Shown here in pieces: positions 1 through 64,000 of a stretch of DNA of 64,000 nucleotides. The stretch is taken from positions 1 to 64,000 of the forward strand of contig NZ_BBME01000014.1 in the NCBI RefSeq assembly GCF_000971395.1, written 5' to 3'. The position numbers were made by a program, and so were the translations under genes. The notes under the pieces are model-generated. The model had not been told where the DNA came from and did no database searches. It saw only the letters and a program-made list of their open reading frames with translations. Position 1 is the first letter of the stretch; the number at the start of each line of letters is the position of its first letter. Source of the DNA: Demequina iriomotensis. Lineage in GTDB: Bacteria > Actinomycetota > Actinomycetes > Actinomycetales > Demequinaceae.

Positions 1-43
1 GTGGCGAGGGGGTGGGTGGCGAGGCTGTGCGCCGCCGGGCGCG

Positions 44-80
44 CGAGAGCCCCCCGGCGCCGGGCACCGGGGGGCTCTCG
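44..80 (-). terminator. Hairpin terminator after ettA
   Basis: A 14-bp perfect inverted repeat (44-57 with 67-80, 9-nt loop) lies a few bases past the ettA stop codon. There is no strong T-tract on the minus strand, as is usual for GC-rich actinobacterial terminators. Nothing recognisable is seen in bases 1-43. Confidence 0.75.
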
Positions 81-87
81 ACCAGCG

Positions 88-1770
<1,683 letters not shown>

Positions 1771-1825
1771 TGCTGCTCCGTCGGTAGAACCGTGCGGGCG
1801 CGCGGGCGCCCGGATGCCGCCCCCT

Positions 1826-1831
1826 AGCCTA
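1826..1831 (-). promoter_or_regulatory. Putative -10 box for ettA
   Basis: The minus strand reads TAGGCT here, about 55 nt before the ettA start. The same hexamer precedes several leaderless genes in the window. The gap to ssb (1771-1889) also holds one GGACGATGC motif at 1837-1845. Confidence 0.5.
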
Positions 1832-1889
1832 CGGGAGGACGATGCGGCGGCGGGCGCGGGCGGTCCCCCACCCGCCGCCGTGCATGGGC

Positions 1890-2414
1890 TCAGGACGCCG
1901 GCGCCATCGCCTCCTCGTCGTCGTCGAGCGGCTCGTCCGCGGTGCCGATCCGCGGGTCGAGGTGCTCCGACGGCGGCACCTCCTCACCCTCGGGGTGGGA
2001 CGCCGCGATCGCGCCCGCCGCGGCGCCCATGTCCTCCTCCCCGAGCGAGGCGACACCCGTGGCGCGCGAGAAGCTCGCGACGCCGCGCATGCAGTCCGGA
2101 CCCAGCGCGCTCGCGTCGATGACGTGGTCGACGCGGGGTCCGTCCTTCGCCTCCCACGTGCTGGTCCGCATCCGGCCGGTGACGACCACCGGCATACCCT
2201 TCTCGATCGACTTCGTCACGGTGAGCGCGGCGCCGCGGAACGCGCGCACCGTGAACCACTCGGTGACGCCGTCCACCCAGACCGAGCGCTCGCGGTCGTA
2301 GAAGCGCGGTGTCGACGCGAGGCGGAACGACGCGATCGCGAGGTCCCCCTGCCCCTGGAACAGGCGGACGTCGGTGGCAACCCACCCGGACACTGTGATG
2401 GTCAGCTCGTTCAT
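1890..2414 (-). CDS. ssb: Single-stranded DNA-binding protein, paralogue without the acidic tip
   Basis: SSB-family OB-fold protein of 174 aa. The ATG at 2414 is chosen because GGGAGGAG stands 3 nt upstream and because MNELTITVSGWVATDVRLF is a normal SSB N-terminus; an upstream in-frame extension looks non-coding. The OB fold covers about residues 1-110, including EWFTVRAF and VVVTGRMRTSTW. The tail is acidic (DEPLDDDEEAMAPAS) but lacks the DDDxPF end that recruits partner proteins in replicative SSBs. It is therefore more likely a secondary SSB, as in the ettA-ssb-GTPase neighbourhood of related actinobacteria, than the essential one beside rpsF/rpsR. Its specific role is not known. Confidence 0.88.
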   Translation of the reverse strand: MNELTITVSGWVATDVRLFQGQGDLAIASFRLASTPRFYDRERSVWVDGVTEWFTVRAFRGAALTVTKSIEKGMPVVVTGRMRTSTWEAKDGPRVDHVIDASALGPDCMRGVASFSRATGVASLGEEDMGAAAGAIAASHPEGEEVPPSEHLDPRIGTADEPLDDDEEAMAPAS

Positions 2415-2575
2415 GCTCTCCTCCCTGGAGCCGCACGGTGCGGCGTTCCCAGGGTGGGCCGAGAGCGGACCGGCGCACCGTCGGTCGCGTGCATCTGTGG
2501 AGGACCGCCGGGGCGCGCGGGTCCGGGGACCACGCACCCCAGGGGCGCACAGCGCGATCGGCGCGCACAGCGCGG

Positions 2576-4090
2576 TCAGCGCGCGGGTCCGCCGTCCTCG
2601 GGCCGCGTCACGGGCTCCCAGATGTCGGCGGGAAGCGCGGGCTGGTCCGGCTCGGGAGCGGCCGCCGATCCGTCGGTCTGCCCGCCGATGCCCTCCGGCT
2701 CCGCCGCGCCGGCCCCCGCCGCGCTACCCTCAGCCTCGTCGGCGCCGGCCTCCGGCCGCTCAGGCGCCGCCGCGCGTGCGATGACCGTGAGCTCGTCGAG
2801 GTTGCGGTACGCCTGGTGGATGAGGTCCGTGGGCCGCACGACGGCCGGCTCGACCGCCTCGCGCACCGCCTCGCGCCCGAGCCGCAGCATCTCCTTCTGG
2901 ATCGCCGCGGCGCGCACACGCCGGCGGAACAATGGCGCGTGATCCGCGACGGGCCACACGACGGCCGCGAGCGCGCGGTCCACGAGCACGGTGAGCTCCT
3001 CGGCCGGCGTGATCGCCTCGTCGATGACCACGCGCCACTGCACGGGAAGGCCCTCGGAGGCAGCGTCCACCCAGTCGAGCCGCTCCCGGTCGACCACCTC
3101 GAGCCGCATCGGCTCCTGGCGCGGCACGGATGCGGCGCGTCCCGCGACCACCGCCGCCGCAGCCTCCGCGCGGGCGTCGACGCCCGCGGCCTTGGCGAGC
3201 GAGCCGACCAGCTCGGCGACGTCGGGCAGCTCGGGGTCGGCGTCGCGAGCGAGCGCGCGCTCGAGCGTGCGCCCGGCGTCCACCAGATCGGCCGCGACCG
3301 CATCGGCCGCGACGGACCGGGCCTGCACCGCGCCCTCGAGCTCGGCACGCAGCACGTCGACCCCCTGGCCCGTCCGCGCGCTCACCGGCATGACCGGCAC
3401 GGAGTGCATGCCGTCCTCGGCGAGCAGCCGCTGCAGGTCGCGCGCGACGTCCCAGGCATCCTCCGTGCTGAGGCGGTCGACGTGGTTGAGCACCACGAGC
3501 GACGGCTGGCCCGTCGCGGAGGCCTCGCGCAGGTAGCCCTCGTGAATGGCGTTGTCGGCGTACTTCTGCGGGTCGACCACCCACACCAGCAGGTCCACGC
3601 GCGGCAGGATCCGGTCGACCACCTCGCGATTGTGCGGGTTGACCGAGTCGTGGTCGGGAAGGTCGAGCAGGATCAGCCCCGTGAGGGTCGGGTCCTCCGC
3701 GAGAGGCGTGTCGTCACGCCGCAGGCGGCTGTCGACCGAGACCCCGAGCCAGTCGAGCAGGGCATCCGCACGGTCGTGCCCCCACACCGCGGCGCTCACG
3801 TGCGACGTGGTGGGACGCGCGACGCCCGAGACCGCGAACTCGACTCCCACGACCGCGTTGAACAGCGTCGACTTGCCCGAGCCCGTCCCGCCCGCGAGCG
3901 CGACCACGGTCCAGTCGATGCCCAGCTCGAGCCGCTCGTCGCAGCGGTCGACCGCCGCATGGAGCTCGTCGCGGATGGGCGCGGGGATGGCCTCGCGCGC
4001 CCACTCGAGCGAGGAGCGCAGCCTGTCGACGCGCTCGCGCAGCAGCGCGGTCTCGTCCCGCGGCCCGACCTCCTCGAAGCTCACGCTCAC
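2576..4090 (-). CDS. GTPase domain protein (YfjP/Era-like), second of a pair
   Basis: Predicted 504-aa GTP-binding protein. The G1 loop GGTGSGKS lies at residues 67-74, G3 is LLDLPDHDSV, and G4 is NHVD in VLNHVDRL. The C-terminal half is Ala/Glu-rich without clear membrane helices and ends in a low-complexity Ala/Glu/Pro stretch. The start is GTG at 4090, overlapping the upstream GTPase stop as GTGA, so translation is probably coupled; a much longer in-frame extension upstream is only the shadow of that gene. The pair may act together like heterodimeric dynamin-type or septum-linked GTPases, which is inference. No experimentally defined function is known to me. Confidence 0.85.
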   Translation of the reverse strand: MSVSFEEVGPRDETALLRERVDRLRSSLEWAREAIPAPIRDELHAAVDRCDERLELGIDWTVVALAGGTGSGKSTLFNAVVGVEFAVSGVARPTTSHVSAAVWGHDRADALLDWLGVSVDSRLRRDDTPLAEDPTLTGLILLDLPDHDSVNPHNREVVDRILPRVDLLVWVVDPQKYADNAIHEGYLREASATGQPSLVVLNHVDRLSTEDAWDVARDLQRLLAEDGMHSVPVMPVSARTGQGVDVLRAELEGAVQARSVAADAVAADLVDAGRTLERALARDADPELPDVAELVGSLAKAAGVDARAEAAAAVVAGRAASVPRQEPMRLEVVDRERLDWVDAASEGLPVQWRVVIDEAITPAEELTVLVDRALAAVVWPVADHAPLFRRRVRAAAIQKEMLRLGREAVREAVEPAVVRPTDLIHQAYRNLDELTVIARAAAPERPEAGADEAEGSAAGAGAAEPEGIGGQTDGSAAAPEPDQPALPADIWEPVTRPEDGGPAR

Positions 4091-5676
4091 AGCAGCCCCC
4101 TCAGCTCCGCGCGGCGCAGGCGGATCTTGGCGGACGAGTCGGGCATGAGCGACGGGATGTCGGTCGGCTTCATCATGTCGAGCGACTCGCGGTTGACGCA
4201 GTGGCGGCGCGCCGCGTCGAGCTCCGCGCGCGCCTCGTCGACCGCATCGCCCACCGCCTGCGACGTCACGATCATGAGCGCGGTGCGCGCCTGCTCGATG
4301 CCGAGGGCGGCGCTCGCCAGCGTGGTGGTGAGGCCCGGCTCGCCGATCACAGCGATGCCGTGCTCGGCGCCCGGAAGCTGCAGCACGATCTCCTGGCACC
4401 GGTGCACCCAGCGCCGCGCCGCATCGGCCGCCTGGCGCTCGCGCGCCTGGCGGGCGTCGCGCGGGTCGCGCCGCTCCGCGAGCCACGGCCCCACTCCCGT
4501 CTCGGCGCGCCGCAGCGCGTCCTCCATCGCCTCCGCGACGGACGATGCGGCGAAGACCAGTCGCGACTCGACGGCTTCGAGCAGGTCGCGGTAGACAGCG
4601 TGAAGCAGCTCGTCGCGCTGCTCGCGTGCGTGGCGCCGGCGCACCCAGCGCGTGTTGCGCAGCTTGAAGAGCGCACCGCCGTCGGCGGTCGCCTGCTGCC
4701 AGCGTGCCGTGAGGGCGCCGGTCGGGATGGTCTCCCACCACCGCTCCCCGCCCTCCTGGGACACCTGCGCCGCGGCGCGGCGGACCTCGGAGCGCACGTC
4801 CTTCGCGGCCGCCGACTGATCGTCCATCGCCTCCGCGAGGGTCTCGAGCCACTCCTTGAGGGACTCGGCCGAGCCGTGGAGCGTGCGCTCGACGATCGTC
4901 GTGGCCGAGGCGGCCGCCACCGAGTCGAGCCACCGGCCCAGCCCGCCGACCACGTCGCGGGGCACCGTCGCCTGCCGCGTCGGGTCCTCGGGGATGACGA
5001 ACAGCGGAAGCGTCTCGAGGTGCTCGGAGGCGAGGCGGTCGACCAGCTCGCGCCGCACCTGCGCCGCCACGTCGACGGTGACGCGGTTGAGCACGATCGC
5101 GATGGACGCGCCGCGGTCCGCACCCCCGCGCAGCGCCTGCCACGGCACGGCGTCGCCGTAGCGCGCGGCGGTGGTGACGAAGATCCACAGGTCGGCCGCC
5201 TCCATCATGAGGTGCGCGATCTCGCGGTTCTCCCCGCTGATGGAGTCGAGGTCAGGCGAGTCGACGAGCGCGAGGCCTCGCGGCATCGCCTCGGTGGCGA
5301 TCACCTTGCAGCGCTGCGCCACGTCGGTGAGCACCTGGGTGTCGAGCGGGTGGTGGAACAGATGGGGCACCCGGGTGGTCGGGCGCAGCACGCCCGACGG
5401 CGTGAGCTGCTCCCCTACCAGGGCGTTCACGACCGTCGACTTGCCGGCGCCGGTCGAGCCCGCCACGACCACGATGGCCGGCGAGGCCTCCTCGCGCACG
5501 CGCGGGATGAGGTGATGGTCGAGCTGATCGAGCATGCGCCGGATGGTCTCGCGGGCGTCCTCGACCCCGGCAGTCGGCAGGGGGAGCTGGACCCCCGCGA
5601 CCACGCGGCGGGTGTCGACCAGGGCATCGAGAAGGTTGCCGGGGTACGACCACGTCTTGATGGGTCGCATGCTCAT
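4087..5676 (-). CDS. GTPase domain protein (dynamin/Era-like), first of a pair
   Basis: 529-aa GTPase with G1 GSTGAGKS at residues 73-80 (AGSTGAGKSTVVNAL), G3 VDSPDLDS and a G4-like NRVTVD; the usual NKxD is replaced by NRxT/D, as often in this family. The ATG at 5676 is chosen because GAGAGG lies upstream and the residues before it look non-coding; ATG 5670 is an alternative. It is followed at a 4-nt overlap by a related but clearly diverged GTPase. The two share the phrases AG(S/G)TG(A/S)GKST and (V/L)xxLxxLPDxDS-type switch regions, pointing to an old duplication. The cellular role is unknown. Confidence 0.85.
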   Translation of the reverse strand: MSMRPIKTWSYPGNLLDALVDTRRVVAGVQLPLPTAGVEDARETIRRMLDQLDHHLIPRVREEASPAIVVVAGSTGAGKSTVVNALVGEQLTPSGVLRPTTRVPHLFHHPLDTQVLTDVAQRCKVIATEAMPRGLALVDSPDLDSISGENREIAHLMMEAADLWIFVTTAARYGDAVPWQALRGGADRGASIAIVLNRVTVDVAAQVRRELVDRLASEHLETLPLFVIPEDPTRQATVPRDVVGGLGRWLDSVAAASATTIVERTLHGSAESLKEWLETLAEAMDDQSAAAKDVRSEVRRAAAQVSQEGGERWWETIPTGALTARWQQATADGGALFKLRNTRWVRRRHAREQRDELLHAVYRDLLEAVESRLVFAASSVAEAMEDALRRAETGVGPWLAERRDPRDARQARERQAADAARRWVHRCQEIVLQLPGAEHGIAVIGEPGLTTTLASAALGIEQARTALMIVTSQAVGDAVDEARAELDAARRHCVNRESLDMMKPTDIPSLMPDSSAKIRLRRAELRGLL

Positions 5677-5837
5677 GCGACGGCGCACCCTCTCAGAACC
5701 ATGCGTCAAGCGTAGCGCGGGGGCCATGTACCAGGCGGCACGGGAGGCGATGGCGCGGCTTCAGCGCCCGCACGCGCACCGCGCCTCGGCCCGCCCGCGC
5801 GGTGGCACTACCCTGGTGACCGCGGCGACCACCGCCG

Positions 5838-5913
<76 letters not shown>

Positions 5914-6002
5914 CGCATCGTGCGGGCGTGCCCCCAGGTAACTGCGCCGATGCCCGCGCGTACCGCCGCCCGGACGGGATCCCACTGGCTAGGCTGGTCC
6001 GC

Positions 6003-6602
6003 GTGACCACAGACCCGCGGTTCGCGCGCAGCGCGGACGCCCTCGCCGAGGCGGTCCTCGCGCTCGCGGCCGAGCGACCCATCGAACGCGTCGCCGTGAC
6101 GGAGATCGCGCGCGTCGCCGGCGTGACGCGCGCGACCTTCTACAACCACGCGACGTCGCCGGCCGCGCTCCTCACCTCCGTGCTCGTGCGCGACCTGGAC
6201 GCGATCCGCGAGGAGTTCTTCGCGGGCGTGGACCGCGCGCCGCAGGACATCGAGGACATCTGGCGCGCCGGCGAGCTGGTCCTGGTGCAGCACGTGCTCG
6301 CCCATGCCGCCGTCTACCGGCGCGGGCTCGCGCACGCGGACGGCGAGCACGGCTCGGCGCTCACGGAGCTGCTCGCCGGCCACGTCGAGGCGAGCCTGCT
6401 GAGGTTCGCGCGGGACCACGGCGTCGACGTTGCCCGCGGCGACGGGCCGCGCTTCGCCATGGCGGCCGCCTTCGTGGCCCAGGGCACGGCCGGGGCGCTG
6501 CGGGTGTGGCTCGACGGCCCCGAGCCGCTCGACCCGCAGGTCGCGGTCGACACGATCCTGTCGATGATCCCGCCGCTGTGGTTCGCGCTCGCGCGCGCCT
6601 GA
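6003..6602 (+). CDS. TetR/AcrR family regulator
   Basis: 199-aa predicted repressor. The N-terminal helix-turn-helix is at about residues 28-50 (VTEIARVAGVTRATFYNH), followed by a diverged helical ligand domain. The start is GTG at 6003: TAGGCT at 5990-5995 places a transcription start at or next to this codon, indicating a leaderless mRNA, and no Shine-Dalgarno sequence is seen. It is followed after 73 nt by a flavin oxidoreductase gene on the same strand, a plausible target, though no clear operator palindrome was identified. Confidence 0.85.
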   Translation: MTTDPRFARSADALAEAVLALAAERPIERVAVTEIARVAGVTRATFYNHATSPAALLTSVLVRDLDAIREEFFAGVDRAPQDIEDIWRAGELVLVQHVLAHAAVYRRGLAHADGEHGSALTELLAGHVEASLLRFARDHGVDVARGDGPRFAMAAAFVAQGTAGALRVWLDGPEPLDPQVAVDTILSMIPPLWFALARA

Positions 6603-6675
6603 GCCCACCGGCTCGCGGAATCACCGACGCGCGCCGCGCGTTCTTGCGGATCCAGCCCTCCGACGAAGGAACCTC

Positions 6676-7785
6676 ATGACGTCTGCCCTGTTCACCCCGC
6701 TGACGCTGCGCTCGGTCGAGGCGCGCAACCGGCTGTGGGTCAGCCCGCTGTGCCAGTACTCGTGCGAGGAGCAGGACGGCGTCCCGCAGGACTGGCACCT
6801 CGTCCACCTCGGATCGTTCGCACGCGGCGGCGCGGGGCTCGTGATGGCGGAGGCGACGGCGATCGCTCCCGAGGGCCGCATCTCCCCGTGGGACACGGGG
6901 ATCTGGGACGATGCGCAGCGCGACGCCTGGGCGCGCATCGTCGCCTTCATCCACGGGCAGGGCTCGCTCGCCGCGATCCAGCTCGCGCACGCCGGCCGCA
7001 AGGCCTCGACGTACCGCGAGTGGAGCGGCACCGGCTCGGTGCCCGCGTCCGAGGGCGGGTGGGACACCGTCGCTCCGTCCGCGGTCGCCTACGAGGGGTA
7101 CGCCGCCCCGGCCGCGCTCGACGAGGACGGCATCGCCGCGGTGGTCGACGCGTTCGGCGAGGCCGCACGGCGGTCGCTCGAGGCGGGCTTCGACGTGCTC
7201 GAGGTGCATGCCGCGCACGGCTACCTGCTCCACCAGTTCCTGTCGCCGCTGTCCAACCGGCGGGAGGACCGCTGGGGCGGGCCGCTCGTGGGCCGCGCGC
7301 GCCTGCTGCTCCACGTGGTGCGTCGAGTGCGCGAGGTCGCCGGCGAGGACGTGCCCGTGTTCGTCCGCGTCTCGGCCACCGACTGGCTCGAGCCCGAGGG
7401 ATGGACGCTCGACGACACGGTGACGGTCTCGCAGTGGCTGCGCGAGGCCGGCGCGGACCTGGTCGACACCTCCACCGGCGGGCTCGTGCCCGGGGTCCCG
7501 ATCCCCGTCGCGCCCGGCTACCAGGTGCCCCACGCGACCGCCATCAGGGAGCGCTCCGGCATCGCCGCGACGGCCGTCGGGCACATCGTCGACGCGCACC
7601 AGGCGGAGCGCATCGTCGCGTCGGGCCAGGCCGATGCGGTGTTCGTGGGGCGCGAGTTCATGCGCGACCCCCACTTCCCGCTGCGCGCGGCGCACGACCT
7701 GGGCACGGAGATCGACTACTGGCCCGCGCAGTACACGCGCGCCTCGTGGAAGGCGCGTCCCGCGCTCACCGCCGACGAGGACTGA
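6676..7785 (+). CDS. NADH:flavin oxidoreductase, YqjM-type old yellow enzyme
   Basis: 369-aa FMN-dependent ene-reductase that reduces activated C=C bonds with NAD(P)H; cytosolic TIM barrel. YqjM-subfamily marks are present: Cys26 and Tyr28 in SPLCQYS (FMN redox-tuning Cys), HAGRKAS, and the substrate-binding pair in HAAHGYLLHQFLSPL. The length is normal for the family. GAAGGA stands 6 nt before the ATG. The TetR gene just upstream may control it, since quinone- or electrophile-responsive TetR/OYE pairs are common. The physiological substrate cannot be told from sequence. Confidence 0.93.
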   Translation: MTSALFTPLTLRSVEARNRLWVSPLCQYSCEEQDGVPQDWHLVHLGSFARGGAGLVMAEATAIAPEGRISPWDTGIWDDAQRDAWARIVAFIHGQGSLAAIQLAHAGRKASTYREWSGTGSVPASEGGWDTVAPSAVAYEGYAAPAALDEDGIAAVVDAFGEAARRSLEAGFDVLEVHAAHGYLLHQFLSPLSNRREDRWGGPLVGRARLLLHVVRRVREVAGEDVPVFVRVSATDWLEPEGWTLDDTVTVSQWLREAGADLVDTSTGGLVPGVPIPVAPGYQVPHATAIRERSGIAATAVGHIVDAHQAERIVASGQADAVFVGREFMRDPHFPLRAAHDLGTEIDYWPAQYTRASWKARPALTADED

Positions 7786-7788
7786 GCC

Positions 7789-8808
7789 CTACCGGTCCGC
7801 CGCCGCCCGCGTCGAGCCTCGCACCACGAGGCGCGTGGGCAGCGGCGTGTCCGAGGTCTCGCCGTCGTGCTCCTCGAGCGCGACGAGCACCTTCTGCATG
7901 ATCTGCCGGCCGAGCGCCTCGAAGTCCTGACGGACCGTGGTGAGCGCCGGGTACAGATACCCGGCCTCTGGGATGTCGTCGAACCCGACCACGCTCACGT
8001 CCTCGGGCACGCGCAGGCCCCGCTGGCGTAGCGCCGACAGCACGCCGATCGCCATCTGGTCGTTGCCGACGAACACCGCGTCGCCGGGCGCCACGTCCAG
8101 CTCGAGCCCGAGCGCGTGCCCGCTCGCGGCGGTCCAGTCGCCGTGGGCGGGCTCGCTCACCTCGAGGCGACGCGCGCCGAGCTCGTCGCGCCATCCCCGC
8201 GCACGCTCCGTCGCATCGGGCGCCTGCGCGGGCCCCGCGAGGTGCAGGATCCGCTCGTGCCCCAGCTCGGCGAGGTGCTGGACGGCGGAGCGCGCGCCGC
8301 GGTACTGGTCGATGGCGACGATGCGCGGGTCGCGCCGCGCGGTCGACGCCGCCGCGACGACGGGGATGGCGAGGTCGAGCCCGCGCACCACCTCGAGCGC
8401 GCCGGCGTACGCCACCACCACCACGACGGCGTCGACGCGCTGGCGCAGCAGGCCCTCGACCGCGGCCCGCACCGCGGCGGGTTCGCTGTCGACGGTGCTG
8501 ACGGCGTCGACGCTGTAGCGCGCCGCACGGGCCGCGAGGTTGAAGTGCATCGCGATCGAGGCCGGGCCGTAGTCCACCGCGCTCGGGGTGATGAGGCCGA
8601 TGGTCCGCGTCCGCCGCGTGACGAGCGCGCGCGCCGCGGGCGACGGGCTGTAGTCGAGCTGCGCGATCGCCTGCTCGACCCGCTCCTTGGTCGCGGGCCG
8701 CACGTTGGGCATGCCGTTGAGCACGCGCGACACGGTCTGGTGGGAGACCCCCGCGAGGCGCGCGACGTCGAAGATGTTCGCCGCCTTCGCGCTGCCCTGC
8801 TTCGCCAC
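7789..8808 (-). CDS. LacI family regulator of the sugar ABC operon
   Basis: 339-aa repressor with an N-terminal LacI helix-turn-helix at about residues 12-36 (IFDVARLAGVSHQTVSRVLNG), hinge helix, then a periplasmic-binding-like sensor domain (VVGFDDIPEAGYLYPALTTV near the C-terminus). The GTG start at 8808 lies 2 nt after the TAG stop of the upstream ATPase with GAGGAG in front, so it is the last gene of the transporter operon. Likely operators are the GTGA-N4-TCAC sites at 15221-15232 and 15322-15333 in front of the binding-protein gene. The effector is probably the transported sugar. It ends 3 nt from the convergent oxidoreductase gene. Confidence 0.93.
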   Translation of the reverse strand: MAKQGSAKAANIFDVARLAGVSHQTVSRVLNGMPNVRPATKERVEQAIAQLDYSPSPAARALVTRRTRTIGLITPSAVDYGPASIAMHFNLAARAARYSVDAVSTVDSEPAAVRAAVEGLLRQRVDAVVVVVAYAGALEVVRGLDLAIPVVAAASTARRDPRIVAIDQYRGARSAVQHLAELGHERILHLAGPAQAPDATERARGWRDELGARRLEVSEPAHGDWTAASGHALGLELDVAPGDAVFVGNDQMAIGVLSALRQRGLRVPEDVSVVGFDDIPEAGYLYPALTTVRQDFEALGRQIMQKVLVALEEHDGETSDTPLPTRLVVRGSTRAAADR

Positions 8809-8810
8809 GC

Positions 8811-10334
8811 CTACTCCTCGTCCTCGCCGGGCTGCGCGACGAGCGCGAGCAGCGAGTCGGTGGTGACGTCCGCCGCGACCACGGTCTCGACGATGCGCCC
8901 GTCCCGCATCACCGCGACGCGGTCCCCGACTCGCAGGACCTCCTCGAGCTCGGCCGAGATGAAGACCACGGACATGCCGTTGTCGGCGAGCTCGCCCACG
9001 AGGTTCTGGATCTCGACCTTGGCGCCGACGTCGATCCCGCGCGTCGGCTCGTCGAGCACCAGCAGCCGCGGCGACAGCGCGAGCAGCCGCGCGAGCAGCA
9101 CCTTCTGCTGGTTGCCGCCGGAGAGGGTCCCCACCGGACGGTCGAGGTCGGGCGGCCGGATGTCGAGTGCGTCGACCCAGCTCGCGGCGAGCTCGCGCCG
9201 GCGCGCCGGGGGGATCCGCCGGAACACGCCCCGCTCGGACTGGAGCGCGAGCGTGATGTTGTCGAGCACGCTCAGCTCCGCCACGATGCCGTCGCGGCGC
9301 CGGTTCTCCGACGAGTAGACGACCCCGAGCGTGATCGCATGCCGCGGCGAGTCCAGCCGCACGCTCTCGCCCTCGACGCGGATCTCGCCGGACTCGAGCC
9401 GCGCGACGCCGGTGAGCGCGTGCGCGAGCGAGGTGCGCCCCGAGCCGAGCAGACCCGCGACCCCGAGCACCTCGCCCTCGGCGAGCTCGACGTCCGCCTC
9501 GACCACGCCGTGCGCGACGGTGACCCCGCGCGCCCGCAGGATCGCGCCGGCGCCCGCCTCCGCATCGTCCTCCGCCGCGCGCTCGCGGGACCGCAGCTCG
9601 GACACGGTGCGCCCGAGCATCTTCTGCACCAGGTCGATGCGCAGGAGCTCGCCCGTGAGGTACTCCCCCACCAGCTCGCCGTCGCGCAGCACGGTGATGC
9701 GGTCGGCGAGCTCGTAGACCTGGTCGAGGAAGTGCGAGACGAAGAGGATCGCGACGCCGCGCGCCTTGAGCTCGCGGATCACGCGGAACAGCTCGGCGAC
9801 CTCGTCGAGATCGAGGCTCGAGGTCGGCTCGTCGAGCACGAGCACGCGGACGTCTGCCGAGATCGCGCGTGCGATCGCGACCAGCTGCTGGACGGCCACC
9901 GAGTGCGTGCCCAGCAGCGAGGCGGGGTCCAGCTCGAGCCCGAGCTCGGCGAGCGCCGCGCCCGCGCGCTCGCGCATGAGGCGCCGCGACATGACGGCGC
10001 CCCGGCGCGGCTCGCGCCCGAGGCAGATGTTCTCTGCCACCGAGAGGTTGGGGAGGAGCTCGATCTCCTGGTAGACCGTGCTGATGCCGGCGAGCTGAGC
10101 CTCGTGGGGCGTCGCGAAGGCCACGGCCTCCCCGGCGAGTCGCAGCACGCCCTCGTCCATCGCGAGCGCGCCCGTGATCGCCTTGATGAGCGTCGACTTG
10201 CCCGCGCCGTTCTCCCCCATGAGCGAGTGCACCTCGCCCGGGTACAGCCGGAAGTCGACGTGATCGAGCGCCGCATCGGCACCGAAGCGCACCGTCGCGC
10301 CGGTGAGCTCGAGCAAAGGCCGCACCCCGTCCAC
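8811..10334 (-). CDS. Sugar ABC transporter ATPase, second copy in the operon
   Basis: 507-aa tandem ABC protein of the ribose/galactofuranose class (YtfR/RbsA-like). The first half has GENGAGKST and the YtfR-style signature HSVAVQQLVAIARA. The second half has GSGRTSLAHAL as a degenerate Walker A, LSGGNQQKVLLAR and LVLDEPTRGIDVGAK. GTG at 10334 (VDGVRPLLEL) is the best start; further upstream the frame runs into the permease end. It is a clear paralogue of the ATPase at 12467-14002 (both read GEVHSLMGENGAGKSTLIKA and FVSHFLDQVYE), so the operon carries two ATPases for two permeases. It may pair with one permease or be a duplicate under different use. Confidence 0.92.
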   Translation of the reverse strand: MDGVRPLLELTGATVRFGADAALDHVDFRLYPGEVHSLMGENGAGKSTLIKAITGALAMDEGVLRLAGEAVAFATPHEAQLAGISTVYQEIELLPNLSVAENICLGREPRRGAVMSRRLMRERAGAALAELGLELDPASLLGTHSVAVQQLVAIARAISADVRVLVLDEPTSSLDLDEVAELFRVIRELKARGVAILFVSHFLDQVYELADRITVLRDGELVGEYLTGELLRIDLVQKMLGRTVSELRSRERAAEDDAEAGAGAILRARGVTVAHGVVEADVELAEGEVLGVAGLLGSGRTSLAHALTGVARLESGEIRVEGESVRLDSPRHAITLGVVYSSENRRRDGIVAELSVLDNITLALQSERGVFRRIPPARRRELAASWVDALDIRPPDLDRPVGTLSGGNQQKVLLARLLALSPRLLVLDEPTRGIDVGAKVEIQNLVGELADNGMSVVFISAELEEVLRVGDRVAVMRDGRIVETVVAADVTTDSLLALVAQPGEDEE

Positions 10335-10389
10335 GCGCCCATTATCGGGGTGAGGACGAGGTGCGGCGTGCAACGTGGCTGGAAGAGGG

Positions 10390-11421
10390 CTAACGGCGGC
10401 CCTCCGAACGGGCCACGATCGCGCGCTGCACCACGATGAAGAGCAGCAGCAGCGCACCGACGATGATCTGCATCCACGCCTGCTCGGCACCCATGAAGTT
10501 GATGATCGTCTTGATGGTGCCGTACACCAGCACGCCGATCATCGAGCCGAGCACGAACCCGCGTCCGCCGGTGAGCAGCGTGCCGCCGATCACCACCGCG
10601 GCGATCGCGTCGAGCTCCGTGCCGATGCCGTTGCGGGGGTAGCCCGCGTTGGAGTACGCCGTCAGCAGCAGACCCGCGAGGCCGGCGCACGTGCCGGAGA
10701 TCACGTAGGCGCCGATCTTGGCGCGCCCGACCTTGAGGCCCATGAGCCGCGCCGACTGCTCCGACCCGCCGATCGCGTAGATGGTGCGCCCGAAGCGGGT
10801 GAGGTGCAGGACGAAGGCGGCGATCGCCACGGTCACGAGCGCGATGATGCCCGTCGGCGTGATGACCCAGTCGCCGATCTTGATGCGCGTCGACTGGAGC
10901 CACAGCACCGCATCGTTCTCGACCTTGATCGAGGACAGGCTCACGATGAACGCGAGACCGCGGCCCAGGAACAGGCCCGCGAGCGAGGCGATGAACGGCT
11001 GGACCCCGAAGTACTGCACCAGGACCCCGATGAAGAGGCCGATCGCCGCGCCGCCGAGCAGCATGGCCGGCACCGCGACCCCTACGGGCAGCCCCTCCGC
11101 GAGCAGCTTCGCGCCGAGCATCCCGGTGAACGCCATCACCGAGCCCACCGACAGGTCGATGCCTCCCGTGAGGATCACGAACGTCATGCCGACCGCGAGC
11201 ACCAGCAGGTACGCGTTGTCGATCAGGAGGTTCGAGATGGTGAGCGGCCTGATGAAGTCGCCGCGCAGGAAGATCTCGCCTCCGATGAACAGCAGGACGA
11301 GGATGAAGACCGCCGCGAACGACGGCATCATGCCGCCGTGGCGGCTCAGGAACGTCTGAACCCGGGACGGGCCGTCGTCGCTCGGGCGGCTCTCCGCGCG
11401 CGTCATCGTCATCGCGGCCAT
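10390..11421 (-). CDS. yjfF: Sugar ABC transporter permease (YjfF-like)
   Basis: 343-aa polytopic inner-membrane permease of the BPD_transp_2 (RbsC) family, with about 8-10 hydrophobic helices and the family signature VLAVGMTFVILTGGIDLSVGSV near residues 70-95. The ATG at 11421 overlaps the TGA of the upstream permease (TGATG). It matches YjfF in order (SBP, ATPase, permease, permease). The gene is followed by a 55-nt gap and then the second ATPase. Confidence 0.92.
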   Translation of the reverse strand: MAAMTMTRAESRPSDDGPSRVQTFLSRHGGMMPSFAAVFILVLLFIGGEIFLRGDFIRPLTISNLLIDNAYLLVLAVGMTFVILTGGIDLSVGSVMAFTGMLGAKLLAEGLPVGVAVPAMLLGGAAIGLFIGVLVQYFGVQPFIASLAGLFLGRGLAFIVSLSSIKVENDAVLWLQSTRIKIGDWVITPTGIIALVTVAIAAFVLHLTRFGRTIYAIGGSEQSARLMGLKVGRAKIGAYVISGTCAGLAGLLLTAYSNAGYPRNGIGTELDAIAAVVIGGTLLTGGRGFVLGSMIGVLVYGTIKTIINFMGAEQAWMQIIVGALLLLFIVVQRAIVARSEGRR

Positions 11422-12466
11422 CACGCCACCTCCACCTTGTCGCTGTCCTGGACCCCTGCGCCGCGCGATCGCACGCGCGCGGTCAGCGCGGCGAGGCCGT
11501 CCCTCAGCCGCGCGGACTGCACGATCACGACGATCACCACGACGATCGCGAAGAACACCGGGCTCTGCGCGGACGAGACGCCCAGGAAGAGGATGGTGGA
11601 GTCGAGGGTCTGGATGATGAGCACGCCGACCACGGTGCCGGCGATCGAGAACTTGCCGCCGTTGAGGGACGTGCCGCCGAGCACCACCGCGAGGATCGCG
11701 TAGAGCTCGATGAACACGCCGGCCGCGTTGGCGTCCGCCGCCTTGATGTTGGAGGCGTAGATGAGGCCCGCCACGCCCGCGAGCGTGCCGCTCACGATGT
11801 AGGCGCCCCAGATGATGCTGCGCGAGCGCACGCCCGCAAGGCGGCTCGCCTCGGGGTTGATGCCCACCGCCTCGGTGAGCACGCCGAGCGCGGTGCGGCG
11901 CTCCACCAGGCTGAGGATCACGATCGCCACCACCCCGATGAGGAACGCGAAGGGCAGCGCGAACAGGTAGCCCGAGGCGATGAAGGAGTACGGCTCGGAG
12001 TTGACGGTGGTGATGAATCCGCCCGTGATGAGGAGGGCGACGCCGCGGCCGGCGAGCATCAGCACCAGGGTCGCGATGATCGGCTGGATCCCGACCACGG
12101 AGACCAGGAACCCGTTCCACGCGCCCAGCACCAGCGACACGAGCACGGCGACGATGCACGCGATCAGCACCGTGCCCACGTTGCCCGGGTCCTCGGCCCC
12201 GTCGATGATGGTGAGCGCGACCGCGCCGGAGACGGCCATGATCGCGCCGACCGAGAGGTCGATGCCACGGGTCGCGATGACGATGGTCATCCCGAGCGCC
12301 ACGAGCATGAGAGGCGCCGAGTCGCGCAGGATGCTGATGAGCGGGCCGTAGAGCTCGCCGTCCTGGACGCGGATCTTGATGAACTGCGGCCGTGCGACGG
12401 CGTTGATGACGATGAGCGTCACCAGCGCCACGATCGGCCAGAACAGCCGATGCCGGTAGATGGCGG

Positions 12467-12470
<4 letters not shown>
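11421..12470 (-). CDS. ytfT: Sugar ABC transporter permease (YtfT-like)
   Basis: 349-aa RbsC-family membrane permease with the signature LVALGMTIVIATRGIDLSVGAIM at about residues 56-78 and a hydrophobic core of 8-10 helices. It starts with ATG overlapping the ATPase stop (ATGA at 12470-12467). With the YjfF-like permease it would form the heterodimeric channel for a pentose or hexose such as galactofuranose; the substrate is inferred from the binding protein. Confidence 0.92.
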
Positions 12471-14002
<1,532 letters not shown>

Positions 14003-14037
14003 GAGGGGGCAGCTTTCTGCTCGGTGCCGCGGGTCCG

Positions 14038-14069
14038 CTGCGGGGGCCGGCCTGAGCCGACCCCCGCAG
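14038..14069 (-). terminator. Intra-operon hairpin after the binding-protein gene
   Basis: Arms 14038-14051 and 14056-14069 pair over 14 bp with one mismatch around a 4-nt loop. The hairpin lies between the SBP stop and the ATPase start. It is probably a partial terminator or 3' stabiliser giving excess binding protein, as in many sugar ABC operons. Confidence 0.6.
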
Positions 14070-14107
14070 GTGGAGCCCGCGCCTACAAGGTCACGATCCT
14101 GAGGGGA

Positions 14108-15118
14108 TCAGTACTTGCGGTCCGGCAGCGCCGCCTCGGCCGCGGCCTGGTCGAACGCCAGGTCCTCGACGTACTGCACCGCCTCCACGCTGTCGCCGTT
14201 GACCACGCCGGTCACGGCCGCCGCGACCAGGTCGCCCAGGAGCGGGTTGCACTCGACGATGTAGTTGATCTTGCCGTCGACGAGCGCCTGCATGCCGTCG
14301 TGCACCGCGTCGATCGAGATGATCTTGATGTCCTCGCCCGGGGTCGCACCGGCGGCCTCGATCGCCTCGATGGCACCCAGCGCCATGTCGTCGTTGTGCG
14401 CGTAGACCAGGTCGATGTTGTCGACGCCGTAGTTCTGGATGAAGCCCTCCATGACGGACTTGCCGCCGTCACGGGTGAAGTCACCGGTCTGCGAGTCGAT
14501 CTTCTCGATCATGGTGCCCTCGATGGCGGCGTCGAAGCCCGTCGCACGGTCGTTCGCCGGCGCGGAGCCCGTGGTGCCCTCGAGCACCACCATCTTGGTC
14601 TCGGTGTCGCCGAACTCGGCGGCCGCCCATTCGCCGGCCTTGGTGCCCTCGGCCTCGAAGTCGAGGCCGATCCAGGCCGCGTAGAGGTCCGCCGCGGCGG
14701 ACACGGTGCGGTCCTCGAGGATCACCGGGATGCCGGCGTCCTTGGCCTCCTGGAGCACGTCGTCCCAGCCGTCCTCGACGATGGGCGCGATCACGATCGC
14801 GTCGACGCCCTGGCTGATGAAGCCGCGGACCGCGGCGATCTGCGCGGCAGTGTCGTTGTCCGCCGCGTTGAAGACGAGCTCGAAACCGTTCTCCTCGGAG
14901 AAGGCCGCCTTCATGGACTCGGTGTTGGCCGAGCGCCAACCCGACTCCGAACCCGTCTGCGCGAAGCCGACGACGATCGTGTCGCCGCCGCCACCGCCAC
15001 CGGTGTCGCCGGATGCGTCACCGCTGCTGCCGGTGTCGCCGCCGTCGGAGGAGCACGCCGTGAGCGCGAAGGCCGCGGCCCCCGCGAGCGCCATGCTGGT
15101 GAGGAAACGCTTCTTCAT
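14108..15118 (-). CDS. ytfQ: Galactofuranose-type sugar-binding lipoprotein (YtfQ-like)
   Basis: 336-aa type-I periplasmic-binding protein anchored as a lipoprotein: signal peptide with lipobox LTAC at about residues 19-22, then an acidic/Gly linker. The mature part resembles E. coli YtfQ at several diagnostic places (VGFAQTGSESGWR, AVRGFISQGVDAIVIAP, SQTGDFTRDGGK, VYAHNDDMALGAI), which suggests a furanose sugar ligand. ATG 15118 is chosen for the signal peptide and GGGAGG upstream; the longer in-frame extension crosses the promoter. It is the first gene of the operon. Ligand specificity is inference. Confidence 0.92.
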   Translation of the reverse strand: MKKRFLTSMALAGAAAFALTACSSDGGDTGSSGDASGDTGGGGGGDTIVVGFAQTGSESGWRSANTESMKAAFSEENGFELVFNAADNDTAAQIAAVRGFISQGVDAIVIAPIVEDGWDDVLQEAKDAGIPVILEDRTVSAAADLYAAWIGLDFEAEGTKAGEWAAAEFGDTETKMVVLEGTTGSAPANDRATGFDAAIEGTMIEKIDSQTGDFTRDGGKSVMEGFIQNYGVDNIDLVYAHNDDMALGAIEAIEAAGATPGEDIKIISIDAVHDGMQALVDGKINYIVECNPLLGDLVAAAVTGVVNGDSVEAVQYVEDLAFDQAAAEAALPDRKY

Positions 15119-15172
15119 GGTCAGAACCTCCCTGTCCTGCCCGGCGTCGTTGCCGGATCGAGCGCGTTGCTC

Positions 15173-15196
15173 CACGGCGCCTCCATCGGCGCCGTG
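15173..15196 (-). promoter_or_regulatory. Hairpin in the 5' leader of the sugar-transport mRNA
   Basis: Perfect 9-bp stem (15173-15181 with 15188-15196, 6-nt loop) between the promoter and the Shine-Dalgarno sequence of the binding-protein gene. It could stabilise the 5' end of the transcript; no riboswitch fold is recognised. Confidence 0.4.
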
Positions 15197-15203
15197 CATT
15201 CGC

Positions 15204-15234
15204 ATATTAGCGCTCACATTGTGAGGGTTCACAA
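15204..15234 (-). promoter_or_regulatory. Promoter and LacI-family operator of the sugar operon
   Basis: On the minus strand -35 TTGTGA (15234-15229) and -10 TAATAT (15209-15204) are 19 bp apart. Between and over them lie GTGAGGGTTCAC (15221-15232, GTGA-N4-TCAC), the palindrome CTCACATTGTGAG (15213-15225) and TGAGCGCTAA on the minus strand. These are typical LacI-family operator shapes placed to block RNA polymerase. Confidence 0.65.
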
Positions 15235-15321
15235 GCGGTCCACGGTCACGGTTATGTAACGGATCCTCGGTCACGTACCGCAGCGGGGCCCGGGCGCGGC
15301 ACCATGGTGCCCACGCGGAAT

Positions 15322-15333
15322 GTGAATGCTCAC
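15322..15333. promoter_or_regulatory. Second GTGA-N4-TCAC operator
   Basis: GTGAATGCTCAC repeats the GTGA-N4-TCAC pattern 101 bp upstream of the first site, close to a whole number of helical turns. An auxiliary operator for looping by the operon's LacI protein is plausible. Confidence 0.5.
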
Positions 15334-15360
15334 TTCCCGCTCCACGTGGAGACGCGTGAG

Positions 15361-15396
15361 GGCCCGCGCATCGCTGAGGGGGATGATGCGCGGGCC
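15361..15396 (-). terminator. Hairpin after the GntR-ABC operon
   Basis: A 12-bp perfect stem (15361-15372 with 15385-15396, 12-nt loop) begins just past the permease stop codon at 15407. There is no T-tract. It would separate this operon from the sugar operon promoter. Confidence 0.6.
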
Positions 15397-15406
15397 CGTT
15401 CGCGTG

Positions 15407-16150
15407 TCAGCCGCGCGAGGGCGCCCGCCGGATCACCAGCCAGCCGAGGAGCGCGAGGACGGCGCTCACGGGGAGCGTCCAGGCCATCACCACGGCGAGC
15501 GGGTTGTCGCGGAGGAAGCCGACCAAGGCGTCCCCGCCCGCGCCGACGAGCCACCACACGAAGGCGACCACCGCGAGCGCGAGGCCCGCGAAGTAGGCGT
15601 AGAGACCGTACGCGCGCCACCGCACGAACATCGCGCCGATGAGCGACCCCATCGAGGTGAACAGCAGGTACAGCGCGACGTAGTGGAAGGCGACGACCGC
15701 GAACGGCTCGTCGTAGAGGTACGCGGGGGCGTAGAAGGATCCGTCCAGCCACCACCCGCCCGTCGCGCGCTCGACCAGCGCGAGGAGCCCCAGGCCGATG
15801 CCGTAGCCGAGCGCCATGAGCCCGAAGACGGCGACCGTCCCGACGTAGTAGTCGCGCCGCGTCGCGGAGAGGCCGAGCGCGAACCGGAAGCCCGCGTTCA
15901 TCGCCTGGATCGCGATCACCATCATGTAGATGACCAGCCACGACACACCGCCGGCGTACCGGAACGCCTCGGGCTCGAGGGTGTCGCCGGCGTAGTGGGA
16001 GATGAGGGCCCAGATGGACCACGTGAGCGCGTGGACGCCGAGGAGAACGATCCACGGCAGGATGACGGTGGGCCACGGGTTCGCGACGTGGAGGCGCATC
16101 ACGGCGGCGATGCGCTGGCGGGCGGGGATCTGCGCGGCGAGCGTGGTCAT
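15407..16150 (-). CDS. ABC transporter membrane protein of a YtrA-type operon
   Basis: 247-aa membrane protein with about six hydrophobic helices (for example VILPWIVLLGVHALTWSIWAL, YYVGTVAVFGLMALGYGIGL, AVVMAWTLPVSAVLALLGWL). No characterised signature was recognised. It is translationally coupled to the ATPase by an ATGA overlap at 16150, which makes it the likely permease partner. The ATG at 16150 is used; the frame open upstream of it is a shadow of the ATPase. The substrate is unknown; by analogy with Bacillus YtrABCDEF the system may answer cell-envelope stress. Confidence 0.8.
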   Translation of the reverse strand: MTTLAAQIPARQRIAAVMRLHVANPWPTVILPWIVLLGVHALTWSIWALISHYAGDTLEPEAFRYAGGVSWLVIYMMVIAIQAMNAGFRFALGLSATRRDYYVGTVAVFGLMALGYGIGLGLLALVERATGGWWLDGSFYAPAYLYDEPFAVVAFHYVALYLLFTSMGSLIGAMFVRWRAYGLYAYFAGLALAVVAFVWWLVGAGGDALVGFLRDNPLAVVMAWTLPVSAVLALLGWLVIRRAPSRG

Positions 16151-17034
16151 CACGCCACCTCCTCGTGGACGGGTGCGCCGGTGCGGTGCACGATGAGCTG
16201 CTGAAGGGACACCGGGGCGACCTCGAGCCCCGCCGCCGCCGCGCGCTCCCGCCCCTGGGCGTCGACGCCGGCGACCGTGACCGAGTGGATCCCGGCGATG
16301 CTCTCGCGTCCGAGCACCTCGCGCCCGTCGACGAACGCGTCGACGTCGCTCGCGCGGCCGACGAGCCGCACGGCCGTGCCGCGCAGGTCCTCGGCGGCCG
16401 CGTCGATCTCGAGCCTCCCCTGGTGGATGACGAGGACGTGGTCGAGGAGGTCGGCGGCCTCGTCGATGAGGTGGGTCGACAGCACGATGGTGCGCGGCCG
16501 CCGCGCGTAGTCCGCGAGCAGGCGGTCGTAGAAGACGTGCCGCGCCACCGCGTCGAGGCCCGCGTAGGGCTCGTCGAGCATCGTGAGCTCGGCCCCCGAG
16601 GCGATGCCGACGATGGCGCCGACGGCGGACCGCTGCCCGCGGGACATCTTCTTCATCATCCTGTTGACGGGCACGTCGAAGTCGTCGACCAGCCGCGTCG
16701 CGAGGTGCGCGTCGAAGTGCGGGAAGAACCTCGCCGCGATCGCGAGCACGTGCCGCCCGCGATACGCGTCGGGATAGCTCTGCGACTCCTTGATGAAGCA
16801 CAGCCGCGTCAGCACGCGGGCGTTCTCCACCGGGTCCTCCCCTGCCACGCGCACCGTCCCGGCCGACGCGAAGTCCTGCCCCGAGACGAGGTTCATGAGC
16901 GTGGTCTTGCCCGCGCCGTTGCGCCCGAGCAGGCCCGTCACCCCGCCTTCCTCGACCGCGAAGGTCACGTCGCGGACGGCGTGCACGGACCCGAAGCTTC
17001 GGCTCAGGCCCTGCGCCTCGATCATGGCGGTCAT
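16150..17034 (-). CDS. ABC transporter ATPase (YtrB-like)
   Basis: 294-aa single-domain ABC ATPase: Walker A LLGRNGAGKTTLMN at about residues 35-48, signature MSRGQRSAVGAIVGIA, Walker B LTMLDEPYAGLD, switch His in STHLIDEAADLLD. The C-terminal extension of about 70 aa is typical of drug/peptide-export ATPases. ATG 17034 overlaps the GntR stop (ATGA). It is the middle gene of a regulator-ATPase-permease operon. Confidence 0.9.
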   Translation of the reverse strand: MTAMIEAQGLSRSFGSVHAVRDVTFAVEEGGVTGLLGRNGAGKTTLMNLVSGQDFASAGTVRVAGEDPVENARVLTRLCFIKESQSYPDAYRGRHVLAIAARFFPHFDAHLATRLVDDFDVPVNRMMKKMSRGQRSAVGAIVGIASGAELTMLDEPYAGLDAVARHVFYDRLLADYARRPRTIVLSTHLIDEAADLLDHVLVIHQGRLEIDAAAEDLRGTAVRLVGRASDVDAFVDGREVLGRESIAGIHSVTVAGVDAQGRERAAAAGLEVAPVSLQQLIVHRTGAPVHEEVA

Positions 17035-17390
17035 CGATCCGCCTCCTTCCTGATCATGTCGATGAGCTGCTCGGGTGCGAGCCCGAGCGTCGCGGCGCGC
17101 CGCATGAGCGGCCGCAGGTGCTGGTCGCGGAACTCGTCGCGGCGCGCCGCGAGCAGCACGGCGCGCGCGCCGGTCGCGACGAACATCCCGATGCCGCGGC
17201 GCTTGTAGAGCACCCCGGCGTCGACGAGCCGGTTGACGCCCTTGAGCGCCGTGGCCGGGTTGATGCGGTGGAAGGCCGCGAGCTCGTTGATCGACGGTAC
17301 CTGCGACTCCTCGGGCATCGACCCGTCGAGGATGCGCGCCTCGAGCGCCTCAGCGATCTGCTGGAACAGCGGCCGGCCGTCGTCCACCAC
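17031..17390 (-). CDS. GntR family regulator, YtrA subfamily
   Basis: 119-aa short GntR protein: winged helix-turn-helix (residues about 5-75, with SINELAAFHRINPATALKGVNRLVDAGVLYKRRG) and a brief C-terminal dimerisation helix instead of a ligand domain, the mark of YtrA-type repressors that control ABC exporters. The start is GTG at 17390 (a second GTG follows) with GGGAGG upstream. A perfect palindrome 14 nt upstream is the presumed autoregulatory operator. Confidence 0.92.
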   Translation of the reverse strand: MVDDGRPLFQQIAEALEARILDGSMPEESQVPSINELAAFHRINPATALKGVNRLVDAGVLYKRRGIGMFVATGARAVLLAARRDEFRDQHLRPLMRRAATLGLAPEQLIDMIRKEADR

Positions 17391-17403
17391 GCCTCCCGGT
17401 TCA

Positions 17404-17431
17404 TTGGTTAGTTACTTCACTAACTAACCAA
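17404..17431. promoter_or_regulatory. Perfect 28-bp palindrome, GntR/YtrA operator
   Basis: The left arm TTGGTTAGTTA, spacer CTTCAC and right arm TAACTAACCAA are exact reverse complements over 11 bp each. The site is strikingly AT-rich for this genome and sits immediately upstream of the GntR gene, where it must overlap the promoter. Confidence 0.8.
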
Positions 17432-17601
17432 CCATGCGGGTGGACGCGTGTCAACCCCGCGATTCCCGATGACATGAGTGAAAGGAGGGGACGATGCGGC
17501 GGACGCGAGGCGCGCAAAGGTCACCCTCGTCGCTCGTCCACCATGTGTCATCGGGAATCGCCCGGCGGCCGGCGTCGGTGCGGCTCGATAGGGTGAAGGG
17601 C

Positions 17602-18219
17602 ATGACCGACACCCCCCTCGTCTGGATCGACTGCGAGATGACGGGCCTCGACGTGGGCGCCGACGCCCTGGTCGAGGTCGCCTGCCTCGTCACCGACTCC
17701 GACCTCAACATCCAGGGAGACGGCGTCTCCGTGGTGATCAAGCCGTCCGATGCCGCGCTTGCCGGCATGGGCGACTTCGTGCGCACGATGCACGAGACCT
17801 CCGGGCTGCTGCCCGAGCTCGAGCACGGCACCACCATGGAGGACGCTCAGGAGCAGGTGCTCGCCTACATCAAGCAGCACGTCCCCGTCGCCGGGAAGTC
17901 GCCCCTCGCGGGCAACACGGTGGGCATGGACCGCATGTTCCTCGAGCGCGACATGCCCGACGTCATCGGTCACCTGCACTACCGCGTCGTCGACGTCAGC
18001 TCGATCAAGGAGCTGGTCCGCCGCTGGTACCCGCGCGTGTTCTTCCAGGCCCCTGCCAAGACCGGCGGCCACCGCGCGCTCGGCGACATCCGCGACTCGA
18101 TCACGGAGCTGCGCTACTACCGCGAGACCGTGCTGGTCCCGCTGCCCGGACCGGACTCGGACCAGGCGAAGGAGGCCGCGGCCCGCGTCGCCCCCGACGC
18201 GTCACCTGCAGCCTCGTAG
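17602..18219 (+). CDS. orn: Oligoribonuclease
   Basis: 205-aa DEDDh 3'-5' exoribonuclease that degrades 2-5 nt RNA and linear dinucleotides such as pGpG. Catalytic motifs are visible: D and E in WIDCEMTGLD (residues 8-17), D in GNTVGMDRMFLERDMP, and H and D in HRALGDIRDSI. The length is slightly above the usual 180-200 because of an Ala/Asp/Pro tail. ATG 17602 lies 7 nt after TAGGGT, so the mRNA is probably leaderless. The preceding gap (17432-17601) holds one GGACGATGC motif and no gene. Confidence 0.97.
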   Translation: MTDTPLVWIDCEMTGLDVGADALVEVACLVTDSDLNIQGDGVSVVIKPSDAALAGMGDFVRTMHETSGLLPELEHGTTMEDAQEQVLAYIKQHVPVAGKSPLAGNTVGMDRMFLERDMPDVIGHLHYRVVDVSSIKELVRRWYPRVFFQAPAKTGGHRALGDIRDSITELRYYRETVLVPLPGPDSDQAKEAAARVAPDASPAAS

Positions 18220-18255
18220 ACCCGGTACACTGGTCTCCGTCCCGCGAGGGACGAT

Positions 18256-18332
18256 GGTGGCTATAGCTCAGTTGGTAGAGCATCGCGTTGTGGTCGCGAG
18301 GGCCGCGGGTTCAAGTCCCGTTAGCCACCCCA
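18256..18332 (+). tRNA. tRNA-His (anticodon GTG)
   Basis: Acceptor GTGGCTA/TAGCCAC, anticodon loop TTGTGGT, T arm CGGG TTCAAGT CCCG, and encoded CCA at 18330-18332. The discriminator is C73 and a G stands at position -1 (18256), the histidine identity element. Confidence 0.97.
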
Positions 18333-18336
18333 TCTC

Positions 18337-18367
18337 GAAGGCCCCGGCGGTTCGCGCCGGGGCCTTC
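18337..18367 (+). terminator. Terminator of tRNA-His
   Basis: A 13-bp perfect stem (18337-18349 with 18355-18367, 5-nt loop) starts 5 nt after the tRNA. Confidence 0.85.
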
Positions 18368-18433
18368 GGCGTTCCCGCACGCGCCGACTATCCTTGCGAG
18401 GGCGCCGACGCGGCGCACGACGAAGGAGGACAC

Positions 18434-19099
18434 ATGCTCGCAGGGCTCACAGGAGCCGGGCTCGCCGCCGCGGCGGGCCTCAACGCGTTCATCCCGCTCG
18501 TCATGGTCGGGCTCTTCGCGCGCTTCACGGACTTCATCGTGCTGAGCCCTCAGCTCGACTGGCTCGCCTCGTGGCCCGCGATCATCATCGGCCTGCTGCT
18601 GCTCGCGGCGGAGCTGGTGCTCGACAAGATCCCCGGCGTCGACCACATCAACGACCTGCTGCAGTCGCTCGTGCGGCCCCTGGTCGGAGGCGTGATCTTC
18701 GCCGCCACCGCCGCGTCCCAGGTGGTCGAGCAGAGCCAGTTCTGGAAGGACAACCCGCTCATTGCGGGCATCGTCGGCGCGCTGATCGCGTTCGGCGTCC
18801 ATGCCGCGAAGTCCGCGTCGCGCCCGTCCGTGAACGCCGCCACCGCGGGCACCGGCGCGCCCGTCGCATCGTTCGCCGAGGATGCCACCGCGGTCGCGCT
18901 CAGCCTCGTCGCGATCTTCGTCCCGTGGCTCGTCGTGCTCGTGCTCATCGCGATGGCCGCGGTGTTCTACCGCATCGTCACCACGGGACGCCGGCGCCGC
19001 AGGCGCCGCGCCCAGCTCGAGGCCGAGGAGCGCGCCGAGCGCGAGGAACGCGCCGCCGCGGGCATCAAGACGCCGTGGTGGCGGGGCCGCTGGCGTTGA
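18434..19099 (+). CDS. DUF4126 family membrane protein
   Basis: 221-aa protein of unknown function. The N-terminus MLAGLTGAGLAAAAGLNAFIPL and the phrase LVLDKIPGVDHINDLLQ are typical of the DUF4126 family. About five hydrophobic segments are followed by an Arg-rich cytosolic tail (TTGRRRRRRRAQLEAEERAEREER) and a Trp-rich end. GGAGGA stands 4 nt before ATG 18434. It is flanked by tRNA-His and a convergent osmolyte ABC gene. No role is proposed. Confidence 0.85.
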   Translation: MLAGLTGAGLAAAAGLNAFIPLVMVGLFARFTDFIVLSPQLDWLASWPAIIIGLLLLAAELVLDKIPGVDHINDLLQSLVRPLVGGVIFAATAASQVVEQSQFWKDNPLIAGIVGALIAFGVHAAKSASRPSVNAATAGTGAPVASFAEDATAVALSLVAIFVPWLVVLVLIAMAAVFYRIVTTGRRRRRRRAQLEAEERAEREERAAAGIKTPWWRGRWR

Positions 19100-19146
19100 T
19101 GGCACGTCGGGCACCGCGGCGGGGCCGCTGGCGCTGAGCCCCGCGC

Positions 19147-19166
19147 GCATCGTCCGGGGACGATGC
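19147..19166. terminator. Hairpin built from two inverted GGACGATGC motifs
   Basis: GCATCGTCC (19147-19155), GG, then GGACGATGC (19158-19166) form a near-continuous hairpin between the convergent DUF4126 and ABC genes. It is the only place in the window where two copies of the over-represented 9-mer face each other. Confidence 0.55.
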
Positions 19167-19172
19167 GACCCG

Positions 19173-19928
19173 TCAGGCCGCGGGCGCCTCGCCGAAGTCG
19201 GCCAGGAAGTCCGCGACGAAGTCGTTGGCGGGCGCACCCGTCACCTCGCCGGGCGTGCCGAGCTGCTCGAGCACCCCGCCCCTCGACAGCACGGCGATGC
19301 GGTCCGCGAGCAGGACAGCCTCGCGGATGTCGTGCGTCACCATCACCACGGTGGTGCCCAGCTCGCGCTGGAGGGCCTGGAACTCGCGCTGGAGCCGGCG
19401 CCTGCCCTGCGGGTCGACGGCGCCGAACGGCTCGTCCATGAGCAGCACGGGCGGCCGCGCCGCGAGCGCGCGGGCCACGCCGACGCGCTGACGCTCGCCC
19501 CCCGACAGCTCGTGCGGATAGCGCGCCCCGTAGGTCGCGTGTGGCAGGCCCACGAGCTCGAGGAGCTCGTCGACCCTCGCGCGCGTGCGCTCCTTGTCCC
19601 AACCGAGCAGCCCCGGCACGGTCGCGACGTTCTGCGCGACGGTGCGGTGCGGGAACAGTCCCACATGCTGGATGACGTAGCCGATGCCGCGCCGCAGCTC
19701 GACGGGATCCTGACCCATGACGTCCTCGCCGCCGAGCAGGATCCGCCCCGAGGTGGGCTCGACGAGGCGGTTGATCATGCGCAGCGTGGTCGACTTCCCG
19801 CACCCCGACGGGCCGACGAGCGCGAGCACCTCCCCCGCGCGCGCCTCGAGGTCGAGCGCGCCCACGGCGACGGTGCCGTCGGGGTAGACCTTGTGCACCC
19901 GCTCGAGCCGGATCCCGGTGGTGTCCAT
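19173..19928 (-). CDS. Osmolyte/choline ABC transporter ATPase (OpuCA-like)
   Basis: 251-aa ABC ATPase. Walker A GPSGCGKST is at about residues 39-47, the Q-loop region is VIQHVGLFPHRTVAQNV, the signature is LSGGERQRVGVARA, and Walker B is VLLMDEPFGAVD, all close to OpuCA/ProV. It is shorter than OpuCA because the C-terminal CBS domains are absent, so the usual ionic-strength sensor is missing. ATG 19928 lies 6 nt after TACGGT on the minus strand (leaderless). It is divergent from its permease and SBP genes, with only 59 nt between the starts. Confidence 0.9.
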   Translation of the reverse strand: MDTTGIRLERVHKVYPDGTVAVGALDLEARAGEVLALVGPSGCGKSTTLRMINRLVEPTSGRILLGGEDVMGQDPVELRRGIGYVIQHVGLFPHRTVAQNVATVPGLLGWDKERTRARVDELLELVGLPHATYGARYPHELSGGERQRVGVARALAARPPVLLMDEPFGAVDPQGRRRLQREFQALQRELGTTVVMVTHDIREAVLLADRIAVLSRGGVLEQLGTPGEVTGAPANDFVADFLADFGEAPAA

Positions 19929-19987
19929 CGGTCCACCGTAGCGCGACGGCCCGACCGCGCCGGATGCGCGGCGTGTACGGTCGAGGG

Positions 19988-20683
19988 GTGGATAACCCCT
20001 GGCTGTCGCTCGACTACCTGCGGCGCAGCGGCGACGAGGTGTGGGAGCACCTCGCGATCCACACCACCCTGACGCTCGAGGCGATGGCCCTCGCCATCGC
20101 GCTCGCGCTGCCGCTCGCGATGCTCGCGCGGCGCTCGCCGCGGCTGTCCGGACCGATCCTCGGGCTCACCGGCGCGCTCTACACCGTGCCGTCCTTCGCG
20201 CTGTTCGCGCTGCTCGCGCCTTTCACCGGGATCGGCCGCACGACGGTCCTGATCGGCCTCGTCGCCTACGCGCTGCTCGTGCTCGTGCGCAACACGCTCG
20301 TCGGGCTCCAGGGGGTCGACCCCGACGTCGTCGACGCCGCGCGCGGGCTCGGCTACTCCCCCACCCGGCTGCTGCTGACCGTCGAGCTCCCCAACGCCCT
20401 GCCGAGCATCGTCGCGGGCCTGAGGATCGCGACCGTGTCGACGGTCGCGCTCGTCACGGTCGGCGTGGTGGTGGGCTACGGCGGGCTGGGGCAGCTGATG
20501 TTCCGCGGCATGCAGTCGAACTACCGCGCGCAGATCGCCACGAGCGCACTGCTGTGCCTCGCGCTCGCGCTGGTGCTCGACCTCGCGATCGTGCTCCTTG
20601 CACGCTGGGCGATGCCGTGGGCGCGTACGCGCCGCGACAGGGTTCGCGCGCCGCGGGCGCGCGTCCGGGGGGCCGCGGCGTGA
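19988..20683 (+). CDS. Osmolyte/choline ABC permease (OpuCB-like)
   Basis: 231-aa inner-membrane permease with 5-6 helices and the BPD_transp_1 EAA-like loop DVVDAARGLGYSPTRLLLTVELPNALPSI. The start is GTG 19988, 6 nt after TACGGT, so transcription start and start codon nearly coincide. It overlaps the next permease as GTGA. Homologues import glycine betaine, choline or carnitine. Confidence 0.88.
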   Translation: MDNPWLSLDYLRRSGDEVWEHLAIHTTLTLEAMALAIALALPLAMLARRSPRLSGPILGLTGALYTVPSFALFALLAPFTGIGRTTVLIGLVAYALLVLVRNTLVGLQGVDPDVVDAARGLGYSPTRLLLTVELPNALPSIVAGLRIATVSTVALVTVGVVVGYGGLGQLMFRGMQSNYRAQIATSALLCLALALVLDLAIVLLARWAMPWARTRRDRVRAPRARVRGAAA

Positions 20684-21411
20684 GCACCATCGGCGACGCG
20701 TGGGCCTACCTCACCGACCCGCTCAGCTGGGTGGGCTCCCACGGCATGTTCGGGACCGCCCTCGACGGCTCGCTGCGGTTCCAGCAGGACTCGATCGTCG
20801 CGCTCACCCTCGAGCACCTGTACATGTCGTTCGCCGCGGTCGGGATCGCCGCCGCGGTCGCGTTGCCGCTCGGCCTGTGGCTCGGCCACATCCGCCGGGG
20901 CGGCGGGGTCACCACCGTCGTGTCGAACGTCTCGCGCGCGATGCCGACCCTCGCGCTGCTCACGCTGTTCTCGGCGTCCGCGATCGGCTTCGGCAACCGC
21001 GCGGTCATCATCGCGGCCGCGCTGTTCGCGTTCCCGCCGATCCTCACCAACACGTTCACGGGCATGGCGGACGTCGATGCCGACGTCCGCGAGGCCGCGT
21101 TCGGGCAGGGCATGACGCGGCTGCAGGTGGCGCTGCGCGTCGAGCTGCCGCTCGCGGTGCCGCTCATCGCCGCCGGGCTGCGCACGTCGACCACGCAGAC
21201 CGTCGCCACCGTCCCGCTCGCGGCGCTGGTCGCCGGGGGCGGGCTCGGCGTCATCATCAACACGGGCGTCGCCACGCAGCGCTACGGCCAGGTGCTCGCG
21301 GGCGGCGTCCTCATCGCCGTGCTGTGCCTCGGTATCGACGCGCTCCTCGCCCGCGCGCAGCGTGCCGTCACCCCCGCGCCGTTGCGGCGTGCGGCCGTCG
21401 TCGCCGCCTGA
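20680..21411 (+). CDS. Osmolyte/choline ABC permease (OpuCD-like)
   Basis: 243-aa permease with a large periplasmic N-terminal stretch, then about six helices; its EAA loop is DVREAAFGQGMTRLQVALRVELPLAVPLI. GTG 20680 overlaps the previous stop. It is the second half of the heterodimeric channel. Confidence 0.88.
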   Translation: MSTIGDAWAYLTDPLSWVGSHGMFGTALDGSLRFQQDSIVALTLEHLYMSFAAVGIAAAVALPLGLWLGHIRRGGGVTTVVSNVSRAMPTLALLTLFSASAIGFGNRAVIIAAALFAFPPILTNTFTGMADVDADVREAAFGQGMTRLQVALRVELPLAVPLIAAGLRTSTTQTVATVPLAALVAGGGLGVIINTGVATQRYGQVLAGGVLIAVLCLGIDALLARAQRAVTPAPLRRAAVVAA

Positions 21412-21552
21412 GCCGCGCCTCGTGCCCCGCGCGGCACCCATCCGCCCTCGCGACGGGACCGAATGGTGAATACCCTGGAAACCGTGCCGCATGGGAACAA
21501 CCGGGACGTGGCTCCGGTTGCGCCCCATGAGACCCCCGATCCGAGGAGTGAC

Positions 21553-22548
21553 ATGCGAAGCACCAACGGAATCATCGTGGCGGCCACGGCCGCCACCCTG
21601 CTGCTGGCCGGATGCTCGTCAGGAGGGACCGGCACGGACGAGTCGCCGGGCTCGTCCGCCGCGACGAGCGACGAGCCGATGGCGGTCGCCTGCCAGCCCG
21701 TCCCGGGCGACGACCTGGTGGTCCTCGACGACGACAAGATGCTCCAGAACGCCGACAACGTGATCCCGGCGATCAACGCGGATGCCGCGTCGGATGCGGT
21801 GGTCGCGGCGCTCGACGCCGTGTCGGCCGTCCTCACCACGGAGGACCTCATCCAGCTCAACAAGGCGGTCGACATCGACCGCTCGACCTCGCAGGAGGCC
21901 GCGGAGCTGTACGTCGAGGACAAGGGGATCACGGCGCCCAAGGAGGGCTCCGGCTCGATCGTCATCGGCGCCGCGAACTTCTCGGAGAACATCACGGTCG
22001 CGGAGATCTACGCGGCCGTGCTCTCCGCGGCCGGCTGGGAGACCGAGGTCCGGACCATCGGCTCGCGCGAGACTTACCTCCCCGCCCTCGAGAACGGCGA
22101 GATCCAGGTGGTGCCCGAGTACGCCGCGACGGTGACCGAGTACCTCAACCTCGCCGCGAACGGCGCCGATGCGGAGGCCGTCGCCTCGGGCGACATCGAC
22201 GCGACGGTCGCGGCCCTCGAGCCGCTCGCGGCCGATGCGGGTCTGGTGTTCGGCGCGGCGTCCGCCGCACAGGACCAGAACGCGTTCGCCGTCACCACCG
22301 CCTTCGCCGACGAGTACGGCGTCACGTCGCTCACCGAGCTCGCGGACACGTGCGGCACCATCTCGCTCGGCGGACCGCCCGAGTGCCCCGAGCGCCCCTT
22401 CTGCCAGCTGGGCCTCGAGGACGAGTACGGGCTCGAGGTCGCCCAGTTCGACTCGCTCGACGCCGGCGGCCCGCTCACCAAGAACGCCCTCCGTCAGGGC
22501 CAGGTGATGGTGGGCCTGGTGTTCAGCTCGGACGGCGAGCTCGGCTGA
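21553..22548 (+). CDS. Osmolyte-binding lipoprotein (OpuAC/OsmF type)
   Basis: 331-aa substrate-binding protein. The signal peptide ends in lipobox LLAGC (about residues 17-21). An acidic, predicted helical region of about 110 aa then precedes the family core SGSIVIGAANFSENITVAEIYAAV; that N-terminal extension is longer than usual. ATG 21553 has GAGGAG 4 nt upstream. Likely ligand is a quaternary amine; no aromatic-cage residues could be assigned by eye. It ends with a strong terminator. Confidence 0.88.
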   Translation: MRSTNGIIVAATAATLLLAGCSSGGTGTDESPGSSAATSDEPMAVACQPVPGDDLVVLDDDKMLQNADNVIPAINADAASDAVVAALDAVSAVLTTEDLIQLNKAVDIDRSTSQEAAELYVEDKGITAPKEGSGSIVIGAANFSENITVAEIYAAVLSAAGWETEVRTIGSRETYLPALENGEIQVVPEYAATVTEYLNLAANGADAEAVASGDIDATVAALEPLAADAGLVFGAASAAQDQNAFAVTTAFADEYGVTSLTELADTCGTISLGGPPECPERPFCQLGLEDEYGLEVAQFDSLDAGGPLTKNALRQGQVMVGLVFSSDGELG

Positions 22549-22561
22549 CGCGCGGTGCACG

Positions 22562-22593
22562 CGAACGCCCGGTCCGTACGGACCGGGCGTTCG
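22562..22593 (+). terminator. Terminator of the osmolyte operon
   Basis: A 15-bp perfect inverted repeat (22562-22576 with 22579-22593) starts 14 nt after the SBP stop codon. Confidence 0.85.
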
Positions 22594-22640
22594 TGTCTCG
22601 GAACGGGGCCGAGCGAGAGGCGGGCGCGCCGGGCGACGGG

Positions 22641-23741
22641 TCAGGCGGCGGCCTCGATGGCGCGGACGGGCTCGAGGTAGTACTCGGCCACCTGGCGTCG
22701 CGTGGTCACGGCCGCGGTCGCGCCCGCGTCGACGCTGCGGACCCAGTCGACGATGCGCTCGGCCGAGCGGCGCAGGTCGAACGCGTGGTGCCAGTCGAGC
22801 AGCTCCGCGGCGCGCGAGCCGTCGAGCCACAGCAGCTTGTCCTCGAGGAAGCCGCAGACGTCGCGCTCGGGGCTGATGAGCGCCTCGTCGCCCCACGCGC
22901 GTGCGAGCTCGAACACCATCTCGCCCGCGGTGTGGCCCGCCGTCGGAGGTGCGAAGTTGAGGGCGTGGACGGTCTCCTCCTGCGCGGCGAGGAGGCGAGC
23001 CCCCAGGCGCACGAATCCGTCGACCACGTCGAGCACATGCTGGAACGGCCGCACGGCGAGCGGGTCGCGCACGGCGAACACGCGCTCCTGCTGGAAGAAG
23101 CGGACGCAGTTGGGGACCAGGCGGTCCGCGTCATCGCCGCCGCCGATGACGTTGCCGAGCCGGACCGACGCGGAGCGGTGCGGCGCGCCGCCGAGCCGCG
23201 GGAGGTCCATGAACTCGCGGAACATGTTCTCGGCCATGGACTTCGACGCGGAGTACGGGCTGCGGCCGCCGATGGGGCTGTCCTCGGTGAGCATGCCGCC
23301 GTCCGCCGCCATGGGGACGTAGCACTTGTCCGAGGTCACGTGCACGAGCGCCGGGACCAGCCCGATGCGCTCGGCCTCCAGCATGTTGAGCGAGCCGTTG
23401 AGGTTGACGTCGAACGTCAGGTGCGGATCGTCGAAGCCGCGACACAGGATCGCCTGCGCCGCGAGGTGGAAGACGATGTCCGGTCGCGTCAGCTCGAGCG
23501 CGGCGAACAGCCGTCCGCGATCGCGAACGTCACCCGTGATGCGCTGCACGCCCTCGTCCGCGAGCCACGCGGCGCGCGTCGCCGATGAGGGGTCGTCGTC
23601 GACGGAGTACCCGACGACGGTCGCCCCCAGATGATCGAGGACCGTGGCGAGCCACGCCCCGATGAATCCGCTGTGCCCGGTGATGAACACCGTCCGGCCC
23701 GAAAAGATCGAGCTGTCGCCAGCCCTCTCAGCGTCGCCCAT
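22641..23741 (-). CDS. rfbG: CDP-glucose 4,6-dehydratase (RfbG-like)
   Basis: 366-aa short-chain dehydrogenase (extended SDR) predicted to convert CDP-glucose to CDP-4-keto-6-deoxyglucose for 3,6-dideoxy or branched surface sugars. The NAD site is GHSGFIGAW near residue 22. TSDKCY and YSASKSMAENMFREF hold the catalytic Thr, Tyr and Lys; the DK pair in place of DE marks RfbG from other dehydratases. ATG 23741 is used; GTG 23744 is possible. It stands alone: no cytidylyltransferase (rfbF) or glycosyltransferase is nearby, so its pathway must be completed elsewhere. Confidence 0.88.
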   Translation of the reverse strand: MGDAERAGDSSIFSGRTVFITGHSGFIGAWLATVLDHLGATVVGYSVDDDPSSATRAAWLADEGVQRITGDVRDRGRLFAALELTRPDIVFHLAAQAILCRGFDDPHLTFDVNLNGSLNMLEAERIGLVPALVHVTSDKCYVPMAADGGMLTEDSPIGGRSPYSASKSMAENMFREFMDLPRLGGAPHRSASVRLGNVIGGGDDADRLVPNCVRFFQQERVFAVRDPLAVRPFQHVLDVVDGFVRLGARLLAAQEETVHALNFAPPTAGHTAGEMVFELARAWGDEALISPERDVCGFLEDKLLWLDGSRAAELLDWHHAFDLRRSAERIVDWVRSVDAGATAAVTTRRQVAEYYLEPVRAIEAAA

Positions 23742-23969
23742 CACATACCCCCGTGCTGTGATCCCCCCTGGACGGCGCGTGCACCGGCTCCTCGCTCAGC
23801 GAGCGGAGAGCCCGAAGCTCGCACCCTGCGGACACCTGCAGGATTCCGTCGGACCGAAAGGTCCGCCTTCGTCCGTTTTGTCCACGCCTCTACTTCTAGC
23901 GCACGGAACGGCGCTTGGCCAGTGGCAATCGCGGCAGATCGCGCGATTCGGAGGATTCCGGCGCGCGGT
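23742..23969 (-). promoter_or_regulatory. Structured leader/promoter region upstream of rfbG
   Basis: This 228-nt gene-free stretch is the least GC-rich of the neighbourhood. It holds CGGACC-GAAA-GGTCCG (23850-23865, 6-bp stem), a second stem-loop near 23789-23815, and the minus-strand sequence GCGCTAGAAGTAGAGG near 23890-23903 that could carry a -10 box. If so, the rfbG mRNA has a leader of about 150 nt. No known riboswitch was matched. Confidence 0.35.
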
Positions 23970-24605
23970 TCAGCGGTGCGCGAGGGCGAGCCGGACCCCC
24001 ATCGCCACCAGCGCCGTCCCCGCCACGGCGTCCACCGCGCGCACGCCCCGCGCGCTCCCGAGCCACCGCCGCGCGTATCCCGCACCGAGGATGATGAGGG
24101 CGAACCACACGAGCCCCAGCGCCGCATGCACGGCCGCGAGCAGCAGCCCGACCGGGAGCGGCGCGTACCCGTCGGGGATGAACTGCGGGATCGTTGCGAT
24201 GTAGAAGACGCCGATCTTGGGGTTGAGCACGTTCGTGGTGAGGCCGGTCGCGAGCGCCCTTCCCACCCCGCGCCGGGCCGCCGGCGGCGCGTCGGCGACC
24301 GTCGCATCGTCCCCTCGCACGGCCCGCCACAGCATGCGTCCGCCCAGGTAGACGATGTACGCCGCGCCGCCGAGCGTGACCACCCGGAAGGCCTGCTCGG
24401 AGGCTGCGAGCAGCGCGGCGGCGCCCACCGCGGCGGCGGCGCCCCACACGAACAGCCCGAGCGTGATGCCGAGCGCGGCGGCCGCGGCCTGGCGCCGTCC
24501 GCCGACGAGCGTCGAGCGCAGCACCAGCGTGGTGTCGATGCCGGGCACGATGGTGAGCAGCAGCGCCACCGCGGCGAAGCCGAGCACCGCCTGATCGATC
24601 GTCAT
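23970..24605 (-). CDS. LysE/RhtB family exporter
   Basis: 211-aa membrane protein with six predicted helices. Family marks are LLTIVPGIDTTLVLRSTLVGGRRQ near the N-terminus and the LNPKIGVFYIATIPQF loop, in which LNPK is the usual conserved element. Such proteins export amino acids (threonine, homoserine, leucine, lysine) or related compounds; the substrate is not predictable. ATG 24605 lies 6 nt after TAGGCT (leaderless). Confidence 0.9.
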   Translation of the reverse strand: MTIDQAVLGFAAVALLLTIVPGIDTTLVLRSTLVGGRRQAAAAALGITLGLFVWGAAAAVGAAALLAASEQAFRVVTLGGAAYIVYLGGRMLWRAVRGDDATVADAPPAARRGVGRALATGLTTNVLNPKIGVFYIATIPQFIPDGYAPLPVGLLLAAVHAALGLVWFALIILGAGYARRWLGSARGVRAVDAVAGTALVAMGVRLALAHR

Positions 24606-24707
24606 GGCGCGAGCCTAGGCGTGCGGTCGGGCGACGGCGGCCGCGTCGGCGTCCACGACGGAGACGTGCAGGAGGACGGCATCGCCGGGGCTGAGCGCGG
24701 AAACGAC

Positions 24708-24752
24708 TCAGGGCGGTCCGGCCACCCGTGACGAGTGGCGGAACCGCCCTGA
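24708..24752 (-). terminator. Terminator of tRNA-Lys
   Basis: Outer stem of 10 bp (24708-24717 with 24743-24752) and an inner GCCAC/GTGGC stem. It lies downstream of tRNA-Lys on the minus strand and is followed by GTCGTTT. Confidence 0.7.
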
Positions 24753-24809
24753 TCGAGGCCTGACCTTCCCGCTCGCGAATCGCTTCACGAGGAACCGGCA
24801 CGATGCCCG

Positions 24810-24885
<76 letters not shown>

Positions 24886-25005
24886 ATCGTCCGCTACCGC
24901 GGCGCGAGAGAAGACATTACCCGACTTCTCCGAGAATGTGAAATCGGCACCGCGTCCCCGCACGCGACGCCCGCGCTCTCGCACCCCGCAGTTACGGTGG
25001 TGCCC

Positions 25006-25476
25006 ATGACCGATACCCGACTCGCCGTGGGCGACCCCGCACCCGACTTCTCCGCCTCCACCGATTCCGGCACCTTCCGCCTCGCGGACCTGCGCGGCCG
25101 CAAGGTGATCCTGTACTTCTACCCCGCCGCGATGACCCCCGGCTGCACCACGCAGGCGTGCGACTTCCGCGACTCGCTCGACCGGCTCCACGCCGAGGGC
25201 TACGAGGTCGTGGGCATCTCGAAGGACTCCCCCGAGAAGCTCGCGCAGTTCCGCGAGGCCGAGGGCCTCACCTTCACGCTGGTCTCCGACGAGGACCGCG
25301 CGATCCAGGACGCGTACGGCGCGTGGGGCATGAAGAAGCTCTACGGCAAGGAGGTCGAGGGGTCGATCCGCTCGACCGTGGTGGTCGACGAGGACGGCAC
25401 GGTGGCGCTCGCGCAGTACAACGTCAAGGCGACGGGCCACGTGGCCAAGCTGCGCCGCGACCTCAAGATCGACTGA
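25006..25476 (+). CDS. bcp: Thiol peroxidase of the BCP/PrxQ family
   Basis: 156-aa peroxiredoxin that reduces H2O2 and organic peroxides with thioredoxin-supplied electrons. The peroxidatic Cys is in MTPGCTTQACDFRD; a second Cys five residues later is the PrxQ-type resolving Cys. The usual Pro before TPGC is replaced by Met (AAMTPGC), a small deviation. ATG 25006 lies 7 nt after TACGGT (leaderless). A thioredoxin gene sits 1.3 kb away on the other strand and could be its reductant. Confidence 0.95.
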   Translation: MTDTRLAVGDPAPDFSASTDSGTFRLADLRGRKVILYFYPAAMTPGCTTQACDFRDSLDRLHAEGYEVVGISKDSPEKLAQFREAEGLTFTLVSDEDRAIQDAYGAWGMKKLYGKEVEGSIRSTVVVDEDGTVALAQYNVKATGHVAKLRRDLKID

Positions 25477-25527
25477 CACGCGCGGGAGGGACGATGCGCG
25501 GGCATCGGCCCGTATCCTGGTCCCCGC

Positions 25528-25609
<82 letters not shown>

Positions 25610-25614
25610 CGATC

Positions 25615-25645
25615 GATCCCGCACCGGCCCCGCCGGTGCGGGATC
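25615..25645 (+). terminator. Terminator of tRNA-Leu
   Basis: A 14-bp perfect stem (25615-25628 with 25632-25645, 3-nt loop) begins 6 nt after the tRNA. Confidence 0.85.
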
Positions 25646-25681
25646 TGTGGCATCCGACCAGGTCCGCGCCACAATGACTCC

Positions 25682-26314
25682 GTGACGCACGATCTCCTCA
25701 CCCTGGCGGCCGCGGGCTTCGTCGCGGGCCTCGCGGTGGCCATGCCGCTCGGCGCGATCGGCGTGCTGATCCTGCGCGAGGCGATGATGCAGGGGCTCCG
25801 GAGCGGCCTCGCTGCCGCCGCGGGCGTCGCGACGGTCGACCTCGCCTACTGCGCGGTCGCGGTCGCCGCGGGCGCGTTCGTCGCCGAGGCGCTCCAGCCC
25901 TGGATGACCACCATCGGCGTCGTAGCGGGCGCGGTCATCATCGGCATCGGCGCGATGATGCTGCGCGGGGCGCTGCGCCCGCCCGTGGCCGATGCAGGCG
26001 AGCCCGTCCGGGGCCGCCCCTGGCGAGTCTTCGCGCGCTTCGTGGGGCTCACCGCGCTCAACCCGGCGACGGTGGTGTACTTCCTCGCGCTCGCCGCGGT
26101 GGTCACCACCGTGACCACGGCCTCGTACGAGCCGGCGGTGTTCGTGGTCGCCGCCGGCGCCGCGTCGCTCCTGTGGCAGACGGGCCTCGCCGTCGCGGGA
26201 GCCGCCGTCGGCGCGCGGGTCCCGCCGCGCATCGTGCGGCTGCTCGGGATCGCCGCCGCCGTCGCGGTGATCGCGCTCGGCATCGTCGCGATCGTCGCCG
26301 CGCAGGCGGCGTAG
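25682..26314 (+). CDS. LysE family transporter
   Basis: 210-aa membrane protein with six hydrophobic helices; N-terminus with AGLAVAMPLGAIGVLILREAM and the LNPATVVYFLALAAVV segment match LysE-type exporters. It is only distantly related to the LysE protein at 24 kb. GTG 25682 lies 6 nt after CACAAT, consistent with a leaderless start. It is convergent with the thioredoxin gene across a shared terminator. Confidence 0.87.
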   Translation: MTHDLLTLAAAGFVAGLAVAMPLGAIGVLILREAMMQGLRSGLAAAAGVATVDLAYCAVAVAAGAFVAEALQPWMTTIGVVAGAVIIGIGAMMLRGALRPPVADAGEPVRGRPWRVFARFVGLTALNPATVVYFLALAAVVTTVTTASYEPAVFVVAAGAASLLWQTGLAVAGAAVGARVPPRIVRLLGIAAAVAVIALGIVAIVAAQAA

Positions 26315-26369
26315 CCGCACGCCGAGCCCGGGGCGCACCTGAGCCGCCGCGCATCGTCCCCCCGAACGG

Positions 26370-26410
26370 CGACGGCCCGACCTCCCCTAGGGGGGGAGGT
26401 CGGGCCGTCG
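26370..26410. terminator. Bidirectional terminator
   Basis: A 17-bp perfect stem (26370-26386 with 26394-26410) lies between the converging LysE and thioredoxin genes and can serve both. Confidence 0.85.
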
Positions 26411-26426
26411 CTCAGGCCGTGAGGGC

Positions 26427-26792
26427 TCAGGCGCTCTCGTGCTCGGCGATCTTCGCGCGGACCTCGTCCATGTCGAGGCCCTCGACCGCGCCGATGAGCT
26501 GCTGGAGGGCAGGGCCCGGCAGCGCGCCGGCCTGGTTGAAGACCATGACGCCGTCACGGAAGGCCATGAGCGTCGGGATCGCGGTGATGCCGTACTTGAC
26601 GCTGAGGTCCTGGTGCGCCTCGGTGTCGACCTTGGCGTGGACGATCTCGGGCTTGGTGTCCGACGACTGCTCGAAGATGGGGGCGAAGCGCTTGCAGGGG
26701 CCGCACCACTCGGCCCAGAAGTCCACGAGGACGATGCCGTCCTTGCTCACGGTCTCGTCGAAGGTATCGGTGGTCAGCTCAACGGTGGCCAT
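26427..26792 (-). CDS. trxA: Thioredoxin
   Basis: 121-aa thioredoxin with active site WAEWCGPCKRF at about residues 27-37 and the cis-Pro loop YGITAIPTLMAFRDG. It is slightly longer than E. coli TrxA because of a charged C-terminal helix (GLDMDEVRAKIAEHES). ATG 26792 has GAGAGAGG upstream; an upstream in-frame extension would cross the operator and is rejected. An ATACCC...GGGTAT palindrome lies 22-37 nt upstream, so regulation by a CsoR/CstR-family metal or persulfide sensor is likely. Confidence 0.95.
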   Translation of the reverse strand: MATVELTTDTFDETVSKDGIVLVDFWAEWCGPCKRFAPIFEQSSDTKPEIVHAKVDTEAHQDLSVKYGITAIPTLMAFRDGVMVFNQAGALPGPALQQLIGAVEGLDMDEVRAKIAEHESA

Positions 26793-26813
26793 AGCTTCCT
26801 CTCTCTGGCATAT

Positions 26814-26829
26814 ATACCCTAGGGGGTAT
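26814..26829. promoter_or_regulatory. CsoR/CstR-family-like operator upstream of trxA
   Basis: ATACCC-TAGG-GGGTAT, a perfect 6+6 palindrome with a 4-nt spacer in an AT-rich pocket. CsoR-family repressors (Cu(I) or persulfide sensing) bind sites of the ATACCC-N-GGGTAT kind. No CsoR gene is in the window. Confidence 0.6.
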
Positions 26830-26923
26830 TCTAGCATTGTCGTCGGCACGGGTTTCGGTATCCAGGTTGTCATGCCACGGCGCGGATGACGGACCACGCG
26901 CGGCCACGCGGTAGAAAAGACTC

Positions 26924-27466
26924 ATGACCGACATGGCCGAGCTCCCCGACGAACCCACCGGTTGGCTGTCCGACCGCGAGCTGCAGCACGTCCGCTCCGA
27001 GCTCCCGCTGGTGTACGTCAACGTGGTCCCCGTCCGGATTAATCCCATGGGCGAGGTGACCGAGGTCGGACTCCTGCTGCGGGCGATCGACGGCGTCATC
27101 TCGCGGGCCATCGTCGCTGGTCGGGTGCTGTATCACGAGCGCATCCGCGACGCGATCGTGCGCAACCTCGAGAAGGACCTGGGCCTCGCCGCGATGCCCC
27201 AGGTGCCGCTGTCGCCCGCACCGCTGGCCGTCGCCGAGTACTTCCCCACCAAGGGCCTCACCCCGTTCCACGACTCGCGGCAGCACGCCGTGGCGCTCGT
27301 CTACGTGGTGCCCGTCGACGGCCACTGCGAGCCCCAGCAGGGCGCGCTGGACCTCACGTGGCTCACGCCGGAGGAGGCCGCGAGCGACGAGATCGCGGCG
27401 GAGATGGCCGGCGGCCAGCACGTGCTGCTGCGCCAGGCGCTCGCTCACTGCGGCGCCCTCACCTGA
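26924..27466 (+). CDS. NUDIX hydrolase family protein (DUF4916)
   Basis: 180-aa actinobacterial protein with a NUDIX-like fold: VVPVRINPMGEVTEVGLLLRAIDG, then GRVLYHERIRDAIVRNLEKDLGL in the place of the Nudix helix. The canonical GX5EX7REUXEEXGU box is degenerate, so catalytic activity is doubtful. ATG 26924 follows TAGAAA by 6 nt (leaderless). It is divergent from trxA with 131 nt between starts. Confidence 0.8.
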   Translation: MTDMAELPDEPTGWLSDRELQHVRSELPLVYVNVVPVRINPMGEVTEVGLLLRAIDGVISRAIVAGRVLYHERIRDAIVRNLEKDLGLAAMPQVPLSPAPLAVAEYFPTKGLTPFHDSRQHAVALVYVVPVDGHCEPQQGALDLTWLTPEEAASDEIAAEMAGGQHVLLRQALAHCGALT

Positions 27467-27492
27467 GGTCGCGGGGCGCATCCCTCCCAGGT

Positions 27493-28104
27493 TCAGCCGG
27501 CGAGCGCCTCGGCGACGTGCGGCGCGAGCGCGCGGAACGCGTGGCCACGGTGGCTGATCTCGTTCTTGCGCTCGGGCGAGATCTCGGCGTTCGAGACGGT
27601 CTCGCCGTGCGCCCGGAAGATCGGGTCGTAGCCGAAGCCGCCCTCCCCCGCCGGCGCCCGCAGCAGCTCGCCCTCGACCACGCCCTCGCAGACCACCTCA
27701 CGGCCGTCGGGCATCACCAGCACCGCCGCGCAGACGAAGCGCGCACCCCGATGCGCATCGGGGATGTCGGCCATCTGCGCGAGCAGCAGCTCGAGGTTCT
27801 CGCGGTCGGCGCCGTGCCGGCCGCTCCACAGCGCCGAGAAGATGCCGGGCGCGCCGCCCATGACGTCGACCGCGATGCCCGAGTCGTCGGCGATCGCGGG
27901 CAACCCGCTGCTCGCCGCGAGCGCGCGCGCCTTGATCAGCGCGTTCTCGGCGAACGACGTGCCGTCCTCGACGGGGCTCGGCGCGTCGAGCTCCTTCGCC
28001 GAGGCGACGTCCTCCCTGGTCAGACCGGGCAGGGCTGGCGCGAGGACCGCCCAGATCTCATCGACCTTGTGGGCGTTGTGCGTCGCGATCGCGAGGCGTG
28101 CCAC
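27493..28104 (-). CDS. rdgB: Non-canonical purine NTP pyrophosphatase (RdgB/HAM1)
   Basis: 203-aa house-cleaning enzyme hydrolysing XTP and (d)ITP to the monophosphate. Family motifs: ATHNAHKVDEI (residues 7-17), FAENALIKARA, IADDSGIAVDVMGGAPGIFSA, GFGYDPIF, and a SHRGHAFRAL end. GTG 28104 lies 2 nt after the rph stop, so the two are co-translated. Confidence 0.97.
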   Translation of the reverse strand: MARLAIATHNAHKVDEIWAVLAPALPGLTREDVASAKELDAPSPVEDGTSFAENALIKARALAASSGLPAIADDSGIAVDVMGGAPGIFSALWSGRHGADRENLELLLAQMADIPDAHRGARFVCAAVLVMPDGREVVCEGVVEGELLRAPAGEGGFGYDPIFRAHGETVSNAEISPERKNEISHRGHAFRALAPHVAEALAG

Positions 28105-28106
28105 GC

Positions 28107-28838
28107 TCAGCCCTCGAGCGCGACGGCCTGGAGCAGCGCGAGCTCCGCGTTGCCCGCGGTCGCGAGCGCGAGCAGCGCGTCGAGCTCGTCCTTGGAGAAC
28201 GGCGCTCCCTCGGCGGTGCCCTGCACCTCGACGAACCCGCCCGCGCCGGTCATGACCACGTTCATGTCCGTCTCGGCGCGCACGTCCTCGACGTACGGCA
28301 GGTCGAGCATCGGCACGCCGTCGATGATGCCGACCGAGATCGCGGACACCGAGCCGGTCAGCGGGTTCGCGTTAGCCTTGATGGCGCCGTTGGCCTTGCC
28401 CCACGCGATCGCGTCCGCGAGCGCGACGTAGGCGCCGGTGATCGCCGCGGTCCGCGTGCCGCCGTCGGCGTCGAGCACGTCGCAGTCGAGGACGATGGTG
28501 TTCTCGCCCAGCGCCTTGACGTCGATGATGGCGCGCAGCGAGCGGCCGATGAGCCGGCTGATCTCCATCGTGCGCCCGCCTATCTTGCCGCGCACCGACT
28601 CGCGGTCGTTGCGCGTGTTGGTGGCGCGCGGCAGCATCGCGTACTCGGCCGTGACCCACCCCTCGCCGGAACCCTTCTTCCAGCGCGGCACGCCCTCGGT
28701 GAACGAGGCAGAGCACAGCACGCGCGTCCCGCCGAACGTCACGAGGCACGAGCCCTCGGCGTTCTTCTGGAAGCCGCGCTCGAAGGACACGGGGCGGAGC
28801 TGGTCGGGGGTGCGGCCGTCGGCGCGAGTCACAGTCAT
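28107..28838 (-). CDS. rph: Ribonuclease PH
   Basis: 243-aa phosphorolytic 3' tRNA-trimming exoribonuclease forming hexamers. Motifs: [76 protein letters not shown] and the phosphate site region near [12 protein letters not shown] 28838 lies 7 nt after TAGGCT (leaderless). A long palindromic repeat separates it from the upstream MBL gene. Confidence 0.97.
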
Positions 28839-28864
28839 GGTGACGAGCCTATCCGCGCCCACCC

Positions 28865-28988
28865 ACCCCCACCTCCCCGACAGTGGCAACGGAGCTGGTC
28901 CCGACCCGCCGGGGGTGGGACCGGTCACGCGGTGCGACGCGCCGGGAAACCGGGACGAGCTCCGTTGGAAGTGTCCGAGGGTGGGGGT
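28865..28988. repeat. Palindromic repeat element, copy A
   Basis: About 124 bp with two imperfect arms of about 45 nt. The core GCAACGGAGCTGGTCCCG (28886-28903) recurs inverted at 28951-28967 (CGGGACGAGCTCCGTTG), and ACCCCCACC/GGTGGGGGT close the ends. It starts at the stop codon of the MBL gene and ends near the rph promoter. The same core pair at the same spacing occurs at 49977-50077. It may act as a terminator, or be a REP-like mobile remnant. Confidence 0.75.
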
Positions 28989-29773
28989 CAGAGGACGTGG
29001 GTCTCGCCCGGGGTCGCGAGCGCCACCGGGGCGCCGTACGCGACGGCCGCGAGCTCGAGCGTCGCGGCGGGATCCACCCACGAGGCGACATGCGTGACGA
29101 TGAGCTCGCCCACGCCAGCGTCGCGCGCGAGCGTGCCCGCCTGCGTGCCGTTCATGTGGATGCCCTCGGGGTTGACGCGCGAGTGCGCCCAGCCCGCCTC
29201 GGCGAGCAGCACGTCGCAGCCGCGCGCGAGACCCAGGACGTCGTCGCAGCGGTCCGTGTCGCCGGTGAACACCAGCGTGGTCGCGCCCTCGGTGATCGCG
29301 GACGGTCCGGCCACGCGCACCGCGACCGCGGGGACCGGATGCCAGGCGCGCGCCCAGGTGAGGGAGAACGGCCCGACCGCGGCGGTGTCGCCGTCGCCGA
29401 CCGCGGTGAAGTCGAAGGTGTCCGCCGCAGCCGCGTCCTCGGATCCGGAGACCTGCACGATGCGCCGGTCGAGTCCCTCGGGTCCGTACAGGGGCAGCGG
29501 GGGAAGCTCCTCGTCCGCTGCGGGGCCGTACCGGCGCAGGACCGACAGCGCGGCCAGGTCGGCGCAGTGGTCGGGATGGCCGTGGGACACCAGCACGGCG
29601 TCCACGCGCGTCGGGTCGCAGTGCCGCTGCAGCGGCCCGATCGCACCCGACCCAAGGTCGAGGACGATGCGCCACGTGCGTCCCGCCGCATCGTCCGCCT
29701 CGAGCAGGTAGCAGGAGGCCGGCGAGTCCGGGCCCGCGGTGGAGCCCGCGCTGCCGACGACGGTGAGCCTCAC
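28988..29773 (-). CDS. MBL-fold metal-dependent hydrolase
   Basis: 261-aa metallo-beta-lactamase-fold protein of the RNase Z-like type. The metal motif is [12 protein letters not shown] (HxHxDH), with further ligands in [10 protein letters not shown] and VTHVAS. GTG 29773 overlaps the murI stop (GTGA). The murI-MBL-rph-rdgB order is conserved in many actinobacteria, suggesting a role in RNA 3' processing or cyclic-nucleotide hydrolysis; which one is unknown. Confidence 0.9.
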
Positions 29774-30591
29774 GACGCCGCCTCCACGGCGGGCAACGGC
29801 TCCACCTGGCTCACCACGGGGCCGAGGAATCGCTGCGCGAGCGCCTCGAAGCGGTCGCGGGGCCCGGTGGCGTAGAAGCGGTGCGCGGGAGGACGATGCG
29901 CGGGGCTCTCGAGCCCGTTGGCGGCGAGGACGCGGTAGACGTCGCGCGCGGTCTCCGACGCCGAGTCGACCAGCGTGACGTCGGGACCCATGACGTACGA
30001 GATGGCACCGGCGAGCAGCGGGTAGTGCGTGCAGCCCAGGATCAGCGTGTCGACGCCGGCGTCCTGGAGCGGCGCGAGGTACTCGCGCGCCACGCGCATG
30101 ACCTCGGGGCCGGAGGTCTCCCCCGCCTCGACCAGGTCGACGAAGCGCGGGCAGGCCTGGCTGGTGATGGTGAGGTCGGGCGCTCCCGCGAGGGCGTCCT
30201 CGTACGCCCCGGAGGTGACGGTCGCGACGGTCCCGATCACGCCGACGTGCCGCGACCGCGACAGGGTGGCGGCGCGGCGGGCCGCCGGCAGGATCACCTC
30301 GACCACGGGGATGCCGCGCTCGCGCGAGAACCGCTCGCGCGCGTCCCTCAGCACCGCCGCGGAGGCGGTGTTGCACGCGATCACGAGGGTCTTCACGCCG
30401 TCCGCGACCAGCGCGTCCATGATGTCGAGCGCGTGCTGGCGGACCTCCGCGATCGCGAGCGGGCCGTACGGGCCGTGCGCGGTGTCGCCCACGTAGTGCA
30501 CCGCCTCGTGCGGCATCGTGTCCATGATCGCGCGCGCGACCGTGAGGCCGCCCACGCCCGAGTCGAACACACCGATGGGCGCGTCGTTCAT
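29770..30591 (-). CDS. murI: Glutamate racemase
   Basis: 273-aa cofactor-independent racemase supplying D-Glu to peptidoglycan. Motifs: [17 protein letters not shown] at residues 6-22, the first catalytic Cys in IACNTASA and the second in [13 protein letters not shown] 30591 overlaps the DUF2017 stop (ATGA). Confidence 0.97.
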
Positions 30592-31220
30592 GCCGTTCCT
30601 CCCAGCCTCACGGACACCAGGGACTCCTGGAGCCACGTGAGGGCGTCGTAGAGCATCCCGAGCCAGAGGCGCTCGGGATCGACCGGCGGCTCCGCCTCGG
30701 TCCCCTGCTCGGCGGCCTCGGCGGCGCGGGCGATCTCCGCGTGGAGCGCCTCGGCGTCCTCGTCGCTCGCGAGCGCGAGGCGCGAGGCGACCACGAGGCG
30801 CACGTCCGTGAGGGCCGCCGCCATGGGCATCACCTGCTCGGTGGGGACCACCCACTCGGTCGCCTCCGCGCTCAGGTCGTCCCACAGGCGGCGCAGGCGG
30901 GCGATCTTGGTGGCCCGCAGGTCCTCCTGGGTGAGCCGCCGGAACTCGTCGGCCACCTCGCGGTCGCGCGGCGCCGCATTCGGCAGCAGCCGCAGCAGCG
31001 CGGGATCCTCGGGCTCGACCGGATCGTCCTCGACCCCGTCGAGGAAGCGCAGGCTCTCCGCGAGGTCCTCGCGATGCGGCAGCGTCGAGTGCGGCTCCGA
31101 GCCGAACGACTCGGCGCCCAGCAGCAGCCCCACGTCGGCGACGATGCGCGCGATCACCAGGCGCTCCTCCTCGTCGAGCGCCGCGACGGCAGCGCCGTCG
31201 CGCTCGGCGAAAGCCCTCAC
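30588..31220 (-). CDS. DUF2017 family protein
   Basis: 210-aa actinobacterial protein of unknown function, soluble and strongly acidic, with [18 protein letters not shown] and a C-terminal [25 protein letters not shown] 31220 overlaps the clpS stop (GTGA), and downstream it overlaps murI. The clpS-DUF2017 pairing is a stable actinobacterial arrangement, so a link to ClpS-directed proteolysis is plausible but unproven. Confidence 0.85.
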
Positions 31221-31504
31221 CCGTCGCTCCGCTCGAGGGTCGCCCACAGCCCGTAGCCGTGCATGGCCTGGACGTGGATCTCCATCTGCTCGCGGCTCCC
31301 GCTGCTCAGCACCGAGCGACCCTTCTCATGCACCTCGCGCATGCGCGCCTCCGCCTCGTGGCGGGCGAGCCCGAAGTACTCCTGGAACACCCGGGTGACG
31401 TAGCTCATGAGGTTGACCGGGTCGTTCCACACGACCGTGACCCACGGCTCGCGCACGCGCGTGCCCACCCCCGCCTGGGGGTCGAGTCGTTCCTGGGTGC
31501 CCAC
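31217..31504 (-). CDS. clpS: ATP-dependent Clp protease adaptor ClpS
   Basis: 95-aa N-end-rule adaptor delivering substrates with bulky N-terminal residues to ClpC/ClpP. Substrate-pocket motif [13 protein letters not shown] at about residues 24-36, and the ClpC-binding face with [14 protein letters not shown] and GREQ-like segment. GTG 31504 is chosen: TACGCT lies 6 nt upstream (leaderless). Confidence 0.94.
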
Positions 31505-31539
31505 GGCCCCAGCGTACGGCCGCGTGACGGAATCGGACG

Positions 31540-31815
31540 CTACTCGTCGCCCTCGTTGCCGAAGGCCGCGTCGAGGATCTCCTTGCACGCCGGGCACACC
31601 GGGAAGCGGTTCGGGTCGCGACCCGGCACCCACACCTTGCCGCACAGCGCGATGACCGGCTCGCCGCTCATGGCCGACTCGAGGATCTTCTCCTTCTTGA
31701 CGTAGTGCGCGAAGCGCTCCGCATCGCCCGGCTCGACCAGCTCGCGGGTGTCGGTGCGCTCGATCGTCGCGGTGCCGCCCTGCGGCTGCGTCATCGGCTC
31801 AAGGGTCTCGCTCAT
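31540..31815 (-). CDS. DUF3039 family protein with a zinc-ribbon-like motif
   Basis: 91-aa protein conserved in Actinobacteria. The C-terminal half has ALCGKVWVPGRDPNRFPVC and PxCPACKEI, giving three Cys in a C...CxxC arrangement that could bind zinc; the fourth ligand is not obvious. ATG 31815 is chosen because TACGAT ends 7 nt upstream (leaderless). It is followed by clpS, which has its own -10 box. Function unknown. Confidence 0.85.
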   Translation of the reverse strand: MSETLEPMTQPQGGTATIERTDTRELVEPGDAERFAHYVKKEKILESAMSGEPVIALCGKVWVPGRDPNRFPVCPACKEILDAAFGNEGDE

Positions 31816-31847
31816 GCCGCCCATCGTACGCGGGGCCTCCCGCGCGA

Positions 31848-33437
31848 TCAGCCGACTGCGGCCAGCAGCCTGCCGGCGCGACGGTCGTACACGGCGCCGG
31901 CGGCGCGCACCCCGCCCGCGTACCCGCCGATGCCCAGGGCGGCGCCCATCGCGCACGCCACCCAGCCCCAGACCGGCGCCACCGTCAGCGACAGCACGAA
32001 CGGCACCACGACGAACGGCACGATCGCGAGCAGCACCACCGACGACACCAGCTGCGCGAGCAGCCCCGCCCCCACCGCCCCGACCTCGGAGCCGAACGGG
32101 CTGGCGCCCGGGGCCGGGGCGCGGTAGGGCATGAGGACCGCGGAGAGCGCGGCGACGCCGAGGCTTACGCCCAGCACGCCCACGCAGGCGCCGAGCAGCC
32201 CCGGCGCGTCGACCCACGCGCCCGTCCAGGCGACGGTCGCGACCGCGACGGCCACGAGCAGCGGCAGGGACCACGATGCGGTCGCGGCCAGGCGGCCCCG
32301 CATGACCGCCTGGCCGATGCGCCCCGAGACGACGTCCAGCCAGAGCGCCGTCGAGTCGAACGCGACGTCGTTGTGGCGCCCCCACCCGATGGTCGCCGCG
32401 AGCACCAGGGGCACCAGGTACGACCACCGCCGGTCCAGGTCGAACACGGGCATCACCAGCACGAAGAAGGTGGCGGGCAGCAGCAGCACCCCGGCGAGCG
32501 ACGCGAGGTAGCGCGGGTCGCCCGTCCACGCGCGCAGCAGCCGCGCATGGACCGCCGCGGTCGCCGGGTCGCGCGGCCTCACGTGCATGCGGGCCGGATC
32601 CAGCACGCGGTCGTGCCGCCGATGCGCGCCGCCGCCCCGCCCCCAGGGCGACACCAGCTGGTGGGCGACGTTGACGCGCCACACCGCGTGCAGGAGTGCG
32701 AGCCAGGTGCCCTGCAGGGCGATCCGCCACGCGGCGCCCCACCAGTCCCCCGCGGCCGCGTACGCGGGCGCGGCCGCCCCCGCGCCGAGCGGGGTGGCCG
32801 CCATGCGCTCGAGAAGGAGGTCGACGTCGGTCTCGATCACCGCCGAGAGCCCGTCGCGGAACAGCACGAACGCAACCGGGGCCACCACGGCGAGCCCGAA
32901 GGCGAGCGCCGCGAAGGTCGCGAGCTTGGCCCGCCGCGACGACAGCACGCGGGACGCCCACGCGGCGCTCACGCGCGCGCCCATGACGAGGCAGCCGTAG
33001 GCGAGCGCGAGCCCCGCGAGCGCGACCGCGAGGACCGCCGCACCGCTCGACCGCCACGACATCCCCAGCACCGCGAGCGCGAGCGCGAAGAACACCGCGG
33101 GCAGCGTGAGGAACGCCGCGACGGTGAGGCCGGGCATGATCGCGCGCGCCGAGACGCCGAGGGCGCGGAAGCGGCTCGCGTCGAGGGTGTCGTCCAGCCC
33201 TGACAGCACCAGCGGCAGCACCGCCCACCCCACGGTGATGAGCGCGACCGCCCCGACCAGCAGGTCGGCGCGCACGGCACCTCCCTGGCGCGCGAGCGCG
33301 TCCTGGCCCCACACGAGCCATGGGGCCATGGTCAGCGCCCACAGCACCCCCAGCCCGGCGACGAGCGCGCGCCACCATTCGCGCCGCGCGAGGTGCCACG
33401 CGGTGCGCAGGCGGATGCCTACGACAGCCGCAACCAC
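31848..33437 (-). CDS. ABC exporter membrane protein
   Basis: 529-aa polytopic protein with about 12 hydrophobic helices in two halves and an Arg/His-rich cytosolic loop around residues 275-310. No permease signature is strong; assignment rests on its 19-nt overlap with an ABC ATPase gene. Start is GTG at 33437. Substrate unknown. Confidence 0.8.
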   Translation of the reverse strand: MVAAVVGIRLRTAWHLARREWWRALVAGLGVLWALTMAPWLVWGQDALARQGGAVRADLLVGAVALITVGWAVLPLVLSGLDDTLDASRFRALGVSARAIMPGLTVAAFLTLPAVFFALALAVLGMSWRSSGAAVLAVALAGLALAYGCLVMGARVSAAWASRVLSSRRAKLATFAALAFGLAVVAPVAFVLFRDGLSAVIETDVDLLLERMAATPLGAGAAAPAYAAAGDWWGAAWRIALQGTWLALLHAVWRVNVAHQLVSPWGRGGGAHRRHDRVLDPARMHVRPRDPATAAVHARLLRAWTGDPRYLASLAGVLLLPATFFVLVMPVFDLDRRWSYLVPLVLAATIGWGRHNDVAFDSTALWLDVVSGRIGQAVMRGRLAATASWSLPLLVAVAVATVAWTGAWVDAPGLLGACVGVLGVSLGVAALSAVLMPYRAPAPGASPFGSEVGAVGAGLLAQLVSSVVLLAIVPFVVVPFVLSLTVAPVWGWVACAMGAALGIGGYAGGVRAAGAVYDRRAGRLLAAVG

Positions 33438-34189
33438 GTGAGGTCCCGCTGGTCGCGGACATCGCCCACGAGCTCGACGAACCGGCCCTCGAGGTCACCG
33501 GTCGCGCCGCGCACCTCGGCGAGCGTGCCGGAGTCGAGGATGCGCCCCGCTCCCACCACCGCGACGTGGTCGCAGAGGCGTTCGACCAGCGCCATCACAT
33601 GCGAGGACAGCACCACCGTGCCGCCCGTCTGGACGAAGGCCTGCAGGATGCGACGGATGGCGCCGGCGGAGACCGGGTCGACCGCCTCGAACGGCTCGTC
33701 GAGCACCAGCACGCGCGGCGCATGGACCAGCGCGCACGCGAGGCCCACCTTCTTGGTCATGCCCGCGGAGTAGTCCATCACCAGCGTGCCGCCGGCGTCC
33801 TCGAGGTCCAGCGCCGCCAGCAGATCGTCGCGGCGCTCCCGCACCACCTCGCGGTCGAGGCCCCGCAGGCGCCCGGCGTACGAGATCAGCTCCGCGCCGG
33901 TGAGCCGGTCGAACGTGTGCAGGCCGTCGGGCAGCACGCCCAGGAGCGGCTTGGCGGTCTCCGGCGCGGCCCACAGGTCGACGCCGAGCACCGCGACCGT
34001 GCCCGCGTCGGGCCGCAGCAGCCCGGTGGCCATCGAGAGCGTGGTCGTCTTGCCGGCCCCGTTGGGACCGACCACGCCGAAGAAGGACCCGGCGGGGATG
34101 TCGAGGTCGACACCGGCGACGGCGAGCGTCTGACCGAAGCGCTTGGTCAGCCCGCGCAGCGACAGCGCCGGTGCCGGTTCGATGCTCAC
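33419..34189 (-). CDS. ABC transporter ATPase
   Basis: 256-aa ATPase of the export (CcmA/NatA) type: GPNGAGKTTTLSMATG at about residues 38-53, signature YSAGMTKKVGLACALVH (LSGGM replaced by YSAGM), Walker B VLVLDEPFEAVD, switch His in SSHVMALVERLCD. GTG 34189 is 6 nt after TACGCT (leaderless). It forms a two-gene exporter operon with the downstream membrane protein. Confidence 0.92.
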   Translation of the reverse strand: MSIEPAPALSLRGLTKRFGQTLAVAGVDLDIPAGSFFGVVGPNGAGKTTTLSMATGLLRPDAGTVAVLGVDLWAAPETAKPLLGVLPDGLHTFDRLTGAELISYAGRLRGLDREVVRERRDDLLAALDLEDAGGTLVMDYSAGMTKKVGLACALVHAPRVLVLDEPFEAVDPVSAGAIRRILQAFVQTGGTVVLSSHVMALVERLCDHVAVVGAGRILDSGTLAEVRGATGDLEGRFVELVGDVRDQRDLTWLRLS

Positions 34190-34291
34190 GTCGTCAGCGT
34201 AGCGCCGCTTCCAGGCATGTCACCGGGCGGGAATCTCACGGGCACGACGGACGTTGCGCCACCGGACAGCCGCGAGGCAGAAGGAGGACCG

Positions 34292-35161
34292 GTGGACGAT
34301 CGCATCGCGGCAGGCACCCGCATGGGCCCCGTGGAGCTGCGCGTCGAGGACCTCGACACGATGCTCGCGTACTACCGGGACGTGCTCGCCCTCGAGGAGA
34401 TCAGCGCGGAGGGCGACCGCCGCGTGCTGGGCCGCGGAGGCGTCGAGGCCGTCGCCCTCACCCGCACGCGAGGCCTGCCCCGCTTCGATCGCCGGGGCGC
34501 CGGCCTGTTCCACACGGCGGTCCTGTTCGACTCGCGCGAAGGCCTGGCGGCGGCCGTGCTGCGCGTCGCGCGCGCGGCGCCCGGCTCCTACACGGGCGCG
34601 GCCGACCACCTGGTGAGCGAGGCGTTCTACTTCGACGACCCGGAGGGCAACGGCGTCGAGCTCTACTTCGACCGCCCGCGCGACGCGTGGCGGCGCGACG
34701 CCGCGGGCCGCCCTCTCATGGGCAGCGAGCACATCGACGTCAACGGCTTCCTCGACACCCACCTCACCGAGGCCGAGCTCGCGGCGCCCGCCGCCGCGGC
34801 GAGCGTCGGTCACGTGCATCTCCAGGTCGGGGACATCCCGACCGCCAAGGAGTTCTACGTCGGCGCGCTCGGCTTCGACGAGGTGCTCGACATGGGCAGC
34901 GCGCTGTTCGTCTCCGCGGGCGGCTACCACCACCACATCGGCCTCAACACCTGGAACTCCCGCGGCGCGGGCCCGCGCGCGGCCTCGCTGGGCCTCGGCA
35001 CCATGGACATCGTGCTGCCCTCGGTCGACGATCTGGGCGCGCTGCGCGAGCGCGTCGCGCATCGCGGCGCGACGGTCGCCGACGACGGCCGCACCGTGAC
35101 CGTGCTCGACCCCTGGGGATCCCAGATCCGGGTGACGGTCGGCGACGCGGCTTCCGCGTAG
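34292..35161 (+). CDS. VOC family dioxygenase-like protein (CatE/YfiE type)
   Basis: 289-aa protein with two vicinal-oxygen-chelate modules. Module 1 starts GPVELRVEDLDTMLAYYRDVL and contains GLFHTAVLF and GNGVELYFDRP. Module 2 starts GHVHLQVGDIPTAKEFYVGALGF and contains YHHHIGLNTW. His-His-Glu metal-ligand positions can be picked in both modules, as in Bacillus CatE-type catechol 2,3-dioxygenases. AGGAGG stands 5 nt before GTG 34292. The ring substrate is unknown and no aromatic pathway genes are adjacent. Confidence 0.87.
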   Translation: MDDRIAAGTRMGPVELRVEDLDTMLAYYRDVLALEEISAEGDRRVLGRGGVEAVALTRTRGLPRFDRRGAGLFHTAVLFDSREGLAAAVLRVARAAPGSYTGAADHLVSEAFYFDDPEGNGVELYFDRPRDAWRRDAAGRPLMGSEHIDVNGFLDTHLTEAELAAPAAAASVGHVHLQVGDIPTAKEFYVGALGFDEVLDMGSALFVSAGGYHHHIGLNTWNSRGAGPRAASLGLGTMDIVLPSVDDLGALRERVAHRGATVADDGRTVTVLDPWGSQIRVTVGDAASA

Positions 35162-35209
35162 ACGGCGTCATCGCTGGTCTCCGCACGATCTCGCGCGGGT
35201 CGCTGACAC

Positions 35210-35234
35210 GTAACCTACGGTCGCGTAGGGTTAC
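35210..35234. promoter_or_regulatory. Palindromic operator candidate upstream of the desaturase
   Basis: GTAACCTACG (35210-35219), 4-nt spacer, CGTAGGGTTAC (35224-35234): an inverted repeat broken by a single extra G. It lies 70-94 nt before the desaturase start and includes -10-like TACGGT/TAGGGT sequences. A TetR-like lipid regulator could bind here. Confidence 0.5.
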
Positions 35235-35303
35235 GGCATCCGCACCACCGGCGCCCGCGCCTGTCCTCGACTGGGAAGTCGTCCCCCACCGCCCAGGAGA
35301 GGT

Positions 35304-36374
35304 ATGTCCGCGTCGCCGCAGCCCGCATCGTTCCCCGTCAACCGGATGACGTCGACCTTCGCGGAGCTCTCCGCGACCATCCGCGACATGGGCCTCATGA
35401 AGCGCTCGTACGTCTTCTACGGCGTGTACGGCGCGGCGCTCGCGCTCGCGCTCGGCGGCGTCGTCACGGGCATCGTCCTGCTCGGCGACTCGTGGTTCCA
35501 GCTGGTCATGGCCGCCGCGCTCGGCATCGTGCTGACCCAGGTCGCCTTCCTGGGCCACGAGGCGTCCCACCGGACGGTGCTCGCCTCCGGCCCCGCGAAC
35601 GACCGCCTCGGCCGCGTCCTCAGCACGATCATCGTGGGCATCAGCCACCAGTGGTGGATGCGCAAGCACACGCGCCACCACGGCAACCCCAACCGCATCG
35701 GCAAGGACCCCGACATCGAGCGCGACACCATCTCCTTCGTCGAGGAGGACGCCGCCACCGCGCGCGGCCCGATCCGCTGGATCACGCGCCGCCAGGGGTG
35801 GCTCTTCTTCCCGCTGCTCACGCTCGAGGGGCTCAACCTCCACTACCGCTCGGTCGCGGACCTGGTGACCGCCGGCACGCGCCGCGAGCGGTGGATCGAG
35901 CTGCCGTCGATCGCGCTCCACTTCGCGCTGTACCTGGTGCCGATCTTCTGGTTCCTGCCGCTCGGGATGGCCTTCGCGTTCGTGGGCGTCCAGATGGCCG
36001 TGTTCGGCGTCTACATGGGGGCGTCGTTCGCCCCCAACCACAAGGGCATGATGATCGTGCCCGCGGACGCGCGCCTCGACTTCCTGTCGAAGCAGGTGCT
36101 CACCAGCCGCAACATCCGCGGCGGCTGGGCGATGTCGATCCTCATGGGCGGGCTCAACTACCAGATCGAGCACCACCTGTTCCCGTCGATGGCGCGGCCT
36201 CATCTCGCCCGCGCGCGCGAGATCGTGCGCGAGCACTGCGCCACGCTGGGCGTGCCGTACACCGAGACGTCGCTCGTGGAGTCCTACGGGATCGTGGTGC
36301 GCTACCTCAACCGCGTGGGCCTCGCGGCCCGGGACCCGTTCGACTGCCCCGAGCGCGTCGCGATGGGCCGCTGA
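35304..36374 (+). CDS. Membrane fatty acid desaturase
   Basis: 356-aa di-iron acyl-lipid desaturase introducing a double bond into membrane acyl chains. Three His boxes are intact: HEASH (about residue 85), HTRHHG (about residue 120) and YQIEHHLFP near residue 285. About four transmembrane helices. AGGAGAGGT lies upstream of ATG 35304. The HxxHH in the third box is typical of front-end or omega-type desaturases. A palindrome upstream suggests lipid- or cold-responsive control. Confidence 0.94.
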   Translation: MSASPQPASFPVNRMTSTFAELSATIRDMGLMKRSYVFYGVYGAALALALGGVVTGIVLLGDSWFQLVMAAALGIVLTQVAFLGHEASHRTVLASGPANDRLGRVLSTIIVGISHQWWMRKHTRHHGNPNRIGKDPDIERDTISFVEEDAATARGPIRWITRRQGWLFFPLLTLEGLNLHYRSVADLVTAGTRRERWIELPSIALHFALYLVPIFWFLPLGMAFAFVGVQMAVFGVYMGASFAPNHKGMMIVPADARLDFLSKQVLTSRNIRGGWAMSILMGGLNYQIEHHLFPSMARPHLARAREIVREHCATLGVPYTETSLVESYGIVVRYLNRVGLAARDPFDCPERVAMGR

Positions 36375-36384
36375 GCGGGGACGA

Positions 36385-37230
36385 TCAGCGGGTCGGAGCG
36401 TCCTCGAGGACCGCCTCGGCCTCCGCGACCAGGGCGGCCCCCGGCGCATCGTCCGCCTCGTCGACGCGCGTCCTGCCCGACACGAACGCGTAGGCGAGAC
36501 CGATCACCACGGCACCGCCCACCAGGTTGCCCAGGCCCACCACGAGCATGTTGGTGCCGAACTGCGCGAGCGACACGTCGCCGCCCGAGATGAGACCCAC
36601 GCCGAACACGGTCATGTTGGCGACCACGTGCTCGTAGCCGCCCGCGATGAACGCGAGCACGCACCAGAAGATGATGATCGCCTTCGCGGCCTCCGACTTC
36701 AGGCGGGTCACGCCCCAGATCGCGCCGCACACCATGATGTTGCACAGCACGCCGCGCCAGAACAGCTCGGCGGGCGTGTGGGAGATCTTGAGCGCGAGCG
36801 TGTCGGCCGCGAACTGGCCCGTCGCGCCCGTGAACAGTCCCGCCTGGACCATCACCCACGAGAACACGAACGCGCCCGCCATGTTCGCGAAGAAGATGCC
36901 GAGCAGCAGCCCGCCGGCCCGGGGCCACGAGATGCGCCGGCGCAGCGCGCCGAGCGGGAGCACCATCATCGCGCTCGTCGCGAGCTCGCCGCCCAGGAAC
37001 ACCACCGTGGTGAGCGCGATCGCGAAGACCGAGCCGCCGATGAGGCGCTCGAGCGGGTGCCCCGCGACATGGAGCGGGCCCGCGGCGGACCACATGAGGA
37101 TCACGCCGGTGCCGACCCACATGCCGGCGAGCATGCCGGCCACCAGGAAGCGCAGGGGCGTGCGCGCGAGGCGCGACTTGGCGACGGACGCGTCGGCTTG
37201 GGCATCGACGGTATCGGGGAGAGTCAGCAC
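36385..37230 (-). CDS. Formate/nitrite transporter family protein
   Basis: 281-aa FNT channel with six helices forming pentamers for small monovalent anions. Family stretches: AGMLAGMWVGTGVILMW, LGGELATSAMMVL, LCNIMVCGAIWG and FIAGGYEHVVANMTVF, the last corresponding to the conserved FNT helix with its pore His. GTG 37230 is 6 nt after TACCGT (leaderless). No formate or nitrite enzyme is adjacent, so the anion is unknown. Its end is 11 nt from the convergent desaturase gene. Confidence 0.92.
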   Translation of the reverse strand: MLTLPDTVDAQADASVAKSRLARTPLRFLVAGMLAGMWVGTGVILMWSAAGPLHVAGHPLERLIGGSVFAIALTTVVFLGGELATSAMMVLPLGALRRRISWPRAGGLLLGIFFANMAGAFVFSWVMVQAGLFTGATGQFAADTLALKISHTPAELFWRGVLCNIMVCGAIWGVTRLKSEAAKAIIIFWCVLAFIAGGYEHVVANMTVFGVGLISGGDVSLAQFGTNMLVVGLGNLVGGAVVIGLAYAFVSGRTRVDEADDAPGAALVAEAEAVLEDAPTR

Positions 37231-37270
37231 GTCTCGACGGTAGGCGCTGCCGACGCGTCCGAGCAGGTAC

Positions 37271-38359
37271 CTAGGTCCGGGGCGCGGCCGGATCGGCGGC
37301 ACGGCCCGCCGCGACGATGCCCGCGTCGCCGCGCGACGCGCCCGCGAGCCTGCGCTCGAGGTAGGCCGCGGAGAAGTCGATGGTGATCTCGCACCACAGC
37401 GGGAGATGGTCGCTCATCTGATGGGTGCGCCACTGCGTGAGGTAGTAGCGGCGCGGATCCGCGGGCCGCTCCCCCGAGGCCGTCCTGAGATCGGTGTAGA
37501 CGTCGGCGAGGTCCTGCTCGGTGAACACGGACTGGTAGTAGTCGAACACCCCGGCGCGCCCCGTGCCCACCAGCCGCTCGGGGTCCCGCAGGAAAGCGAT
37601 CTGGTCGAAGTGGCGGTCGCGGCCCGCGTTGGAGGCGGCGGCGACCAGCTCCGTCGGCACCTCGAAGCCGTGGCGGGTCAGCGCGCCGAACGTCGCATCG
37701 TCCGTGCTGAAGATGTTGAAGTCCCCCAGCAGCACCATCGCGCGCGACCAGGCGTCGCGCTCGCGTGCGCGCGCGGCGAGCAGACCCGCCACCGCGTCGA
37801 TCTCGGCGACGCGCTCCGCGGGCGCCGCATCGTCCGTGCCCCACGTGATGTGCACCGTGGTGAGGAAGAAGCGCGCCCACCCCGCGACGAACGCGACGAT
37901 GTACGGCGTGCGCGCGAGCTGCCGCGCGTCGCCCGGCAGCACCAGTTCCCCGACGATGCCGCCGAGCCGGACCTTGCGCGAGTCGTACAGGAACGCGAGC
38001 CGTTCGCGGTTGCCGGGCACCCCCTCGGTGACGTCGGTGACCAGGAACTTCCACATGGGCCCGAGCAGCTCGAGCACGCGCCGCAGGCCCGTGAGGTCGC
38101 GGTTGACCTCCTGGACGGCGACGATGTCGAAGCGGTCGATGATCTCCGCGATGTAGTGCATCGCCTCGCGGCTCCGGCTGCCGAAGGACGCGGAGTCGAA
38201 GTCGCGGATGTTCCACGAGGCGAGCAGCAGCGTCCCCTCGAGCGTCTTCTCCGGGATCCCGTGGTCGGGATCCGCCATCTGAGCGCGAAGGAGGAGGAGG
38301 CGCTCGATGGTCCTGCGGTCATCGGCGTCGGCTGCGTTGAGATCCCGGTAGAAGGGCAT
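37271..38359 (-). CDS. Endonuclease/exonuclease/phosphatase family protein
   Basis: 362-aa EEP-fold phosphodiesterase. Motifs in order: LLASWNIRDF, VAVQEVN (metal-binding Glu), TTVHITWGT, LLGDFNIF (catalytic D and N) and SDHLPLW (Asp/His dyad). No signal peptide, so cytosolic. ATG 38359 is preferred over an ATG 24 nt upstream because GAGGTGG precedes it. Substrate not predictable (DNA, lipid or phosphoester). Confidence 0.88.
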   Translation of the reverse strand: MPFYRDLNAADADDRRTIERLLLLRAQMADPDHGIPEKTLEGTLLLASWNIRDFDSASFGSRSREAMHYIAEIIDRFDIVAVQEVNRDLTGLRRVLELLGPMWKFLVTDVTEGVPGNRERLAFLYDSRKVRLGGIVGELVLPGDARQLARTPYIVAFVAGWARFFLTTVHITWGTDDAAPAERVAEIDAVAGLLAARARERDAWSRAMVLLGDFNIFSTDDATFGALTRHGFEVPTELVAAASNAGRDRHFDQIAFLRDPERLVGTGRAGVFDYYQSVFTEQDLADVYTDLRTASGERPADPRRYYLTQWRTHQMSDHLPLWCEITIDFSAAYLERRLAGASRGDAGIVAAGRAADPAAPRT

Positions 38360-38436
38360 GAGCCACCTCGACCATGGTCGCACCGCACGCCGATGCGCGC
38401 GCGGGCGGGAGCGGGCGGGAGAGGGCGGACGCGGCG

Positions 38437-38484
38437 CGCGGCGGCCGGGGTCGAGGGCCCACTCCCCCGACCCCGGCCGCCGCG
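38437..38484 (-). terminator. Terminator of the 5'-nucleotidase gene
   Basis: A 17-bp perfect stem (38437-38453 with 38468-38484, 14-nt loop) starts 9 nt past the stop codon. Confidence 0.8.
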
Positions 38485-38492
38485 TCAGCGCG

Positions 38493-40241
38493 TCACAGCC
38501 CGGCCACGCGGTCCTCGGGCGCCGTGAGGCCGGGGTTGGCCTCGAGGAACGCCACGAAGTTCGCGAGATCCTCGGGGCCGCCGAGCAGGTCGGTCCCCAA
38601 CGTGAAGGCGTCGAAGTCGTCGCCGCCGCCGGAGAGGAAGTTGTACATCGCGACGCGGTAGGTGCCCGCCGGGTCGATCGCCTCGCCGTCGAGCATCATC
38701 GAGCCCTCGACCACCTTGCCGCCCTGCGGCTGCGAGTCGTCCCACGCGTAGGTGAAGCCCTCCGAGACGCCCAGCGCGAGGTACGGGCGGCCACGGGTCG
38801 GGACGTACTGCTGCTCGAGGGCCGCCTCGATGTCCGCGCCCGTCATGTCGACCGTGACGATGAGGTTGCCGAACGGGTTGACGTCGTACGCCTCGGCGTA
38901 GGTCACCTCGCCGCTCGCCTCCTCGTACTTCGGCGCGACCAGCAGGCTGGCACGCACGCCGCCGACGTTGGTGAAGGCGATCTCCGCGCCGCCCTCGTCC
39001 GCGCCGTCGGTGCCCCACAGGATCGCGTCGGCCACCAGGTCCGCCATCGGCGTCTCGATGCCGCGGTTCCCGCTCGAGTCTCCCGTGATGTCCTCGGCGA
39101 CCGATCCGACCACGCGCGCCGCGAGCGGCCCCGACAGGGCGTCCCACTTCTCGGCGATCGCCGTGATCGCCGGATCGGCCGCCACGCCCGCCACGATGTG
39201 GTTGACCGCGGTGGTGCGCGCGCGGTCCACGTCGCCCGTGCGGCGGTTGAGGACCAGCGTCGTCTCGGTCACCACACGGCCGTACGATGCGGCGGAGGTC
39301 ACCAGGCGCGGATGGCCCGCCGGGTCGTCGATCGAGCAGACGTAGGGCTCGTGGGTGTGGCCGGTGACGAGCATGTCGATCGCGGGCGACATGCGCTCGG
39401 CGATGGTGCGGATCGGGTCGGAGACCTGGTCGCAGTCGCTGACGCCGCCGCCCGCGGGGATCCCGCCCTCGTGCAGGAGCACGACGATGGCCTCGACCCC
39501 CCGCCGCTTGAGCTTCTTGGCCTCGGCGTTCGCCGTCCGGACCTCGTCACGGAACTCGACGCTCGCCACGCCGGTGGGGCTCACCAGAGTCGGCGTGTCC
39601 TCGAGGGTCATGCCGATGAAGCCGATCCTCATGCCGTCCACCTTCTTGATGGTGGTGCCGGGCAGCAGCGTGCCGGAGCCGTCCTTCTTCACCACGTTCG
39701 CCGCGAGCCACGGGAAGGCGGCGCCGTCGTAGGGATCGTCCGCGAAGTAGCACCCGTCGACGGGGTGGCAGCCGCCGTGCTGCATGCGCAGCAGCTCGTC
39801 CGTGCCCTCGTCGAACTCGTGGTTGCCGACGCTCGAGACGTCGAGGCCCATCGCCTCGAGCGACTCCACGGACGGCTCGTCGTGGAACAGGCCCGACAGG
39901 AACGGCGACCCGCCGATGAGGTCGCCCGCCGCCACGGTGAGCGACCGACCCTTGGGGGCGTCCTCCCGCAGGTCGTTCAGCATCGTCGCGAGGTACTCGC
40001 CTCCACCCACCTCGTCGGTGTCGTAGAAGTCGTCGCCGTCGGGGGACTCGAGATGCCCGTGGTAGTCGTTGAAGGACAGGAGCTGGACGCTCTGGAGATG
40101 GCCCGAGCCCTTCCCGTGGCCGTGCTTGTCGTGGCCGCCCTTCGAGCCCCCGAGCGCCGCGCCGGGCGCGGCCAGGGTGAAGGCGGTCGCGGCGACCGCG
40201 ACCGCGGCGATGCCGGCGAGGCGGCGTGGAACTGTCATCAT
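38493..40241 (-). CDS. Secreted bifunctional metallophosphatase/5'-nucleotidase
   Basis: 582-aa UshA-like enzyme releasing phosphate from extracellular nucleotides. A signal peptide (about residues 1-35, ending near AALG) is followed by a His/Lys/Gly-rich stretch and then the calcineurin domain: LSFNDYHGHLES, AAGDLIGGSPF, SVGNHEFDEG, VTGHTHEPYV. The C-terminal nucleotide domain has AFTNVGGVRASLL, NPFGNLIVTVDMTG and YNFLSGGGDDF. ATG 40241 (an adjacent ATG follows) has AGGAG 7 nt upstream. No sortase or LPxTG motif is seen, so it is probably released. A phosphate-regulated promoter was not identified. Confidence 0.94.
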   Translation of the reverse strand: MMTVPRRLAGIAAVAVAATAFTLAAPGAALGGSKGGHDKHGHGKGSGHLQSVQLLSFNDYHGHLESPDGDDFYDTDEVGGGEYLATMLNDLREDAPKGRSLTVAAGDLIGGSPFLSGLFHDEPSVESLEAMGLDVSSVGNHEFDEGTDELLRMQHGGCHPVDGCYFADDPYDGAAFPWLAANVVKKDGSGTLLPGTTIKKVDGMRIGFIGMTLEDTPTLVSPTGVASVEFRDEVRTANAEAKKLKRRGVEAIVVLLHEGGIPAGGGVSDCDQVSDPIRTIAERMSPAIDMLVTGHTHEPYVCSIDDPAGHPRLVTSAASYGRVVTETTLVLNRRTGDVDRARTTAVNHIVAGVAADPAITAIAEKWDALSGPLAARVVGSVAEDITGDSSGNRGIETPMADLVADAILWGTDGADEGGAEIAFTNVGGVRASLLVAPKYEEASGEVTYAEAYDVNPFGNLIVTVDMTGADIEAALEQQYVPTRGRPYLALGVSEGFTYAWDDSQPQGGKVVEGSMMLDGEAIDPAGTYRVAMYNFLSGGGDDFDAFTLGTDLLGGPEDLANFVAFLEANPGLTAPEDRVAGL

Positions 40242-40396
40242 CGTTGATCTCCTGTTCGTAGGCCCTGGGATCGGCAGGTCTGCGAGCGGGCGATCAGCGA
40301 GAGAGCGCCGCACCTACGGGAAAACGTACTATCCCGACGTTTCCGACGAAAGGGTGCAGGCGGATCCACGCCGACGCGCGGCGGTGGCGGGCAGAC

Positions 40397-40432
40397 GAAC
40401 GGCCGCCGACCCCGACGGGGTGGCGGCCGTTC
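40397..40432 (-). terminator. Terminator of ssrA
   Basis: An 11-bp stem (40397-40407 with 40422-40432) with a further inner CCCC/GGGG pairing, 18 nt past the mature tmRNA 3' end. Confidence 0.75.
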
Positions 40433-40449
40433 TGAACGACAGGGATGAG

Positions 40450-40814
40450 TGGAGATGCCGGGAATCGAACCCGGGTCCGCATGTCCAAACCGAAGTCTTC
40501 TCCGGGCGCAGCCTGAAGAAGGTTTTCTCAGCCCCTCACCCACCATCAGGCAGGTGGTGAGCGGGCTCAGTCATCTAGAAGTCCCGCAGTCCCCGATGAC
40601 GAAGGACTGAAGCGAGTTCCCTGGTCGACGCCAGGATCCGGGTCGGGAACACCCCCGGGCTGACGGACTTCATGGCGCTCGCTTAGGCAGCGAGGGCGAA
40701 GTCGGTGCGCTTGGAATCGGCACCTATAGGTTGCAGAGGTCGTTTACGAGATAACTCTGCGTTCTCGGCCCGCTTCCCTCCGGAAGTAAACACACGTCGA
40801 AACCGATCATCCCC
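40450..40814 (-). ncRNA. ssrA: Transfer-messenger RNA
   Basis: 365-nt tmRNA that rescues stalled ribosomes with SmpB. The 5' end GGGGATG (40814-40808) pairs with CATCTCC at the 3' end (one G-U), and the T arm is CCGGG TTCGATT CCCGG. The tag frame on the minus strand reads ADSKRTDFALAA followed by TAA at 40683-40685. CCA is not encoded. A promoter with -35 TTGGGC, 17-bp spacer and -10 TAGACT is seen about 20-50 nt upstream. Confidence 0.96.
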
Positions 40815-40867
40815 TGTGCAGTTGTGGTTCCAGTCTACCGGCAGGTCCGACAACGCCCAAGCAGCCG

Positions 40868-41434
40868 TCACGCGGACGATGCGCCGCCGGGCACGGGCAG
40901 GCCCAGGGCGATCCGCCACACCCAGTCGGCGACGGCCGCCGCCGGAGGGCGCTGCTCCATCGCGAGCCACTCGCCCATGACGCCGAGCACCATGCCGGTC
41001 ATGCCGGCGGCGACGACGTCGACCGGCAGGTCCGCCCTCACGAGCTCGTCGACCTGCGGCGCGAGACCTCGGATCGCGTCGCCCATGCGCAAGCGCAGGC
41101 GCGCGAGCACCGCGCCGTACCCCGGCTCGGTGAACACCCGCGTGTACAGGTCCGCATGCTCCTCGACGTGCGCGAGGAAGCGCACGAGCGCCGGCGGCGG
41201 ACCCGCGTCGAAGACGAGCGGGTCGAGATCCGCGCCCGCCTCCTGCGCCTTGAGGTCGAGCGCGTCGGCGAGCAGCGTCTCCTTGTCGGAGTAGTGCTGA
41301 TAGAAGGTCGACCGGTTGATGCCCGCGCGCGCCGCGATGTCGCTCACCGAGACGTCGTCAACGCCGCGCTCGCGCGCGAGCGCGAAGAGGGCCTCCTGGA
41401 GGCGGCGGCGGGTCCTGACGATGCGTGCGTCCAC
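40868..41434 (-). CDS. TetR family repressor of the MMPL transporter
   Basis: 188-aa regulator. HTH at about residues 26-48 (VSDIAARAGINRSTFYQHYSDKETLL), followed by a TetR_C-like domain with EEHADLYTRVF. GTG 41434 lies 6 nt after CACAAT (leaderless). It is divergent from the MMPL gene, and the shared intergenic region carries a CAAGTG-N8-CACTTG palindrome, so it most likely represses the transporter and perhaps itself. The inducer is unknown. Confidence 0.92.
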   Translation of the reverse strand: MDARIVRTRRRLQEALFALARERGVDDVSVSDIAARAGINRSTFYQHYSDKETLLADALDLKAQEAGADLDPLVFDAGPPPALVRFLAHVEEHADLYTRVFTEPGYGAVLARLRLRMGDAIRGLAPQVDELVRADLPVDVVAAGMTGMVLGVMGEWLAMEQRPPAAAVADWVWRIALGLPVPGGASSA

Positions 41435-41466
41435 GGCGCGATTGTGGCACCGCTCGCGCCATTCAC

Positions 41467-41515
41467 CAAGTGATAACCAACACTTGTCGTGAAACTCGCA
41501 GGAGTGTCCTAGACT
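41467..41515 (+). promoter_or_regulatory. TetR operator and MMPL promoter
   Basis: CAAGTG (41467-41472), 8-nt spacer, CACTTG (41481-41486) is a perfect inverted repeat. TTGTCG overlaps its right arm as a possible -35, and TAGACT at 41510-41515 is a good -10 with a 20-bp spacer. The operator lies between the divergent starts. Confidence 0.65.
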
Positions 41516-41620
41516 CGTCCCAGATGCGCCGACAGGCCCGGGTCACGCCCGCGCGGCCGCGCGGCGCATCCCGGCATCGTCGCCAGTCCCCCAGGACCTC
41601 CCACGAGAAAGGCTCTCCCT

Positions 41621-44227
41621 GTGGCCCACCTCCTGTACCGCATCGGCCGCGCGTCGGCCATGCGGCCGATCGTCGCGATCGTCGCGTGGATCCTTGCGCT
41701 CGCCGTCGCGGGCGGAGGGTTCGTCGCGTTCGGCGGCACCCTCACCGACAGCTTCTCCATCCCGGGCCTCGAGACCGAGAAGGTCACCGACCAGCTCACC
41801 GAGGAGATCCCGGAGCTCGCCGGCGGCTCGTCCCGCGCGGTGTTCCAGACCGAGAGCGGCGAGCCCTTCACGGACGAGCAGCAGCAGCAGGTGAGCGACG
41901 CGCTCGCCGCCGCGGAGTCCGTCGACGCCGTCACCGGCGTGATCGACCCGTTCGCCACGCAGGCGCAGCTCGAGGAGCAGACCGCTCAGCTCGAGGCCGC
42001 CCCGCAGCAGATCGAGGACGGCCGCGCGCAGCTCGACGCGGGTCAGGCCGCGCTCGACGACGGCCAGGCGCAGCTCGACGCGGGCCAGGAGCAGCTCGAC
42101 GCCGCACGCGCCGAGCTCGAGTCGGGCCAGGAGCAGCTCGACGCCGCGATCCAGCAGGCGCAGGACGCCGGCACCTACGAGCTCGCCGCGGCGCAGTTCG
42201 AGGCGCAGCAGCAGCAGATCGACGCCGGCCTCGCGCAGATCGACGAGCAGCAGGCTCAGATCGACGAGCAGCAGGCTCAGATCGACGAGCAGCAGACGCA
42301 GATCACCGACGGGCTCGCGGAGCTCGAGGCGCAGGAGTCGCAGCTCGCGCTCGGCACGGACCTGGCCTCGGCCGCCGCGGGGATCACCACCGTGTCGGAG
42401 GACGGCACGACCGCGCTCGGCATCATCCAGTTCGACACGAACGTGTACGAGGTGGTCCAGGAGGACAAGGACGCGATCATCGCCGACGTCCGCGCGGCGA
42501 CGCCGGACGGCATCACCGTGAACTTCTCCGCGGACATCGCCACCAGCGTCGAGGGCGTCATGGGCGCCGGCGAGGTCGTGGGCGTCCTGCTGGCGTTCGT
42601 GGTGCTCATGGTGATGATGCGCGCCATCTGGCCCGCGCTCATGCCCATCATCACGTCGGTGCTGGGCGTGGGCGTCGGCGTCGCGACCGCGCTCGCGTTC
42701 TCCGGCGTCGTGGAGATGTCCTCGGTCACGCCGGTGCTCGGCGTCATGCTCGCGCTCGCCGTGGGTATCGACTATTCCCTCTTCATCATCAACCGCCACC
42801 GCGAGCAGTACCGGCGCGGCATGGACCTCCACGAGTCCATCGGCCTCGCGAACGGCACGTCGGGCAACGCGGTGGTGTTCGCGGGCTCGACCGTCATCGT
42901 CGCGCTGCTCGCGCTCAACATCACGGGCATCCCGTTCCTGGGCATCATGGGCACCGTCGGCGCCTTCTGCGTCGGCATCGCGGTGCTCGTGGCCGTGACC
43001 CTCACGCCGGCGGTGCTCGGGCTCATCGGCGAGCGCGTGCTCGGCAGGAAGGCCCGTGCGACGCGCGGCGCCGCGGAGCACGCCGAGGCGCCCGTCCAGC
43101 CGATGCGCACCGGCGCGGCGCTCCTGCGCTTCGCCGCCGCGGTGGTCGGACTGCTCATCGTCGCCATCCCGGCGATGTCCATGCGGCTGGGCCTGCCCGA
43201 CGGCACGCAGGAGCCCGAGGACTCGACCCAGTACATCGCGTACAAGACCGTCGACGCGAAGTTCGGCGAGGGTCTGAACGGCACGCTGCTGGTGACCGCC
43301 GACCTGCCCGAGGCCGTGTCGGATGACGACCTCCTCGCCGCCCAGGTCGCGGTGGTCGACACGCTCATGGAGAACGACGACATCAGCGCGGTCGCGCCCG
43401 CGGGGGCGTCGGCCGACAACGGCTTCCTCGCGTTCCAGGTCATCCCCGTCGAAGGCCCCGGAAGCGAGTCCACCGTCCAGCTGGTCTCCGACCTGCGCGA
43501 GCTTTCCCCGCTCGAGGACGGCACCGTCATCGGCGTCGCGGGCGAGGCGTCCGGCAACATCGACGTCTCCGAGAAGCTCGACGAGGCCCTCCCGGTCTAC
43601 CTCGCCATCGTCGTCGGCCTGTCGATCATCATCCTCGTGGTGGTGTTCCGCTCGCTCATCGTCCCGCTCATCGCGACGCTCGGCTTCGTGCTCTCGCTGT
43701 TCGCGGCGTTCGGCATGGTGACGGCGGTGTTCCAGTGGGGCTGGGGCGGCGCCATCTTCGGCGTGCACGACCCGGGCCCGATCCTGAGCTTCCTGCCGAT
43801 CCTGCTCACGGGCATCCTGTTCGGCCTCGCGATGGACTACCAGCTGTTCCTCACCACGGGCATGCGCGAGGCGTACGTCCACGGCACCGACGCGCGCCGC
43901 TCGGTGGTCGCGGGCCTGCGCCACGGGCGCGCGGTGGTCACCGCCGCCGCGATCATCATGATCTCGGTGTTCGGCGGCTTCGTGTTCTCGCACATCGCGA
44001 TGATCCGGCCCATGGGCTTCGGCCTCGCGATGGGCGTGCTGTTCGACGCGTTCGTGGTCCGCATGGTCATCGTGCCGTCGCTCATGCACCTCGTGGGCGA
44101 GAAGGCGTGGTGGCTCCCGGGCTGGCTCGACAAGCTCCTGCCCAACGTCGACGTGGAGGGGTCCGCGCTCGAGCGCGAGCACCCCGTGCCCCACGCCGAG
44201 GAGGAGGAGCAGGCCGCTCAGGCCTGA
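41621..44227 (+). CDS. MMPL family transporter with a periplasmic coiled coil (YdfJ-like)
   Basis: 868-aa RND-superfamily exporter with 11-12 helices in two halves. The N-terminal extracytoplasmic domain contains an unusual run rich in QLDAGQ and QIDEQQA heptads (about residues 125-235), predicted to be a long coiled coil. Functional stretches: LALAVGIDYSLFIINRHRE and ILFGLAMDYQLFLTTGMRE carry the paired Asp-Tyr residues of the proton relay. GTG 41621 has GAGAAAGG upstream. The TetR pairing suggests export of a toxic lipid-like or antimicrobial compound; mycolate export is unlikely outside Corynebacteriales. Confidence 0.9.
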   Translation: MAHLLYRIGRASAMRPIVAIVAWILALAVAGGGFVAFGGTLTDSFSIPGLETEKVTDQLTEEIPELAGGSSRAVFQTESGEPFTDEQQQQVSDALAAAESVDAVTGVIDPFATQAQLEEQTAQLEAAPQQIEDGRAQLDAGQAALDDGQAQLDAGQEQLDAARAELESGQEQLDAAIQQAQDAGTYELAAAQFEAQQQQIDAGLAQIDEQQAQIDEQQAQIDEQQTQITDGLAELEAQESQLALGTDLASAAAGITTVSEDGTTALGIIQFDTNVYEVVQEDKDAIIADVRAATPDGITVNFSADIATSVEGVMGAGEVVGVLLAFVVLMVMMRAIWPALMPIITSVLGVGVGVATALAFSGVVEMSSVTPVLGVMLALAVGIDYSLFIINRHREQYRRGMDLHESIGLANGTSGNAVVFAGSTVIVALLALNITGIPFLGIMGTVGAFCVGIAVLVAVTLTPAVLGLIGERVLGRKARATRGAAEHAEAPVQPMRTGAALLRFAAAVVGLLIVAIPAMSMRLGLPDGTQEPEDSTQYIAYKTVDAKFGEGLNGTLLVTADLPEAVSDDDLLAAQVAVVDTLMENDDISAVAPAGASADNGFLAFQVIPVEGPGSESTVQLVSDLRELSPLEDGTVIGVAGEASGNIDVSEKLDEALPVYLAIVVGLSIIILVVVFRSLIVPLIATLGFVLSLFAAFGMVTAVFQWGWGGAIFGVHDPGPILSFLPILLTGILFGLAMDYQLFLTTGMREAYVHGTDARRSVVAGLRHGRAVVTAAAIIMISVFGGFVFSHIAMIRPMGFGLAMGVLFDAFVVRMVIVPSLMHLVGEKAWWLPGWLDKLLPNVDVEGSALEREHPVPHAEEEEQAAQA
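42236..42298 (+). repeat. Three 21-bp tandem repeats in the MMPL coiled coil
   Basis: Units at 42236-42256, 42257-42277 and 42278-42298 encode the heptad QIDEQQ(A/T) three times; the first two are identical in DNA and the third differs in two bases near its end. Such a run can change copy number by slippage. Confidence 0.85.
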
Positions 44228-44245
44228 TCCGCTCCCGCTGACGCC

Positions 44246-44277
44246 GCGGCCCGCATCCCGTCAGGGATGCGGGCCGC
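44246..44277 (+). terminator. Terminator of the MMPL gene
   Basis: A 14-bp perfect stem (44246-44259 with 44264-44277) with loop GTCA, 18 nt past the stop codon. The rest of the 164-nt gap holds a GGACGATGC motif (44378-44386) and no gene. Confidence 0.85.
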
Positions 44278-44391
44278 GTGCCGTTCGCGTCCTGCCCGTC
44301 CCTCTTCGCCCTCCCGCGAGGTCCTGAGCGCCCGATGCGGCCACGAACGGGCGCCGAGCACCTCCCAGCGCGCCGGGGGACGATGCGCGGC

Positions 44392-46200
44392 TCACCAGCC
44401 TCCGCCGCCCCCTCCGCCGCCGCCACCACCCGAGAACCCTCCGCCGCCGGAGAAGCCCGAGCCCCCCGACGAACCGGGCGTGGGGGCGCTGATCGCCGCA
44501 TCGGCGAGAGCGGTGAACTGGTTCATGCGCGCACCGAACCCGGCCGCATGCATCCAGAAGTAGCCGTACGCGTAGCCGTGGAACCAGGTCGGCTCGGCCA
44601 GCTGCGCGCCCTGCGCCGCGAGCGCCTCGAACTTCCTGGTCCACTGCTCCGCGACCCCGAAGGCGATGGCGAACGGCAGGTAGCGGCTGAAGAGGTCGTG
44701 TCCCTCCTCGAACCGCAGCTGATCCGCCTCGGCCTTGCCGAGGTAGAGCTCGAAGCCCCGCGCCTGCGCGAGGATCCTGCTACCCTCCGGCGTCCGCGCC
44801 GGCGCCGCCTTCGTGGTCGCCAGCACCACGATGCCGAGCGCCACGAGCGCGAGGGGCACGAGCGCGATCGTGGTGAGGTTCGCCGCCGCGATGGTCGCGA
44901 GCACGCCGGCGACCAGCAGCGCGATCCCGGCGCCCGCCCACGTGCCGCGCGCATGCGTGGGGTTGGAGCGGAACCAGCCGTGAGTCGTGACGTTCCGGTA
45001 GAGCTGGGCCTGCACCTGAGCCATGTCGGCGTGGAAGGTGGTCTTCAGCTCGGTGAGGGTGACGCGGTCGCGACCGTCGAAGATCGCGTCGAACAGCATC
45101 TGCTCGTAGGGGTACAGCGCATCGTCCGCCTCGCGCTGCCTCACAAGCGCGTAGTCGTCGCCCTCGAGAGCCTCGATCACGAGGTAGCCGCGCACCGCCA
45201 GGTCGACCATGGTCGCGGTCACGTCCCGGACGTCCGCCCGCTCGTCGATCAAGGTGCCCAGCTGGCCGGGCCGCAGGCCGTCCGGCGGCGCGAACGCGAC
45301 CGCGACCTGCGCCCGCGTGTCGCGCCGGCGCACCGCCGCCGCCTCTCCCCCGACGGGACCCACCCCCGGGGCGAAGTCCGCGTACTCGAGATCGGCGCCC
45401 GTGGAACGGATGCGCCGCACCACGAGGACGAGCCCGGCGACGAGGACCACCAGGAAGCCGCCCACCGTCCACGGGGTGATACGGAACGCGTGCGCGAGAT
45501 CGCTGCTCTCCCGCAGGACCGGCTCCGTCGCATAGGTCCCGGCCGGGGAGGCCACGACCACCGACATGGGCTCGCCGGCCCCGAGCGACGCCTGCGAGAA
45601 CTCCGCGCCGGGACCCGCGAACGCCGAGAAGTCGCAGCGGGCGGTCCCCCTGGCGGGGCCCGCGAAGCACGTCGCGTCGGTGACGTCGGCCTTCCCCAGG
45701 ACGGTCACGGTGATGTCGCTGATGGGCGTCTCCCACGAGTCGCCGATGACGTTCCAGTAGAACTCGTCGCCCGCCTCGGTCGCGTTCATGACGTCGTGGA
45801 TCGTGTAGGTGAGCACATAGGTCTGGACGCCCGAGACGTCGCCCACGTTCTCGTCGCCCACGCGCACCACCAGCCAGTCGTCGCCCTCCTCGAGGTACAC
45901 CTTCGCGGGGGCGCCGGACGGCGAGGCGGCGTCGACGTCGGTGATGTCGTAGACGCGGTCGAGGTCCGGGTCGTCCGTCGCCTGACGGATGGGGAGCGTC
46001 CAGTAGGGCCCGTGGCCCGGTTCGTCACCGAAGTCGAAGTCGATCTGGACGTACACGTCCGCAGAGCCGTCGGGCTGGAGCGAGTAGGACGCCTCCCACC
46101 GCTCGACGCTGCGCCCACCATCGGGCGCCGCGGCGTGCGCGGCGGCGGGGACGAACGCCGCTACCAGGGCGAACAGGAACGGCAGGACGATGCGGACCAT
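44392..46200 (-). CDS. DUF2207 membrane protein with a glycine-rich tail
   Basis: 602-aa protein. A signal peptide (VLPFLFALVAAFVPAAAHA) precedes an extracytoplasmic beta-rich domain of about 220 aa (the DUF2207 region, with WEASYSLQPDGSADVYVQI), a helix (TVGGFLVVLVAGLVLVV), a cytosolic segment, two more helices near residue 435, and a C-terminal tail of Gly with scattered Ser and Phe ending in Trp. This matches the DUF2207/YciQ-like family, whose role is unknown. The ATG at 46200 is used. Confidence 0.85.
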   Translation of the reverse strand: MVRIVLPFLFALVAAFVPAAAHAAAPDGGRSVERWEASYSLQPDGSADVYVQIDFDFGDEPGHGPYWTLPIRQATDDPDLDRVYDITDVDAASPSGAPAKVYLEEGDDWLVVRVGDENVGDVSGVQTYVLTYTIHDVMNATEAGDEFYWNVIGDSWETPISDITVTVLGKADVTDATCFAGPARGTARCDFSAFAGPGAEFSQASLGAGEPMSVVVASPAGTYATEPVLRESSDLAHAFRITPWTVGGFLVVLVAGLVLVVRRIRSTGADLEYADFAPGVGPVGGEAAAVRRRDTRAQVAVAFAPPDGLRPGQLGTLIDERADVRDVTATMVDLAVRGYLVIEALEGDDYALVRQREADDALYPYEQMLFDAIFDGRDRVTLTELKTTFHADMAQVQAQLYRNVTTHGWFRSNPTHARGTWAGAGIALLVAGVLATIAAANLTTIALVPLALVALGIVVLATTKAAPARTPEGSRILAQARGFELYLGKAEADQLRFEEGHDLFSRYLPFAIAFGVAEQWTRKFEALAAQGAQLAEPTWFHGYAYGYFWMHAAGFGARMNQFTALADAAISAPTPGSSGGSGFSGGGGFSGGGGGGGGGGGW

Positions 46201-46260
46201 GCGCCCATCATGCCGAAACCTCGACGCGACGGCGGACGCGACCCGCGCATCGTCCCCGCG

Positions 46261-46734
46261 TCAGCGGTTGACGCGGCGCTGCGTGCCGAAGGCGCGCTCG
46301 GCCTCGCGCTTGTCCTGCTTCTCGCGCAGCGACTGGCGCTTGTCGTGCATCTTCTTGCCTCGCGCGACGCCGATCTCGAGCTTGGCCCGGCCGTCGAGGA
46401 AGTACAGGCGCAGGGGCACGATGGTGTAACCCTTCTCGCGCGTGCGCTGCTGCAGGTCCTCGATCTCGTGACCGTGGAGCAGCAGCTTGCGCTTGCGCTT
46501 CGGGGCGTGGTTGGTCCACGTGCCCTGCGAGTACTCGGGGATGTGGAGGTTCTCGACCCATGCCTCGCCGCCGTCGACGTAGACGTAGCCGTCGCCGATC
46601 ACGGCGCGGCCCTGGCGGAGGGACTTCACCTCGGTGCCGGTGAGGACGATGCCGGCCTCGAGCACGTCGTCGATGAAGAAGTCATGGCGCGCGGCGCGGT
46701 TGGTCGCGATCACCTTGAGGCCGCTCTCGGCCAT
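46261..46734 (-). CDS. smpB: SsrA-binding protein SmpB
   Basis: 157-aa partner of tmRNA in trans-translation. OB-fold core with ATNRAARHDFFIDDVLEAGIVLTGTEVKSLR and YTIVPLRLYF; the basic C-terminal helix KKMHDKRQSLREKQDKREAER enters the decoding site. ATG 46734 with GAGGTGGAGC upstream. The gene follows the M23 peptidase gene and is 5.4 kb from ssrA. Confidence 0.97.
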   Translation of the reverse strand: MAESGLKVIATNRAARHDFFIDDVLEAGIVLTGTEVKSLRQGRAVIGDGYVYVDGGEAWVENLHIPEYSQGTWTNHAPKRKRKLLLHGHEIEDLQQRTREKGYTIVPLRLYFLDGRAKLEIGVARGKKMHDKRQSLREKQDKREAERAFGTQRRVNR

Positions 46735-46815
46735 GCTCCACCTCCTCGCGCGGGTCCCGGCGCGCCTGCCGGTCGACGGGCGCGACGCACCAGTCTACCG
46801 GCCTGCACGGCGCGC

Positions 46816-48243
46816 TCAGCCGATGTACTGCATCGGGTCGGTGGTGTCGCCGTTGACGTACACCTCGAAGTGGAGGTGGCACGCCGCCGACGTCCCGGTG
46901 TTGCCCGAGTAGCCCACCAGCTGGCCCTTCGTCACGTACTGACCCGAGCTCACGGCGAAGCTCGACAGGTGGTTGTAGCTGGTCATGAGCGACTTGCCGC
47001 CCAAGTAGCCGTGGTCCACCAGGACCGAGTTGCCGAGCCCGTACTGGTAGGTGGCCCACTGCACCCTGCCGGCGCGCGCCGCGTAGATGGGCGTGCCGCA
47101 GTAGGCGCGGATGTCCGTGCCGGCGTGCAGGCGCCAGTAGTGCAGGATCGGGTGGTAGCGCATCCCGTAGCTCGACGTGACGACGTGGTACGGCGACGGC
47201 CACGCGAGGATGCCCTTGGTGAGCGACCCTCCGGAGCTGGACGAGCCGCCGGAACCGCCCGAGCTCGACGAGCCGCCGGATCCGGACGAGCCGCCCGAGT
47301 TGTTCTGGGCCTTCGCCGCCTCCTCGGCGGCCTTGCGCGCGGCCTCCTCGGCGGCCTTGCGCGCCGCCTCCTCCTCCGCGAGCTTCTTCTTGACCAGGTT
47401 CTTGATCTGGTTGCGGATCGCGTCCTGCTTGGCCGCGATCTCCTGCTGACGCTCGAGCTCCTGGGCCTTCTTCTTCTCGAGGTCGGCCTTGATCTCCTGC
47501 TGCTCGGCGATGAGCGCGTCGAGCGCGGCCTTCTTCTCCTCGGCCTTCTTCTGCAGGCGCTCGGTCTCGATCACCAGCGCATCGGCCTCGGCCTTGAGCT
47601 CGACGATGTAGTCGCGCACCGCCTCCTGACGCGCGCCGCGGTTGCGGTTGACGGCCGCGATCTCCTCGACGTCGGCGAGCGCGTTGGACTGCACGCGCGA
47701 GGCGTTGTGCTCGGCGGCGAACTCGTCGATGAACTCCTGCGACGTGCTCGCGCCGAACACGAGGCTGAGCGCCTCGTCATCGCCCACGCCCTGGTACTGC
47801 GCGCGCGCGAGGGCCGCGATGATCTGCTCGAGCTCGCCGATGCGGTCCTCGTCCTCGGCGATCTGCTGTGAGATGGCCTTGTCCTGCGCCTCGGCCGCCT
47901 CGAGCTTGTCGGCGGTGAGCTTCTGCTGCAGGATCGCCTCGTCGACCTTCTCGTTGGCCGCGTCGAGCGCCTTCTGCGCCGCGGGGAGCTTCGCCTCGGT
48001 CCTCTCGAGCTTGCGGGAGGCCTCGACGATCTCCTTGCTCGTGTCCTCGAGAGCCGCCTCGAGGTCCTCGAGCTGCGACTCGTAGTCGGCCGACTTGTCC
48101 TTCGCGCGCTCGATGTCGTCGTCGTAGCTCGACGCGTACCGGAAGCCGCCCTCGGCGCCGGCGCCGGACACGAGCGTGCCCGTGAGGACCGCGACCAGCA
48201 GCGTCGCGACGGAGGCGACGATCGGGGTGCGAAAACGCCTCAT
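46816..48243 (-). CDS. M23 peptidoglycan endopeptidase with coiled coil, FtsEX-activated type
   Basis: 475-aa secreted or membrane-tethered cell-wall hydrolase. An N-terminal signal/anchor (IVASVATLLVAVLTGTLVSGAG) is followed by a long coiled coil (about residues 40-310), a Ser/Gly linker, and a LytM/M23 domain with YHPILHYWRLHAGTDI (Zn ligands His, Asp) and ACHLHFEVYVNG (catalytic and ligand His). ATG 48243 overlaps the ftsX stop (ATGA). The architecture and coupling match EnvC/RipC-like hydrolases controlled by FtsEX at the septum. A longer upstream start would overlap ftsX and is rejected. Confidence 0.92.
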   Translation of the reverse strand: MRRFRTPIVASVATLLVAVLTGTLVSGAGAEGGFRYASSYDDDIERAKDKSADYESQLEDLEAALEDTSKEIVEASRKLERTEAKLPAAQKALDAANEKVDEAILQQKLTADKLEAAEAQDKAISQQIAEDEDRIGELEQIIAALARAQYQGVGDDEALSLVFGASTSQEFIDEFAAEHNASRVQSNALADVEEIAAVNRNRGARQEAVRDYIVELKAEADALVIETERLQKKAEEKKAALDALIAEQQEIKADLEKKKAQELERQQEIAAKQDAIRNQIKNLVKKKLAEEEAARKAAEEAARKAAEEAAKAQNNSGGSSGSGGSSSSGGSGGSSSSGGSLTKGILAWPSPYHVVTSSYGMRYHPILHYWRLHAGTDIRAYCGTPIYAARAGRVQWATYQYGLGNSVLVDHGYLGGKSLMTSYNHLSSFAVSSGQYVTKGQLVGYSGNTGTSAACHLHFEVYVNGDTTDPMQYIG

Positions 48244-49151
48244 GCGCGCGTGTACCTCCCCAGCGTCACGAGCGACGCGACGGCGGCGAGACCCACGGCG
48301 ATGACCAGCAGCCAGGGTGCGACGTTCCACACGTCCTGCGCCCCGATGTACTGGACCCAGGTGACCGAGCTCTTGAGCCAGTCGTCGATCATGTACCGCA
48401 CGCCGAAGAACAGGCCGGCGATCGCGAGGAGCGCGCCACCCGTCGCGGCGACCGCGCCCTCGAGCATGAACGGCATCTGGATGAGCGAGCGCGACGAGCC
48501 CACCATGCGCATGATCTGCGTCTCGCGACGCCGGCTCAGCGCGCTCAGGCGGATCGTGGTGGTGATGAGCAGCATCGCGGCGATCAGCATGACGATCGCG
48601 AGGGCCGCCGCGATCACGGTGGCCGCGTTGAGGAACCGGAACAGCTCGGAGAAGATCTCACGCTGGTCGCGCACCACGTCGACGCCGGGGAGACCCTCGG
48701 TCGCATCGGCCACCACCTGGTACTGCTCGGGGTCGGCGAGCTTGACGCGGAAGCTGGGCTGCATCTGCTCCGGCGTGAGCGACGACCAGATGCCCTCGTC
48801 GTCGTTGGCGACGAACTTCTCGTAGGCCTCCTCGCGCGACTCGTAGTACACCTTCTGGACCAGGTCCTGCAGCGCGCCGTCCTCGAGCACCGCCCGGATG
48901 TCGTCCTCCTGCGCGACCGTGACGGGGCCCTCGGCGCACTGCTCGTTGCGCGAGCTCTCGGGGCACAGGAAGATCGAGATCTCGACCTTGCCGTACCAGT
49001 CGTCCTTGAGCTGGTCGATCTGCATCTGCGTGAGCGCGGCCGCGCCGACGAACATGAGCGACACGAACGTCACGAGCACCACGGACAGCGCCATGGTCGT
49101 GTTGCGGCGCAGGCCGTTGAAGACCTCGCCGAAGATGAACCGGAGCCTCAC
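48240..49151 (-). CDS. ftsX: Cell division protein FtsX
   Basis: 303-aa membrane component of FtsEX with four helices: TM1 near residues 20-42, an extracellular domain of about 130 aa with two Cys ([12 protein letters not shown]) that may form a disulfide, then three C-terminal helices. GTG 49151 overlaps the ftsE stop (GTGA). Confidence 0.96.
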
Positions 49152-49840
49152 ACGCGCTCCAGCCCGTAGACGCCGCGGTCCTGGTCACGGACCAGCTCGC
49201 CGCCGCGCAGCTCGATGACGCGCTTGCGCATCTGGTCGACGATCTCGTCGTCGTGCGTCGCCATGAGCACCGTGGTGCCCGTGCGGTTGATGCGGTCGAG
49301 CAGGCGCATGATGCCCACGGACGTGCCGGGGTCGAGGTTCCCGGTCGGCTCGTCGCACAGCAGGATGGGCGGGTGGTTGACGAACGCGCGCGCGATCGCC
49401 ACGCGCTGCTGCTCGCCGCCGGACAGCTCGTGCGGCATGCGCCGCTCCTTGCCCGACAGCCCGACGAGGTCGAGCATCTCGGGCACGGTGGACTGGATGT
49501 GGTGGCGGCTCTTGCCGATCACCTGGAGCGCGAAGGCGACGTTCTGGTAGACCGTCTTGTTCGGCAGCAGGCGGAAGTCCTGGAACACGGCGCCGATCTC
49601 GCGGCGCAGGTGCGGCACGCGCCACGCCGAGAGCTTGTTGAGGTGCCGGCCCGCGACGTAGACGTCGCCGCCGGTGGGGCGCTCCTCGCGCAGGATGAGC
49701 TTGAGGAAGGTCGACTTGCCCGATCCGGACGAGCCCACGAGGAACACGAAGTCGCCGCGCTCGATCTCCACGGAGACGGAGTCGAGCGCGGGACGGGCGC
49801 CCCGCTTGTAGACCTTGGTGGCGTTGTCGAGTCGAATCAT
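49148..49840 (-). CDS. ftsE: Cell division ATP-binding protein FtsE
   Basis: 230-aa ABC ATPase that powers FtsX-dependent activation of wall hydrolases. [14 protein letters not shown] at about residues 36-49, signature [14 protein letters not shown], Walker [16 protein letters not shown] 49840 ([11 protein letters not shown]) is the conserved FtsE start; 12 upstream in-frame residues are not used. A TACGAT box about 50 nt upstream may be its promoter, with the palindromic repeat lying between it and prfB. Confidence 0.96.
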
Positions 49841-49976
49841 GAGTGCTGCGCGCGCGAGGGGTAGGACCCGCGCCACCTCAGCATCGTAGGAACCGCGGCG
49901 GCGGGGTCCCGGGAGGCGCGCCGCTTCCGGCGTGTCCGGTTCGTCACTCCGTGACAGTTGACGATGCTCGAACCGT

Positions 49977-50077
49977 CTGACACCTGCAACGGACCTTGTC
50001 CCGACACGCCGGGCTCAACCCGCGCATCGTCCCCCGACACGCCGGCAACCCGGGACCAGCTCCGTTGCTGCTGTCAG
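49977..50077. repeat. Palindromic repeat element, copy B
   Basis: Arms GCAACGGACCTTGTCCCG (49986-50003) and CGGGACCAGCTCCGTTGC (50051-50068) are inverted versions of the copy A core, flanked by CTGACA/TGTCAG. The outer core-to-core span is 83 bp here and 82 bp in copy A. The prfB stop codon lies inside the right arm. A GCATCGTCC motif sits in the loop (50024-50032). Confidence 0.75.
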
Positions 50078-51192
50078 GCGTGCTCGGCGGCCTTCTGCTC
50101 GGCGCGGCGCCAGCGGATGCCCGCGTCGATGAAGCCGTCGAGGTCGCCGTCGAACACGATCTGCGGGTTGCCGACCTCGTAGCCGGTGCGCAGGTCCTTG
50201 ACCAGCTGCTGGCCGTAGAGGAAGTACGAGCGCATCTGGTCGCCCCACGACGCCTTGATGTCGCCCGCGAGCTCCTTCTTCTGCGCGGCCTCCTGCTCCT
50301 TCTTGAGCAGCAGCAGGCGCGACTGGAGCACGCGCATGGCGGCGGCGCGGTTCTGGATCTGCGACTTCTCGTCCTGCATCGAGACCACGATGCCGGTCGG
50401 GAGGTGCGTGAGGCGCACCGCGGAGTCCGTGGTGTTGACCGACTGGCCGCCGGGGCCCGACGAGCGGAACACGTCGACCTTGATCTCGGACTCGGGGACC
50501 TCGATGTGGTCGGTCGACTCGATCTGCGGGATCACCTCGACGGCCGCGAAGGACGTCTGGCGCTTGTCCGCGGAGCCGAACGGGCTGATGCGCGCGAGAC
50601 GATGCGTGCCGGCCTCCACGGACAGGGTGCCGTAGGCGTAGGGCGCGTTGAGCTCGAAGGTGGCCGACTTGATGCCGGCGCCCTCGGCGTAGGAGGTGTC
50701 GAGCACCTTGGTGCCGTAGCCGTGGCGCTCGGCCCAGCGCAGGTACATGCGCAGCAGCATCTCGGCGAAGTCCGTGGCGTCGTCGCCGCCCGCGCCGGAC
50801 CGGATGGTGACGACCGCGTTGCGCTCGTCCCACTCGCCCGTCATGAGCGTGCGGACCTCCATCGCGGCGAGGTCGGTCTTGAGCTTGGTGAGCTCGGCGT
50901 CGGCCTCGGCGAGCGTGTCCTCGTCCTCGCCCTCGGTGCCGAGCTCCACCAGCACCTCGAGGTCGTCGATGCGCGCGCCCATGCGGGTGACGCGCTCGAG
51001 CTCCGAGTTGGCCTGGCTCAGCTGGCTGGTGACCGCCTGCGCGTTCTCCTGGTCGTCCCACAGGTCGGGCGCCGCGGCCTCCTCCTCGAGCTGCGCGATG
51101 CGCGCCTTGAGCCGGGTCGGGTCGGTCACCGCCTCGATCTGGGAGAAGGTCGAGCGGAGCTCATGGATCTCGGTCGCGAAGTCGGTGGCCAC
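50074..51192 (-). CDS. prfB: Peptide chain release factor 2
   Basis: 372-aa RF2, which terminates at UGA and UAA. The stop-codon tripeptide SPF is in [13 protein letters not shown] and the GGQ hydrolysis motif is in [20 protein letters not shown]. There is no internal UGA, so the autoregulatory frameshift of E. coli prfB is absent. GTG 51192 is preferred because TAGACT ends 8 nt upstream; TTG 51201 is less likely. It precedes ftsE as is usual in actinobacteria. Confidence 0.96.
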
Positions 51193-51260
51193 GAGCGTCA
51201 AGTCTAGTGGCGCGCGTGCGGGACCTCGCGCGGGCTCGCTCCGGGGCGCGATCGGCCACC

Positions 51261-51305
51261 GGGCGCTCGGCCGCCGGGCGCTCAGCCGCCGTGCGCTCAG
51301 CCGCC
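51261..51305. repeat. Three 15-bp tandem repeats beside a lipoprotein gene
   Basis: Units GGGCGCTCGGCCGCC, GGGCGCTCAGCCGCC and GTGCGCTCAGCCGCC run head to tail and extend over the stop codon of the small lipoprotein gene. They lie in the 104-nt gap before prfB's promoter. Confidence 0.7.
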
Positions 51306-51563
51306 GGTGACCGCGTCCTTGAGCTCCTCGGCCTTCTTGGTGGTCTCGTCGAGCGTCTGCTTGGCGTCCTCGACCTGCTGCTGGACCTCGTCGACCCTGT
51401 CCTCGGCCTGCTTCTTCAGCTCCTCGGCCTGCTCGACCGCGTCCTTGGCGCCCGCGGTCGCGTCGGCGATCGCGTCGCGCGCGTCATCGCAGCCGGTGAG
51501 GGACAGGCCGAGCGCGGCGGCGGCGGTGATGAGGACGATGCGGGGGCGGAGCGGGGCGGTCAT
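51297..51563 (-). CDS. Small coiled-coil lipoprotein
   Basis: 88-aa predicted lipoprotein: signal peptide with lipobox LTGC at about residues 22-25, then one helix of about 55 residues rich in Ala, Glu, Lys and Gln with heptad spacing ([20 protein letters not shown]). It resembles Lpp-like or YtxH-like small envelope proteins in form only. ATG 51563 is chosen because TACGAT ends 7 nt upstream (leaderless). Function unknown. Confidence 0.75.
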
Positions 51564-51652
51564 GGCGGCCATCGTAGGCGCCCAGCCTCCGAAACACGAT
51601 GTTCACCTATCGAGCGCTAGGCTCGTCGCAGCACCGCATCCGAAGGGACCTC

Positions 51653-52924
51653 ATGTCATCCGCGCGTCTGCCCTCCACCCCGGTCCAGCAGGGAACCACC
51701 CGCATCGTCGGCGCCACCGTGATCGACGGCACCGGCGCCGGGCCTCGTGTCGCCGACGTCGAGATCGTCGACGGCAGGATCGCCGCGATCGGGGTGGGAC
51801 CGGCCGCCGCCCGCGCGGACGCGACTTTCGACGCCGACGGGCTCTTCCTCACGCCCGGCCTCGTCGACACGCACGTCCACCTCACCATGCCGAACGGCTC
51901 CACCGAGGAGGCCGATCGGCTCAAGTTCATGGAGGAGCACGCCTTCGCGACCGCCGAGTCGATGCGCCTCACCCTCGAGGCGGGCGTCACGGCCGCCCGC
52001 GACCTCGCGGGTCTCACTCCCGGCTACCGACGGGCGGTCGCGGCTGGGCTCATCGCCGGCCCCCGCCTCCACGTCGCGATCACGATGCTCTCCCCCACCG
52101 GCGGCCACGCCGACCCGGTGCGCGCCAACCGAAGCCTGGCCGCGTACACCGACTTCGAGCCGATCCCCTCGGTCGGGGTGGTCGACTCCGACGACGAGGT
52201 GGTGAAGGCCATCCGGACGCTGGTGCGCACGGGCGCCGACGTGGTGAAGATCTGCACCACGGGAGGGATCAGCACGCCCGACGACAGCCCTGACGACCTG
52301 GGCGTCCCCGAGCGGCAGGTGCGACTCATGGTCGCCGAGCTCGCGCGCCGCGGCGGCCGGCCCATCGCGGCGCACGCGCAGGGCAACGAGGGGGCACTCG
52401 CCGCGGTGCGCGGCGGCGTGACGAGCCTCGAGCATGGCTACGAGATGTCCGACGAGCTGATCGAGGCGATGCTGCGGCGTGGCACCACCCTGGTGCCGAC
52501 GCTGTCCACGCTGTCGATGTCGCCCGACCCCGCCCGGAAGCCACCGCAGGTCGTGGCGAAGAAGCTCGAGTGGCAGAAGCGCGGCCGCGACTCTGCGCGC
52601 CGCGCGATCGAGGCGGGCGTGCCCGTGGCCATGGGCACCGACGCCGGCATCCACCCGCACGGGAGGAACGCCGCGGAGATCGGCCACCTCGTCGACGCCG
52701 GGATGACACCGCTGCAGGCGCTCCACGCATGCACGATGCAGGGAGCCCGTCTGCTCGGGCTCGCCGACCACCTGGGCTCCGTCGAGGCGGGCAAGCTCGC
52801 CGACGTGGTGCTGTGGGACGTCGATCCGCTGACGGACCCCGGCGCGATGGTCGAGGCGGTCCACGCGCGAGCCGTGCTCCAGGCCGGCCGCGCCGCGAAG
52901 GACCTCGACGGCCGGATCGGCTGA
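51653..52924 (+). CDS. Amidohydrolase family protein (prolidase/imidazolonepropionase-like)
   Basis: 423-aa metal-dependent hydrolase. Ligands: HVHL (HxH, about residues 74-76), a candidate carboxylated Lys in ADVVKICTTGG, His in AAHAQG and LEHGYEM, and Asp in MGTDAGIHPHG. Binuclear-zinc members with this pattern cleave Xaa-Pro or other amide bonds. GAAGGGA lies before ATG 51653, with TAGGCT about 35 nt upstream. It is convergent with the nitrogen locus; a role in that pathway is possible but not shown. Confidence 0.88.
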   Translation: MSSARLPSTPVQQGTTRIVGATVIDGTGAGPRVADVEIVDGRIAAIGVGPAAARADATFDADGLFLTPGLVDTHVHLTMPNGSTEEADRLKFMEEHAFATAESMRLTLEAGVTAARDLAGLTPGYRRAVAAGLIAGPRLHVAITMLSPTGGHADPVRANRSLAAYTDFEPIPSVGVVDSDDEVVKAIRTLVRTGADVVKICTTGGISTPDDSPDDLGVPERQVRLMVAELARRGGRPIAAHAQGNEGALAAVRGGVTSLEHGYEMSDELIEAMLRRGTTLVPTLSTLSMSPDPARKPPQVVAKKLEWQKRGRDSARRAIEAGVPVAMGTDAGIHPHGRNAAEIGHLVDAGMTPLQALHACTMQGARLLGLADHLGSVEAGKLADVVLWDVDPLTDPGAMVEAVHARAVLQAGRAAKDLDGRIG

Positions 52925-52949
52925 TCGCGGCGCCGCCGGCGCCGGGACG

Positions 52950-54203
52950 TCAGGCGGCGGGCGGCGGGACGGCGTGCTCGAGCGCGGCCGGGCGAGCATC
53001 GTGCGCGCGCTGTGCCGCGACCCTGCGCGACGCGATCCAGGCGACCGCCGCGCCCAGCGCCGACAGGAGGAACAGCGCCCCCGCCGTCAGCGGCAGCGAT
53101 GCGAGCCCGCCGGCGTCGACCTGAGCGGCCGCGACGGCCGCGCCGAGCGACGATCCCGTGAAGATGACCGACGAGTTCACCGCGACGAGGAGCGTGAGGT
53201 GCCTGCCGGAGTGGCCGATGATCAGCGACTGCAGCGGCGGGTTGATGGCCCACGAGCAGAAGCCCCAGACCAGCAGGAACGCGGCCGCCTGCCACGCCGT
53301 GTCCACGATCATGAGCCCCGCGACCGCGGCCGCCGCGGCCGCCGCGACCACCACGAGCGCCCGCGCGGGTCCCACCCGATCGGCGATCGCGCCCAGGAGC
53401 GCGTTGCCGGCGAGACCGGCGAGCCCGTAGCAGAGCAGCAGGAGCGACAGCGGGGTGCCGGTCGCACCCACCGCGTCGGTGAGGAACGGCGAGACGAAGG
53501 TGTTGAGGCCGCTCGTCGCGGCACCCTCCATGGCCGCGGTCGCGAAGACGGCCCCGAGCGTGATCCACGCCCACGTGCCGAGCGCACCGGACATGCCCCC
53601 CGCCGCGTGGCTCGCCCGCGCATCGGCCACCAGTCCGGCCTGCCAGCGCGACGCGCGCAGCGCCACGAGCGCGACCACGACGAGCAGGATCGCCACCGCG
53701 ATGAACGAGGCACGCGCGCCGATCGCGCCCGCGAGGGTGTTGCCCAGCGGAGCGCCGATGAGCGACGAGACGACCATGCCGCCGAACGAGATCGACAGCG
53801 CGCGCGACCGGAGCGAGGGCGCGACGATCGACCCGGCGTGGACGGTGCACATCGGCACCACCCCCGCGACGGTGATCGCGTGCGCGATCCGGGCGGCCGC
53901 CAGCTGCTCGGCGGATCCGGCCGCCGCGACGGCGAGCAGCGTCACCGCCTCGAGCGCGAGCGCGATGGTGAGCACCGTGTAGGGGCTGATCCGGCGCACC
54001 AGGATGGCGAGGGTCGGCGCGGCGACCGCGTACGCGAGGCCGAACACCGCGTTCGAGCGCCCGATGTCGCCGATCGAGATCCCCGTCTCCTCGGACAGCG
54101 CCGGGAGCACGCCGGGGACCAGCATGTTGCCCAGCGTCGCCGCGAACACCCCCGACGCGAGGATCCACAGCGTGGTGCGCGCACGACGGTCGATGCCGCT
54201 CAC
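52950..54203 (-). CDS. MFS transporter
   Basis: 417-aa major facilitator with 12 hydrophobic segments; N-terminus RARTTLWILASGVFAATLGNMLVPG and the inter-helix motif LRSRALSISFGGMVVSSLIGAPLG resemble sugar/drug-efflux type DHA1 members. GTG 54203 overlaps the isochorismatase stop (GTGA). As last gene of the nitrogen locus it could export a product or import the substrate. Confidence 0.87.
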   Translation of the reverse strand: MSGIDRRARTTLWILASGVFAATLGNMLVPGVLPALSEETGISIGDIGRSNAVFGLAYAVAAPTLAILVRRISPYTVLTIALALEAVTLLAVAAAGSAEQLAAARIAHAITVAGVVPMCTVHAGSIVAPSLRSRALSISFGGMVVSSLIGAPLGNTLAGAIGARASFIAVAILLVVVALVALRASRWQAGLVADARASHAAGGMSGALGTWAWITLGAVFATAAMEGAATSGLNTFVSPFLTDAVGATGTPLSLLLLCYGLAGLAGNALLGAIADRVGPARALVVVAAAAAAAVAGLMIVDTAWQAAAFLLVWGFCSWAINPPLQSLIIGHSGRHLTLLVAVNSSVIFTGSSLGAAVAAAQVDAGGLASLPLTAGALFLLSALGAAVAWIASRRVAAQRAHDARPAALEHAVPPPAA

Positions 54204-54790
54204 ACGCGCTCGACGGACTCGAGCCACTCCATCGTCTCGGCGGACGTGACGAGGGACCGGCGCTGCATGTACGCGATCATGTCGAGCGCATCGTCGTGGG
54301 CCTGCTGGGAGGAACCGTGCACCACGTCGGTCACGACGTTGAGGAACAGGTCGCGCTGGTGCGCGTCGACCGCGGTGTAGAGGATGCAGATGTCCGTGAA
54401 GCCGCCGATGAGGATCACCGAGTCCGCCTTGTACGCACGCAGGACGATGTCGAGCTGCGTGCCGAAGAAGCCCGAGTAGCGGCGCTTGCGGATGTGGAAC
54501 TCGTCGGGCGTCGGCTTGAGCCCCGACGCGAGCTCCGTGTACGGGCTGCCCTCGATGCAGTGCGGGCCCTCGGAGCCGTCCATCTCGCGGCCCATGTCGA
54601 TGAGGTGGGGCTTGTGGACCTCCTGGATCCACACGACCGGGACGCCCTTCTCGCGGGCCAGGTCGACCATCGCGACCGCGCGGTCGCGCTGCGTGCGCAC
54701 ATCGAAGCCGTCCTGCTGGCCGGGGCTCCCGTCGAGCGGGCCTCCCTGGAAGTCGACGACGACGAGGACGGGGTTGCCGTGGATGTTCAT
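54200..54790 (-). CDS. Isochorismatase-fold cysteine hydrolase 1
   Basis: 196-aa cysteine hydrolase. The catalytic triad is visible as Asp in VLVVVDFQGG (residue about 14), Lys in IRKRRYSGFFG and Cys in GGFTDICILYTAVDA. This fold includes nicotinamidase, N-carbamoylsarcosine amidase and biuret hydrolase. It is about half identical by eye to the neighbour at 54805-55473 (both contain QEVHKP(H/S)LID and KRRYSGF(F/Y)GT). ATG 54790 with GGGAG upstream. Given AtzF in the same locus, hydrolysis of a ureide such as biuret to allophanate is a reasonable guess. Confidence 0.87.
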   Translation of the reverse strand: MNIHGNPVLVVVDFQGGPLDGSPGQQDGFDVRTQRDRAVAMVDLAREKGVPVVWIQEVHKPHLIDMGREMDGSEGPHCIEGSPYTELASGLKPTPDEFHIRKRRYSGFFGTQLDIVLRAYKADSVILIGGFTDICILYTAVDAHQRDLFLNVVTDVVHGSSQQAHDDALDMIAYMQRRSLVTSAETMEWLESVERV

Positions 54791-54804
54791 GTGGTTCTCC
54801 CGTC

Positions 54805-55473
54805 TCAGCGCTTCAGTTCCATCGCGTCGGCGCCCGGCATCGGGGCGTCCGGCAGCGAGTCGAGCCACGCGTGCGCGGCATCGGCCGTCACCAGCGAGTC
54901 GCGCTGGAGGTACTTCATGGCCCGCAGCGCCGCATCGTGCGCCTTGTCGGACGATCCGCCCACGAGGTCGCTGACGGTGCGGAAGCGATAGTCGAGCTGG
55001 TGCGCGTCGACCGCCGTGTAGTGGATGCACACGTCGGTCAGGCCGCCGATCATCACGATGGTGTCGGTGGCGTAGCCCTTGAGCACGATGTCGAGCTCGG
55101 TGCCGTAGAAGCCCGAGTAGCGGCGCTTCTGGACCAGGTACTCGTGCGGCAGCGGCTCGAGTCCCGGGTACAGCTCGGTGGTCTCCCAACCCTCGACGCA
55201 GTGGGCGCCCTCGGCGCCGTCGAGCTCGCGGCCGATGTCGATCAGCGACGGCTTGTGGACCTCCTGGAGGAACACGACGGGCCGGCCCTTGGCGCGGAAC
55301 GCGTTCACCAGGTCGATCGCGCGCTGACGGCGCGCCTGCTGGCCCGTCATCCCGCCGAGGGTCGACACGTGCGGCGTCGCGCCTCCGCCCTGGATGTCGA
55401 CGACGAGCAGGGTGACGTTGCCGACGGGCGTGAGCGCGTCGTGCGGGGACCAGTCGGTCACCTGGAGCGGCAT
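54805..55473 (-). CDS. Isochorismatase-fold cysteine hydrolase 2
   Basis: 222-aa paralogue of the next gene, with an N-terminal extension of about 20 aa. Triad: Asp in LLVVDIQGGG, Lys in VQKRRYSGFYG, Cys in GGLTDVCIHYTAVDAHQ. ATG 55473 lies 16 nt after the upstream permease gene with AAAGGACCCCCC upstream. The conserved pair suggests two related substrates or a heteromeric enzyme. Confidence 0.87.
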   Translation of the reverse strand: MPLQVTDWSPHDALTPVGNVTLLVVDIQGGGATPHVSTLGGMTGQQARRQRAIDLVNAFRAKGRPVVFLQEVHKPSLIDIGRELDGAEGAHCVEGWETTELYPGLEPLPHEYLVQKRRYSGFYGTELDIVLKGYATDTIVMIGGLTDVCIHYTAVDAHQLDYRFRTVSDLVGGSSDKAHDAALRAMKYLQRDSLVTADAAHAWLDSLPDAPMPGADAMELKR

Positions 55474-55489
55474 GGGGGGTCCTTTCGGT

Positions 55490-56488
55490 TCAGGAGAGGC
55501 GGACGCGGGGGTCGACCGCGGCGAGCGCGACGTCGACGAGGGTGTTGAGCACCACGTAGACGGCGCCGAGGATGAGGCAGACCGCGGCGATCGCGGGGAA
55601 GTCCCCGACGCCGATCGCGCCGGAGAGGTAGGAGCCGAGGCCGTTCCACGAGAACACCTGCTCGACCACCACGAGGCTCGACACCATGAAGCCCGCCTGC
55701 ACCGCGAGCAGGGAGAGCGCGGGCGAGGAGGCGTTGCGGAGGGCATGGCGGCGGACGATGGTGCCCTCGTTCTCGCCGAGCGCGCGAGCGGTCCGCGCCC
55801 ACGGCGAGGACAGGGACGACGAGATGCCGTCGGCCAGCACGCGCGCGAGCGCGACACCCGCGCCGACCGAGGCCGCGAGCGCGGGCAGGAGCAGGTGCTG
55901 GATCGCGTCCCACGTGTAGGTCGGGCTCGCGTGGAGGATCCCGTCGATCACGTAGAAGCCGGTGCCGTCCTCGTACGGACCGTACGAGGAGCGGCCCGCG
56001 GCCGGCAGCACGCCGCCGAGCCACTTGTAGAACACGAGCACCGAGAGCATCGCGATGAGGAACGAGGGCGCGGACGCCGCGGAGAAGAACACGAACCGCA
56101 GGAACGCGCCGACGCGTCCGGGGCGCGAGTACAGCGACGCGAGCGACACCCCGATGACCACGGTGAGCATGAGCGCCCAGCCGGCCAGCTCGAGCGTCGC
56201 CGGCAGCCGCGAGGACAGCTCGTCCGCGATGGGCCGCTTGGACGCGAGCGAGATGCCGAAGTCGCCGTGCACCGCTCCGCCGAGGAAGCTCGCGAACTGC
56301 ACCGGGACCGGGTCGTCGAGCCCGAGCTCCTCACGCGCCGCGGTCACCGCCTCGGCGCTCGCGTTGACACCCACGTAGGTCCGCACGGGATCGGAGTCGG
56401 CGACCTTGCCCAGGGTGAACACCAGCAGCGTGAGGAAGAACAGCACCACCACGAGCGAGCCGAGTCGCTTGGCGACGAACACCAGCAT
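55490..56488 (-). CDS. ABC permease, DppB-like
   Basis: 332-aa permease of the oligopeptide/nickel family: one N-terminal helix, a periplasmic domain of about 70 aa, then five helices; the loop SSPWARTARALGENEGTIVRRHALRNASSPALS corresponds to the EAA motif. ATG 56488 is used; a GTG at 56494 overlapping the upstream stop is an alternative. Pairs with the DppC-like permease. Confidence 0.9.
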   Translation of the reverse strand: MLVFVAKRLGSLVVVLFFLTLLVFTLGKVADSDPVRTYVGVNASAEAVTAAREELGLDDPVPVQFASFLGGAVHGDFGISLASKRPIADELSSRLPATLELAGWALMLTVVIGVSLASLYSRPGRVGAFLRFVFFSAASAPSFLIAMLSVLVFYKWLGGVLPAAGRSSYGPYEDGTGFYVIDGILHASPTYTWDAIQHLLLPALAASVGAGVALARVLADGISSSLSSPWARTARALGENEGTIVRRHALRNASSPALSLLAVQAGFMVSSLVVVEQVFSWNGLGSYLSGAIGVGDFPAIAAVCLILGAVYVVLNTLVDVALAAVDPRVRLS

Positions 56489-56490
56489 GG

Positions 56491-57352
56491 TCACACACCC
56501 GTCCGCCGGAGGACCACGCGCAGGGCGTCGCCGGCATAGTTGAACACGAACGCGACGAGGCCGATCGTGACGCTGGGGAGCACCGCGACCCACCAGGCGT
56601 TGAGGAAGTACTTCATGCCGTCCGACGCCATGCGCCCCAGCTCGGGGGCCGGCGCGGGCGTGCCGAGGCCGATGAACGAGAGCGCGGCGAGCGTCATGAC
56701 GACGGCGCCGATGTCGAGGCTCGCGGTCACCACCACGGTCGGCATGACCGCCGGCACCACGTGGCGCCACAGGAGCCGCCAGCCGCGCACCCCCGACACC
56801 CGCGCGGCCTGCACGTGCGGGAGCGCCACCACGCGGCGCACCTCGCCGCGCACCAGGCGGGCGTAGAGCGGCCACCACACGACGATGATGCCGATCATGG
56901 CGGACCCGAGCGACTGCCCGATCGCGGCGGCGATCGCCATCGCGATGATCATCGCGGGGAACGCGAGGAACAGGTCGGTGAACCGCATGAGCGCCGAGTC
57001 GAGCCACCCGCCTCGGAAGCCTGCGACCACCCCGATGAACGTGCCGATCGCGGCGGACACGGCCGTGACGAGGACTGCCGCCAGCAGGCTGCGCTGCATG
57101 CCCGCGACCAGCCGGGTCGCCATGTCCATGCCGAGCACGTCGGTGCCGAGCACGTGGCCCGAGGACAGCGGCGGCAGGAGCTGGGAGCCCGAGGGGATGA
57201 TCGGGCTGTACGGCATCAGCGTGGGCCCGATGATCGCGACGAGGACGATGGCCGCCATCGCGATGAGCGAGGTCCTCTCCCCCGGCCCGAGCGCGGACCA
57301 TGCGCTGTCGCGGCGCGCTGTCGGCGCCGCCTCGACACGCTCGAGCGTGCGC

Positions 57353-57369
<17 letters not shown>
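56491..57369 (-). CDS. ABC permease, DppC-like
   Basis: 292-aa permease with the OppC-type N-terminal helix (SLIAMAAIVLVAIIGPTLMPYSP), the HVLGTDVLGMDMATRLVAG signature, and the EAA loop LPHVQAARVSGVRGWRLLWRHVVPAVMP. ATG 57369 overlaps the ATPase end by 17 nt. Confidence 0.9.
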
Positions 57370-59071
<1,702 letters not shown>

Positions 59072-59099
59072 GGGGCCACTCCTTCACCAGGGGGGCGGG

Positions 59100-59139
59100 C
59101 CTCGTGGCGGCGGCAGGGGGGATGGCCGCCGCCACGAGG
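59100..59139 (-). terminator. Intra-operon hairpin after the SBP gene
   Basis: A 15-bp perfect stem (59100-59114 with 59125-59139, 10-nt loop) lies between the SBP stop and the ATPase start. It is likely a partial terminator that lowers expression of the downstream genes. Confidence 0.7.
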
Positions 59140-59159
59140 ATCCCGCGGGGGGATGGGTC

Positions 59160-60743
59160 CTACTGACCCGGGGACAGCTGCGTGAAGTCGAAGGTGATGC
59201 CCAGCAGCGGGTAGCTCGCCGAGTCCGCACCCGTGATCGAGGCCTGGAACGCGGCCGAGACCTTGAGGTCGGCGACGGTGTAGTAGTCGCCGGAGCCCGC
59301 CACCAGGGAGGTCACGTCACCGTAGAGCTCGTGGTCGCCGGTCTCGACCGCCTGGTCCAGCGCGGCGTCGAGCCCGTCGATCTCCGGGTAGAACAGGTTG
59401 AGCCCGCCCTCGGAGGAGTACAGGAGACGTGCCCAGGTGTCCGGGTGGGCGGCGTCGGGGAAGATGCTCATGAGCGTGATGTCGGGAGCCTTCTCCGGGT
59501 CGAACACCGAGGACCAGTAGGCGCTCGACTCGAGACCGACCGACTCGGCCTTGATGCCCACCGTGTTGAGCTGGGCCGCGAGGTTGTCGGCGATGTCCTG
59601 ACCACCCGGCACGTAGGACGGGTAGCTGATGGTGATCGACTGCCCCGCGAGGCCGCCCTCGGCGAGCGCCGCGAGGGCGTCGGCGTCGTACGTGATGCCG
59701 GTCTGGTTGAGCGAGGAGTCGACCATGGTCGACGGGAAGACCCCCGTCGACGTGGTGCCGAGGTCGCCGTAGACCGACTGGACGATGCCGTCCCAGTCGA
59801 CGCCGCTGAGCAGCGCCTGGCGCGTCTCGGCATCGGCGAGGATCTCGTGGCCCGGGTTGAGGTACACGACGGGCGCCATCATCGACGGGTAGGTGTACGC
59901 GTGGAGGGCGTCGTTCGCGCTCAGGGCGTCGAACAGCGGCTTGTTCGCGGAGCCGATGTAGCCGTCGAGCTCGCCGCTCTCGAGCTGCAGCTGGATCGTG
60001 TTGGTCGAGTCGAGGATGTGGAACTCGATCGACTCGTAGCCGCCGGTGTCGCCCCAGTAGGACTCGTTCGCAGCGAGCTGGTAGCTCACACCCTCATCGA
60101 ACTTCGCGTACTGGAACGGGCCGGTCCCAGCCGAGTTCGCGGCGAACCACTCCGCATCGTCCCCATGCGCCGTCAGCGCCTCGGGCGAGATCATCTTGAG
60201 ACCGAAGGGCGAGGCGAGGTAGTCGAGGAACGCATCGTTCGGCGCGTCGAGGGTGAAGACCACCTCGGTGTCCGACGGCGTCTCGATCGAGGCGATCCCC
60301 CCGACCATGTAGCCCGGACCGGAGGCACCTTCCGCCACCATGCGGTCGACCGACGGCTGGACGGCGGCCGAGGTGAACGGGGTGCCGTCCGCGAAGGTCA
60401 CGCCGTCGCGCAGCGTGAAGGTGTACGTGAGGCCGTCCTCGGACACGGTCCAGTCGGTCGCGAGCGACGGCACGATCTCCGCCTCCTCGGTGCCGGTGGC
60501 GTACTTGAGGAGGCCCTCGTAGGCGGCGAGGACCAGGTTCATCTCGGAGCCCGAGTAGGCGGAGCTCGGGTCGGGTGCGGAGATGTCCGAGGACAGGCCC
60601 ATGTCGAGCGCGGTGTCGAGGTCGGCGGCGTCCGAGGAGCCGGCGGACTGCCCGGGAAGGGTCTCCTCGGCGCTCGAGCACGCGGTCAGGCCGAGCGCGA
60701 GAGCGGCGGCTCCGGCGAGGGCGAAGGTGGTGCGGCGGTTCAC
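59160..60743 (-). CDS. Family 5 extracellular solute-binding lipoprotein
   Basis: 527-aa SBP_bac_5 (DppA/OppA) protein. Signal peptide with lipobox LTAC (about residues 19-22). Core motifs: PSLATDWTVSEDGLTYTFTLRDGVTFADGTPF, GTGPFQYAKF and NPDTWARL-like AHPDTWARLL. GTG 60743 has GAAGGAG upstream. Family members bind peptides, nickel or small cationic ligands; its place beside UAAP/AtzF genes suggests a nitrogenous ligand. It is first in its transcription unit, behind an AmtR-like box. Confidence 0.92.
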   Translation of the reverse strand: MNRRTTFALAGAAALALGLTACSSAEETLPGQSAGSSDAADLDTALDMGLSSDISAPDPSSAYSGSEMNLVLAAYEGLLKYATGTEEAEIVPSLATDWTVSEDGLTYTFTLRDGVTFADGTPFTSAAVQPSVDRMVAEGASGPGYMVGGIASIETPSDTEVVFTLDAPNDAFLDYLASPFGLKMISPEALTAHGDDAEWFAANSAGTGPFQYAKFDEGVSYQLAANESYWGDTGGYESIEFHILDSTNTIQLQLESGELDGYIGSANKPLFDALSANDALHAYTYPSMMAPVVYLNPGHEILADAETRQALLSGVDWDGIVQSVYGDLGTTSTGVFPSTMVDSSLNQTGITYDADALAALAEGGLAGQSITISYPSYVPGGQDIADNLAAQLNTVGIKAESVGLESSAYWSSVFDPEKAPDITLMSIFPDAAHPDTWARLLYSSEGGLNLFYPEIDGLDAALDQAVETGDHELYGDVTSLVAGSGDYYTVADLKVSAAFQASITGADSASYPLLGITFDFTQLSPGQ

Positions 60744-60799
60744 TGCTGGCTCCTTCGAAGAGAGTTCGGGGGGCCGTTCCGTGGAACGGTACCGCGAAC

Positions 60800-60813
60800 C
60801 TATCGGTCAATAG
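60800..60813. promoter_or_regulatory. AmtR-like nitrogen-control operator
   Basis: CTAT-CGGTCA-ATAG matches the CTAT-N6-ATAG core of the corynebacterial AmtR box. It lies 57 nt before the SBP start, in the gap after atzF. The same gap has the inverted repeat CCGTTCC-GT-GGAACGG (60774-60789) and ACACGG/CCGTGT pairing near 60815-60835 that may terminate atzF transcripts. Confidence 0.5.
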
Positions 60814-60835
60814 TTACACGGGATCGCGGGCCGTG

Positions 60836-62590
60836 TTACGACTGCGTTTCGCCCGTCTGGGAACGCAGCCAGGCGAGCCAGTCGCCCGAGGCCGTGATGT
60901 CGATCGCGCCGTCGGTCGCGTGCGGCTCGCACAGGAATCCGTTGACGACGCGTCCGTCCTCGAGGGCGACGCTGCCGATGGCCATCGGAGAGGGGATCTC
61001 GTCCACGAAGGCACCGAATCCCGCGGCGGGGAGCCGCCACACCTCGCCGAGGATCGCACCGCCCGTCGAGGCGGTCCTGATGAGCCCTGGCTTGGGGGGA
61101 ACCGTGCCCAAAGCGTACATCTGGTACTCGCTCACGGTGCGCGCACGCCCGAGCAGCCGGGCTCCTCGGTCCGAGAGCTGGTGGTGAAGAGGCTGCCCCT
61201 CGCGGTGCGCGCCGATCACGAACACGTCGAGCTCGTCCGGCTCGGCGCCGTCCCCACCGCGCGCGGCGACGTCCGTGCGCGACGGGCCCGCCTCGACCGC
61301 GGCGGAGATCCGGCGCGCGAGCGTGAGGAGGCGCGCGTCGCTGAACGCGTGGCCCGTGAGCATCGCGCCGAACGCGTCCGCGCCTGCGCGGCCGGCGGGC
61401 AACGCGACGGCGGCCATGTCGAGGAGGTTCGCGAAGTTGGTGAACCTGCCCATGCGCGAGTTCGCGCCGACCGGATCCGCCGCCACCTCGGCGAGGGTGG
61501 GATGCCACGTGGTGGTGGGCGTGAGCACCGCGGCGGCATCGGACAGCAGCTCGGACGCCGCGGCGCGGTACGCCTCGAGCGTGCGCTGGTCGGCGAAGAG
61601 CTCCGACGCCGAGCGTCCGCCGCCCGCGAGGATGATGCCCGCGACCGTGGGGTCGAGCGCCTCGCCGATCGCGTCGCGGTGCGCCTCGATGTGGGCGCCC
61701 ACCGCCGAGTACCGCTCCGCCACGAAGGAGGACTCGTAGAGCATGCGCGCGGCGTCGAGCAGCGGGGCGATCGACCTCTCGACGACCTCGATGCCGGCCG
61801 CCGCGGCCGCCGCGACGACCCGGTCGAACGCATCGGACCATCCCGGAGCCAGGGCGCCCAGGTCCGCCTCCGTCGGCACGATGACGCGCATGCGCGCACG
61901 GGAGGCGAGCGCCGTGCCGACGCGTGCGCGGCGCGACAGCGGGTCCTCCCGATCGGGACCTTCCATGAGCGCGACCGCGGCGGCGGCGAGGTCCGGGTCG
62001 GCGGAGAACACCGTCACGCAGTCGAGCGAGGCGCATGCCGGCACCACGCCGGTGGTGGGCACCAGGCCGCGCGTGGGCTTGAGGCCCCACAGCCCGTGCA
62101 GCGCGGCGGGCACCCGGCCGGAGCCGGCGGTGTCGGTGCCGAGCGCGAGGTCCACGAGGCCGAGCGCGACCGCGACGGCGGAGCCCGAGCTCGATCCGCC
62201 GCTGATGCGCGTCGCGTCCGTGGCGTGGCGCACCGCACCGTGGGGCGAACGGGTCCCGACGAGCCCCGTCGCGAACTGGTCGAGGTTGGTCTTCCCGACC
62301 ACGATCGCACCGGCCGCGCGCAGCCGCGCGACCGCGGGCGCATCTGCGGCCGGCGCGTAGGCGTAGGTCGGCGCGGCCGCGGTGGTCGGGCATCCTGCGA
62401 CGTCGATGTTGTCCTTGACCGCCACCAGCCGGCCGGCGAGCGGGAGACGGGCGCCGGCCGCGACGGCCGCGTCGACCTCCGCCGCGGCGGCCCTGAGCTC
62501 CGCCGCGGGGACCAGGTGGATCCACGCCTCGGGCCGCTCCGTCGTCGCGATCGCCGCCGAGAAGCGCGCCACCGCATCGGCCGCGCTCAC
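60836..62590 (-). CDS. atzF: Allophanate hydrolase
   Basis: 584-aa amidase-signature enzyme converting allophanate to ammonia and CO2 (via N-carboxycarbamate). The Ser-cisSer-Lys triad is visible: Lys in VAVKDNIDVAG, cis-Ser in ISGGSSSGSAVAVA and nucleophilic Ser in GTDTAGSGRVPAALHG. The C-terminal domain typical of AtzF follows (EYQMYALG, ILGEVWRLPAAGFGAFV, PMAIGSVALEDGR and VNGFLCEPHA). GTG 62590 overlaps the UAAP2 stop (GTGA). Its partner upstream enzymes supply allophanate. Confidence 0.94.
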   Translation of the reverse strand: MSAADAVARFSAAIATTERPEAWIHLVPAAELRAAAAEVDAAVAAGARLPLAGRLVAVKDNIDVAGCPTTAAAPTYAYAPAADAPAVARLRAAGAIVVGKTNLDQFATGLVGTRSPHGAVRHATDATRISGGSSSGSAVAVALGLVDLALGTDTAGSGRVPAALHGLWGLKPTRGLVPTTGVVPACASLDCVTVFSADPDLAAAAVALMEGPDREDPLSRRARVGTALASRARMRVIVPTEADLGALAPGWSDAFDRVVAAAAAAGIEVVERSIAPLLDAARMLYESSFVAERYSAVGAHIEAHRDAIGEALDPTVAGIILAGGGRSASELFADQRTLEAYRAAASELLSDAAAVLTPTTTWHPTLAEVAADPVGANSRMGRFTNFANLLDMAAVALPAGRAGADAFGAMLTGHAFSDARLLTLARRISAAVEAGPSRTDVAARGGDGAEPDELDVFVIGAHREGQPLHHQLSDRGARLLGRARTVSEYQMYALGTVPPKPGLIRTASTGGAILGEVWRLPAAGFGAFVDEIPSPMAIGSVALEDGRVVNGFLCEPHATDGAIDITASGDWLAWLRSQTGETQS

Positions 62591-63267
62591 GCCGCCACCG
62601 CCGGGTCCGTCACGATCACGCGCAACGGGGTCGGGTTGAAGTCGTTGCACGGGTTGTTGACCTGAGGGCAGTTGGAGATGACGACGAGGACGTCACGCTC
62701 GGCGCGCAGCGCGACCCGCTTGCCCGGAGCCGACATGCCGTCCACGATGCCGAGGGTCCCGTCCGCCTCGACGGGCACGTTCATGAACCAGTTGATGTTC
62801 GACACGAGGTCGCGCGGGCCCAGGCCGTGCTTCGCGCCCTCGAGCAGGAAGTTCTCGCGGCACGCGTGGTGGAACAGCGTGTGGTGCCCGTAGCGGAGCG
62901 TGTTCGACTCCTTGGAGCAGGCCCCGCCGATGGTGTCCTGGCGCTCGACCTCATTCCCCACGACGGTCATGAGCGCGGCTCCCTCCTGGTCGCGCAGGAC
63001 CGAGCCGTCCACCAGGTAGGCGTTGCGCTGCGCGGCGAGCGTCGCCTGCGCGCTGTAGCGGACGTCGTGGTCGGACGCGTCGTAGATGAGGCAGTCGCCC
63101 GACTGGTTGCCGCCGACGTCGACGAGCGTGAGCACGTGACCGGCGCGGATCGGCGCGGACCAGCCGGCTCGCGGAGCGATCTCCTGATCGAGGACGATCG
63201 CGCCCTGAACGTACGGCTCGGAACGGTCGAAGTACTCGGCCTCGTACGTGGCCCACGTGACGGTCAT
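62587..63267 (-). CDS. Urea carboxylase-associated protein 2 (DUF1989; carboxyguanidine deiminase subunit)
   Basis: 226-aa DUF1989 protein. It carries the UAAP2 stretches LTLVDVGGNQSGDCLIYDA, DTIGGACSKESNTLRYGHH, HACRENFLLEG, VSNINWFMNVPV and SNCPQVNNPCNDFNPTP. UAAP1/UAAP2 heterodimers were shown to act as carboxyguanidine deiminase (CgdAB), turning carboxyguanidine into allophanate and ammonia. ATG 63267 overlaps the UAAP1 stop (ATGA), giving a tightly coupled UAAP1-UAAP2-AtzF unit. Confidence 0.93.
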   Translation of the reverse strand: MTVTWATYEAEYFDRSEPYVQGAIVLDQEIAPRAGWSAPIRAGHVLTLVDVGGNQSGDCLIYDASDHDVRYSAQATLAAQRNAYLVDGSVLRDQEGAALMTVVGNEVERQDTIGGACSKESNTLRYGHHTLFHHACRENFLLEGAKHGLGPRDLVSNINWFMNVPVEADGTLGIVDGMSAPGKRVALRAERDVLVVISNCPQVNNPCNDFNPTPLRVIVTDPAVAA

Positions 63268-64000
63268 CGGATCCCCCTGGCGAGAAGGTGCTGCTGGGTG
63301 TTGAGGTAGGCGCGCGTGCGCTCGGGCGTGGCGGTCCACCACGGGTCGGAGGCGGACGATGCGGCGGCGGCCCAGGCATGGACGCGCACGGGGCCCGTCC
63401 GGTAGCCCTCGGCGGGGTCCAGCGGGTGCGCGGCGTTCGCCACGAGCACGGTGAGGGGCATCTCCGCGACCAGGTCGACGGTCGCGCCCGCGCCGCCGTC
63501 GCCGGTCCACTCGAGGGCGCCGTCCGGCGCGACCCTCACACCCTTGAAGAAGGACACGCTCGGCGGCACGTCACGCGGCGTCAGGCCCTCCTTGGCCGCG
63601 GCGAGGAGCAGCAGCTCGCGGCCCGCCGCGGTGGCGGTGTGCGCGGCGCCCGCGCCGTAGCGCTCGATGTTCCCGGCGATCGTGGTGACGCCGCAGAACG
63701 CGTCGTGGTGGCCGCCCGCAGCGTCGGCGACCACGGTCGCGAGCACGCGCCCGTCGCCCGACAGCAGCGGGTGGCCGGCACCCAGGTACGCCTGCCACGG
63801 GATCTTCTGGGTGTCCGCGACGTTGAGCCGCTCCCCCGGGTTGAGGGCGCTGAGCACCACCACGTGGGCGCACGCGTCTCCGGTGACGTCCTCGAGACGG
63901 ATCCGCGTGCCCCGCGCCACCGTCATGTGCGTGTAGCCCGGTCCGGCGACGGTCTCCGCCCACACGAGCGTGGACGGATCGACGTCGGCGGGCGTGTACG
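63264..64000 (-). CDS. Urea carboxylase-associated protein 1 (DUF1989), 5' end outside the window
   Basis: At least 244 codons; the frame stays open to the right edge (YTPADVDPSTLVWAETV precedes the first in-window GTG at 63965), so the true start is beyond 64000. UAAP1 marks: GTRIRLEDVTGDACAHVVVLSA, PGERLNVADTQKIPWQAYL, GRVLATVVADAAGGHHDAFCG and DVPPSVSFFKGVRV. It is probably the partner subunit of UAAP2. A guanidine/urea carboxylase gene is expected nearby but is not in this window. Confidence 0.9.
   Translation of the reverse strand, partial: YTPADVDPSTLVWAETVAGPGYTHMTVARGTRIRLEDVTGDACAHVVVLSALNPGERLNVADTQKIPWQAYLGAGHPLLSGDGRVLATVVADAAGGHHDAFCGVTTIAGNIERYGAGAAHTATAAGRELLLLAAAKEGLTPRDVPPSVSFFKGVRVAPDGALEWTGDGGAGATVDLVAEMPLTVLVANAAHPLDPAEGYRTGPVRVHAWAAAASSASDPWWTATPERTRAYLNTQQHLLARGIR

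What the first reader, a model, noticed from the sequence alone, without database searches (positions are those of the whole stretch)
54200..64000. Allophanate-centred nitrogen locus with UAAP1/2, AtzF, a Dpp-type importer and paired isochorismatase-fold hydrolases
The minus strand carries UAAP1-UAAP2-AtzF (overlapping stops and starts), then SBP, fused DppD-DppF ATPase, two permeases, two paralogous cysteine hydrolases and an MFS. UAAP1/2 (DUF1989) with AtzF is the CgdAB-AtzF module of guanidine degradation. Two extra hydrolases of the fold that includes biuret hydrolase could feed a second substrate into the same allophanate node, and a family-5 importer rather than the usual NitT-type one is unusual. 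The combined layout may be a broader route for guanidine/biuret-like nitrogen.
Basis: partly seen in the sequence, partly recalled or inferred. Interest (0 to 1): 0.75.

Follow-up and report, generated by a model that had tools for sequence, protein, structure and literature searches.

The report
Guanidine operon with paired cysteine hydrolases
An actinobacterium carries a complete guanidine-degradation gene set plus an importer and two sister hydrolases that probably feed a related, still unidentified compound into the same pathway one step later, which in some relatives seems to replace the energy-costly first enzyme.

Summary
The gene layout is confirmed. Past the window end lies the missing enzyme, a biotin carboxylase with both guanidine-carboxylase signature aspartates, so the core is a known guanidine carboxylase - CgdAB - AtzF route, here in a Demequina-like actinobacterium. 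No guanidine riboswitch was found. A TetR-type operator stands before four promoters: carboxylase, UAAP1, importer and a metal amidohydrolase.

The unusual part is the importer plus hydrolases A and B. They are not biuret hydrolases: the essential Lys is Tyr, and scores lie far below the family cut-off. Their subfamily tracks CgdB: 19 of 19 genomes in an order sample, but 8 of 13 in a class sample. The five sampled genomes with CgdB but no detectable carboxylase all carry the hydrolase. This suggests that it makes carboxyguanidine directly, e.g. from guanylurea. In 4 of 19 A/B pairs A has lost its catalytic Cys while B has lost a Tyr next to the position that the partner subunit supplies in related enzymes, which suggests one heteromeric enzyme.

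The substrate is unknown and nothing was assayed.

The parts
63264..64000 (-). UAAP1 = carboxyguanidine deiminase subunit (gene continues to 64127 of the contig)
   Evidence: TIGR03425 278 bits, cut-off 206; start
62587..63267 (-). UAAP2 = carboxyguanidine deiminase subunit (CgdB)
   Evidence: TIGR03424 303 bits, cut-off 285
60836..62590 (-). AtzF, allophanate hydrolase with C-terminal AH_C domain
   Evidence: TIGR02713 640 bits, cut-off 511; PF21986
60798..60815 (.). TetR-type operator-like site before the importer operon
   Evidence: 2 mismatches to ACCTWTCGNNCGAWAGGT, 0 expected
59160..60743 (-). family-5 solute-binding lipoprotein of the importer
   Evidence: PF00496 229 bits; below the DppA and NikA cut-offs
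57353..59071 (-). fused DppD-DppF ATPase
   Evidence: two ABC_tran stretches
56491..57369 (-). DppC-type permease
   Evidence: PF00528
55490..56488 (-). DppB-type permease
   Evidence: PF00528, PF19300
54805..55473 (-). cysteine hydrolase A, isochorismatase fold, triad D26-K116-C149 intact
   Evidence: PF00857 on a 193-residue fragment
54200..54790 (-). cysteine hydrolase B, paralogue of A (54% identical), triad intact
   Evidence: PF00857
52950..54203 (-). MFS transporter, overlaps the end of B by 4 bases
   Evidence: PF07690
51605..51622 (.). TetR-type operator-like site before the amidohydrolase
   Evidence: 2 mismatches, 0 expected
51653..52924 (+). metal-dependent amidohydrolase related to arginine carboxypeptidases and ochratoxinase-type amide hydrolases
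   Evidence: PF01979; PDB relatives; beside importer + hydrolase in 16 of 34 module loci

Best explanation
This is a TetR-controlled regulon for nitrogen from guanidine and from one guanidine-containing amide. Guanidine is carboxylated by the ATP-dependent carboxylase, deiminated by CgdAB to allophanate and split by AtzF to ammonia and CO2 (a known route; membership shown by signature residues and cut-offs). The Dpp-type importer brings in a second compound. Hydrolases A and B, acting as one heteromeric cysteine amidase with composite active sites, cut a terminal amide next to the guanidine group and release carboxyguanidine plus ammonia. Guanylurea is the simplest fitting substrate. Carboxyguanidine goes straight to CgdAB and by-passes the carboxylase. 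Shown: gene set, carboxylase signature, operator-like sites, statistical linkage of the hydrolase subfamily with CgdB, genomes with no detectable carboxylase, complementary loss in A and B in other species. Inferred: TetR binding, substrate, product, heteromer in this organism, importer specificity.
For: Carboxylase at contig 65737-69276 has Asp at KlUA 1330 and 1584 (criteria in passages of PMC11410670). Hydrolase and UAAP2 co-occur in 19 of 19 hydrolase-bearing genomes of an order sample of 396, against 45 of 396 overall, and in 25 of 26 genomes behind chosen hydrolase loci; in five order genomes they lie on different contigs. UAAP2-positive genomes without a carboxyltransferase match at E <= 1e-60: G277 (one contig), G360, G224 (88% complete), G540, G611, that is 5 of 84; all five carry the hydrolase and AtzF (p 0.0017). 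Microbacterium rhizomatis and Herbiconiux ginsengi have two UAAP1/2 copies, one beside the carboxylase and one beside importer-A-B-AtzF without it. Operator-like sites before four promoters. In 4 of 19 A/B pairs A lost Cys149 and B lost Tyr188, in 15 of 19 neither did; in TrtA/BiuH a Gln of that helix reaches into the partner's active site (PMC7948467, passages). GuuH, of the same fold, feeds guanidine degradation in Pseudomonas (PMC9800807, passages).
Against: In a class sample only 8 of 13 hydrolase-positive genomes have UAAP2. The five misses score 253 bits or less, but four of the eight positives score lower still than the best misses (221-237 bits), and genus g112 holds both kinds. One of the 26 chosen genomes (Streptomyces radicis, G064) has the hydrolase but no UAAP2. 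A and B are only about 30% identical to a tested guanylurea hydrolase and lack the Glu that it has at the BiuH Gln215 position. The dead-A pairs may stem from one lineage (tree). p values are not corrected for kinship, and the search profile was built from 8 genomes of the own genus, which supply 8 of the 19. Close homologues sit in unrelated-looking clusters with Rieske oxygenase and glutamine-synthetase-like genes. One genome of the own genus (G031) has importer and carboxylase but no A/B, so the importer may carry guanidine there. No structure model could be made.
Confidence: 0.5

Rival explanations
1. A and B release free guanidine (or a product that decays to it) and the carboxylase then takes it up, as described for GuuH in Pseudomonas mendocina. 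A and B are two separate homomeric amidases with different but related substrates.
For: Published GuuH pathway (passages). Carboxylase present beside the same operator-like sites here. Both triads are intact in the Demequina pairs.
Against: Genomes with no detectable carboxylase keep hydrolase + CgdAB + AtzF. In the 22 B rows of the tree each B has an A beside it, and complementary losses in 4 of 19 pairs argue for one enzyme.
Confidence: 0.25
2. Biuret/triuret route: A and/or B turn biuret into allophanate for AtzF.
For: Same fold. Weak hits of A and B to the BiuH model (59 and 55 bits). AtzF present.
Against: Cut-off is 370 bits. Lys145 of BiuH, whose change to Ala abolishes activity (PMC7948467, passages), is Tyr in both. 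A biuret route would need AtzF only, yet the subfamily tracks UAAP2.
Confidence: 0.08
3. The importer, hydrolases and amidohydrolase degrade a larger peptide-like guanidine compound (for example an N-acylguanidine or arginine-derived amide); guanylurea is not the natural substrate. This can be true together with the by-pass idea.
For: Dipeptide-type importer. Amidohydrolase related to arginine carboxypeptidases with the same operator-like site. Lactonase-like MBL protein next to the carboxylase. Related hydrolases beside Rieske, amine oxidase and amidases elsewhere.
Against: No direct evidence; the amidohydrolase was not found in 18 of 34 module loci within the stretches held.
Confidence: 0.35

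Closest known systems
Guanidine carboxylase pathway (GC-CgdAB-AtzF)
   Same: All enzymes present; carboxylase has both signature Asp; carboxylase, UAAP1, UAAP2 and AtzF over curated cut-offs
   Different: TetR-type operators instead of a guanidine riboswitch; Dpp-type importer; extra hydrolases, MFS, amidohydrolase and MBL protein
[quoted passage not shown]
   Same: Isochorismatase fold, D-K-C triad, Tyr three residues after the catalytic Lys, feeds the guanidine route
   Different: About 30% identity, far outside in the tree, no Glu at the partner-helix position, encoded here as an A/B pair, subfamily found with and without a carboxylase gene
[quoted passage not shown]
   Same: Fold and catalytic triad; AtzF in the same locus
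   Different: Lys145/Lys132 replaced by Tyr; Gln one residue later than the partner Gln; BiuH model cut-off not reached
3EEF, N-carbamoylsarcosine amidase related protein
   Same: Best solved-structure match of both A and B by sequence, shares the K-x-x-Y-S-G-F-x-G-T motif
   Different: Known here by its entry name only; no call established its function

Membership tests
Guanidine carboxylase | urea carboxylase family architecture (TIGR02712) | tested here: met
   1538 bits, cut-off 1304
Guanidine carboxylase | Asp at K. lactis 1330 (Asn in urea carboxylase) and at 1584 | tested here: met
   alignment to 5i8i, numbers counted by me from the printed ranges; motif GGMDFTGD; criterion in passages of PMC11410670
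Guanidine carboxylase | carboxylates guanidine in preference to urea | not testable with these tools
   needs enzyme assay
Carboxyguanidine deiminase CgdAB | both DUF1989 subunits, UAAP1 and UAAP2, side by side | tested here: met
   both over curated cut-offs
Carboxyguanidine deiminase CgdAB | place in the CgdA and CgdB clades of a DUF1989 tree | not tested
   no DUF1989 tree was built
Allophanate hydrolase AtzF | amidase plus AH_C domain, TIGR02713 over cut-off | tested here: met
Guanidine riboswitch regulation | guanidine riboswitch upstream | tested here: not met
   no Rfam match at E<=1 in L003 and L004 (34 kb); only tmRNA and four tRNAs in the window at gathering cut-offs
Biuret hydrolase BiuH | NF050097 cut-off 370 bits | tested here: not met
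   59.1 bits (193-residue fragment of A) and 55.5 bits (B)
Biuret hydrolase BiuH | second Lys (K145) three residues after catalytic Lys | tested here: not met
   Tyr in A and B
Triuret hydrolase TrtA | K132 and Q202 | tested here: not met
   K132 position is Tyr; a Gln lies one residue later than Q202 would
Guanylurea hydrolase GuuH | close relation to a tested GuuH | tested here: not met
   about 30% identity to the pMET-2 enzyme; very long branch apart in the tree
Guanylurea hydrolase GuuH | hydrolyses guanylurea | not testable with these tools
   needs assay
Dipeptide importer Dpp | SBP_bac_5 + two permeases + two ATPase domains | tested here: met
Dipeptide importer Dpp | DppA equivalog cut-off (dipeptide ligand) | tested here: not met
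   83 bits, cut-off 1005

The most novel reading that the evidence does not exclude
A and B form an obligate heteromeric cysteine amidase whose active site is shared between the subunits and which produces carboxyguanidine directly from a carbamoyl- or acyl-guanidine. This is an entry route into CgdAB-AtzF that needs no biotin, no ATP and no guanidine carboxylase, present beside the carboxylase here and, with a single hydrolase, replacing it in Cellulomonas, Jiangella and a Streptomyces.
Probability: 0.4. Interest if true: 0.75.

Novelty: new variant of a known kind. Interest (0 to 1): 0.6.

Why it matters
Guanidine riboswitches and carboxylases showed that guanidine is a real nitrogen source, but its natural precursors are largely unknown. 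A hydrolase subfamily that follows CgdB, with its own importer, points to such a precursor and makes the question testable: find the ligand of the binding protein and the product of A+B. CgdAB-AtzF operons without a carboxylase would also mean that UAAP1/2 genes do not by themselves predict growth on free guanidine. The A/B pair may be a clear case of complementary loss between paralogues that share one active site.

Tried and rejected
Biuret/triuret hydrolase: rejected on score and on the Lys-to-Tyr change. Guanidine riboswitch: searched, none. Urea carboxylase: rejected for this locus by the Asp signature; a second carboxylase of D. aestuarii (L124) has Asn and serves as contrast. Carboxylase overlooked in the carboxylase-free genomes: re-searched with the carboxyltransferase domain alone at E<=1e-15 and 1e-60. 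In G224, G277, G360 and G057-G061 only low-identity hits (36-43%), or none, remained; for G540 and G611 hits weaker than 1e-60 were not listed. Assembly gaps: G277 is a single contig, so absence there is hardly a gap; G224 is 88% complete and weak. The AtzF alignments of the second copies in M. rhizomatis and H. ginsengi carry stop codons inside according to (3 and 1 TGA). In the former an open frame of 570 residues covers AtzF, so the stops probably lie before its start; the latter was not followed up. Structure prediction of A with a 76-row alignment never started, so no fold search was made. The GC-frame gene caller mis-called some genes on the wrong strand; conclusions rest on tblastn. Before printing, tblastn hits covering 60 residues or fewer were dropped in those calls. 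One protein (L100, 568 aa as read) and any pMET-2 protein other than GuuH were left out of the tree. The 29 loci handed to one search were my choice out of 79.
Full report
WHAT IS THERE. Open frames and family searches give UAAP1, UAAP2 and AtzF with 4-base overlaps, then a family-5 solute-binding lipoprotein, a fused DppD-DppF ATPase, two permeases, two paralogous isochorismatase-fold hydrolases (A 54805-55473, B 54200-54790; 54% identical) and an MFS transporter (52950-54203). The window is bases 1-64000 of a 201,760-base contig in a 3.16 Mb genome. The nearest named locus is Demequina gelatinilytica (hydrolase A 96% identical), so the organism is probably a Demequina. In the 47 held genomes of its family the pair occurs in 9, always as two genes (one of the 9, G010, is 50% complete).

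THE MISSING CARBOXYLASE. Beyond the window (contig coordinates continue the window's) come the end of UAAP1 (64127), a divergent TetR regulator (64250-64888, +), an MBL-fold protein (about 64911-65735, -), and a 1179-residue biotin carboxylase / carboxyltransferase (65737-69276, -). It passes TIGR02712 (1538 bits, cut-off 1304). Aligned to the K. lactis urea amidolyase structure (residue numbers counted by me from the printed ranges), Asn1330 is replaced by Asp and Asp1584 is kept. These are the two criteria for guanidine carboxylase that I saw in passages of PMC11410670; the review PMC12186494 (passages) gives Asp against Asn for substrate choice. A motif search over all loci held at that time gave 23 matches, two of them from one gene (L123, L126); 22 have Asp, the exception being a second carboxylase of D. 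aestuarii (L124), which has Asn. The motif did not match in L112 or in the short proteins of L072 and L093. So the core is the known guanidine carboxylase - CgdAB - AtzF pathway.

REGULATION. No guanidine riboswitch or other Rfam family was found at E<=1 in the 34 kb of L003 and L004, nor in the window at gathering scores beyond four tRNAs and a tmRNA. Instead a near-palindrome lies between UAAP1 and TetR; generalised by me to ACCTWTCGNNCGAWAGGT it recurs with two mismatches just upstream of the carboxylase, of the binding protein and of an amidohydrolase gene at 51653-52924, where none is expected from shuffles; no site was found in L004. In other Demequina loci scanned (L023-L025, L027-L030 and L158 = G031, own genus) it precedes UAAP1 in 8 of 8 and the binding protein in 8 of 8. 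It precedes the carboxylase in 3 of 5 (L106, L108, L109; not L107, L158) and the amidohydrolase in 2 of 7 (L023, L024; not L025, L027-L030), plus the related metagenome locus L096. It also precedes the binding protein in M. rhizomatis, H. ginsengi, Kineosporia rhizophila and L143. It was not found at two or fewer mismatches in L026, L032, L033, L035, L042-L044, L049, L050, L057, L141, L144, L148, L151, L152, L154, L156. That enzyme's nearest solved relatives are amide hydrolases of the LlADH/ochratoxinase kind and L-arginine carboxypeptidases.

THE HYDROLASES ARE NOT BIURET HYDROLASES. They score 59 (193-residue fragment of A) and 55 bits (B) against the BiuH model with a cut-off of 370. In BiuH, Lys145 (three residues after the catalytic Lys) is essential (passages of PMC7948467). 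The tested guanylurea hydrolase from plasmid pMET-2 has Tyr there, as do 131 of 136 aligned rows, A, B and that enzyme among them. A and B are, however, only about 30% identical to it. It also has Glu where BiuH has Gln215, while A and B have a Gln one residue later, kept in 135 of 136 rows. Their subfamily is therefore a separate one for which I found no tested member.

LINK TO CgdAB. A profile of A and B found the subfamily (E<=1e-40) in 19 of 396 genomes of the order. UAAP2 was found in 45 of 396 of the same draw, and all 19 were among them (hypergeometric p 2e-20; by genus 5 of 5 against 11 of 109, p 4e-6). Eight of the 19 belong to the own genus, from which the profile was built; the p values are not corrected for kinship. 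In five of the 19 (G133, G172, G224, G237, G259) hydrolase and UAAP2 lie on different contigs. In a class sample of 394, 8 of 13 hydrolase-positive genomes have UAAP2 against 42 of 394 overall (p 7.5e-6; without the two members of the own order 6 of 11, p 2.5e-4). The five misses (G456, G479, G491, G697, G782) score 194-253 bits; the four genomes scoring 280 bits or more are all positive, the other four positives score 221-237. Of 29 hydrolase loci that I chose from the 79 found, partly for lacking UAAP2 nearby, 28 lie in 26 held genomes (L032's is not held); 25 of these 26 have UAAP2, the miss being Streptomyces radicis.

GENOMES WITHOUT A CARBOXYLASE. With the carboxyltransferase domain as query, 5 of the 84 UAAP2-positive genomes of both samples have no match at E<=1e-60: G277 (single contig), G360, G540, G611 and G224 (88% complete). 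All five carry the hydrolase (25 of the 84 do; p 0.0017) and AtzF. Among the chosen genomes G057-G061 (Streptomyces shenzhenensis, three Cellulomonas, Cellulosimicrobium) behave alike. By matching contigs and coordinates G059 is the same genome as G360, and G540 and G611 are Jiangella anatolica and endophytica. In Cellulomonas the order is importer - hydrolase - UAAP1 - UAAP2 - AtzF, except in G277, where no AtzF was seen in the stretch and AtzF lies elsewhere. In Jiangella UAAP1-UAAP2-AtzF stand together and the hydrolase is in a Rieske-type cluster. M. rhizomatis and H. ginsengi keep two UAAP1/2 copies, one with the only carboxylase found and one with importer - A - B - AtzF. Since this fold hydrolyses terminal amides (BiuH: biuret to allophanate), the parsimonious reading is guanylurea-type amide to carboxyguanidine, the CgdAB substrate, with no carboxylase needed. 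In the published Pseudomonas pathway GuuH is written as giving guanidine, which the carboxylase then uses (PMC9800807, passages). The by-pass is my inference. In the listings of eight full-text searches no title or abstract opening described it, and I saw only passages of seven papers (PMC9800807, PMC12186494, PMC12508155, PMC7948467, PMC12625717, PMC11647477, PMC11410670). The two primary papers on CgdAB and GuuH were not held, so they may discuss it.

A AND B AS ONE ENZYME. In the tree of 136 rows (121 different) all B proteins form one clade (22 rows, support 100/100), and each has an A beside it. In 15 of 19 distinct pairs both have the D-K-C triad and Tyr188. In 4 of 19 (M. rhizomatis, H. 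ginsengi, Nocardioides mangrovi, Kineosporia rhizophila) A has lost Cys149 (Ala, Ala, Ser, Thr), in the last two with most of the conserved segment 71-95 missing, while it keeps Tyr188 and Gln190; B keeps the triad but has Ser, Ser, Gln or His instead of Tyr188, which is Tyr in all other subfamily rows (Fisher p 2.6e-4). Position 188 lies 39 residues after the catalytic Cys; in TrtA and BiuH the Gln 40 residues after it comes from the other subunit and completes the active site (passages; the BiuH Cys number is deduced from the paper's paired numbering). Complementary loss of this kind is expected if only the B site works and is completed by A's helix, that is, an A:B heteromer. The four may descend from one event (their B proteins form one clade, 100/92; their A proteins 82/65, with long branches). 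In Demequina both triads are intact, so two working composite sites are possible there. No structure could be predicted.

THE IMPORTER. An importer close to this one lies beside the hydrolase in 34 of the 95 hydrolase loci scanned (two are second copies of the same stretch), with TetR in 28 and the amidohydrolase in 16 of the 34; some stretches end early. One genome of the own genus (G031) has carboxylase, TetR, UAAP1/2, AtzF and the importer but no A, B, MFS or amidohydrolase in the stretches read, near the same release-factor-like gene (name recalled) as in the window. Its binding protein is only 49% identical to ours, the other importer parts about 70%. Another (G011) has the enzymes without this importer within 20 kb. 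So the importer may serve guanidine when the hydrolases are absent; its ligand here is unknown.

VERDICT. The core is a known pathway. The new part is a hydrolase pair and importer tied to CgdAB, probably a second entrance at carboxyguanidine, with good evidence for the tie in the order, weaker in the class, fair evidence for the by-pass and for the heteromer, and none for the exact substrate.

Noticed in passing
L072 11654-13753; L093 about 3796-5775: Conexibacter and Patulibacter have, between UAAP2 and AtzF, a carboxyltransferase-only protein (699 aa in L072, CT_A_B + CT_C_D) without biotin carboxylase or biotin carrier parts; the hydrolase is in the same operon in L072 and on the other strand nearby in L093. 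Many class-sample matches also lie in frames of only 700-900 aa.
   Followed up: partly
L060, L066, L074, L084, L146, L147, L149, L150 and others: The same hydrolase subfamily sits in a conserved cluster with a Rieske oxygenase, ferredoxin reductase, glutamine-synthetase-like enzyme, phosphotriesterase-like proteins, aldehyde dehydrogenase and in some a copper amine oxidase: perhaps degradation of a larger guanidine compound.
   Followed up: partly
L148, L151, L152, L154, L156: A variant module TetR / DppDF-DppC-DppB-hydrolase-SBP-MBL; in G738 (L151) and G118 (L148) it lies near UAAP1, UAAP2, carboxylase and AtzF, in G479 (L154) the genome has no UAAP2.
   Followed up: partly
L124 (G051:C6:1790764-1794318): D. 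aestuarii has a second carboxylase with Asn at the 1330 position, i.e. urea type, besides its guanidine-type one.
   Followed up: no
contig 64911-65735 (L003 12911-13735): MBL-fold lactonase-like protein between the carboxylase and TetR, related to AHL lactonase and 4-pyridoxolactonase models but below their cut-offs; recurs in several other actinobacterial loci held.
   Followed up: partly
L103 and L104: Marine alphaproteobacterial plasmids carry related hydrolases (42-46% identical) behind a polar amino-acid type ABC importer; in L103 ornithine cyclodeaminase and, further off, amidinotransferase genes are annotated.
   Followed up: no
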